Shown: positions 1 to 42,308 of the stretch, piece after piece
Numbering within the stretch: the stretch's first letter is position 1
How the letters are laid out: each line of letters starts with the position of its first letter
From: a bacterium
GTDB lineage: Bacteria; Patescibacteriota; Patescibacteriia; SG8-24
Direction: 5' to 3'
Assembly: GCA_023246195.1 (NCBI GenBank)
Contig: JAHFIW010000008.1
Span: forward strand, 1-42,308
Length of the DNA: 42,308 nt
Translations under genes and position numbers: made by a program
Notes under the pieces: model-generated
The model's database searches: none
What the model saw: the letters and a program-made list of their open reading frames with translations, nothing else
What the model was told of the DNA's origin: nothing

Positions 1-1527
1 TTGATCCGTTTGGCGCACCAGGCACGGAAGTCCGCACAGAGCCTTTTCGAAGTCATTTCCGCTCGCGGCGCTTTTGAATGGCTGTCGTCCGAAGCCGTGC
101 CCATCCTCGACCGCCTGATGACCGACATCGCGCGGCACACCAACCTGGCGCGCACCAAAGGCGTGACGCAGCTGCTCATCGCCTTCCTGACCGAGTCCGG
201 CTATCTCAAGCAACTCAAGAACTACCGGGATACCGAGGCCCGCGAACAGTTCGGCTACCTGCACCAATTCCTGTCGCGCCTCAAGCGCTTCGAGGACTTC
301 CATGACGAACCGACGCTGTCGCACTTCATGGAAGAATATTCGCTAGAGCGCGAGTCAGGCGAAGAAGGGTCATTGGCCTTTGATCCCGACGCCGGGCCGG
401 ACATGGTGCGCATCATGACCGTGCATGCCTCAAAAGGCTTGGAGTTTCCCTACGTGTTCATCGTCGACCTGGTCGACAAGCGCTTTCCGTCCGTCGCGCG
501 CCCCGAAGAGATTCCGCTGCCCGACGCGCTCACCAAGGAGATCCTGCCCGAAGGCGGCGATGTCCATTTGGAAGAAGAGCGCCGTTTGTTCTACGTGGCC
601 ATGACCCGCGCCAAAGACGGCCTGTTCCTGACCTCCGCCGAAGACTACGGGGGCAAGACCAAAAAGAAGCCGTCGCGCTTCCTCGCAGAGCTCGGCTTCG
701 AGGACGTGCCGACTCTTTCGCCTTCCACCGAGCGATTGGCCGAACCGACGCCCGCCCAAGAGCCGACCGAACCGGTGAAGCTCCCCACGCCGGAGCGTTT
801 CAGCTTTTCCGCGCTGGCGGCCTACGACAATTGCCCGTTGCAGTACAAGTATGCGCACATCATCAAGATCCCGTCGCTCGGAAAAGCGTCGCAGAGTTTT
901 GGCAATACGATTCACGCCACGCTGGAGTGGTTCTTAAGGGAGCTTTCGGAGCGCGACGCCACCGATCGGCTCTCGGTCACTCGCGACGAACTCCTTGCCA
1001 AGTACGAAGAGTGCTGGCAGGACGACTGGTACGAAAGCAAGGAGGAGAAGGAGCGTTACCGCAACGAAGGCCGTGACGGCTTGGCGCGCTTCTATGACCA
1101 ATGTCTCGCGACACCGCCGAAGCCGCTGTTCCTGGAAAAGGAATTCAGCCTGAAGATCGGCGAATATGCGCTCAAGGGCACCATCGACCGCATCGACGTC
1201 ACCGAAGGCGGCGTGGAAATCGTCGACTACAAGACCGGCAAACCAAAAACCGAAGACGACCTGGACATCGATGCCAAACGCCAGCTGTTGCTCTACCAAA
1301 TCGCCGTGTCGCGGCTGTTCGGATTGTCCCCGGTGAAATTGACCTACTACTACCTAAAGGACGGCACCAAGGCGAGCTTCATCGGCACGGAAAAGCAGCT
1401 CGGCAAGCTGGAAACCGACGCCGAGGAAATCTTCGGCAAAATCAAGGCCGGCAACTACGAGCCGACGCCAGGCCGCCACTGCAAGTTCTGCGATTTCAAG
1501 GAGATCTGCGAATTCCGGGCGGCGTAG
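1..1527 (+). CDS. UvrD/PcrA-like superfamily I helicase C-terminal part fused to a PD-(D/E)XK (AddB/RecB-like) nuclease domain; 5' end truncated by the window
   Basis: Motifs RIMTVHASKGLEFPYVFIVDL and EEERRLFYVAMTRAKDGLFL (UvrD C-terminal), then FSFSALAAYDNCPLQYKY, GTIDRIDVTEGGVEIVDYKTGK (nuclease) and C-terminal CKFCDFKEIC (Fe-S-type cysteines). Confidence 0.9.
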   Translation: MIRLAHQARKSAQSLFEVISARGAFEWLSSEAVPILDRLMTDIARHTNLARTKGVTQLLIAFLTESGYLKQLKNYRDTEAREQFGYLHQFLSRLKRFEDFHDEPTLSHFMEEYSLERESGEEGSLAFDPDAGPDMVRIMTVHASKGLEFPYVFIVDLVDKRFPSVARPEEIPLPDALTKEILPEGGDVHLEEERRLFYVAMTRAKDGLFLTSAEDYGGKTKKKPSRFLAELGFEDVPTLSPSTERLAEPTPAQEPTEPVKLPTPERFSFSALAAYDNCPLQYKYAHIIKIPSLGKASQSFGNTIHATLEWFLRELSERDATDRLSVTRDELLAKYEECWQDDWYESKEEKERYRNEGRDGLARFYDQCLATPPKPLFLEKEFSLKIGEYALKGTIDRIDVTEGGVEIVDYKTGKPKTEDDLDIDAKRQLLLYQIAVSRLFGLSPVKLTYYYLKDGTKASFIGTEKQLGKLETDAEEIFGKIKAGNYEPTPGRHCKFCDFKEICEFRAA

Positions 1528-1560
1528 CGCGAACTCCATGCGCGAGAACCCAGTCTACAC

Positions 1561-2283
1561 ATGAAAAAAATCGGCCTGCGCCACCTTGGCATTCTTGCAC
1601 TCCTGCTGCTCGCTGCCGCATATGTTTTGCACGCGGCACCTATTCTTCCGGTCGCCCCGCCTCGTTCAAGCAGGACGGCCCGCGCGCAGACCGCACCATC
1701 GGCAAAGCCATTCGCCAACGCCGCGCAAACCGAATCCGCACGCGTCATCAGGGTCGTTGATGGCGACACCGTTGACATGGAGGAGGGAGAGGGAAAAATC
1801 CGCATCCGCGTCATCGGCATTGATACGCCGGAGGTCATCGACCCTCGCAAGCCCGTGCAATGTTTCGGGAAGGAATCATCCGTACGCGGCCACGAGCTGC
1901 TCGACAACGCCGATATCACGATGACGCGCGACCCCTCACAGGATGATCTCGACAAGTACGGACGCAGCCTGCGTTTCATTACGCTGCCCGACGGTAGCGA
2001 CTACGGCCTGAAAATGATCGCCGGCGGCTACGCGCACGAGTACACCTACCGCGCGGTTCCGTACGCGCGCCAAGCCGAATACCGCGCCGCGGAAAAAGCA
2101 GCGCGAGAGGCTAAGCGCGGGCTCTGGGCAGACGACGCCTGCGCCGGAAATACCGCCAAAGCCGCCGCAAAACAGTCGACCGCGAACGGCACTTGCGCGA
2201 TTTTTGCGGACAATGTAGGGTCGCCGCCGCTTATTCCTAAAAGTGACGCCTGTGTCCGTACAAAAGAACAGCAACATCTTTAA
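1561..2283 (+). CDS. Secreted/membrane-anchored thermonuclease (SNase-like) family nuclease
   Basis: N-terminal hydrophobic signal; VIRVVDGDTVDM...IRVIGIDTPEV...YGRSLRFI...AREAKRGLWADDAC matches the SNase fold. Confidence 0.88.
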   Translation: MKKIGLRHLGILALLLLAAAYVLHAAPILPVAPPRSSRTARAQTAPSAKPFANAAQTESARVIRVVDGDTVDMEEGEGKIRIRVIGIDTPEVIDPRKPVQCFGKESSVRGHELLDNADITMTRDPSQDDLDKYGRSLRFITLPDGSDYGLKMIAGGYAHEYTYRAVPYARQAEYRAAEKAAREAKRGLWADDACAGNTAKAAAKQSTANGTCAIFADNVGSPPLIPKSDACVRTKEQQHL

Positions 2284-2398
2284 CGACTGCCCCATCTGCC
2301 TGGCGCAAATCAAAGCCGACAGCGAGAACCGAGGCCTGACCATGGAGGAGTACATCGCGGCCGCCAGGGAGGCGCTCAAGAACGGGGATTTTTGCTGA
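2252..2398 (+). CDS. Possible 48-aa cysteine-containing small protein (GTG start, overlaps the nuclease 3' end)
   Basis: Frame reads VSVQKNSNIFNDCPICLAQIKADSENRGLTMEEYIAAAREALKNGDFC*; CPIC motif and coding-like codons; not in the supplied ORF list. Confidence 0.4.
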   Translation: MSVQKNSNIFNDCPICLAQIKADSENRGLTMEEYIAAAREALKNGDFC

Positions 2399-2555
2399 GC
2401 GAGGGAGCAGACCGAGTTGCCCTCCCGCAGAAATCTAAAACCTGTTAGTCTTGAACAGATAGGCCGTTCGGAGGCGTCATGCCGAGGTTGATCAACCTCG
2501 GAGCCCGCGCTTATGAAAACGCGTCGACCAAACACGAACTCACCGGTCCTCACCC

Positions 2556-2846
2556 ATGTTCGAAAAACTCAGTCGTCTGCTGCCATCGTCCATACGCAAG
2601 TCACCGTCCATTTCACGCGGCGTCGAGGCCGCGAGCGTGGTTGAGATGGCGCAAAAGACCGTCAATTCTTTGTTCGGAGACGATGCCGCGCACATGCGTC
2701 CGGCCACTTTCAAGAACGGCGTGCTGAAAATCGCCTGCGACCGTTCGGTCTACGCAGAGACGGTCCGACTGCGCGAACAAGAAGTGATCGACGGCGTCAA
2801 CGGACGCATCGGTCAGCACCTGGTCACGAACGTGATCACGCGATAA
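2556..2846 (+). CDS. DUF721/DciA-like protein
   Basis: 96 aa; SVVEMAQKTVNSLFG...ATFKNGVLKIACDRSVYAETVRLREQEVIDGVN resembles DUF721. Confidence 0.65.
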   Translation: MFEKLSRLLPSSIRKSPSISRGVEAASVVEMAQKTVNSLFGDDAAHMRPATFKNGVLKIACDRSVYAETVRLREQEVIDGVNGRIGQHLVTNVITR

Positions 2847-2857
2847 CGCACCTCTCC

Positions 2858-3253
2858 ATGACTCTCCGCCAATATCTCATTCTCATGACCGCGGGTACGG
2901 CGCTGTCTTGGATCGCCGTGGGCTTGATCGTGGCCACGGTCGATCCCGACAAAGCGCCGTTCGTGGTCTTTGCCGTTTTCTATGCCAGCATGTTCCTTGC
3001 GCTGACCGGCACTTTTTCGGTCGTCGGATTCCTTCTTCGCATCGTCTTGCTTCGTCAGCAGCTGGTGATCTCACGCCATGTCGCCGTTTCCTTCCGTCAG
3101 TCGCTGCTTTTGGCGGTACTTTTGATCATCGTCATGTACTTGGCCAGCAGGTCGTTGCTCAATTGGTGGAACGCCCTGACCGTCGTGGCAGGGCTGACGA
3201 TATTCGAATTCTTCTTCATTTCAGCGAAAAATACCGACAATCGAAGAGGATGA
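2858..3253 (+). CDS. Hypothetical integral membrane protein
   Basis: 131 aa with about 4 hydrophobic helices; codirectional between dciA-like and mreB. Confidence 0.65.
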   Translation: MTLRQYLILMTAGTALSWIAVGLIVATVDPDKAPFVVFAVFYASMFLALTGTFSVVGFLLRIVLLRQQLVISRHVAVSFRQSLLLAVLLIIVMYLASRSLLNWWNALTVVAGLTIFEFFFISAKNTDNRRG

Positions 3254-3336
3254 GGCTGAGTCTTGCCTCTTGCCGGGATTAGGGCTAAGCTTCCACCGTC
3301 GAAACCAGCCGCATGTTGGCTTAATGAACAAAAAAG

Positions 3337-4407
3337 ATGTTCAACGGAATGATGGGAAAATTCTCTCGTGATCTGGGCATCGACCTGGGCGCGGCCAACA
3401 CCCTCGTGTACTGCAAAGACAAGGGTATCATCATCAACGAGCCTTCCGTGGTGGCCATCAACACGCGCTCGGGGCAGATTGTCGCCGTCGGCAACTCGGC
3501 AAAGGAGATGATCGGAAAAACGCCCGCGCACATCTCCACAATCAAGCCGTTGGTGAGCGGCATCATTTCTGATTTCGAAGTTACGGAGAAGATGCTCAAG
3601 CACTTCATCGAGAAGGCGCATAAGGACAACTTCTCGTTCATGCCGCGCCCGCGCGTGGTCATCGGCGTGCCGTTGGACCTCACCGAGGTGGAGCGCAAGG
3701 CCGTGGAAGACGCCGCGCTTAACGCCGGAGCCCGCGAAGTCTACCTGGTGGAAGAACCGATGGCTGCGGCTATCGGCGCGCGCCTGCCGATTACCGAACC
3801 GGTCGGCAACATGGTGGTGGACATCGGCGGAGGCACTACCGAAATCGCGGTCATCTCGCTCTCGGGAGTAGTCACCTGGAAGTCGCTGCCGATCGCCGGC
3901 GACGAATTCAACAAGAACATCGTGGTGTTCGCGCGCGAACACTTCAACTTGTTCCTGGGAGAACGCGTGGCCGAGAACATCAAGATGCGCATCGGCTCCG
4001 CCATGCAGCTCGACGAGCCTCTGACCATGGAAATGCGCGGCCGCGACATGGTCACCGGACTTCCCAAGGAAATCATCATCACCGACGCGCAGGTCCGCGA
4101 GGCCCTGGCACGTTCGGTCCGCACCATCGTGGAGAACATCAAATCCGCATTGGAAATCACGCCGCCCGAACTGGTCGCCGACATCTACGAGCGCGGCATC
4201 GTCCTCACCGGCGGGGGAGCCCTGCTCAAGGGTCTCGACCGCGTCATCGCCCGTGCCGCGGAGATTCCGGTACGCGTGGCAGACGATCCGCTGACCTGCG
4301 TGGTTCGCGGCACCGGCATCCTGATCGACAACATGGACCTGCTCAGGACCATCGCGCTGCCATCCTCGCAGGAAACGACCGTGAATCGCCGATCGATTTT
4401 TGCCTAA
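3337..4407 (+). CDS. mreB: Rod shape-determining protein MreB
   Basis: RDLGIDLGAANTLVYCKDKGIIINEPSVVAI, VVDIGGGTTEIAVISL, GIVLTGGGALLKGLD. Confidence 0.97.
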   Translation: MFNGMMGKFSRDLGIDLGAANTLVYCKDKGIIINEPSVVAINTRSGQIVAVGNSAKEMIGKTPAHISTIKPLVSGIISDFEVTEKMLKHFIEKAHKDNFSFMPRPRVVIGVPLDLTEVERKAVEDAALNAGAREVYLVEEPMAAAIGARLPITEPVGNMVVDIGGGTTEIAVISLSGVVTWKSLPIAGDEFNKNIVVFAREHFNLFLGERVAENIKMRIGSAMQLDEPLTMEMRGRDMVTGLPKEIIITDAQVREALARSVRTIVENIKSALEITPPELVADIYERGIVLTGGGALLKGLDRVIARAAEIPVRVADDPLTCVVRGTGILIDNMDLLRTIALPSSQETTVNRRSIFA

Positions 4408-4520
4408 AAATCACACCAGCCTCGAGAAGCGACGGGCGGGAAGCGATTGGCGTCCGAACGCTCTCGCTGACCGTCTGTCGCTTTTCGCTTTTTGGAAACA
4501 TTTGCACTGACGCAAACGTC

Positions 4521-5324
4521 ATGTCGACCCGCAACTCCAACCGACCGCGCAACGCCGTCATCGCCCTCGTGGCGGTGCTGCTTTTGGCCATGGGTGCGCT
4601 CAAGCCGCTGTCTGCGCCGCTCAAGCACCTCGCAACGACCGTCGCCGCGCCGGTCTACGCCACGGGCGCCAACCTCAGCCGTGCAGTCAAGCGCCTGTTC
4701 GACAACTCCGAGAAGGACAAGACCGCGCTGACCCAAGAGATTGACGCGCTCCGGATGGAAAATGCCAAGCTGCGCGAGCTGGCCGTGGAAAATGGCGCGC
4801 TCAAGACCGCAATCGGCTACCGTGACAAGTCCGGCATCAAGCCGCTGACGGCTCGCGTGGTCTCAGAAACGAACCAGGACGTCTTCCACGGACTGGTGAT
4901 AGACCGCGGCACCGACGACGGCGTGAAAGCGGACCAGCCGGTCATCGTGGGCGACGGCATCGTCATCGGCAAGATCTTCGAGGCCAAGGCCGGCACCTCG
5001 TCGGTACTGCTGCTTTCGGACTCACGCAGCAGGCTGGCCGTGACGGTGCAGAGCGCCGACGGCACTGCCGGCGTGCTCGAAGGCGACCGCGGCCTGAGCA
5101 TGTCCATCAACCTGATTCCGCAGACGGTGACGCTGACGCCGGGAGATACGGTGGTCACTTCCGGCATCGAGCCCGGTATCCGCCGCGGCCTGGCGGTCGG
5201 CATCATCGACAAGGTCGTGCAGCATACGCAGGATCCGTTCCAGTCGGCGACGGTGCTGCCGTTCGACAGCGCCTCGCATCCGCTGTTCGCGCAAGTGCTC
5301 ACCAATGACGTGACGACCCCCTAA
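4521..5324 (+). CDS. mreC: Rod shape-determining protein MreC
   Basis: TM + coiled coil followed by TARVVSETNQDVFHGLVIDRGTDDGVKADQPVIVGDGIVIGKI; follows mreB. Confidence 0.93.
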   Translation: MSTRNSNRPRNAVIALVAVLLLAMGALKPLSAPLKHLATTVAAPVYATGANLSRAVKRLFDNSEKDKTALTQEIDALRMENAKLRELAVENGALKTAIGYRDKSGIKPLTARVVSETNQDVFHGLVIDRGTDDGVKADQPVIVGDGIVIGKIFEAKAGTSSVLLLSDSRSRLAVTVQSADGTAGVLEGDRGLSMSINLIPQTVTLTPGDTVVTSGIEPGIRRGLAVGIIDKVVQHTQDPFQSATVLPFDSASHPLFAQVLTNDVTTP

Positions 5325-5328
5325 GCCT

Positions 5329-5856
5329 ATGGCGCGAGCTTTTCTCCTTTTCATCGCCGCAATGGCGGTCGGCATCCTGCAGGCTGCCTTCGTACGGGCG
5401 TTGCCGCTGCCGTTTTCGGGATTGCAGCTGCCGCTCATCATGATCGTCGGCCTCGTGACCGTCTTCCGCACGCGCGAGGCGTTCGTGGCCGCCTTCATTT
5501 GCGGACTGACGCTCGACTCGCTCTCGTCGTTGCCGACGGGAACGGAAACGGCCGTGCTGCTGGCGCTGACCGTCTGCACCGTGATGCTGTTCGGCCGAAT
5601 CTTCACGAACCACTCGCTGCTGGGCACTGCCAGCCTCAACGCCGTCGTCTTCGCGCTCGGGCACTTCGCCTTCGTCGTCGTCGACCTGACGCGTTCGGTC
5701 TTTACCGGCATCCCGTATTCGCCGCTGCCGAACGCCGACTCGTCACGGGCATTTCTTTACGCGCTCGGTGCGCAGATAGCGACGGTCATCTTCCTGCTGG
5801 CGGTCAATGACGGTATCCGCAAGTCCGTTTCAAAGCGCTTTTTCCTTCTTCGCTGA
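5329..5856 (+). CDS. mreD: Rod shape-determining protein MreD
   Basis: Polytopic membrane protein between mreC and PBP2; size and position match MreD. Confidence 0.8.
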   Translation: MARAFLLFIAAMAVGILQAAFVRALPLPFSGLQLPLIMIVGLVTVFRTREAFVAAFICGLTLDSLSSLPTGTETAVLLALTVCTVMLFGRIFTNHSLLGTASLNAVVFALGHFAFVVVDLTRSVFTGIPYSPLPNADSSRAFLYALGAQIATVIFLLAVNDGIRKSVSKRFFLLR

Positions 5857-5865
5857 CACGCATCC

Positions 5866-7890
5866 ATGGCAAAGGATCTCTTCGACGACTCCAACCCGTT
5901 TCCGATTCTCGACGGCGAGAACGGTTTTGACGTACTCCGTTCGACCGGCGCCAAGCTGATGGTCGACGACGCCATTTTGGGCAGCGAAAGCATGGCGACG
6001 GACTCTGCCAGCCAGCCGGCGTACGTCGGCTTGGCCCTGAGCGAAAAGAAACTGCGCATGGCTTTTGGCACGCTCATGCTGATGCTGGGTCTGGTGGCCG
6101 CCCGCGCGGCTTACGTGCAGGTGGTGCGCGGTGCGGACTATCAGCGACAGGCCGAAGGCAACCGCAGCCGCGTCATCGCGATGCCGGTGGAACGCGGCGT
6201 GATGTATGACCGCACCGGCACGCCGCTGGTCCGCAACGTGCCGGACTTCTCCGTGACCATCACTCCTTCGGATCTTCCGAAAGACCCCGTAGCCCGCCGC
6301 GAATCCATCGGAAGGCTGGCCATGCTGCTCGACTTGATGCCTACCGACATCGAGGACAAGCTCAACGAATTCCGCGACTATCCCGGACTGAACGTCATCG
6401 TCGCCGACAACCTCACCCACGACCAGGCGGTGAAGGTGTCCATCGAGGAAATGCGCACCTCCGGCGTGACGCTGGCTACCGGCACGCGCCGCGAATACCT
6501 GAAGACCGACACCGTCCCTGCGCTCTCGCAAATCCTCGGCTACGAGGGCCGACTCACGCAGCAGGAGATGCAATCCGACCGCGGCGCTTCCTATGAGCCG
6601 TCGGACTTCATCGGCAAGACCGGCCTGGAGAAATCCTACGAGACGGTGCTGCGCGGCACGAACGGCGAGCGACGCATAGAAGTCGATGCCACCGGCCGCC
6701 AAAAATCGGTCATCTCCGAAGATCCGGGGCAGCCGGGCAAGGACCTCGTGCTGACCATCGATGCCGACCTCCAAAAGGAAGCCGAGAAGGACCTGCGCGC
6801 GGAACTCAAGGCTGCCGGTAAAAAACGCGGCACGGTCATCGTCATGGACCCCAACAACGGCGACGTGCTGGCGATGGTCAGCGAGCCGTCGTTCGACGCC
6901 AACCTGTTCGCGAAAGGCATCTCAAAAGACGACTACGCCAAGCTGATCAACGACCCTGACCGTCCGCTGTTCTCACGGGCGATCTCCGGCGCCCTCGCTT
7001 CCGGCTCCGTCTTCAAGCCGGTGGTCGGCACCGCGGCCATGGCCGAGCACACCATCACCGAGAACACCACGGTGCTGTCCACCGGCGGCATCCATCTGGG
7101 CCAGGCATTCTTCCCGGACTGGAAGGCCGGCGGCCATGGCGTCACCAACCTGGCCAAGGGCATTGCCGACTCAGTCAACACGTTTTTCTATTCGATCGGC
7201 GGCGGTACCGACACCATCCCCGGACTCGGCCTGGAGCGCATCGTCAGCTACGCAAAAAAGTTCGGCTACGGCTCACCGCTCGGCATCGATTTGCCCAACG
7301 AGGCCGCGGGCTTCCTGCCCACCAAGGAATGGAAGCTGAAAACGAAGGGCGAACGCTGGTACTTGGGCGACACCTACCACGTGGCCATCGGCCAAGGCGA
7401 CGTCATCGTGACGCCGCTGCAGGTGGCCAATATGACCGCCGTCATCGCCAACCACGGAAAGATGATGCGTCCGCGTCTGGTCCAGGCCGTGACCGCCAGT
7501 GACGGCACGCGCATCGAGAAGACGCCGGAAGTCGTCAATCCGCAAGTCACCGACCGCTTCGCCGTCGACGCCGTGCGCAAAGGCATGCGGCAGACCGTCA
7601 CTTCCGGCAGCGCGCATTCCCTGGACGCGCTTCCGGTGGCCGTCGCCGGCAAGACCGGCACCGCGCAGTGGAACTCCGCCAAGGACAACCACGCCTGGTT
7701 CACTTCGTTCGCGCCCTACGACAAGCCGCAAATCGTGGTGACGGTGCTGATCGAGGAAGGCGTGGAAGGATCGGTCACCGCATCACCGGTGGCCAAACAG
7801 ATCTACCAGTGGTACTTCGGGGGACGGAGCGCGACGTCTCCCAAACCGCCGGCGCCATCTGCGCCGCTTGCCCCAACGCCCAGCCGCTGA
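5866..7890 (+). CDS. mrdA: Penicillin-binding protein 2
   Basis: YDRTGTPLVRNVPDFSVTI, ALASGSVFKPVVG (SxxK), DSVNTFF (SxN), AGKTGTAQW (KTG). Confidence 0.95.
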   Translation: MAKDLFDDSNPFPILDGENGFDVLRSTGAKLMVDDAILGSESMATDSASQPAYVGLALSEKKLRMAFGTLMLMLGLVAARAAYVQVVRGADYQRQAEGNRSRVIAMPVERGVMYDRTGTPLVRNVPDFSVTITPSDLPKDPVARRESIGRLAMLLDLMPTDIEDKLNEFRDYPGLNVIVADNLTHDQAVKVSIEEMRTSGVTLATGTRREYLKTDTVPALSQILGYEGRLTQQEMQSDRGASYEPSDFIGKTGLEKSYETVLRGTNGERRIEVDATGRQKSVISEDPGQPGKDLVLTIDADLQKEAEKDLRAELKAAGKKRGTVIVMDPNNGDVLAMVSEPSFDANLFAKGISKDDYAKLINDPDRPLFSRAISGALASGSVFKPVVGTAAMAEHTITENTTVLSTGGIHLGQAFFPDWKAGGHGVTNLAKGIADSVNTFFYSIGGGTDTIPGLGLERIVSYAKKFGYGSPLGIDLPNEAAGFLPTKEWKLKTKGERWYLGDTYHVAIGQGDVIVTPLQVANMTAVIANHGKMMRPRLVQAVTASDGTRIEKTPEVVNPQVTDRFAVDAVRKGMRQTVTSGSAHSLDALPVAVAGKTGTAQWNSAKDNHAWFTSFAPYDKPQIVVTVLIEEGVEGSVTASPVAKQIYQWYFGGRSATSPKPPAPSAPLAPTPSR

Positions 7891-7922
7891 TATCCTGAAA
7901 ATCGCACTGTTACCGCATTTCT

Positions 7923-8387
7923 ATGGACCTCGCACCTGTCTACGTCTCCAAGGAGGGGCTCGAAAAAATGAAAGAAGAGCTGCATTACCTCAAGACGGTC
8001 AAACGTCGTGAGTGTGCTGCGCGCATCGAGAAGGCCAAGGATCTTGGCGACCTCAAGGAGAACGCCGACTATCACGATGCCAAGGACGAGTCCGGCTGGA
8101 CCGAGGGCCGCATCCGCGAACTCGAGGACGCCACCAATCGCGCCACGGTCATCGAGACGCGAGGCTCCGACAACGTCGGCATCGGCTGCAAGGTGAAGGT
8201 GGAAGGCAACGGCAAGGAGAAGCTCTACACCATCGTCGGTTCGCACGAGGCCGACCCGCTCAAGGGGCTCATCTCCAACGACTCGCCGCTCGGCCAGGCA
8301 TTTCTGGGCAAGCGCGTAGGGGAGACCGCCGAAGTAAAGACTCCTGCCGGCACCGTCACCTACGTGATTAAAGAAATCAGCTGCTGA
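7923..8387 (+). CDS. greA: Transcription elongation factor GreA
   Basis: YVSKEGLEKMKEELHYLKTVKRRECAARIEKAKDLGDLKENADYHDAKDE. Confidence 0.97.
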   Translation: MDLAPVYVSKEGLEKMKEELHYLKTVKRRECAARIEKAKDLGDLKENADYHDAKDESGWTEGRIRELEDATNRATVIETRGSDNVGIGCKVKVEGNGKEKLYTIVGSHEADPLKGLISNDSPLGQAFLGKRVGETAEVKTPAGTVTYVIKEISC

Positions 8388-8398
8388 TCCCGATCGCT

Positions 8399-9889
8399 AT
8401 GGAAGAAAAAGTAGCCAACCCCATCGAGGAACGCGCCGTGCGTCTGGAAAAACTGCAGACCGCCGTGGCCATGGGCCTAGAACCGTATCCCGCGCGCTGC
8501 GAGCGCAGCCACACGATTGCCGAAGTGCAGTCGCATTTTGATACGCTGGTCGAGAAGGCCACCGAAGTCACCGTCACCGGCCGCGTCAAGGCCGTGCGCG
8601 GCCATGGGGGCGCCTGTTTTGTCGACATCGAGGACGGCACACAGAAAATCCAGCTGCACCTCAAGTCCGACGTGCTCGGCGCGACCTCCTTTGAGACTTT
8701 CGAGAAAATCATCGACCGCGGCGACTTCGTGCAGGTCTCCGGCATCTGCTTCGTCACCAAACGCGGCGAGCGCAGCATCGAGGCCAAGCGCTGGACGCTA
8801 CTGACCAAGTCGTTGGCTCCGCTGCCCGACAAATGGAGCGGCCTGACCGACACCGAAGCCCGCTACCGCCGGCGCGAGCTCGATTTGATTTCCAACCCCG
8901 AAGTGCGCCTGCTCTTCAGGAAGCGTTCGCTCTTAGTCAGCGAACTGCGCCACTTCATGGAAGAAGAAGGCTTCATGGAAGTGGAGACCCCCGTGCTGCA
9001 GAGCATCGCCGGCGGAGCTACCGCGCGCCCGTTCGTGACGCATCACAACGCGCTGGGCGTGGACATGTACCTGCGCATCGCCACCGAGCTGCACCTCAAG
9101 CGCCTGATCGTCGGCGGCTTTGAGCGCGTCTACGAAATCGGCCGTATCTTCCGCAACGAAGGCATCGACCATCTCCACAACCCCGAGTTCACCTCCATCG
9201 AATTCTACCAGGCCTACGCCGACTATCGCGACCTGATGTCCATGACGGAGAGGATGCTGGCCCGCGTCACCGAGAAGGTGAACGGTTCGACGTTCCTGGA
9301 ATACGACGGCATGAAGATAGACTTCGCCGGCCCCTACCCGCGCCTGACCTTCCGCGACGCCATCAAGCAGTTCGCGGACGTCGACATCGAAAACTACGCC
9401 ACCCGCCACGAACTTGCCGCCGCCGCCGAGGCAAAGGGCGTGAAGGTCGAACCCAAGGACGACCGCGGCGCCATCTTGGACAACCTCTACAAGAAGACCG
9501 TCCGCGGGAGCATCGTTGATCCGACCTTCATCATCGACCACCCCACCGAGATCCTGCCGCTGGCCAAGCGCCGCGCGGACAATCCGAACTACGTGGAGAG
9601 CTTCCAGCTTGTGCTGGGACGCGGCGTCGAACTGATCAAGGCGTTCTCGGAACTGAACGACCCGATCGACCAGCGCGCACGCTTTGAGGAGCAGGAGAAG
9701 CTGCGGGCCGGGGGAGATGATGAGGCTCAGCCGATGGATGAGGAGTTTATTGCTGCGCTGGAGGCGGGTATGCCGCCGACTGCGGGGTTTGGGATGGGGA
9801 TTGATCGGTTGGCGGCTTTACTGACGGGATCGCATAGCTTGAAAGAAGTTATTCTTTTCCCTACACTCCGTCCAGATGAACGTACATAA
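8399..9889 (+). CDS. lysS: Lysyl-tRNA synthetase (class II)
   Basis: RIFRNEGIDHLHNPEFTSIEFYQAYADY, GFGMGIDRLAALLTGSHSLKEVILFPTLRP. Confidence 0.97.
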   Translation: MEEKVANPIEERAVRLEKLQTAVAMGLEPYPARCERSHTIAEVQSHFDTLVEKATEVTVTGRVKAVRGHGGACFVDIEDGTQKIQLHLKSDVLGATSFETFEKIIDRGDFVQVSGICFVTKRGERSIEAKRWTLLTKSLAPLPDKWSGLTDTEARYRRRELDLISNPEVRLLFRKRSLLVSELRHFMEEEGFMEVETPVLQSIAGGATARPFVTHHNALGVDMYLRIATELHLKRLIVGGFERVYEIGRIFRNEGIDHLHNPEFTSIEFYQAYADYRDLMSMTERMLARVTEKVNGSTFLEYDGMKIDFAGPYPRLTFRDAIKQFADVDIENYATRHELAAAAEAKGVKVEPKDDRGAILDNLYKKTVRGSIVDPTFIIDHPTEILPLAKRRADNPNYVESFQLVLGRGVELIKAFSELNDPIDQRARFEEQEKLRAGGDDEAQPMDEEFIAALEAGMPPTAGFGMGIDRLAALLTGSHSLKEVILFPTLRPDERT

Positions 9890-9901
9890 AATGCTTCACT
9901 C

Positions 9902-10789
9902 ATGGACCCTCTCAAGAAATTCGCTAATCTTCGTGAAAAACCGCTTCTGCTCCTCTCTCTGCCAGAAGTAAACCGAGTGGCCTCTCTGACGGTAAAAGAC
10001 GCACTGAGCGGCAAGAAGGAGAATGAACTGGACGTCATTTTGCAGACGCCGGGCGGTGATATCGACGCCGCTTTTTGCATCATCAAGCTGCTCCGTAACC
10101 ATGCAGCCAAAATCAATATCTTTGTCCCCTGGTACGCAAAAAGCGCAGGTACTCTTATCTGTTTGGGTGCTGATAGGATTTGCCTCTCGGAGCTATCCGA
10201 GCTCGGCCCTCTTGATTCGCAAATCCACGAACGTCAGGACGGCGACAGCGGCACCTATAAATCCGCACTGAACGGATTTAAAGCGCTGGACCAGATTCAA
10301 AACCATGCGTTTGAAGTTCTTGACGCCGCCACTAAAATCATCGCCAGCCGCAGCGACCTTAAAATGTCCGAAGCTATCGGTTTGGCGATTGAATTTGTCG
10401 CGAAGACGGCAGGCAATCTTTATGCCAAGCTTGATCCGATGGTAATCGGTGCGTATACTCGCGCACTCGAGGTCGGTGAGAACTATGGCGTTCGGGTGTT
10501 GACCCATTATATGAAATGGAACAACCAAAAGGCGAGTCAAGTTGTGAAGTCGCTTGTTCGCGACTACCCATCTCATGAGTTTGTGATTGACCTCGATGAG
10601 CTCACCCGCCTCGGCCTGCCTGTACACGAGATTTCGGCGGACGAGTTGCCCCTGGTCGAAGAGATTGGTAAAATGATAGCGTCCGAGCAGACACCTCAAA
10701 TTTGTTTCGTTAAAAATGACGTGAAAACCGCGCCGGAGCCCGCCCAGCAACTGGTCGAAGCAAAAAAGAAACAAGCTGCTCATGCTTAA
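9902..10789 (+). CDS. Serine dehydrogenase proteinase-like (SDH_sah, ClpP-fold) serine protease
   Basis: VILQTPGGDIDAAFCIIKLLR, YAKSAGTLICLGADRICLSELSELGPLDSQ pattern of the SDH_sah/ClpP clan. Confidence 0.85.
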   Translation: MDPLKKFANLREKPLLLLSLPEVNRVASLTVKDALSGKKENELDVILQTPGGDIDAAFCIIKLLRNHAAKINIFVPWYAKSAGTLICLGADRICLSELSELGPLDSQIHERQDGDSGTYKSALNGFKALDQIQNHAFEVLDAATKIIASRSDLKMSEAIGLAIEFVAKTAGNLYAKLDPMVIGAYTRALEVGENYGVRVLTHYMKWNNQKASQVVKSLVRDYPSHEFVIDLDELTRLGLPVHEISADELPLVEEIGKMIASEQTPQICFVKNDVKTAPEPAQQLVEAKKKQAAHA

Positions 10790-10803
10790 ATGACATCCTT
10801 GCT

Positions 10804-10986
10804 ATGAACAACACGGAGCCCGAAGCCTCGCAAACGAAGCTCCAGACGCAAGGAACATCCTCAGACCTGTACAAACAGGAAATCTCATCCTCGCGTCGTT
10901 TTGTACGAGAAACCGTGCGCGAAGTACGCTCGCATCAGGATCATCGTTCTTTGAACAACGACCACACGTGCCACATTAAACGTTGA
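10804..10986 (+). CDS. Hypothetical small polar protein
   Basis: 60 aa ORF directly downstream of the protease and before a terminator; no recognised domain. Confidence 0.35.
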   Translation: MNNTEPEASQTKLQTQGTSSDLYKQEISSSRRFVRETVREVRSHQDHRSLNNDHTCHIKR

Positions 10987-11040
10987 TGGTTAAGTAGGGG
11001 CACCCATTTATCTATCCGTCGAAAATATAAGGCCGAGATA

Positions 11041-11073
11041 AGCAGCTTTCTTTTGGAGAAGGTTGCTTTTTTA
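11041..11073 (+). terminator. Rho-independent terminator
   Basis: AGCAGCTTTCTTTTGGAGAAGGTTGCTTTTTT hairpin + T tract. Confidence 0.7.
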
Positions 11074-11172
11074 TGCTAAAGTATGTGCATCTATTGGATA
11101 CACGCCCGTTGAATTTCAAACGCTAAAAATGAGCGAATAGAAAAGGCGACCTAAGTCAGAATTTGCGAAGAA

Positions 11173-11619
11173 ATGAAACGTATGCAAAAAGTCCTAGTCT
11201 TTGGCACTTTTGACCTGCTCCACCCAGGGCATCTTGCGTTTCTCGATGCTGCGGTGAAGTACGGTGCCGTAACAGTTGTGATTACGCCCAATTTCAAAGC
11301 GAAAAAGGAGAAGGGGAGAGCCCCTCACTTTTCCGAACGCGAACGAATGCAAATGGTTGCGGCGCTGAAAAATGTTTCCCGTGTCGTTATTGGGGACAAA
11401 GGAAAAAAGTGGTCCGTGGTACGGCGCCTTGCGCCAGATGTCATATGCGTCGGGCACGATCAGCACGCAAAACATCCAGCCTTCTTGGCGCAATTGGCTA
11501 CACTGAAGAAACGGCCGAAGATCGTCAGGCTATCATCGTTTAAATCGTCGAGATACTCGACATCAAAAGTGAAACTGGAGATTCATAGGTCCCACCGTCG
11601 CAAACAATCAATCGTTTAG
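11173..11619 (+). CDS. HIGH-type cytidylyltransferase-family protein (glycerol-3-phosphate cytidylyltransferase / FAD synthetase-like)
   Basis: VLVFGTFDLLHPGHLAFL nucleotidyltransferase signature; later VRRLAPDVICVGHDQ. Confidence 0.88.
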   Translation: MKRMQKVLVFGTFDLLHPGHLAFLDAAVKYGAVTVVITPNFKAKKEKGRAPHFSERERMQMVAALKNVSRVVIGDKGKKWSVVRRLAPDVICVGHDQHAKHPAFLAQLATLKKRPKIVRLSSFKSSRYSTSKVKLEIHRSHRRKQSIV

Positions 11620-11624
11620 GGACA

Positions 11625-11653
11625 AAAAATACGCCTTGTCAGGGCGTATTTTT
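11625..11653. terminator. Bidirectional intrinsic terminator
   Basis: AAAAATACGCC-ttgtcag-GGCGTATTTTT perfect stem between convergent genes. Confidence 0.85.
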
Positions 11654-11658
11654 CCTGC

Positions 11659-11952
11659 CTAAAGTGGGCACTCTGACAGGCTGAGAAGGTTGTCGGTCTC
11701 AACTCCGTTTGCGACCGTCTTCACGTACTTGTTGCCGTGTCGCGAAACCCTTACAACAACCTTGACCCTCTGACTAAGACCGCCGAGGACGTAGGCTTCG
11801 CCACCCCGCTCGATCCAATCGACGAGCTGCAAACGGCTCAACTTACCCTTAGAGCCGGTGCCATCCTCAACCCAGCCAAGGAACGAGATCGCCTCGTACG
11901 GATCGTCATGCCTGCCGTTTTCCTTGTTGATACAGACGATTTTGATCGCCAT
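11659..11952 (-). CDS. DUF3892 domain protein
   Basis: MAIKIVCINKENGRHDDPYEAISFLGWVEDGT...VVRVSRHGNKYVKTVANGVETDNLLSLSECPL resembles DUF3892; ORF extends to 11982 but the ATG at 11952 fits the family start. Confidence 0.7.
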   Translation of the reverse strand: MAIKIVCINKENGRHDDPYEAISFLGWVEDGTGSKGKLSRLQLVDWIERGGEAYVLGGLSQRVKVVVRVSRHGNKYVKTVANGVETDNLLSLSECPL

Positions 11953-12062
11953 ATCTGTAAAGTTGGCCGGGGGAGTGACCAACGGTGTGTTTTAGCCGAC
12001 TTTTCTGTCCCCACAGCGTCCTTCCCAAGAACCTTTTTTTGGTATACAAAGAAGCGGTCCTT

Positions 12063-12084
12063 CCTGACCGCGCTAACGGTCAGG
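12063..12084. repeat. Perfect hairpin/inverted repeat
   Basis: CCTGACCG-cgctaa-CGGTCAGG. Confidence 0.8.
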
Positions 12085-12112
12085 GCAGAGAAGGGCTAGA
12101 TTAGATTGCTTC

Positions 12113-12141
12113 GCGAAACCGTCCACAGTGGGCGGTTTCGC
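12113..12141. repeat. Strong hairpin upstream of fic
   Basis: GCGAAACCGTCCA-cag-TGGGCGGTTTCGC (about 13-bp stem with one G-T pair). Confidence 0.8.
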
Positions 12142-12196
12142 TGTAGCAAGGCTAGCAACGACTTCTCCTCTTTTCAAGTTCCAAGAAATGGTCTAT

Positions 12197-12227
12197 ATTT
12201 GGAATATCCACAGGCTATATTCCAAAT
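12197..12227. promoter_or_regulatory. Putative operator immediately upstream of fic
   Basis: Perfect 11-bp inverted repeat ATTTGGAATAT-N9-ATATTCCAAAT ending next to the ATG at 12229. Confidence 0.65.
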
Positions 12228-12228
12228 T

Positions 12229-13371
12229 ATGCCCAAATTTAAGGCTGGAGCCTATACACAGCAGCAAACCGGATACAAGGCATTTGTGCCCAATTTCATC
12301 GATCAGCCCTATACTTGGGATGACCGCCGAATTGACGTTATTCTTGCCGATGCCATGCGATATTTGGGCGAGCTTAACGCATATTCCACCTTGGTCCCGG
12401 ATGTAGATTTTTTCATAAAAATGCACGTCACGAAGGAAGCAACGGTTTCGAGCCGCATTGAAGGCACGCGAACGAATATCGACGATGCCGTGAAGACCGT
12501 CGAGGAAGTTTCCCCTGAACAGCGCGACGACTGGGACGAAGTCCAGAACTACATAAAAGCGATGAATTACGCCATCGCCGAATTGGAGCACCTGTCCCTG
12601 TCGACACGCCTCATAAAGAGCACCCACAAATACCTCCTTGATGGCGTTCGAGGTTACGGCAAACAGCCGGGCGAAATCCGCAGCAGCCAGAATTGGATCG
12701 GCGGCGCGACGCTAAATGATGCGAGTTTCATTCCGCCACCTGCGCACGAAGTGCCCGCCTTGCTCGGTGACCTGGAAAAGTTCTGGTACAACAAAACGTT
12801 GACCTTGCCCGATCTTATAAAAGTCGCAATGAGCCACTACCAATTCGAAACGATCCATCCGTTTCTCGATGGAAACGGACGAGTGGGTCGACTGCTTATT
12901 ACGCTCCATTTGGTAAGTTTGGGAATACTGACGAAGCCGACGCTCTATCTTTCAGATTTTTTCGAAAAACATCGTGATCAATATTACGATGCGCTGAGCC
13001 GTGTCCGCGCCACCAATGACATGGAAGGCTGGCTGCGTTTTTTTCTTGTAGGTGTTGCTGAGACCGCTAAAAAGGGAAGGGATACTTTCCAGAAAATCAT
13101 CGACTTGCGAGAGAAATACGAAGATACGATCGAGAAAAGGATGCCGAGCCGTCGGCAAAAAACCACAAAGGCCTTACTCCTTAAGATGTTCTCTCAACCG
13201 ATCGTCTCGATAAACGACCTGTCAAAAATCGGTGACGAAGTCATTTCCTTTCAGACAGCAAGCACCATCGCAAAGGAACTCACGGACAGCGGCATCCTTG
13301 TCGAAATCACCGGCCGCAAAAAGAATCGACTGTTCGTCTTGGATGAGTATTTGAATCTCTTCCGCGGTTAA
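12229..13371 (+). CDS. Fic family AMPylator with N-terminal inhibitory motif and C-terminal winged-helix-like region
   Basis: [15 protein letters not shown] catalytic motif; SSRIEGT inhibitory helix motif; ATG at 12229 (ORF opens at 12106). Confidence 0.93.
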
Positions 13372-13387
13372 CGAAACACCTCACCCT

Positions 13388-15412
13388 ATGTCATCAGGAA
13401 ATACAACAGGACAAGATCAACTCATTTGGGAGATCGCGGAGCTGCTCAGAGGCGGCTGGAAGCAGTATGAATATCAGGATGTCATCCTGCCTCTTGTGGT
13501 CCTCAAACGGCTCGACGCCATGCTTGCCGGGACGAAGCCGGCGCTACTCGAAATGTGTGAACGGCTGGAAAAGGAGAACGTCGACCGCGATCCGATCCTC
13601 AAAAAGGCTGCCGGAGCGGATTTTTACAACTGCTCAAAGTTTGACTTCGACAAACTCTTGGACGATCCCGCGCAAATCGCCAAAAACTTCCGCAAATACC
13701 TGCAAGGCTTCAGCCCCAACGTGCAGGACATCTTTTCGAAGTTCGATTTTGACCGACAGCTCGAACGACTTTCTGGCGGCAACATGCTCTATATGGTCGT
13801 GAAGGCTCTGAACCGCGTGGACCTTCATCCCGAACGGGTCAGCAACCACGACATGGGTGCGATTTTCGAGAATCTCATTCGGCGATTCAACGAGCAATCC
13901 AACGAGACTGCCGGTGAGCATTATACGCCACGCGAGGTCATCAAAATGATGGTCGAAGTTCTTTTGTCGCCTGACAGCGAGGATTTAAAGCGTGAGAACA
14001 AAGTGAAGACCGTGTATGACTGTGCCTGCGGAACCGGAGGCATGTTGTCGACTGCCAAGGAACATATTCTCGAGGCGATAAATCCGAAAGCCAAGATTTA
14101 CCTATTCGGGCAGGAGTTGAATGCGGTAACTTACGCCGTCTGCAAATCGGACATGCTCATCAAGGGCGACAACCCCGAGCGCATCAAGGGCGGCGACAAA
14201 GATCACGCCAAGGCGAGCACCCTTTCAAATGATCAATTTGCGGACCTGCAGTTTGATTACCTCCTGACCAACCCGCCATTCGGCGTGGATTGGAAGAAGG
14301 ACAAGGAAGCAGTTGAGCGCGAACACGAAATGCGGGCGTATAGCGGACGTTTCGGCGCCGGCCTGCCACGCATTTCGGACGGCCAACTGCTTTTCCTACA
14401 GCACATGGTCTCCAAGATGCGTCCCGTGTCCGACGGCGGTGCACGCCTGGCCATCGTATTTAACGGCTCTCCTTTGTTCACGGGCGATGCCGGCTCTGGC
14501 GAGAGCGAGATTCGACGGTGGATCCTGGAAAAGGACTGGCTCGACGCCATCATCGCCCTGCCTGACCAACTGTTCTTCAACACTGGCATTAATACCTACG
14601 TCTGGGTGCTCTCAAACCGCAAACAAAAGGAGCGTAAGGGACTGGTGCAGCTGGTCGACGCGCGTACCTTTTTCGAGAAAGAACGGAAGAGCCTCGGCAA
14701 CAAGCGACATAAGATATCGGACGCAAACCGCGAACGCATCCGTGAGCTCTATGACGCATTCGAGGAGAGCGAGTACTCCAAAATTTTCAGGACGACCGAC
14801 TTCGCATACCGCCAGATTATCATCGAGCGCCCTTTGCGGTTGAATTTTCAGGCAAGCGCCGACCGGCTGACGCGGCTCAGGACGCATAAATTATTTGCAG
14901 AGGATGTAGAGTCGACGAAAAAGAAAGCTAAAGATCTCGATAAGGAGGCCATTTTAGCTGCGCTCGAAAAATTTGGTGACAAGTTGTACCGAAATCGTGA
15001 GACGTTCGTCACCAACCTTGAGAAGATGTTCGAAAAGGCAGGGCTCAAAGTCACGACTCCGGCGATGAAAGCCGTCCTTTCAGAGCTGTCCGAGCGCGAT
15101 GAGACCGCCGATATCTGTCTCGATGCCAACGGAAATCCGGAATCCGACAGCGAGCTGCGCGACACTGAGAACGTGCCGTGGGGCCGCGATGTCAATGAGT
15201 ACTTCGAGAACGAAGTCCGGCCTTACGTGCCCGATGCTTGGATTAATGCTGAAATTAGGGATCACAAGGACAAGAAAACAGGAAAGGTCGGTTATGAAAT
15301 TCCGTTTACTCGCTATTTTTACCGGTACCAAGCACCGCGCGATCTCACGGCAATTGATGCCGACATTGTGAAGGTTGAGGACGAGCTTCTGAAACTTCTG
15401 AAGCAGATTTGA
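13388..15412 (+). CDS. hsdM: Type I restriction-modification system, methyltransferase subunit
   Basis: EHYTPREVIKMMVEVLL, YDCACGTGGMLSTAKEHI, DYLLTNPPFGVDWKK. Confidence 0.96.
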   Translation: MSSGNTTGQDQLIWEIAELLRGGWKQYEYQDVILPLVVLKRLDAMLAGTKPALLEMCERLEKENVDRDPILKKAAGADFYNCSKFDFDKLLDDPAQIAKNFRKYLQGFSPNVQDIFSKFDFDRQLERLSGGNMLYMVVKALNRVDLHPERVSNHDMGAIFENLIRRFNEQSNETAGEHYTPREVIKMMVEVLLSPDSEDLKRENKVKTVYDCACGTGGMLSTAKEHILEAINPKAKIYLFGQELNAVTYAVCKSDMLIKGDNPERIKGGDKDHAKASTLSNDQFADLQFDYLLTNPPFGVDWKKDKEAVEREHEMRAYSGRFGAGLPRISDGQLLFLQHMVSKMRPVSDGGARLAIVFNGSPLFTGDAGSGESEIRRWILEKDWLDAIIALPDQLFFNTGINTYVWVLSNRKQKERKGLVQLVDARTFFEKERKSLGNKRHKISDANRERIRELYDAFEESEYSKIFRTTDFAYRQIIIERPLRLNFQASADRLTRLRTHKLFAEDVESTKKKAKDLDKEAILAALEKFGDKLYRNRETFVTNLEKMFEKAGLKVTTPAMKAVLSELSERDETADICLDANGNPESDSELRDTENVPWGRDVNEYFENEVRPYVPDAWINAEIRDHKDKKTGKVGYEIPFTRYFYRYQAPRDLTAIDADIVKVEDELLKLLKQI

Positions 15413-15413
15413 T

Positions 15414-16754
15414 ATGGATTCTATAAAACAAACCGCTTCAGGGGGTCACGAACTCAGAAAATACCCTAATTACGAAGACTCTGGATCAGAGTGGGTTGGC
15501 AAAGTTCCCAGAGGTTGGAAACTGCAACGGCTAAAGTATGTTGCGATGATGAATCGGCAGGAATTGCCCGAAAATACTCCGCGCGATTATTCTTTTAAGT
15601 ACTTTGATATTGGCAGCATTGAATCGGGCGGACGGAAAAGCGCGCCATCGGAGTATACGTTTGAAAATGCGCCTTCGCGAGCCCGCCGAATTGTCCATGC
15701 GCAAGATACGATCCTCGCGACGGTTCGTACATATCTGAAGGCGGTTTCTTATTTTGAAAATCCGGACCCTAACACCGTTGTCTCAACCGGCTTTGCGGTT
15801 CTGTCACCCATTAAGGAAAAGATTGATCCCAAATATCTCTACCATCAGATTACTGCGGAAATTCTGATTCAAGACGTCGTGGCGAACTCATCAGGCGTCA
15901 GTTATCCAGCCATAAATCCTTCGCAACTTGGCTGTCTAGATATTATTCTGCCGCCACTGGTCACTCAAAAAAAAATCGCCGCATATCTAGATGAGAAAAC
16001 CGCGACGATTGACGAGGCGATTGAAAAGAAGCGGCGGCAGGTAGAGCTACTCAAGGAAAAATGCGCGGCAATGATCAACCGAGCCGTCACCGTCGGTTTG
16101 GATTCGAAAATCGAACAGGTTGACTCAGAAATTCCCTGGCCAGAGCAGATTCCAAAAGGATGGCGTATTTACCGTTTGAAATTCTTTTGTGACTTCCAAT
16201 CCGGCGACGGCTTTCCTGAAGAAATGCAGGGCGAAAAACGTGGCGACCTACCGTTCTTTAAGGTCAGTGACATTAACGGGGAAGGGAAGTGGGCGGAAGA
16301 GCCGTCAAATTTTGTTTCGAAACTTGATGCCTTGAAAATGAGGTGGCATCCGATTCCGTCCGGATCAATCATGATGGCAAAAATTGGCGCAGCGCTTGCC
16401 AAGAATCACCGCAAAGTGACAACAACCACCTCTTATATTGATAATAACACCATGGCAGTGAGCGGTAATAACAAATTAGTAACTGGCGACTACCTGTATT
16501 GGCTTTGGAAAAACATCGATCTTAAGGACTTCCAAAACATATCGTCTGTGCCATCCGTAAACATGGGCCAAGTACGCGGCCTTCGTTACCCCCTGCCGCC
16601 AAAGGCAGAGCAACAAAACATCACAATGTATTTAGATGAGAAAACGGCCATCATCGATCAGGCGGTCCAAAAAATCAACCGATCTATCGAGTTGCTGGCC
16701 GAGTATAAATCGTCACTTATCACGAATATCGTAACGGGAAAGGTCGCGGTTTAA
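15414..16754 (+). CDS. hsdS: Type I restriction-modification system, specificity subunit
   Basis: Two target-recognition-like halves, each ending in a conserved repeat: YLDEKTATIDEAIEKKRRQVELLKE and YLDEKTAIIDQAVQKINRSIELLAEYKSSLI. Confidence 0.95.
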   Translation: MDSIKQTASGGHELRKYPNYEDSGSEWVGKVPRGWKLQRLKYVAMMNRQELPENTPRDYSFKYFDIGSIESGGRKSAPSEYTFENAPSRARRIVHAQDTILATVRTYLKAVSYFENPDPNTVVSTGFAVLSPIKEKIDPKYLYHQITAEILIQDVVANSSGVSYPAINPSQLGCLDIILPPLVTQKKIAAYLDEKTATIDEAIEKKRRQVELLKEKCAAMINRAVTVGLDSKIEQVDSEIPWPEQIPKGWRIYRLKFFCDFQSGDGFPEEMQGEKRGDLPFFKVSDINGEGKWAEEPSNFVSKLDALKMRWHPIPSGSIMMAKIGAALAKNHRKVTTTTSYIDNNTMAVSGNNKLVTGDYLYWLWKNIDLKDFQNISSVPSVNMGQVRGLRYPLPPKAEQQNITMYLDEKTAIIDQAVQKINRSIELLAEYKSSLITNIVTGKVAV

Positions 16755-16768
16755 AAAGAAATTTTCCT

Positions 16769-19735
16769 ATGACCACCAATATTAAGGAAATCGGCTTTGA
16801 AGAATTTATCGAGCACTACTTGTTGAACCAGAACGGCTATCGAAAACGAGAGTCGGGTGATTATGACAGAGCCAAATGTCTCGACGGACAAATGGTCTTG
16901 GAGTTCATCCAGCAGACCCAACTATCTGAATGGCAAAAGCTTGTCGAAGGATACGGCGCCGACGCGGCCGAGCGGTTTTTGGATAGGCTGTCTAAAGAAG
17001 TTGCCAGCCGCGGAGTCCTCGATGTCTTGCGTGGCGAAATTGCCGACCGTGGCGCGCGGTTTCGCATGGCGTTCTTCCGTCCTGAAACCGCGATGAATAC
17101 GGAGACGTCTGCGGAATACGCCGCAAATATCCTTTCGGTTACTCGCCAAGTTAAGTTCAGCCAAAAAGACGAGAAGTCGATCGACATGGTGCTGTTCCTG
17201 AACGGACTGCCACTTTTCACCGTCGAGCTGAAGAATCAGCTCACCGGGCAGTCCGTTCGCGACGCGATGCTGCAGTATAAGCGCGACCGCAGCGTTAAGG
17301 AACCGCTCTTTGCCTTTAAGCGTTGCTTGGCGCATTTTGCCGTTGATGCCGAATTGGCCTACTTTACGACGCGCCTCGAGAATTCGCACACGCGCTTCAT
17401 GCCTTTTAATCGGGGCAATAACGGGGGTGCCGGCAATCCGGCAAATCCCGAGGGATACCGCACGGCGTATCTGTGGGAAGACGTCTGGACGCGCGATGGT
17501 CTCATGGAAATAGTCGGGCGCTTCGTGCAAGTGCAGCGCACGGAGAAAACCGACCGACATGGACGCGTAACCCGTGGAGAGGCCCTCATCTTTCCCCGCT
17601 GGCACCAACGCGAGGCCGTTCGTCGCATCGTGGCGCACGCACGCGAACATGGTGCGGGTCAGAATTATCTCATTCAACACAGCGCGGGAAGCGGCAAGAG
17701 CAATACGATCGCTTGGACGGCACACCGCCTCGCGGCCCTCCACGATGCGCAGGACAAAAAGATTTTTGACACGATTCTGGTCGTCACTGATCGTCGGGTC
17801 ATCGACCGCATGCTTCGCGATACCCTGGCGCAGTTTGAACAGGTGGCGGGCGTCGTCAAGGCGATCACCGAAAGTGCGGCGGAACTCAAGGCCGCACTTG
17901 AGGCGGGGGAGAAGATCATCGTCACCACCCTACATAAATTCCCGTTTATCCTGGATGCCGCGGGAACCCTGCCTGGCAAGCGGTTTGCAGTGATTGTCGA
18001 CGAAGCGCACTCATCCCAAACGGGCGAGGCCGCGTCCAAACTTCGCCAGGTGCTGACCGCCAAGGATTTGGATTCCGCCGAGGCCGAAGAGGCGGAAGAG
18101 GTCAGTACGGACGAGGACTACATCAACAAGGAGCTGCGCGCACGGAAGGTACACATGTCGAATTTGAGCTACTTCGCTTTTACCGCGACGCCGAAACAAA
18201 AAACCCTGGAGCTCTTCGGCACCCTGAATCCCGCGGACGGACGCTTCTATCCGTTCAGCATGTATACCATGCGCCAAGCCGTCGAAGAGCGATTTATCAT
18301 AGACGTGCTGCGCAACTATACGACGTACCGATCCTATTTCTCCCTGCTCAAAAAGATTCAGAACGATCCGGAGGTCGAAAAATCCAAGGCCGAACGCCTG
18401 CTCATCGGCTATGTGGAACGACATGAGCAGGCCATAGAAAAAAAGACCCAAGTCATCGTCGAGCATTTCCTGGCAAAGGGCGCCGAAATGATCGACGGTG
18501 AGGCCAAGGCAATGGTCGTCACGCGTTCACGTCTTCACGCGGTGCGCTTTAAACTTGCGTTTGATAAGTATCTAAAAGAGCGAGGCTGTCCGTTTCGTGC
18601 CTTGGTTGCGTTCACCGGCAGGGTGTCGGATGGCAGCGCCGAGTATTCCGAACCGGGCATGAATGGCGTTTCGGAAAGCGCAACGGCGGAGGAGTTCAAG
18701 AAAGTCGAATGTCGATTCCTGATAGTCGCGGAAAAATTTCAAACGGGTTTTGACCAACCGCTTTTGGCCGTCATGTACGTGGACAAAAAATTGTCGGGGG
18801 TTAACGCCGTCCAAACGTTGAGCCGCCTGAACCGAACCGCCCCAAAAAAGGAGGAGGTCTTTATTCTTGATTTCGTAAACGAGACCGAGGATATCAAGGA
18901 GTCTTTTCAGCCCTATTACGAAACGACGATTCTTTCTGAAGCAACCGACCCGAATATTCTGCACGACCTTGAGAGAGACGTCTTGGGATTCCGGTTATTC
19001 AACAGGATTGAAATCGACAGGTTCATTGCGGGGTACGCACATTTTCCACCGATGACGCCGGCGCAGGTAAACGCCGCCCTGGAAGAATACGTCGGGAGGT
19101 TCAACGGACTGCTCGAGGAGGAACAGATGGATTTTAGGACCAAGTGCCGCGATTACGTGAGACGTTATGCGTTCGTGTCGCAAGTGGTTCCGTTCGAAGA
19201 CCCGAAGCTAGAGAAACTATACGTCTTCCTGCGCATGCTCATGCGTAAGTTGCCCACAGCAAAAATCGAGATGCCGACGGAAGTGCTGGAGGCCGTGGAT
19301 ATGAGCACATACGGGCTGCGCCTGAATAGCGAGGATCGCATCGAGCTTGAGAAAAAGTCAGGATTGTTAGAGCCGATGACAGCAGGTGAAACGGGAGGCA
19401 AACCGACTGACGAGATGGAGGCGTTGTCAAAAATCATCAAAGAGATGAACGACCGTTTTGGCGGAGACCTAGGACCAGAGGGTGCAACGATCATCCGGGA
19501 CAGTCTGGAGCCCCGTCTCTTGGCTGACGAGGATCTCGTTGGCGCAGTCCGCGAAAACGCGCCTGATGCCGCCAAAATCGTGTTCGACGAGTCGTTTGGG
19601 GATCTGCTCGTAAAAATGTACACCGACCACTTTGCCTTTTACCAAAAAGTAAGCAGCAATCCTGAACTGAAGAAATGGTTGAACGATCGATTGTTCGAAC
19701 ACATGGTGAGAAAAATTCAGGAAAAGAAATCTTGA
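16769..19735 (+). CDS. hsdR: Type I restriction-modification system, restriction/translocase subunit
   Basis: SIDMVLFLNGLPLFTVELKNQ (PD-(D/E)XK), LIQHSAGSGKSNTIAW (Walker A), VIVDEAHSSQ (DEAH). Confidence 0.96.
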   Translation: MTTNIKEIGFEEFIEHYLLNQNGYRKRESGDYDRAKCLDGQMVLEFIQQTQLSEWQKLVEGYGADAAERFLDRLSKEVASRGVLDVLRGEIADRGARFRMAFFRPETAMNTETSAEYAANILSVTRQVKFSQKDEKSIDMVLFLNGLPLFTVELKNQLTGQSVRDAMLQYKRDRSVKEPLFAFKRCLAHFAVDAELAYFTTRLENSHTRFMPFNRGNNGGAGNPANPEGYRTAYLWEDVWTRDGLMEIVGRFVQVQRTEKTDRHGRVTRGEALIFPRWHQREAVRRIVAHAREHGAGQNYLIQHSAGSGKSNTIAWTAHRLAALHDAQDKKIFDTILVVTDRRVIDRMLRDTLAQFEQVAGVVKAITESAAELKAALEAGEKIIVTTLHKFPFILDAAGTLPGKRFAVIVDEAHSSQTGEAASKLRQVLTAKDLDSAEAEEAEEVSTDEDYINKELRARKVHMSNLSYFAFTATPKQKTLELFGTLNPADGRFYPFSMYTMRQAVEERFIIDVLRNYTTYRSYFSLLKKIQNDPEVEKSKAERLLIGYVERHEQAIEKKTQVIVEHFLAKGAEMIDGEAKAMVVTRSRLHAVRFKLAFDKYLKERGCPFRALVAFTGRVSDGSAEYSEPGMNGVSESATAEEFKKVECRFLIVAEKFQTGFDQPLLAVMYVDKKLSGVNAVQTLSRLNRTAPKKEEVFILDFVNETEDIKESFQPYYETTILSEATDPNILHDLERDVLGFRLFNRIEIDRFIAGYAHFPPMTPAQVNAALEEYVGRFNGLLEEEQMDFRTKCRDYVRRYAFVSQVVPFEDPKLEKLYVFLRMLMRKLPTAKIEMPTEVLEAVDMSTYGLRLNSEDRIELEKKSGLLEPMTAGETGGKPTDEMEALSKIIKEMNDRFGGDLGPEGATIIRDSLEPRLLADEDLVGAVRENAPDAAKIVFDESFGDLLVKMYTDHFAFYQKVSSNPELKKWLNDRLFEHMVRKIQEKKS

Positions 19736-19741
19736 CGCAGA

Positions 19742-19778
19742 AAGAAAGCCGCCCACCGTGCTAGTGGGCGGCTTTCTT
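19742..19778. terminator. Bidirectional terminator hairpin
   Basis: Perfect 15-bp stem AAGAAAGCCGCCCAC-cgtgcta-GTGGGCGGCTTTCTT between convergent genes. Confidence 0.9.
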
Positions 19779-20564
19779 CTTTGCATCGATTTGAGACCTC
19801 GACATTTTTTTAAGTTCAGAAATGATCTTCTTGTTGCTGATCATCTCCGGAAAGAAAAAGCATCCATTCCTATTTTCTGGCGGCACGACCCTATCGACCA
19901 GAGACTCGCCTTCGCCATGACCGCAGTGTACTTGGTGCACATATTCTTTTACGAATTGGTCCCCGGCAAATTCATCGTAGAGAATGACCAAACCATTACT
20001 TAGACCGAAAGAGTTCCGTGAACCATGCCCCACAAAGTACATCCGCTTTACCGACGTATTTACCATCAAGCCTCGCACATCATCGATGCTGGCTCTGAGG
20101 TAAAATGATACGTCATTTTCCTTGAGGTCAATTAGTTCACATAGTGCGACCATTTCTTCATAAGACCAATGCGCACGAATCCAGCCCTCAAGAAATGAGT
20201 AATCAGGGAAAGCAACGATTACGGATGTCTCACTTGGAATGTTTTGCTTATATTTCTTTTTCTGCAGATATTTCAGCAACTTAATTTCGTCCCAGAAAAT
20301 GTATGCGGCACCAAATGAGCCGAATAACGTTAGGGCCCACTCCTCTCGCAGGATGGCAATCCGAAAAAGCGTAACAGCCAATAATCCGAGATGGAGGATG
20401 GACAGGAAACCGACAAGGATGGCTATTTCGGTCCACGACAAAGGGTGCGCCACAAGACGCCCAAGAAAAATCGTGGATAGCAGCAATATTAAAATGAGCC
20501 CATCAGCCGCGATGATAATTGCGCACACGTAAAAGCGGATTTTTTCCGACAGGTTCTTAAACAT
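19761..20564 (-). CDS. Membrane protein (about 2 TM) with a cytosolic caspase/CHAT-like His-Cys domain (putative)
   Basis: Hydrophobic segments at about residues 12-35 and 45-70; MYFVGHGSRNSFGLSNGLVILYDEF...EYVHQVHCGHGEGESL gives a H180/C214 dyad pattern. Confidence 0.6.
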   Translation of the reverse strand: MFKNLSEKIRFYVCAIIIAADGLILILLLSTIFLGRLVAHPLSWTEIAILVGFLSILHLGLLAVTLFRIAILREEWALTLFGSFGAAYIFWDEIKLLKYLQKKKYKQNIPSETSVIVAFPDYSFLEGWIRAHWSYEEMVALCELIDLKENDVSFYLRASIDDVRGLMVNTSVKRMYFVGHGSRNSFGLSNGLVILYDEFAGDQFVKEYVHQVHCGHGEGESLVDRVVPPENRNGCFFFPEMISNKKIISELKKMSRSQIDAKKKAAH

Positions 20565-20575
20565 CCGAGAACAGA

Positions 20576-22333
20576 TTACTCTGCTGTTTCTTCTCCAACA
20601 TGCTTTTCATCCACCGCAATAAACCCACCCTGCGCCCGCAATAACCCAGCATAAGCCCCATTCTTAGCGGCCAACTCCTCATGCCGCCCAGACTCCACAA
20701 TCCGCCCGTCCTTCAAAACGAGGATCACATCCGCGTCCTGTACCGTCCTCAGACGATGCGCGATGATGAACGTCGTTCGCCCCTTCATCAGCGCATCAAG
20801 CGAGTGCCGCACGGACTCCTCGGTCTTGCTGTCCAGGTGGGCGGTGGGCTCGTCGAGCACGATGATCTTGGGTTTGCGCAAGAAGGCTCGCGCCAGGGCC
20901 ACGCGTTGGCGTTCGCCGCCGGAGAGCTTCAGGCCGCGTTCGCCGACGACCGTTTCCAATCCGTCGGGCAGCGCGGCCACGAATGCCTCCAGGCTGGCGA
21001 GGCGGATGGCTTCGCGGATTTCTTCGTCGGTGGCGTCGGGACGGCCGTAGCGGATGTTGAAGCCGAGGGTTTCGTGGAAGAGGGTCAGGTCTTGGGGGAC
21101 GTAGGCCATCTGTTGGCGCAGCGACACCAGCTTGATTTCGGCGACATTGCGACCGTCCACCAAAATCTGGCCTGACTGCGGCAGGTAGTAGCGACCGAGC
21201 AGATCGACCATGGTGGTCTTGCCCTCGCCGGACTCGCCGACGATGGCCACCCGCTGGCCGGCTTTGATGGCGAAGGAGACGTCTTCGAGAGTCGCTTTGT
21301 CTTCGCGGTAGCGGAAGCGGATGTTTTTGAACTCAACGTCGCCGTGCAAATCGACGGCTTCACCGCTGGCAAAGTCCTCGGCAGGCTCCGCCTCGATCTG
21401 TTCGATGTCCTTGAGTGCGGGTGACAGGCGCATCACGGCGCGGAACTGCCACTGACAGTAGCGGACATAGCCGAAGACGGCGAAAGTGTAGGCGGTGATG
21501 GTAGTGACGCGGCCGAAGGTGAAACGGCCGGACTTGAAGTCGGCGACGGCCACCAGCAGCGCGGCAAACGAACCGACGGCGATGATGAAGTTCTGCACGT
21601 TGAGCACGCGCTTATCGAGCGCGAAGTCCTTCATGACGATGGCCCTGAATTCGTCGCTGTGCTTTTTCAACGTCGTCTCCACCAGTTCCTCGTTGGTAGT
21701 GGACTTCACCACCAGGGCGTTGCGCACCGAATCCCAACCGAAGGAAGACATCTTGCGGTCGGCCTTGTTCCAAGCGTCGCGCGTGGCGAGCACCTTCGGC
21801 AAGACGGCGTAGGTGTAGCCCATGAATGCGGAGACGGACAGCAGCAGCGCGACCGAGATGCGCCAATCAAGGTAGGCGATGTACCCGAGGATGCCGACCA
21901 GCGCCAACAGCGCGGGCCAGAGATCAAAGATGATGCCGCTGATGACGTTCTCGATGTCCCAGCGCAAGCGCATCACCTTGTCGGTGGTTTCGCCGCTCTT
22001 CTTGCCATAGTGAAAGGCCAGCGGTTTGTTGAGCACCGTCACGATCATCCGGCGCACCAAGCCCTCGGCGGCGTTGGAGGACACCCTTTGGCCACGCTCG
22101 GACGTGAAGGCTCGCAGCTGCTCCGAAACCACACGCATCGCGAACCAGGCGAACAGGAAGCCCGCAGCGGCGATGAACGTCGCGCCGCTCCTGGCCAAGT
22201 CGAACCCGCGTCCCATGGCGATGGGCGCGATCGTATCGAGGCCGGCGGTCACCACGGACAAGGCCGTGAAGGCCGTGATGACGCCGGCGTAGGGTTTGAG
22301 TTCCTTTTTAAGGAAGCGGACGATAGGAAGCAT
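20576..22333 (-). CDS. ABC transporter, fused permease/ATPase (MsbA-like exporter)
   Basis: [56 protein letters not shown]. Confidence 0.95.
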
Positions 22334-22399
22334 ATAGGGTGGGGGAACTGACGATTTTCTAGTAATTACGTGGGATTGTCAACACTTCGCACGACGAAG

Positions 22400-22426
22400 A
22401 AAAAAGCCGCCATGAGTACCGGCGGC
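22400..22426 (-). terminator. Intrinsic terminator (minus strand) after the nucleotide cassette
   Basis: Minus strand GCCGCC-ggtactcat-GGCGGCTTTTTTC. Confidence 0.8.
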
Positions 22427-22449
22427 CCTTTGTTGTCAGGCGCGATTCA

Positions 22450-23049
22450 TCAGCCTGCGGTGTCCATGAGAACATCGTGGACGTTCTTTTTCGCGGACCT
22501 CTCCACAATGACCCGCGCGGTCTGCGCGACAGTACCGTTGTTGCGAGCAATGAACGCATTTTCCTTGCCGCTGAACAATTGCCGAAACTCCGCCTCATTC
22601 GTGATCGCGTCTTCGTGGATGCCGCTCGAATCAAGAGAGCGAACCCTGCCCGTTGCTCGGATATCGTGGTCCCTCCTTCGCAGCACCGCTTCCTTCGGCG
22701 AGCTGATCAGGCAGTATGCCCGAGCATGGCGCAGGAAAGAGTCGTGCCACATGCGCTCACGGCTCACGACGCCGTTCCGCCGGATACAGGCCACCAGATG
22801 CATCTCGCAAACGACCAGTGATGCCCGCTGATGCGCCGTGAACGCCTCGGTCAGCGCAACGCGTAGCGCATCGCGCTTTACGTAGGCGGGCATCCTTTCC
22901 AGCTCATCACGCGAAACGTCGCCAAAGGCGCGGCGAAGCACTTCTGAACTTGAGAGACGTACCGACCCTTTGACCATGCTGATCACATGACCCGCGACGG
23001 TTGATTTCCCGACGCCGTTGATGCCGAACAGAAAGCACACGTTCTTCAT
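22450..23049 (-). CDS. P-loop (adenylate/dNMP-kinase-like) nucleotide kinase
   Basis: VCFLFGINGVGKSTVAGHVI Walker A; RLSSSEVLRRAF; 199 aa single domain. Confidence 0.75.
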   Translation of the reverse strand: MKNVCFLFGINGVGKSTVAGHVISMVKGSVRLSSSEVLRRAFGDVSRDELERMPAYVKRDALRVALTEAFTAHQRASLVVCEMHLVACIRRNGVVSRERMWHDSFLRHARAYCLISSPKEAVLRRRDHDIRATGRVRSLDSSGIHEDAITNEAEFRQLFSGKENAFIARNNGTVAQTARVIVERSAKKNVHDVLMDTAG

Positions 23050-23112
23050 GACTGCCTCCTCGCCCTGAATGGGCGCCAGCCGCGTCGTCTCTGCGACGGC
23101 GCGGAACGGCGA

Positions 23113-24021
23113 CTATTCAGCTGCGGCAATCCTCTCCAGATATTCGGCGAGGGCGGGTACTTCGGAAGTGCGCCCGCGTTCTTCCGGCGGCATTTCCGCA
23201 TAAGTGAGACCTGCGACGTTTGCAGCGGTCGTCGGAATCAGGATTTTGTCCATCGGATAGGACGGATACGTACCGCGCGGATCGGTGGCGAATCGCACCG
23301 GCACGGTACTTACTTCCACGGACATCTGATATCCGTCAAAGAACGCGGCGGCGTTGCGGCGGCTCCCGTTGCGGTTCTCTACGCCGACCAGCAGACGCAG
23401 CAACCCCTCCGGCTTCAGCTTGGTAGCCGCTTGTTTGGAATTGGGGCCGGGGAAACCATCGTAGGCATCCATGAAGATGCCGCCGTCCGTGCACAACACC
23501 GGCCGACGAACGATGGCATAGGAACGCCGCGCCTTGTCCTCGGCGATCGTTTCGATGTCATCGTGTTTCAGTTCCGGGACATCGAAGTCGCAGCCGTGCA
23601 GATGCTGGTGATGAACCGCCGTTCGCATTTCAAGCAGCTTCATCGGATTGCCGGTGACGAAGTACACGGAGTCCGGGAAGGGGCGATGGAAGGTGACCAG
23701 GGTGATGCCTGCGCCTTCGATGCTGTCCAAATCGACTTGTGCGGTCGGCACCCAACCGAGCGCGCGCATAGACTCGCGGATCCACGTCGGATGCAGCCCT
23801 TTTCCAAAAGACGAACGTTCGTAGTCGAAAATCGCATAATTGCCGAGGCGTGATCGGCGCGTGAGGTCGGCCATGAGCAACAATGCGTCGGCTTTGCTCG
23901 TTGCAGAGACCAGTGTTCCGCGCGAGGTCAAAACGTCTTCGCCCCGCACGACCGAAAGCAACGTCTCAAAACGCAACCCGCTTTCTTTCCGCATTTCTTC
24001 TTCGGTCATTTTGGCGTTCAT
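23113..24021 (-). CDS. Non-canonical purine NTP pyrophosphatase (Ham1/RdgB/ITPase) family domain with extra N-terminal domain of about 115 aa
   Basis: VYFVTGNPMKLLEMR...VLCTDGGIFMDAYDGFPGPNSKQA matches Ham1 motifs, starting only at about residue 119. Confidence 0.8.
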   Translation of the reverse strand: MNAKMTEEEMRKESGLRFETLLSVVRGEDVLTSRGTLVSATSKADALLLMADLTRRSRLGNYAIFDYERSSFGKGLHPTWIRESMRALGWVPTAQVDLDSIEGAGITLVTFHRPFPDSVYFVTGNPMKLLEMRTAVHHQHLHGCDFDVPELKHDDIETIAEDKARRSYAIVRRPVLCTDGGIFMDAYDGFPGPNSKQAATKLKPEGLLRLLVGVENRNGSRRNAAAFFDGYQMSVEVSTVPVRFATDPRGTYPSYPMDKILIPTTAANVAGLTYAEMPPEERGRTSEVPALAEYLERIAAAE

Positions 24022-24791
24022 ATCGCAAAGGCCATAGCAGGCGCAGGTCGTGACGCATTAAGCGCCGCGCGTTCGTTAAGGTACGTGCTGACTGTCTCCA
24101 ATGCCGCGTCGTAGGTGTTCTGGTAGATGTGCCCGTCGGTAATCATGCCGTCGATGAATCCCATCCGCACGGGCTTCGCAAGCGATACGGAGAGCCGTCG
24201 TCCCACTTCTTGTGCCAGAAGCGAGAACACCACCAAATCACTGACGTTCTTTTGGAAGACGTCCTGCGAGCGCATGTTGTAGACGGTGTTCAGAACGTAA
24301 CCGTCGCCTGACGGGCGAAGACGGAACTGCAACGAGACGATGCAGGGCAGATAGTCGTTATACGGGGAGTCGAGCACCTTGCCGTAGTCTTCGTACGTCG
24401 GGAAAACCATCACCGCCTTCTTGGATTCCGGTATTTCCGTCAGACGCTTCACCACGAAGTCGATCATGCGTCCTTCATGCAGGCGCGCGTGGTAGCTTTT
24501 CGCGCCGACCCGGAAGTTCGGCGTAACGTCGAAGTCCTCCATGACGGGGGATTCAAACACCAGTCGCCGCATCTTCTCGATGTTGGCCGCGTTGCCGAAG
24601 CGTTCCACCAGCGCGTCTCGCTCGCCGTGCGAACGCACCTTGAGCCGAAGCATCGGCAACGCGAACCGACCGCGGTTCTCGTCCGGATCGTAACTTCCGT
24701 TCTTCAACACGCATTCGACCGCCGCCAACCAAGCCTCACCGATGGTGTCGCCGGCTACGGAGTAGCCGAAGCACTCATGAAAACTGATCAT
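24018..24791 (-). CDS. Thymidylate synthase-fold protein, predicted (d)CMP hydroxymethylase
   Basis: DTIGEAWLAAVECVLKNG; SYHARLHEGRMIDFVVKRLTEIPESKKAVMVF; YLPC(150)IVSLQF; MRSQDVFQKNVSD(185)L; TDGHIYQN. ThyA active-site order with Asp instead of Asn at the N177-equivalent. Confidence 0.72.
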   Translation of the reverse strand: MISFHECFGYSVAGDTIGEAWLAAVECVLKNGSYDPDENRGRFALPMLRLKVRSHGERDALVERFGNAANIEKMRRLVFESPVMEDFDVTPNFRVGAKSYHARLHEGRMIDFVVKRLTEIPESKKAVMVFPTYEDYGKVLDSPYNDYLPCIVSLQFRLRPSGDGYVLNTVYNMRSQDVFQKNVSDLVVFSLLAQEVGRRLSVSLAKPVRMGFIDGMITDGHIYQNTYDAALETVSTYLNERAALNASRPAPAMAFAI

Positions 24792-24817
24792 AAGATGTTG
24801 TGGATAAGTACGAGCTA

Positions 24818-24846
24818 GTCGTAGCAGGGTACTAAAATACTGTCAA
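24818..24846 (-). promoter_or_regulatory. Sigma70-type promoter for the nucleotide cassette
   Basis: Minus strand TTGACA-N17-TACGAC, about 27 bp upstream of the ATG at 24791. Confidence 0.6.
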
Positions 24847-25105
24847 GAGTCTGACAATTTATTATCAGAAAAGTGATGTATACTGATACATATTTCTTCC
24901 CGCAAACGTCTCTCGTCCGCTGCGACCAACACACCCGTGTTTGCGACGACTCCGCATATTTATGCCCTTTTTGACCAAAAAAAGGGGAGAAAAGAACCAT
25001 TTTTTTCAACAATTTAGCTTTATTGTCAATACATCAAGCGCGTGGCACAATGACCGTGGTTCTCGGACCGTTTTTTCGTGTTTTATGCACAGGCAGTAAT
25101 GGCAT

Positions 25106-26428
25106 ATGTTGGACATCAAAATCATCAGGGAAAACCCGGAGACGGTGAAAGCCGCGGCCAAGAACAAACGCGTGAACGTCGACGTGGACGCCGTCGTCTC
25201 GCTGGATCTGGAGCGCCGCAAGCTGCAGCAAGAATCGGAAACGCTGAAAGCCGAACAGAATCGCGCCTCGGCCGAGATTGCCAAACTTTCTGCCGAAGAA
25301 CGCCCGAGCAAACTCGAGGCGGTCAAAAAGATGAAGGAGACTTTTAAGCTGCTCGAGGAAAAACTGGTGGCGATTGAAACCGAGCTGCTCCCGCTGCTTT
25401 TGAAACTCCCCAACATTCCCACCGACGACACGCCGGTCGGCCCGGACGAATCCGGCAACGTGGTCTTGCGCCAAGTCGGCACCGTTCCCGTTTTTTCATA
25501 TCCTGTCCGCGACCACGTCGAACTCGGCAAAATGCACGACATCATCGACAACGACCTCGGCGCGAAAGTTGCCGGCGCACGCTTTACCTACTTGAAGGGC
25601 GATTTGGTCCTGCTTCAGCAGGCCATGATCAACTACGCCTTCTCGCTGCTCACCGACCGCGGCGCGCTTGAACGCATCATCGCCGAAGCCGGCCTGAAAG
25701 TCGCCGACACGCCGTTCGTGCCGATCGTCCCGCCACTGATGATCAAGCCTGACGTCTACCAGCGCATGGCCCGCCTTGAACCGCGCGAAGAGCGCTATCA
25801 CATCCCCAGCGACGATTTGTATCTGATCGGCAGCGCCGAACACACCCTCGGTCCGATTCACATGGACGAAGCCATAGACGAAACCCGCCTGCCACTGCGC
25901 TACGTCGCTGCCACCGCCGCCTTCCGCCGCGAAGCCGGATCCTACGGCAAGGACACGCGAGGCATCATCCGCCTGCACCAGTTTGACAAGATTGAGATGG
26001 AATCGTTTTCCGCGCCGGAGCAGTCGCGAGGAGAACATGATTTCTTCGTGGCCGTGCAGGAACATATCTGCACCTCGTTCGGCGTGCCGTATCAGGTGGT
26101 GCAGTCCTGCACCGGCGACCTCGGAGATCCGAATGCGCGCAAAATCGACATTGAGTGCTGGATGCCGGGACAGGGGACTTACAGGGAGACCCACTCTGCA
26201 GACTACATGACCGACTATCAGACTCGACGACTCGCCACGCGCGTGAAGCGACGCGAGGGCGGCAACGACATGGCACACACCAACGACGCAACCTGCATCG
26301 CCATCGGGCGAATGCTCGTCGCGGTGATGGAAAATCATCAGCGCGAGGATGGCAGCATCGCGGTTCCGGAAGTGCTCGTCCCCTATATGTTGGGACGCAC
26401 GGTTATCGGGGCTCCCAAGAGCGCATAA
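25106..26428 (+). CDS. serS: Seryl-tRNA synthetase
   Basis: MLDIKIIRENPETVKAAAKNK coiled-coil arm; class II motifs (LYLIGSAEHTLGPIHMDEAID, AAFRREAGSYGKDTRGIIRLHQFDKIE). Confidence 0.96.
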   Translation: MLDIKIIRENPETVKAAAKNKRVNVDVDAVVSLDLERRKLQQESETLKAEQNRASAEIAKLSAEERPSKLEAVKKMKETFKLLEEKLVAIETELLPLLLKLPNIPTDDTPVGPDESGNVVLRQVGTVPVFSYPVRDHVELGKMHDIIDNDLGAKVAGARFTYLKGDLVLLQQAMINYAFSLLTDRGALERIIAEAGLKVADTPFVPIVPPLMIKPDVYQRMARLEPREERYHIPSDDLYLIGSAEHTLGPIHMDEAIDETRLPLRYVAATAAFRREAGSYGKDTRGIIRLHQFDKIEMESFSAPEQSRGEHDFFVAVQEHICTSFGVPYQVVQSCTGDLGDPNARKIDIECWMPGQGTYRETHSADYMTDYQTRRLATRVKRREGGNDMAHTNDATCIAIGRMLVAVMENHQREDGSIAVPEVLVPYMLGRTVIGAPKSA

Positions 26429-26500
26429 TGCCCACTCTCGGTACGCGGGGGTGACGGGGGCGGTGGTACTATCGCATGGTTTAGCTGACTTAGATCGCCT

Positions 26501-27646
26501 ATGAAAGTGCGGCCCTACAAAACCTGGGTTGAGGTTTCCAAGAGCGCATTGCTGCACAACGCCCTGGTTTTGAAGTCTGCGGCGGGGCGCAAGACGCTGC
26601 TCATGTCGGTGATCAAATCGAATGCGTACGGACATGGCATTTCGGAAACTGTACGCGCGCTCGCGAAGGGACCGACGGATTGGTTTGGCGTCGACTCTTT
26701 GCGTGAAGCTGAACTGATTCGTGAGGCCGGCACTCATAAGCCGGTGCTCGTGCTTGGCTATACGCCGTTCAGCGACGCACTGCGTGCGGTTCGCCAGGGC
26801 TTCAGCCTCACCGTGTACAATCGCGAGAACGTCGCGGAAATTTCCGAGGTCGCTACTGCAAAACGGCCGGCGAAGATCCATCTCAAATTGGAAACCGGCA
26901 CTTCACGCCAAGGACTTCTCGCGAAAGACCTTCCGTCTTTTCTCATCTTTCTCAAAAAGCACAAAAACGTTATTCTTGAAGGCGTCTCTACGCATTACGC
27001 CAACATCGAAGACACTACTGATTCCGCCTATGCGCTAGGGCAGTTGGAACGATTTTTAACGATGCTCTCGACCGTGAAGCGTGCGGGGTTCAATCCTTCG
27101 GTGGTGCACACGGCTTGCAGTGCGGCGACGTTGCTTTTTCCGGAGACGCACTTCAGCATGGTGCGGGCGGGAATCGCGCAATACGGATTATGGCCCTCCA
27201 AAGAAACGAGGGTTTCGGCAAAGCAGAAGGGGAAGACGGCCGCTTTGATTCCGGCGCTTTCTTGGAAGACCGTCATCGCGCAGGTGAAGTCGTTGCCGGC
27301 GGGCGCGCATGTGAGCTATGGGCTTACTGAACGGTTGGCTCGCGAGTCCAAGGTGGCGGTGGTTCCGGTCGGGTACTGGGACGGGTTTGACCGCAAGCTT
27401 TCTTCCGTGGGGCACGTGCTGGTGCGCGGCAAGCGCGCCAAGGTGCTTGGACGCGTCTGCATGAACATGTTCGTCATCGACGTCACTGACATCGCCGGCG
27501 TGCGCGTTGAAGACGAAGTCGTTCTGATCGGCACGCAGGGCAAGGACGCCATCAGCGCGGAAGATCTGGCCTCGGCGGTCGGCACCATCAACTATGAAAT
27601 AGTCACGCGCATCAATCCGCTGATTCCTCGCGTCTTGGTTCCTTGA
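26501..27646 (+). CDS. alr: Alanine racemase
   Basis: TWVEVSKSALLHNALVL, VIKSNAYGHG (PLP lysine), KVLGRVCMNMFVIDVTD. Confidence 0.95.
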   Translation: MKVRPYKTWVEVSKSALLHNALVLKSAAGRKTLLMSVIKSNAYGHGISETVRALAKGPTDWFGVDSLREAELIREAGTHKPVLVLGYTPFSDALRAVRQGFSLTVYNRENVAEISEVATAKRPAKIHLKLETGTSRQGLLAKDLPSFLIFLKKHKNVILEGVSTHYANIEDTTDSAYALGQLERFLTMLSTVKRAGFNPSVVHTACSAATLLFPETHFSMVRAGIAQYGLWPSKETRVSAKQKGKTAALIPALSWKTVIAQVKSLPAGAHVSYGLTERLARESKVAVVPVGYWDGFDRKLSSVGHVLVRGKRAKVLGRVCMNMFVIDVTDIAGVRVEDEVVLIGTQGKDAISAEDLASAVGTINYEIVTRINPLIPRVLVP

Positions 27647-27650
27647 ACTT

Positions 27651-28817
27651 ATGGCCAGCCAAAAACTTTCGCAGAAAAAAAATTCCAAGAACAAGAAGAA
27701 AATTTGCGTTGCCGTCGTTTTTGGCGGCATGTCAGGCGAGCACGAGGTTTCGTTGCGGTCCGCGGCCTCGATTATCGCCGCGCTCGACAAGTCAAAGTAT
27801 GAAGTGCTGCCCGTGCGCGTCGAGAAGACCGGGCGCTGGACGGTCGACGCGCAGATGCTGGCCGCGCCCGACAAAGCCACATCGCTTAAGGGCAAGTCTT
27901 CGGAACGCGAAACGCGCATTCTCGCACCGGGCACTTCTCGCGGCGTCCTGCTCTCCGGCGACGCGGCGACCGCGGAACGCGTCGACGTGGTGTTTCCCAT
28001 CGTCCACGGCAGCGGCGGCGAGGACGGCGCCTTGCAGGGCCTGATGGAGCTGGCTGGCCTGCCCTACGTGGGCAGCGGCATCTTGGGTTCGGCCATCGGC
28101 ATGGACAAGGTGACGCAAAAGAAGCTTCTGGAACGCGACGGCTTTCCGGTAGCGCCGTATGTGCATTTTCGCGCCTCGGACTGGAAGCAAAATGCCACGA
28201 CCATCGTCAGCGACATCGAGAAGACGCTCGGCTATCCGTGCTTCGTAAAGCCGGCCAACCTCGGCTCGTCGGTCGGCGTTTCCAAGGCGCACCATCGCAA
28301 GGAACTACGTGCCGGCATCGAAGACGCGCTCTCGTACGACACCAAGGTCGTAGTCGAGAAGGCCATACTGAACTGCCGCGAGATCGAATGCGGCGTGCTC
28401 GGCAACGACAAGCCTCACGCTTCGGTGCTCGGCGAGATCATCCCTTCCAACGAATTTTACGACTACGCCGCAAAGTATCTGGACGGCAAATCCAAAGTCA
28501 TCATTCCGGCAGACCTCCCAAAAGTGCTGACCGAGAACATCCGCACCATGGCGGTGCAGGCCTTCCGTTCGCTGGACACGGCCGGATTTGCCCGAGCCGA
28601 CTTCTTCGTGGAACGCACCACCAACGAGGTCTATATCAATGAGGTAAATACGCTTCCGGGCTTCACCAGCATCAGCATGTTCCCGATGCTGTGGGAGGCG
28701 AGCGGCGTATCGTATCCCGAGCTGCTCGACAGGCTCATCGACATGGCGCTTGCACGCGACAAGGAGCGCAGCGAACTCAAACGCAGCTTCACGCCGCCCG
28801 CACCCAAACGCGCATGA
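27651..28817 (+). CDS. ddl: D-alanine--D-alanine ligase
   Basis: VAVVFGGMSGEHEVSLRSA, FPIVHGSGGEDGALQGLMELAGLPYVGSGILGSAIGMDK, YINEVNTLPGFTSISMFP. Confidence 0.96.
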   Translation: MASQKLSQKKNSKNKKKICVAVVFGGMSGEHEVSLRSAASIIAALDKSKYEVLPVRVEKTGRWTVDAQMLAAPDKATSLKGKSSERETRILAPGTSRGVLLSGDAATAERVDVVFPIVHGSGGEDGALQGLMELAGLPYVGSGILGSAIGMDKVTQKKLLERDGFPVAPYVHFRASDWKQNATTIVSDIEKTLGYPCFVKPANLGSSVGVSKAHHRKELRAGIEDALSYDTKVVVEKAILNCREIECGVLGNDKPHASVLGEIIPSNEFYDYAAKYLDGKSKVIIPADLPKVLTENIRTMAVQAFRSLDTAGFARADFFVERTTNEVYINEVNTLPGFTSISMFPMLWEASGVSYPELLDRLIDMALARDKERSELKRSFTPPAPKRA

Positions 28818-29959
28818 GCACTTCCTGGAAACATTTTCCCAAGAGTCGAAGCAAACCCGTCAGGGGCTTTCATCGTCCCCGATACGGCAATCCTTTGTTT
28901 GCGGGCACGTCCGGAAGCAAGGTGGTACGGCGCAACTCGAACGGCGGCACGACCCGTCCTTCCCGAAGGCAAGCAGGAAGCGGCTTCCTCGACAGGAGCC
29001 GTACCATGATGCTGATCGCGGCGCTGCTGATCGTCGGCGGCGTCTGGTACGTGTTTTGGAGTTCGGCCTTTCGCATCACTAAAACCGAGTTCGGCGGCAC
29101 GACGCCGTTCACCGAAGATACCTTACGCAGGGCGCTGGCAGACTACGAATCGTCCAATGCGCTCCTGATTTTTCCCCGCAACAACGTCCTGCTGTTCAGC
29201 GAGTCGGGCGCCAAGGATGCCATCAAGAACGCCGTATACCTCGACGACATCCAAATCAGCAAGAAACTCCCCAACACGGTCATCGTGACGGTCAAGGAAA
29301 AGACGATGCGCGCGGTATTGGAACGCGGAGGCAGGCTGTTTGCCGTGGACGAATCCGGCTACGTGTTGCGCGAGCTGACATCCAAGGAACACGACATGAT
29401 GCCCGACCTTCCGCCGGGACTGAACTCGGTGTCCGTGGAAGGACTCGGCGCGCAAACCGTCGACCTGACTGCCGGTGCCGCCGGCGGTCAGCAGGCAAAC
29501 GCACCCGCTTCGCCGACCCCATTGCCCGCCACGAAAACCGCAGCCCCGACGGCCGTCCCCGCACAGTCCACGGCTCCGGCAGCACCGCAAAAAAATTCCT
29601 GGCCGCTCATTCTCGATCGCAATCCTGCCGAAGCCGAAAAGGTGTCACTGCGTCCGGGAATGCAGACCTACACGCCGTCCACATTGAGCGCGATCCTGCA
29701 GGCAAGCGTGCGCCTGCCCGACGTGACAGGCGAATCCATCCGATGGTTCGTCCCCGATGAATCTTCCGACTCGATTGACGCGGTGACCTCTACCGGGTGG
29801 CACGTACTCCTGGCCACGGCCACTCCTTTCAACGTGCAAGTAGACCGCCTGTCCATCATCCTGAAGGATAAGATCGGCCCAAAACGCCCGGAGCTCGAAT
29901 ACGTGGATTTGCGCTACAATGAGAAGATTTTCTACCGTTTGAGGGACCAAACCAAGTAG
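28814..29959 (+). CDS. ftsQ: Cell division protein FtsQ-like (POTRA domain)
   Basis: ATG at 28814 overlaps the ddl stop (ATGA); single TM then FRITKTEFGGTTPFTEDTLRRAL...LPNTVIVTVKEKTMRAVL; adjacent to ddl. Confidence 0.8.
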   Translation: MSTSWKHFPKSRSKPVRGFHRPRYGNPLFAGTSGSKVVRRNSNGGTTRPSRRQAGSGFLDRSRTMMLIAALLIVGGVWYVFWSSAFRITKTEFGGTTPFTEDTLRRALADYESSNALLIFPRNNVLLFSESGAKDAIKNAVYLDDIQISKKLPNTVIVTVKEKTMRAVLERGGRLFAVDESGYVLRELTSKEHDMMPDLPPGLNSVSVEGLGAQTVDLTAGAAGGQQANAPASPTPLPATKTAAPTAVPAQSTAPAAPQKNSWPLILDRNPAEAEKVSLRPGMQTYTPSTLSAILQASVRLPDVTGESIRWFVPDESSDSIDAVTSTGWHVLLATATPFNVQVDRLSIILKDKIGPKRPELEYVDLRYNEKIFYRLRDQTK

Positions 29960-30071
29960 GGGAGAAGGCTGCGGATGCCTCCATTGCCTTTTTTCACATA
30001 TCTGTTACGGTGGCCAAGACGGCCGATTGCGGCCGCTCAAAGTTCCTTTTCAAAAATGAGGAGATTGCGCC

Positions 30072-31877
30072 ATGCAACACGGATCAATGATTAAGGTGCT
30101 CCTGGTACTGATCGCGTTGATCTTCCTGACATTCCTCATCGCCACCCCGCAGGGCACCGACATCAAAAATGTCTCTGCAAGCGAGTTCATCTCCAGCGTG
30201 GAGCGCGGCGACATCAAGGACGTCACCATCGACGGCGACCACATCACGGGTACCGGACCGTCTGTGGGCACGGCAGCACCGACCGAGTACGTCACGTACT
30301 CGTCGGACAAGAGCGAGCTGATTCGCGTGATGCATGAAAAGCACATCGTCTACCGCGAAAAGCAGCCGTCGAGCCTCGGGCCGGTATTCTGGGTAATGCT
30401 GGGACTGCTGGGCCTGCTGGTCATCGGGTCGATGCTCATGAAGAAGGCGTCGGGTGCCAACAGGTCCATGGTCAAGCGGACCATTTCCAACAAGGCGACG
30501 CTGCACCATACGGTGAACGTCAGCTTCAAGGACGTGGCCGGCATCGACGAGGCTGTCGAAGAGGTACGCGACCTGGTCACGTTCCTCAAGGAGCCCAAAC
30601 GCTTCCAGACGCTTGGCGGACGCATGCCCAAGGGCATCTTGCTTGTCGGGCCTCCGGGAAACGGAAAGACGCTGCTTGCAAGGGCGGTTGCCGGAGAAGC
30701 CGGCGTACCGTTCTTCTCGGCAGACGCTTCCAGCTTCGTGGAGATGTTTGTCGGCGTCGGTGCGGCACGCGTGCGCGACCTCTTCGAGGATGCCAAGAAA
30801 CGCGCGCCCTGCATCATCTTCATCGACGAGCTCGACGCCATCGGCAAGAAGCGCGGCGGACTCTCCAACGGCGGAGGAGACAGCGAGCGCGAACAGACGC
30901 TCAATCAGCTGCTCATCGCCATGGACGGCTTTTCGGCCAACGAGGGCATCATCCTGATGGCCGCGACCAACCGACCGGAGACGCTCGACTCGGCACTGAC
31001 GCGCTCCGGACGTCTGGATCGCCAGGTGGTCGTACCTCGGCCAGATCTCCGCGGGCGCGAAAAGATCCTCAAGATCCACTCGCGCGACAAGGTCATCGCG
31101 CCAGATGTCGACTTCGTCATCGCGGCACGACGCACCACGGGCATGAGCGGCGCCGACCTTGAATCCGTCATGAACGAGGCGGCACTTCATGCAGGCAAGC
31201 TCAACAAGCCGGCCATCGAATTGGCCGACATCGAACATGCCTGCAAGAAGGTGCAGCTGGGAGTGGAACGGAAAAGTGCCGTCATTCCTGAGACGACCAA
31301 GAAGGTCGTCTCGGTGCACGAATGCGGCCACACCTTGGCAGGCTGGTTCACCGTGGAAGCCGATCAGATCCGCGAGGTGACGATCGTTCCGCGAGGACAG
31401 GCGCTGGGCCTGACCTGGTCGATGCCGGACGAGGACCAAGTCCTCCTTTCCAAGAAGCAGCTGCTCGCCAAGATCCAACTCCTTTACGGGGGACGGATCG
31501 CCGAGCAAGTCGTCTTCGGACCGGAGTTCATCACCACGGGTGCCAGCAACGACCTGGAACGCCTGTCAAAAATCGCCAAGGGCATGGTGAAGACCTACGG
31601 AATGTGCCCGGAACTCGGACCCCCGCAAGTCTTCGGCGACACGGAAAGCGGATTCGTCTTCCAGGAAAGTCGCAAAGACTACAGCGACAAAACGGAGGCG
31701 CTCATCGACGACCAAGTCAACAAGCTCCTGAAAGGCTGTTACGACCAGGTCCTGCAACTCCTCACGGAGAAGCGCGACCTGCTCGACAAGCTAACGGCAG
31801 CATTGCTCGACAAGGAGTCGCTCGGCCAGGCGGAAATCGAGGCCATCCTCGGTCCGCGCAACCCCATCTTGGCCTAA
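30072..31877 (+). CDS. ftsH: ATP-dependent zinc metalloprotease FtsH
   Basis: [46 protein letters not shown]; zinc motif HECGH. Confidence 0.97.
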
Positions 31878-31884
31878 TCGCCAG

Positions 31885-31910
31885 CCCGCCCTTAACACGG
31901 CGGGTTTTTT
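31885..31910 (+). terminator. Intrinsic terminator after ftsH
   Basis: CCCGCC-cttaacac-GGCGGGTTTTTT. Confidence 0.88.
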
Positions 31911-32493
31911 ATTTACGGCGGCAGGTGATTGGCACATTAAAAGGTGACAGGGCTTCATCTGGGCCATTTTAAAGCCAAAGTCATTTATTTGGCTAATCTT
32001 AGCTAATTTATGACTATAAGCGATCCCGAACGCATACCATGATCAATGAGCGAAACCTAAACCGAATTGAGACCAGATACTCTCTAAAAGTAACACTTCC
32101 GCACGTCGCGATTGCATTCGCAACATCACCTGCCACCGGCAGGGAAGCAAGGCCTACACATCGCCACAGCCCTCTTATCCGCCTTATTAAGTGTCGTCTA
32201 AGATATATTGTACGACGCAATACATCCTCAAATATGACCCCTTCCCAACCGTCCCCTCGTACCATGATGACGAGGGATGAGACGACGAGGTGACCTGCGA
32301 TCGATGAGAACGTCGGACCGTGCCAGACGACAGAGTCAGACAAGTGAGGGCGGCCACGAAGGACCTGACCGACAAGCAAGGAGGGAAGTCTGAAAAAGGA
32401 CCCCATATGCCACTCCCCTTTTGCCGTCCAAAAGAAGATGGGGCAAATGCATGACTGCGCGTAGCAGGGCGCGCGTAGACAAAAAACATGAGC

Positions 32494-32515
32494 GGGGAGC
32501 GTCATGACGCTCCCC
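32494..32515. repeat. 22-bp perfect palindrome
   Basis: GGGGAGCGTCATGACGCTCCCC, followed on + by TGTTTCGGAATTTTTT. Confidence 0.85.
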
Positions 32516-32536
32516 TGTTTCGGAATTTTTTCGCAT

Positions 32537-32562
32537 AAAAAAACGGCCACCAGAGTGACCGT
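32537..32562 (-). terminator. Terminator for the 32573-32935 gene
   Basis: Minus strand ACGGTCAC-tctg-GTGGCCGTTTTTTT. Confidence 0.75.
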
Positions 32563-32572
32563 CGAAAATCTT

Positions 32573-32935
32573 TCAGCCGATGCCGTGCAAGCGCCGCCAC
32601 GCCTGCCATGCCAGAATGACCAAGGCCGGCAGCATGAGCGAGGGCAACAGTGTCGGAAGCACCTTGTGACGAAAACGATGCCAAGTCATGATCCTCTGCG
32701 ATGCTCGGCAGCACGCACAGTACATGCGGCCGTAGCCCGCCGAAGGCGTCACCGAGAACCGTTCGCAGTCCCCGCACCAGCGCACATAGATGGGCAATCG
32801 CCCGCTCCAACCCTGGAGCTGCTCCTGCCGTAAGAACATCGGATATCCGAACAAGCGGGCCATGCGAAACCGCTTCGGATAACGACGCTCTTCGGCAGCG
32901 ACGTCATTCCCCTTCCGCATCTCTTGCAATTCCAT
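32573..32935 (-). CDS. Small protein with a CxxC-type zinc-ribbon-like motif and a C-terminal TM helix
   Basis: VRWCGDCERF...YGRMYCACCRASQR then LLPSLMLPALVILAW; followed by its own terminator. Confidence 0.55.
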   Translation of the reverse strand: MELQEMRKGNDVAAEERRYPKRFRMARLFGYPMFLRQEQLQGWSGRLPIYVRWCGDCERFSVTPSAGYGRMYCACCRASQRIMTWHRFRHKVLPTLLPSLMLPALVILAWQAWRRLHGIG

Positions 32936-33017
32936 CTTCTGCTCCTTTGCGTTCCGTAAAAGGACGGCAAGCGAGCGTAATCATACATAAACGCCCAAAA
33001 AAAACAAGCGTCCCGGC

Positions 33018-34310
33018 CTAATTCGAGGCCAGGACGTCTGCGGCGGATATGAGGTAGCGCATGGGATCTACCGGTATGCCATGCAGGCGCGATTCGAAGT
33101 GCAAATGCGGGCCGGTCGTCAGGTTACCGGCTCCGGGCGTCCCCGGCATGCCGCCGGAATAGCCGATGATTTCGCCGCGTTCGACGAACGCATCGGCCTT
33201 TGCGACAATCTTCGAAAGGTGCCCGTATACCGTGGAGACGTTGTTGTTGTGGATGATCATGACGTAGCTGTACCCCATTCCCCCGTTATGAGCCGCGGCG
33301 ATGACGCCGGCCGCAGCTGCATGCACGGGCGAGCCCTGCGGCGTAGGGATGTCGATGCCCGGATGCTCGAATATGTATCGAAACGGATAATCGGGATCGT
33401 GGAAGCGCGTAGAGATGCCGCGTGCAGGCACCACCGGCCATGACAACGCGGCGTTCTGACCCTTGAGACGGTCAGCCAGATCCATCTTGTCACGCAGCGA
33501 TATCTCGAGCGCCGTGATGTCGGCATTGGCGTCCTCCTGCTGAGTCTTGAGCTCGGCCAACATGTAACGATACTGCAGTTCGGATGACTGCGTTTCGGTC
33601 AGCAACGTCTCCTTGACCGTCTTCTCGTCTTCAATCTCGCGCTTGGAAACGTCGAGTCCTCGCTGCGTGTCGGCTAGCGCGAGTTTCTTCGTCTCGTTGA
33701 TGCTGCGATCTTCGGCAAGGCTGGCCTTAAGGTCCATGACGGCATGCAGCGTCTTGGTGACGCCGGACTCCAAGTCGGCCACTTGACGCATGGCATCGAA
33801 AAATTCCGACAGCGTTTTGCCGGCAAGCAGGATGTCGAGCGCGCTCTTGCGAAACTGCGAACGATACAGTTGACGTGCCAGCACGCCCAGCAGCTTGCGT
33901 TCCTGTCCCATGCGCTCTTCCTGCGCCTTCATCTTGTCATCGAGCACCGACATCTCCAACGAAAGCTGGTTGATCTGATCCTGGGCGATGTCGATATCCA
34001 ACTGCGTCTGAGCGATGCGGTTGTCGAACAGCGCGATATCGTCCTGAAGAGATGCCGATTCGGCCTTTTTCTGACCGATGGCGCTTCGATATTGCTCCTG
34101 GCGCTTACTGAGATCCTGCAATTGCGCCTTCTTCTTGTTGACATCGCTGGTGATGTCGTTGATCTGCTTTCCCACGCTGCCTTCGAGTCCGGTGGTGCCG
34201 GTATCAGCAAACGCCGCGGAGAGGGGGGCAAAAACCAATGACGCAAAAACCGCTACGGACATGGCCGCAAGCCCGACACGACCGGTAGTTGTTTTTGCGG
34301 GTGTCATCAT
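33018..34310 (-). CDS. EnvC-like murein hydrolase activator / M23 peptidase with coiled coil
   Basis: Signal peptide, long coiled coil, HPGIDIPTPQGSPVHAAAAGVI...YGHLSKI...GPHLHFESR. Confidence 0.92.
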   Translation of the reverse strand: MMTPAKTTTGRVGLAAMSVAVFASLVFAPLSAAFADTGTTGLEGSVGKQINDITSDVNKKKAQLQDLSKRQEQYRSAIGQKKAESASLQDDIALFDNRIAQTQLDIDIAQDQINQLSLEMSVLDDKMKAQEERMGQERKLLGVLARQLYRSQFRKSALDILLAGKTLSEFFDAMRQVADLESGVTKTLHAVMDLKASLAEDRSINETKKLALADTQRGLDVSKREIEDEKTVKETLLTETQSSELQYRYMLAELKTQQEDANADITALEISLRDKMDLADRLKGQNAALSWPVVPARGISTRFHDPDYPFRYIFEHPGIDIPTPQGSPVHAAAAGVIAAAHNGGMGYSYVMIIHNNNVSTVYGHLSKIVAKADAFVERGEIIGYSGGMPGTPGAGNLTTGPHLHFESRLHGIPVDPMRYLISAADVLASN

Positions 34311-35821
34311 GAGAGCGACGCTATGGCGGAATCGACACGTACCAGGGTGCGCTCCTTACCGAGTGCCCAGGCGCTTTCAAATGGCCCCGGAGACATCTCA
34401 CGCCCCGTAAGCGCCACCCGGAAAGGCCAAAGCGATTCGCCGTTGGTCCAACCCTTTTCGGCAATATGCGCGATGGTCGCCAGTTCCAACGCCTTGGCAT
34501 CGGCAAACAGCGCGTCCCCCACCCCGCCCATGAATTCGCGCAAACCGACCAGCCTTTCGTGCGCGATTTCCGGCGTTGATTTCTTCCAGACAAGCATCGC
34601 CGCAGGCACGGTGATGTCCTCGAACACGAAGCGCGTGGCTTCCGGCAGCTCCACCAAAACGGTGGCACGCCGTTGTTCCAAAGTCACGGCCTTCTCCAGC
34701 GAGTCCATGCCAAAACGCATGCCGCCACGACAGGCAACGAGAGAGTCGCCGTCCTGCCGCAGCACTTCCTGCTTCACGTAGAACGGAAGCGCGGCCTTGG
34801 CCAATGCCGTCGACGTCATGGCGCGGATGTATTCCTTGTTGAACCAGTCCAGCTTCTCGCGATTGAAGACCGCGCCGGCCTTGTTCACTTTTTCCAAGGA
34901 AAACTCCCTGATGAATTCTTCCTTCGTGTACACGTCTCGATCACCGCTCGGATTCCAACCCATCAGAGCCACGAAATTCACCAATGCCTCCGGCACATAG
35001 CCCTTATCGAGATAATCCTCGGCGGCAACGTCACCCTGACGTTTTGACAGCTTGGAACGGTCCGCGTTCAGCAGCAGCGGCACGTGCGCAAATTGCGGCG
35101 GATGCCAACCGAACGCCTTATAGAGCACGAGATGCTTTGGCGTGGAGGGCAACCATTCTTCGGCACGGACGACATGCGTAATGCCCATCAAGTGATCGTC
35201 GACCACGTTAGCAAGATGGTACGTGGGAAAACCGTCGGACTTCACCAGCACCTGATCATCAATCAGCACGTTCTCAAACTCGACGTGACCGCGGATGCTG
35301 TCGGTAAAGGACGTGACGCCTTCGGCAGGCATCTTCATGCGGATCACGTACGGAACGCCTTTGGCGAGCTCGGCTTTCGACTCCTCGACGGAGCGCTTTC
35401 GGCAGCACTTGTCATACATGACAGGCGTCTTTGCGGCAGCCTGTTCCAGTTTCATTTTTTCAAGCCGCTCGGCGCTGCAAAAGCAGAAGTACGCGTGACC
35501 GTTTTTAATCAGCAGGTCGGCATGCTCCTTGTAGATGGCCAGACGTGCCGATTGCACATACGGTCCGCAGTTACCGCGTTCGGCAATCTTTCCCTGACCA
35601 TCGAGATAAGGACCCTCGACAGGATGAATGCCGCAGCGGTCGAGCGTGCGCAGCAGGCTCTCGATGGAACCTTCCACATAGCGGGTGCGGTCGGTGTCTT
35701 CGATGCGCAAAATGAACTGCCCGCCTTCATGCAGGGCGAACAGCTCGTTATAGAGGGCGGTGCGCAGTCCGCCTATGTGGAGGTAGCCTGTGGGTGATGG
35801 AGCAAATCTGACACGTACCAT
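34307..35821 (-). CDS. gltX: Glutamyl-tRNA synthetase
   Basis: MVRVRFAPSPTGYLHIGGLRTALYNELFA (HIGH-type) and SKLSKRQGD (KMSKS-type); start at 35821 rather than 35953. Confidence 0.95.
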   Translation of the reverse strand: MVRVRFAPSPTGYLHIGGLRTALYNELFALHEGGQFILRIEDTDRTRYVEGSIESLLRTLDRCGIHPVEGPYLDGQGKIAERGNCGPYVQSARLAIYKEHADLLIKNGHAYFCFCSAERLEKMKLEQAAAKTPVMYDKCCRKRSVEESKAELAKGVPYVIRMKMPAEGVTSFTDSIRGHVEFENVLIDDQVLVKSDGFPTYHLANVVDDHLMGITHVVRAEEWLPSTPKHLVLYKAFGWHPPQFAHVPLLLNADRSKLSKRQGDVAAEDYLDKGYVPEALVNFVALMGWNPSGDRDVYTKEEFIREFSLEKVNKAGAVFNREKLDWFNKEYIRAMTSTALAKAALPFYVKQEVLRQDGDSLVACRGGMRFGMDSLEKAVTLEQRRATVLVELPEATRFVFEDITVPAAMLVWKKSTPEIAHERLVGLREFMGGVGDALFADAKALELATIAHIAEKGWTNGESLWPFRVALTGREMSPGPFESAWALGKERTLVRVDSAIASLS

Positions 35822-35853
35822 AGCAATCAGGAAATCAATAGCGTCTGTGTATT

Positions 35854-36624
35854 TTAGCAATTTTTGTCTCTTAAGGCCAACCACGGAAAGACTGCCACGG
35901 CCGTCCAAATCCGTCCGAACCGACTGGGTTGCCGTACAAGCCTCCACAACCACTCAAGTCCGAGGCGGCGCATCATGAGAGGCGCCCTACGGACCTCGCC
36001 GGCGATAAAGTCGAAAGCGCCGCCGATGCCGATGGCCAATCGCACCGAAGGCAACGCCGCAAGATGGTCTGCGATCCACGTTTCCTGCTTTCCATGACCG
36101 AACGCGACAAACAACATGGCCGGCGAGGCGGCACGAATGCGGTCGAGCAGGGCTGGATCCATCTGCCAGGTACCGTCAGCAGAAAGGCTCACCTGTCCCC
36201 CGCTTTCCGCTCCGACAACTTCCAACCCTGGATATTTCTCCCGCAAAATATCAGCTGCTCGCTTGGCTACGTCCTGTTTGCCTGCCAGCGTGGATTGGCC
36301 ACCTCCCAACAAAAATACCGGCAAACCCTTTTGCAAAGCCAAGGCCGCCAATTCGTCCAAAAAATCCGCGCCGCTCACCCGTTCCGGAATGCGCTTTCCG
36401 TGCAGTCGTGCCGCATAAAGCAGTCCAATCCCGTCTGGAATGGCCAAATCCGCCTTCCTCAAAACCTCTTTGAACCTCGGCTCCCTCGTCGCCAAAACCA
36501 ACATCTCCGGGTTTGGGGTCGTCAAAAAGTGCCCACGTCGCTCCGCAAGCATGTTTTGAGCCTTCATTAGGGCTTCTACCTTGGTAATGGCGTCGACAGG
36601 GACGCCAAGGATCTCGATTCTCAT
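35854..36624 (-). CDS. WecG/TagA/CpsF family glycosyltransferase
   Basis: MRIEILGVPVDAITKVEAL...FLTTPNPEMLVLA...IPDGIGLLYAAR...VAFGHGKQETWI; start at 36624. Confidence 0.92.
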   Translation of the reverse strand: MRIEILGVPVDAITKVEALMKAQNMLAERRGHFLTTPNPEMLVLATREPRFKEVLRKADLAIPDGIGLLYAARLHGKRIPERVSGADFLDELAALALQKGLPVFLLGGGQSTLAGKQDVAKRAADILREKYPGLEVVGAESGGQVSLSADGTWQMDPALLDRIRAASPAMLFVAFGHGKQETWIADHLAALPSVRLAIGIGGAFDFIAGEVRRAPLMMRRLGLEWLWRLVRQPSRFGRIWTAVAVFPWLALRDKNC

Positions 36625-36676
36625 ATGTCCTTTCCAGTGTAACAAAGAAGCACGATTTAGGCTTATCCACTTCCGC

Positions 36677-36706
36677 TTGACAACCGTGAAAAGGTAGTGC
36701 AAGAAT
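36677..36706 (+). promoter_or_regulatory. Probable promoter of clpB
   Basis: TTGACA-N18-AAGAAT immediately upstream of CIRCE. Confidence 0.5.
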
Positions 36707-36710
36707 GACA

Positions 36711-36737
36711 TTAGCACTCGAGCTTGTTGAGTGCTAA
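36711..36737. promoter_or_regulatory. CIRCE element (HrcA operator)
   Basis: TTAGCACTC-N9-GAGTGCTAA, perfect consensus, 12 bp before the clpB ATG. Confidence 0.97.
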
Positions 36738-36749
36738 TGACCATATCAA

Positions 36750-39389
36750 ATGAATCCCAACAAATTTACCACTAAATCACGAGAAGCCATCGACGCAGCT
36801 CAAAACATCGCCACAAAGCGCGGCCATGTGGAGCTGGAACCGGCCCACTTACTTTTGGCCCTTCTGGAGCAAAAGGACGGCGTCGTCATTTCGGCATGCA
36901 AAAAAATCGGAGCCGAAATCGACAGCCTCCGCCAACGCGTGACCGCGCTCATTGACGAGTTCCCGCAAGCCGAACAGGACGCCGAAACCATGCAACTGCA
37001 GGCCGCTCCCCTTCTTCTCAAGACCTTCCGACAGGCCGAGAAAGAGGCCACCCGCTTTGGCGACGAGTATCTCTCGACCGAGCATTTGCTGCTCGGCATG
37101 CTGGCAATCGAATCCAAGGAGAACAACGTGCGCGCCCTTTTGGCCGAAGAAGGAGTGACGTACGACAAGGTCCTCAAGGTACTGGCCGAGATACGCGGCA
37201 ACCAGAAGGTCGATTCTCCCGAACCCGAAGGAAAATATCAGGCGCTTGAAAAATATTCGCGGAACCTGACGACGTTGGCGCGACAGGAAAAGCTTGATCC
37301 GGTCATCGGCCGTGACGAGGAGATCCGCCGCGTCATGCAGGTCCTCTCGCGCCGTACGAAAAATAATCCCGTACTCATCGGCGAGGCCGGTACCGGCAAG
37401 ACGGCCATCGTCGAGGGGCTGGCGCAACGCATCGTGCAGGGCGACGTTCCCGAATCCCTGAAGGAAAAGGAAATCGTCTCTCTCGATGTCGGTTCGATGG
37501 TCGCCGGTTCCAAGTTCCGCGGCGAGTTCGAGGAGCGCCTGAAAGCCGTGATCAAGGAAGTGGAGCAGTCGGCCGGCCGCGTGATCCTCTTCATCGACGA
37601 ACTGCACACGCTGATCGGCGCAGGCTCTTCGGACGGCTCGTCACTCGACGCCGCAAACATGCTCAAGCCCGCGCTCGCTCGCGGAGAGCTGCGGGCCATC
37701 GGCGCCACCACGCTCAAGGAATATCAGAAGCACATCGAGAAGGACGCCGCATTGGAGCGCCGCTTCCAACCGGTGCTGGTGAGCGAACCGAACCAGGAAG
37801 ACGCCATCGCCATCCTGCGAGGCATCAAGGAACGTTACGAGCTGCATCATGGCGTGCGCATCACCGACCCGTCCATCGTGGCCGCGGTAAACCTTTCTTC
37901 ACGCTACATTCAGGACCGCTTCCTCCCCGACAAGGCCATCGACGTCATCGACGAAGCCGCGTCTGCGCTCCGTCTGGAAATCGATTCCGAACCGGAAGAA
38001 CTGGACCGCAAGAAGCGAGAGTTGATGCGTTTGGAAATCGAGAAACGCGCGCTTGCCAAGGAAGCAGACAGGGATTCCAAAGAACGACTCAGGGAGGTGG
38101 AGCGCGAGCTGGCGGAGCTGAAAGAGGCGGCCGGCCAACTTGAACTTGCCTGGAAGATCGAGAAGGATGCCATCGCCGCCATCCGCAAGCAGAAAAAAGC
38201 CATCGACAAGCTCAAACAAGAAGCCGAAATTTCCGAGCGCAACGCGGACCTGACCAAGGTTGCCGAAATCCGCTACGGCAAGATTCCCGAGGCGCAAAAA
38301 TCATTGGAAACCGCCGAAGAAAAGCTGCGCAACATCCAAAAGGATCACCGCTTCCTCAAAGAAGAAGTCACCGAAGAGGACATCGCCAGCGTAGTTTCGC
38401 GCTGGACGGGCGTTCCGGTCAACAAGATGCTCGAGGAAGAGCAGGCCAAGTTGGCGCGCATGGAGGATGAGTTGCGCAAGCGCGTCATCGGCCAAGACGA
38501 AGCCGTGACTGCCGTTGCCAATGCCGTGCGCCGTTCGCGCGCCGGCGTGGCCGAGGAGTCGCGCCCCATCGGTTCATTCCTCTTTTTGGGACCGACCGGC
38601 GTGGGCAAAACCGAACTGGCACGTTCATTGGCGGCGTTGCTCTTCAACGACGAAAACGCCATGATTCGCCTGGACATGTCGGAATACGGAGAGAAGCACA
38701 CCGTTTCGCGCATGCTCGGATCGCCGCCAGGTTACGTCGGCTACGATGAAGGCGGCCAGCTGACCGAGTTGGTGCGCCGCCGGCCCTACTCCGTCATCCT
38801 GTTCGACGAAATCGAAAAGGCCCACCCCGACGTCTGGAACACGCTGCTCCAGATTCTCGACGAAGGCCGCATCACCGATGCCAAGGGACGCAAGGTCAAC
38901 TTCAAGAACACGGTCATCGTGATGACCTCCAACGTCGGTTCCGAGGCGATCCTGGAAACCGGCAAGGGCAAGGGCAACATCGGTTTCGCCGCCGCCGAAT
39001 CGAGCGAGCAGGAATCGACCAAGGAACGCGTCATGTCACTGTTGCAGGAACGCTTCAAGCCGGAGTTCCTGAACCGCCTGGACGAAATCATCGTCTTCCA
39101 CTCTTTGAGCCAAGACGACCTCGGCAGCATCGTCGATCTGCAGATCGCGCACATTGCCGATCGCCTCAGGAAAAAGCACATCACCATCACCGTGAGCGGC
39201 AAAGCCAAGAAGCTCCTCGCCAAGAAAGGCTACGACCCGGTGTTCGGTGCGCGCCCGCTCAAACGAACGCTGCAAAAGGAAATTCTCGATCCGCTGGCGC
39301 TTCGCATCATCGAGGGCGAGGTGGTCGACGGGCAGGCGGTGACTGTCGATGCCAAAGGTGACGCCATCGTCATCAAAACTGACAAGTAA
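36750..39389 (+). CDS. clpB: ATP-dependent chaperone ClpB
   Basis: Clp_N repeats, two AAA+ modules ([32 protein letters not shown]), middle coiled coil. Confidence 0.97.
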
Positions 39390-39395
39390 CCGATC

Positions 39396-39427
39396 AAAAA
39401 ACGGCTCCTCTTTGGAGCCGTTTTTTG
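39396..39427 (+). terminator. Intrinsic terminator after clpB
   Basis: AAAAAACGGCTCCTCTTTGGAGCCGTTTTTT. Confidence 0.92.
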
Positions 39428-39447
39428 GTTACGCCGCGTCACCTGAA

Positions 39448-39522
39448 TTAGCTGGTAGTGATGACGTCGAGGATGGAACCGATGAACTGGCGGTAGAACG
39501 CGCGGATTTTTCGCTTGGCCAT
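39448..39522 (-). CDS. Candidate 24-aa microprotein MAKRKIRAFYRQFIGSILDVITTS
   Basis: ATG...TAA on minus with codon usage like the genome's genes (ATC, GTC, CGC, TTC); no obvious SD. Confidence 0.3.
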   Translation of the reverse strand: MAKRKIRAFYRQFIGSILDVITTS

Positions 39523-39540
39523 AGTGTTTTTGGCGCTTTG

Positions 39541-39644
39541 GTGGTAGGATGGACCTACCACTTACTGCGTGGTTATGCGATTTGCAGAAATGCACATCGC
39601 GTGGAAAGCACCGCTATCTCTCCCAAGGGAGCGGTACTTTTTTT
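39541..39644 (+). ncRNA. Candidate structured small RNA with intrinsic terminator
   Basis: Three consecutive hairpins: GTGGTAGG-ATGGA-CCTACCAC; GCGATtTGCA-GAAA-TGCAcATCGC; AAAGcACCGCT...AGCGGTaCTTT + T run. Confidence 0.45.
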
Positions 39645-39681
39645 ATAAGCAAGGTGAGAAAAAGAACTTCTGCCGATCCCG

Positions 39682-40320
39682 CTACGTCATTCTACGGTAG
39701 TCCCGTACGACTCCCCGAACGACACCCTGAACGATGATGTCTTTGACGTAGAAGGGTTTCATGGTGCGGTTGGCCGGCTGCAGGCGGACGCGACCCTCTT
39801 CCTTGTAGAACCGCTTGAGAGTGGCGTTCGTGTTTTCTAGCAGCGCCACCACAGTGTCTCCGTTCTTTGGCTGCGTGGTTGCAATCACCACCACATAATC
39901 TCCAGAAAGGATGCCATCCTCGATCATTGACTCCCCTTTCACTTTGAGAACGTAGGCGTCTTCGCCTTCGTTGACCATGTCTGACGGTACCGGGAAGGTT
40001 TCGTTCGTTTCTACGGCCTCGATGGGTTCACCGGCGGTGATGAGGCCCTTGAGCGGCAGCAGCAACGCCTTGGCTGCGGACATGACCGATGACTCGACCT
40101 CGATGCTGCGGGCAGAGTCGGCGTCTCCCGTGAGGTAGCCTTTCCGCTCCAGGTTCTTGACGTGCTCGTGCACCGTGGCCGTGGACGAGATGCCGAAATG
40201 CGCTCCTATCTCCCGATACGACGGCGCGTATTCGTGATCCTTGATGTATTCGACCACGAAAGCGAGGATTTCGGATTGCTTCTTGGTGAGTTTTTCCCTC
40301 TCAGAGGCAGAAACGCTCAT
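39682..40320 (-). CDS. lexA: LexA-like SOS repressor
   Basis: LTKKQSEILAFVVEYIKDHEYAPSYREIGAHFGISSTATVHEHVKNLERKGYL; AG cleavage site (LITAGEPIEAVE); GESMIEDGILSGDYVVV. Confidence 0.93.
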   Translation of the reverse strand: MSVSASEREKLTKKQSEILAFVVEYIKDHEYAPSYREIGAHFGISSTATVHEHVKNLERKGYLTGDADSARSIEVESSVMSAAKALLLPLKGLITAGEPIEAVETNETFPVPSDMVNEGEDAYVLKVKGESMIEDGILSGDYVVVIATTQPKNGDTVVALLENTNATLKRFYKEEGRVRLQPANRTMKPFYVKDIIVQGVVRGVVRDYRRMT

Positions 40321-40468
40321 AACTTATCCACATCGTTACTTATCTGCATTCAGTATACCCGAACAAAAACCGAACGTCAAAACTCCACTGTGGACAAGTT
40401 ATATTCCGCCTTCACTGCAGCCCCTTTGCTTTGCCGATAATCGTGGTAGAATACAGCGGCAATACACT

Positions 40469-41263
40469 ATGTCGCTGGTCTTCGCCTGTATCACTGCGCA
40501 TACTCCGCTTCTCATGCCGACTATCGGCAAAGAGGGCCTTTCGGTTATTGAAAAAACGAAGAACGCGCTGCAGCAGCTTGAGCAGGACCTCTATATCGCC
40601 CAACCCGAGACCATTATCGTCATCTCCCCGCACGGCGACTCGTTGCCGGACGCGCTCTCCATCAACCTCAACTCCAAGTACGTCACCAACTTCGAGGAGT
40701 TCGGCGATCTGGTCACCAAACTGGAATGGAAGTCGGATATCATGCTGACGGATCGCATTCGCGAAGACTTCAAGGAAAAACATCTGCCGCTCGTACTTGG
40801 CAGTTCAGAATACGTCGACTACGGATGCGCGGTACCGTTGTCGTACCTTACCCAGCACCTGCCAAACGTGCGCATTGTCCCGCTGATCACCTCGCACCTC
40901 GACATGAAATCGCATCACCGCTTCGGCAAGGAGCTCAAGGACGAAATCATGAGCTCCACCAAGCGCGTGGCGGTCATCGCGTCGGCCGACCTTTCGCATC
41001 GCGTCGACAAGAATTCTCCCGACGGCCTTTCGCCGCGAGGCGTTGCCTTCGACGAGAAGGTCATGGATGTCATCACCAAGCAGGATCCCATCGCCATCCT
41101 GGACATCGACGAAGAGTGGATCAAGGAATCGCAGTCATGCGGAGCCAAAGTCATTGCGACCCTCTGCGGCATGCTCGACGAAGTCAATCACGAGGCGAAA
41201 ATCCTCTCCTACGAGAAGCCGTTCGGCGTCGGCTATCTGGTTGCCCGCATGAAAATCGGCTGA
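40469..41263 (+). CDS. Class III extradiol dioxygenase subunit B-like (LigB/MEMO-fold) protein
   Basis: MSLVFACITAHTPLLMPTIGKE...ETIIVISPHGDSLPDALSINL...VAVIASADLSHRVD; ATG at 40469. Confidence 0.8.
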   Translation: MSLVFACITAHTPLLMPTIGKEGLSVIEKTKNALQQLEQDLYIAQPETIIVISPHGDSLPDALSINLNSKYVTNFEEFGDLVTKLEWKSDIMLTDRIREDFKEKHLPLVLGSSEYVDYGCAVPLSYLTQHLPNVRIVPLITSHLDMKSHHRFGKELKDEIMSSTKRVAVIASADLSHRVDKNSPDGLSPRGVAFDEKVMDVITKQDPIAILDIDEEWIKESQSCGAKVIATLCGMLDEVNHEAKILSYEKPFGVGYLVARMKIG

Positions 41264-41298
41264 TGAGGGCACGGGTCATGCCGCGTATCGTTTACGAT

Positions 41299-41323
41299 GC
41301 CCCTTGCGAGCGGGCTTTTTTTC
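41299..41323 (+). terminator. Intrinsic terminator
   Basis: GCCC-cttgcgagc-GGGC-TTTTTTT. Confidence 0.6.
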
Positions 41324-41332
41324 TATCAAGAC

Positions 41333-42308
41333 ATGTTTGCTGCCGTCATTCCCGCGCTTAAACTCCCCCGTCAGCTTACCGGACCGTTCGATTATTCGAT
41401 TCCGGAGGGCTTAGCGCCGTCCGTCGGCGTGGGCTCGGTGGTCATCGTGCCCTGGCGCGGGCGCGCCGTCACCGGCATCGTTTTCGCATTGCGCGAGACG
41501 GCGGCAATCGACCCCAAGAAGACCAAGCCCGTCATCGCAGTCGCCGGGGCGGAGCGCGTACCTGCGGAATTGCTCTCGGCCATCGACTGGATGGCCAACC
41601 ACTACATGGCCGCGCCCGGAACCGTGGTCCGCTGCTTCTTGCCGACCGTGCCAAAGCGATCGGTATCGAAGGCTGATGACCTGCCAAAAGCACGCGTGAC
41701 GAGAAAACGAAAAGCGACCGCGTGCAAGGGAAGCGTGATTCGCTATGCGACGCCTGCTGCGAAATTCGAAGAGACCTGCCGTTTGGTGAACGCCTCTCTT
41801 GCGACAAAACGCGGTGCCATCGTGGTCGTCCCGCATGCGGAAGACGTGGTGGAAACCGTCGCGCTGATGCGTCGCGAATTCGGCGACGAGATCGTGGTGG
41901 AATGTCACGGCGAGATGGCCATGACGCCGCTGTGGAAGTCGTGGCAGCGCGCGGCGTCACCCGAACCGGTCGTCGTGGTAGGCACGCGCATGGCCGTCGG
42001 TTCGCCGGTGAGCGATCTCGGTGCCGTCATCGTGCTCGAGTCCGACAGCGCGGACCTGAAACAATACGACCAGAACCCGCGATATGACGCGCGTGCAGTC
42101 GCCCTGCATCGCGCGCGCGCAGCCGGCGCGACCATCGCCTTCATGAGCCATGCGCCACGCGCCGAGGAGTACGCGCTGGTTCGCGATGCGGGGTTCGCCT
42201 GGAAAGAAGTCGGTACCAGCGGAACGCCAGACGACATCTCCCTGGCCGAACCAGGCCGAAGCGCCCGTTCAGCCGAAGAGCGGCTCTTCACTCCCGCCGC
42301 CCATCAAG
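41333..42308 (+). CDS. priA: Primosomal protein N' (PriA) homologue, 3' truncated by the window; ATPase motifs degenerate
   Basis: MFAAVIPALKLPRQLTGPFDYSIPEGLAPSVGVGSVVIVPWRGRAVTGIV (PriA 3'BD); later VVVGTRMAVGSPVSDLGAVIVLESDSADLKQYDQNPRYDARAVALHRA. Confidence 0.8.
   Translation, partial: MFAAVIPALKLPRQLTGPFDYSIPEGLAPSVGVGSVVIVPWRGRAVTGIVFALRETAAIDPKKTKPVIAVAGAERVPAELLSAIDWMANHYMAAPGTVVRCFLPTVPKRSVSKADDLPKARVTRKRKATACKGSVIRYATPAAKFEETCRLVNASLATKRGAIVVVPHAEDVVETVALMRREFGDEIVVECHGEMAMTPLWKSWQRAASPEPVVVVGTRMAVGSPVSDLGAVIVLESDSADLKQYDQNPRYDARAVALHRARAAGATIAFMSHAPRAEEYALVRDAGFAWKEVGTSGTPDDISLAEPGRSARSAEERLFTPAAHQ

Follow-up and report, generated by a model that had tools for sequence, protein, structure and literature searches.

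The stretch of DNA analysed here (the window, 42,308 nt) is contig 6 of a 1.17-Mb, 98% complete Patescibacteria genome, and it carries a cassette of three minus-strand genes for a thymidylate synthase (TS)-fold protein, a Ham1 protein and a P-loop kinase. A preliminary description had proposed three codirectional minus-strand genes, the first two joined by a start/stop ATGA overlap, and both features were recovered. Gene 1 (24018..24791, minus strand) encodes a predicted pyrimidine C5-modifying enzyme of 257 aa, gene 2 (23113..24021, minus strand) encodes a 302-aa protein whose start at 24021 overlaps the TS stop codon at 24020-24018, and the third gene (22450..23049, minus strand) encodes a 199-aa P-loop kinase with the nucleoside-monophosphate (NMP) kinase fold. 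Pfam matched gene 1 to PF00303 (thymidylate synthase, E=4.6e-6, above the cut-off), gene 2 to PF01725 (Ham1, E=1e-17, residues 119-286) and the kinase gene to AAA_33 (E=1.9e-6) and AAA_17; together with AF2 models and Foldseek searches, these matches agree with the TS-fold enzyme and nucleotide kinase named in that description. Its assignment of gene 2 as a Ham1-type pyrophosphatase describes only part of the protein, for the PF01725 domain is present (23128..23670, minus strand) but the first third is the remnant of a methyltransferase.

The intrinsic terminator expected 3' of the kinase gene is strong (22401..22431, minus strand), with a 12-bp stem of -17.3 kcal/mol and z=-3.8 that no shuffle equals, followed by a run of U's. 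A dedicated promoter had also been proposed, and here the string TTGACA-N17-TACGAC is indeed present at 24846-24818 (24818..24846, minus strand), but its -10 box agrees with TATAAT at only three of six positions and a consensus promoter scan does not list it, so that this possible promoter is weak evidence.

The cassette lies in the lysS-serS interval (9890..25105), which synteny with seven same-family genomes and Pfam annotation identify as a variable insertion site. All seven keep the order lysS, serS, followed in most by alr, ddl and ftsQ, and the cassette is absent from every one of them. In the window the interval spans 15 kb and holds Fic, hsdM/S/R, a membrane ORF, an ABC transporter and the cassette. 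Because G002 has the same ABC transporter 120 bp from serS and lacks the cassette, the window copy falls precisely between two genes that elsewhere adjoin each other; it is an accessory element inserted into this interval. An origin of the window copy from a phage or plasmid was considered and set aside, as neither kind of element gave a close match and IMG/VR gave a single contig with a relative. Elsewhere in the interval (12106-19735), the Fic protein (Fic_N + Fic) directly precedes a complete type I restriction-modification system, hsdM-hsdS-hsdR. Between hsdR and the ABC transporter, a 267-aa ORF (19761-20564, minus strand) with N-terminal membrane helices by eye, a 'VGHGSRNSFGLSNG' stretch and no Pfam match may encode a CHAT/caspase-like or other conflict protein.

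The host genome carries tandem ThyX, SHMT and NDK, with no second PF00303 (ThyA) match. Its dTMP supply is thus independent of gene 1, and SHMT and NDK provide for methylene-THF and for the conversion of NDP to NTP. The preliminary description had counted the lack of another thymidylate synthase in the genome against its own reading, an objection that ThyX removes. Canonical ham1 genes lie between lysS and serS in G005 (L100:7508-8107) and G008 (L105:7207-7809), and the 98% complete window genome has no PF01725 match outside the cassette. Simple reuse of a housekeeping ham1 was nonetheless rejected, as the window Ham1 domain and its methyltransferase remnant match a cassette gene of the distant genome G015 rather than the canonical ham1 that relatives carry at this site.

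Folds and active-site residues of the three proteins

The AF2 model of the TS-fold enzyme (pLDDT 89.9, pTM 0.88) retrieved MilA (5jp9/5b6d) as its top Foldseek match, followed by AfhB-type dCMP hydroxylase (9iqu/9iqc, matches 7-8) and then thymidylate synthases; MilA is also its best PDB match by sequence. In an alignment with T4 dCMP hydroxymethylase, the window enzyme keeps C150 (T4 C148), Y100 (Y96), R174 (R168), S175 (S169), the folate Asp D177 (D171), D185 (D179), H221 (H216) and Y223 (Y218), with K124 opposite T4 R123. The fold and the equivalents of Cys, Arg166, Asp169 and Tyr94 (C150, R174, D177 and Y100) place it within the TS superfamily. The canonical dTMP-making enzyme is a poor fit, with Asn177 replaced by Asp185 and His147 by Ile151, and a plain thymidylate synthase was ruled out by Asp185, the genomic ThyX and the cassette context.

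Published work assigns cytosine recognition to an Asp at position 177/179/186 and ribose recognition to Ala176 and Lys133 (PMC5175136, PMC8670742, PMC6400193), and an Asp at the cytosine position marks phage contigs bearing modified cytosine (PMC8670742). By these rules the window active site is of the cytosine type, since Asp185 corresponds to Asp179 of the T4 enzyme and Asp186 of MilA where dUMP enzymes have Asn. The sugar determinants are mixed: in the rule derived from MilA, Ser with Arg denotes a deoxy substrate and Ala176 with Lys133 a ribo substrate (PMC5175136), and the window enzyme pairs a deoxy-type Ser175 with a Lys124 of the ribonucleotide type found in MilA and BcmA, so that CMP stays a possible substrate. 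The position of the catalytic Glu (T4 E60, MilA E68, EcTS E58) is taken by R75 or N70 in an uncertain helix alignment, and by K, I or L in relatives of the same clade, with no conserved acid in the helix.

Asp177 is also found in otherwise ordinary TS genes of Patescibacteria, including L003, L004, L007, L008, L012, L018 and others (RSNDMMLGNPHD), for which it predicts dCMP over dUMP as the substrate. Where checked, in L003 and L004, these genes adjoin a DHFR-like gene, and L004 has a dCTP-deaminase-like neighbour as well. As such canonical-looking enzymes share the residue, its presence is not in itself proof of a hydroxymethylase.

Gene 2 is a fusion. BLASTP aligned it to residues 269-556 of the corresponding L027 protein in G015 at 39% identity over 291 positions (E 4e-73), and residues 217-314 of the L027 protein are a PF13649/PF08241 methyltransferase. 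The N-terminal ~110 residues of gene 2 (~20-112; 23686..23964, minus strand) correspond to the C-terminal portion of a class I SAM methyltransferase whose SAM-binding half is absent. By this comparison the methyltransferase of the window cassette is lost and only a remnant is left, which shows that the pathway is partly degraded in the window. The Ham1 domain matches MJ0226 (1b78, E=2.5e-17), with KomB also among the PDB matches of gene 2. It keeps TGNPMK, E150, K163 and D179, equivalent to the TGN..K motif, the metal Glu, the Lys and the Asp of the family, and has TDGG in place of (E/D)DSG. The S/N-H-R base-recognition motif is gone, replaced by S-E-V-P (window) or T-E-L-P (G015); it is kept in the Ham1 proteins of G605, G671, G927 and G1171 and appears as W-H-R in G1178. 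An altered base preference of the window domain is plausible, and with His-Arg lost it could serve as a sensor or have lost catalysis.

The kinase model (pLDDT 85.6) adopts the NMP-kinase fold with a GINGVGKS P-loop, and Foldseek returned the M. maripaludis AdK (TM 0.75-0.78), OdinAK and UMP/CMP kinases. The protein is thus placed nearest to archaeal adenylate kinases and is a predicted NMP kinase; a kinship with T4 gp1 was discarded, the resemblance being confined to the P-loop.

Related gene sets in other Patescibacteria and a phage

The same three-gene set recurs in two distant Patescibacteria, G015 (L027) and G605 (L061), there accompanied by a methyltransferase and a NUDIX hydrolase. In G015 a frameshifted TS runs into NUDIX, followed by a 556-aa Ham1-like/methyltransferase/Ham1 protein and then the kinase; in G605 the TS and NUDIX genes are divergent from Ham1-methyltransferase and kinase genes. 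This recurrence indicates that the cassette is more than a chance arrangement, and it bears out the conserved co-occurrence of TS, Ham1 and kinase for which the preliminary description had suggested a genome-neighbourhood search.

Nine further TS relatives were found, eight in genomes, namely G167 (L029), G446 (L060), G671 (L062), G927 (L084), G1077 (L118), G1171 (L119), G1178 (L120) and G733 (L121), and one on a phage contig (L059); a strict peptide-pattern scan of the genome contigs gave only two loci, and taxon-wise searches found more. In a FastTree analysis the family forms one clade (support 0.91) apart from T4 gp42, the RB69 AfhB-like protein and canonical TS, with the window, G605 and G015 grouped at 0.99. 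The neighbours of these genes are mostly Ham1 or CYTH proteins, a QueC-like PP-loop ATPase, or dNK/NDK-type kinases. Ham1 adjoins the TS gene in the window, G015, G605, G671, G1171 and G1178 and lies 4 kb away in G927, in a position that varies between downstream, divergent and upstream; this difference in gene order suggests repeated association rather than one inherited adjacency. The PP-loop ATPase accompanies the TS in G167 (where it is frameshifted), G446, G671, G1178 and L059, CYTH was matched by Pfam in G167 and L059 and is represented in G446 by a CYTH-like ORF with no Pfam match, and the kinase partners are dNK in G446 and G1171 and NDK in G671.

The cytosine position is occupied by Asp in the window, G015, G605, G1077, G1171 and G1178, and by Asn in G167, G446, G927, L059, G671 and, by alignment, G733, so that about half of the relatives are of a type that predicts uracil rather than cytosine. 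PP-loop partners go mostly, not exclusively, with Asn-type enzymes; an initial generalization that all Asp-type enzymes lack one was dropped because G1178 combines the two.

The phage contig also encodes NinB, an exonuclease and HNH, matches nothing among the GenBank phages, and includes an intact QueC-like gene that overlaps both the TS and the CYTH genes (L059:6692-8084). The frameshifts that split the G015 TS gene (L027:6962-8156) and the G167 QueC-like gene (L029:1928-2834) may reflect assembly error, decay or programmed frameshifting. At L121:6366-12188 an ORF that by eye resembles a nucleoside deoxyribosyltransferase, with no Pfam match, comes after the TS-fold gene, and the locus also holds a sugar oxidoreductase, a DegT-like aminotransferase, a NUDIX-like ORF and a GT2 that by eye resembles the GT2 next to the L062 TS; it looks like a nucleoside-glycan pathway.

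Interpretation and comparison with known systems

Taken as a whole, the locus is best explained as an accessory, horizontally acquired operon for a C5-modified (hydroxymethyl) deoxycytidine nucleotide that is made as the monophosphate and then re-phosphorylated, a reading whose chances we judge to be evenly balanced. In such a pathway the Ham1 domain would cut a nucleoside triphosphate back to its monophosphate, whether to provide dCMP or to remove the modified dNTP. Cys150 of the TS-fold enzyme would attack C6 of dCMP, and a one-carbon unit from methylene-THF would be added to give, most likely, 5-hydroxymethyl-dCMP. The kinase would then produce the modified diphosphate, from which the host NDK could make the triphosphate. 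Fuller versions elsewhere add a methyltransferase and NUDIX (G605, G015) or a QueC-like PP-loop ATPase and CYTH (G167, G446, L059), which suggests that the basic product is normally tailored further. We infer each of four elements: hydroxymethylation over methylation, a deoxy- over a ribo-substrate, the direction of the Ham1 reaction and the final use.

This reading retains much of the preliminary description, which had recognized a TS, pyrophosphatase and kinase logic built from families other than those of T4. Distant Patescibacteria keep the same set, and around the TS clade nucleotide kinases recur together with Ham1 or some other phosphohydrolase. The modified cytosine proposed there fits the cytosine-type site marked by Asp185 but is weakened by a catalytic-Glu position that appears non-acidic in the family and by the loss of His-Arg from the Ham1 domain. 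The tailoring enzymes, methyltransferase and PP-loop ATPase, belong to a wider kit that had been missed. The window holds no recognizable consumer of the product, and its copy of the cassette looks like a pared-down form of a larger modular pathway.

A different destination for the same chemistry is a nucleoside natural product or surface glycan, with hydroxymethyl-CMP or -dCMP as the precursor, as in mildiomycin, and the window encoding only the early steps. MilA as the nearest structure, a Lys124 that is family-wide as in MilA, the ABC transporter adjoining the cassette, and glycosyltransferase, aminotransferase, oxidoreductase, decarboxylase or sulfotransferase-like genes at G671, G927, G733, G1171 and G1178 would all accord with it. 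We nevertheless consider such a route unlikely: Ser175 and the kinase point to a dNTP-type route, the window lacks any tailoring gene, G002 has the transporter in the same position but no cassette, and the glycosyltransferase neighbours are not conserved across the clade.

The lost methyltransferase half and the frameshifted G015 gene raise the question of decay, in which only the Ham1 domain, perhaps with the kinase, would still be useful for nucleotide house-cleaning; that the domain is the sole PF01725 match in the genome, at a site where some relatives hold a canonical ham1, is in keeping with this. It is quite improbable, however, given that all three frames are intact, that the TS keeps its catalytic residues and 52% identity to its G605 counterpart, and that the Ham1 domain lacks the base motif that ITPases use.

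The Kongming system, in which KomB, a Ham1-like protein, senses nucleotides, suggests a defensive use, either through a modified nucleotide or through Ham1 sensing of modified phage nucleotides. KomB among the gene 2 matches, the atypical Ham1 motifs, the type I restriction system and Fic on the same island and a NUDIX in L061 that matches a PADLOC candidate family would be compatible with this. PADLOC, however, found no known defence system matching the TS or Ham1 protein and gave the kinase only weak P-loop hits, neither an NADase nor any other effector is present, and one TS relative sits on a phage contig, leaving an anti-phage role very unlikely. Highly improbable, finally, is flavin-dependent dCMP hydroxylation like that of AfhB from RB69-type phages. 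In its favour, AfhB structures are among the Foldseek matches, the RB69 AfhB-like protein shares the Asp at the 177 position, and by alignment the window family has no conserved catalytic Glu. The window enzyme, however, keeps the folate Asp D177, which argues against flavin chemistry, and Tyr223, at positions where the RB69 protein carries Asn and Phe, respectively, and the tree does not group the two.

Beyond the window, and more tentatively than for a single cassette, we propose that an undescribed clade of TS-fold enzymes, present in Patescibacteria and in one phage or more, powers a modular route to hypermodified pyrimidine nucleotides of new kinds. Its cytosine-type members would work with Ham1-methyltransferase, NUDIX and NMP kinase, and its uracil-type members for the most part with QueC-like PP-loop ATPase and CYTH; this may be so, at somewhat less than an even chance. 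A limited literature search found no published description of the clade. If true, the products would be hypermodified pyrimidine nucleotides not yet known from any organism, and the kits would offer testable new base-tailoring enzymes: the methyltransferase fused to Ham1, and the QueC-like ATPase that accompanies a TS-fold enzyme. The present host is a very small and probably parasitic bacterium. Patescibacterial genomes are tiny and encode little nucleotide biosynthesis, so that an optional modified-nucleotide pathway is unexpected here. If the chemistry holds, phage-style precursor modification would extend to bacterial chromosomes with different proteins, the phosphohydrolase role falling to Ham1, NUDIX or CYTH.

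Known systems resemble the cassette in part. The phage cassettes identified by MetaGPA, which combine a TS with a carbamoyltransferase for 5-carbamoyloxymethyl-dC, likewise unite an Asp177 TS, a phosphohydrolase and a tailoring enzyme (PMC8670742), whereas window-type kits tailor by methyltransferase or PP-loop ATPase and reside in a bacterial host. Kongming also sets a Ham1 domain (KomB) beside a nucleotide-modifying enzyme, but the window has a kinase rather than a deaminase or NADase effector. The window Ham1 domain belongs to the fold family of RdgB, ITPA and MJ0226 and has the TGN..K motif, the metal Glu, the Lys and one catalytic Asp in common with them; it differs in its TDGG, its missing S/N-H-R and its fused methyltransferase remnant. 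AfhB-type proteins (RB69 ORF048c; 9iqu, 9iqc) are small TS-fold enzymes with Asp at the cytosine position, the RB69 gene lying near a nucleotide-kinase gene, and the RB69 protein lacks the folate Asp and Tyr of the window enzyme. MilA, the CMP 5-hydroxymethylase of mildiomycin, and BcmA of bacimethrin offer the closest solved structure, the cytosine Asp and a Lys at the 126/133 position, at ~19% identity; the window differs in having Ser rather than Ala176 and no adjoining MilB hydrolase. Phage T4 makes hydroxymethyl-dCTP with the dCMP hydroxymethylase gp42, the dCTP pyrophosphatase (dCTPase) gp56 and the dNMP kinase gp1, and the window shares this three-function logic and a TS with the equivalents of Cys, Tyr, the folate Asp and Asp179. 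The window TS, however, is only 18% identical and belongs to another clade, Ham1 replaces the gp56-type enzyme, the kinase resembles gp1 at the P-loop only, and the set lies on a bacterial chromosome with no glucosyltransferase beside it. The T4-like logic describes well how the set probably works, but the set itself is not of the T4 family.
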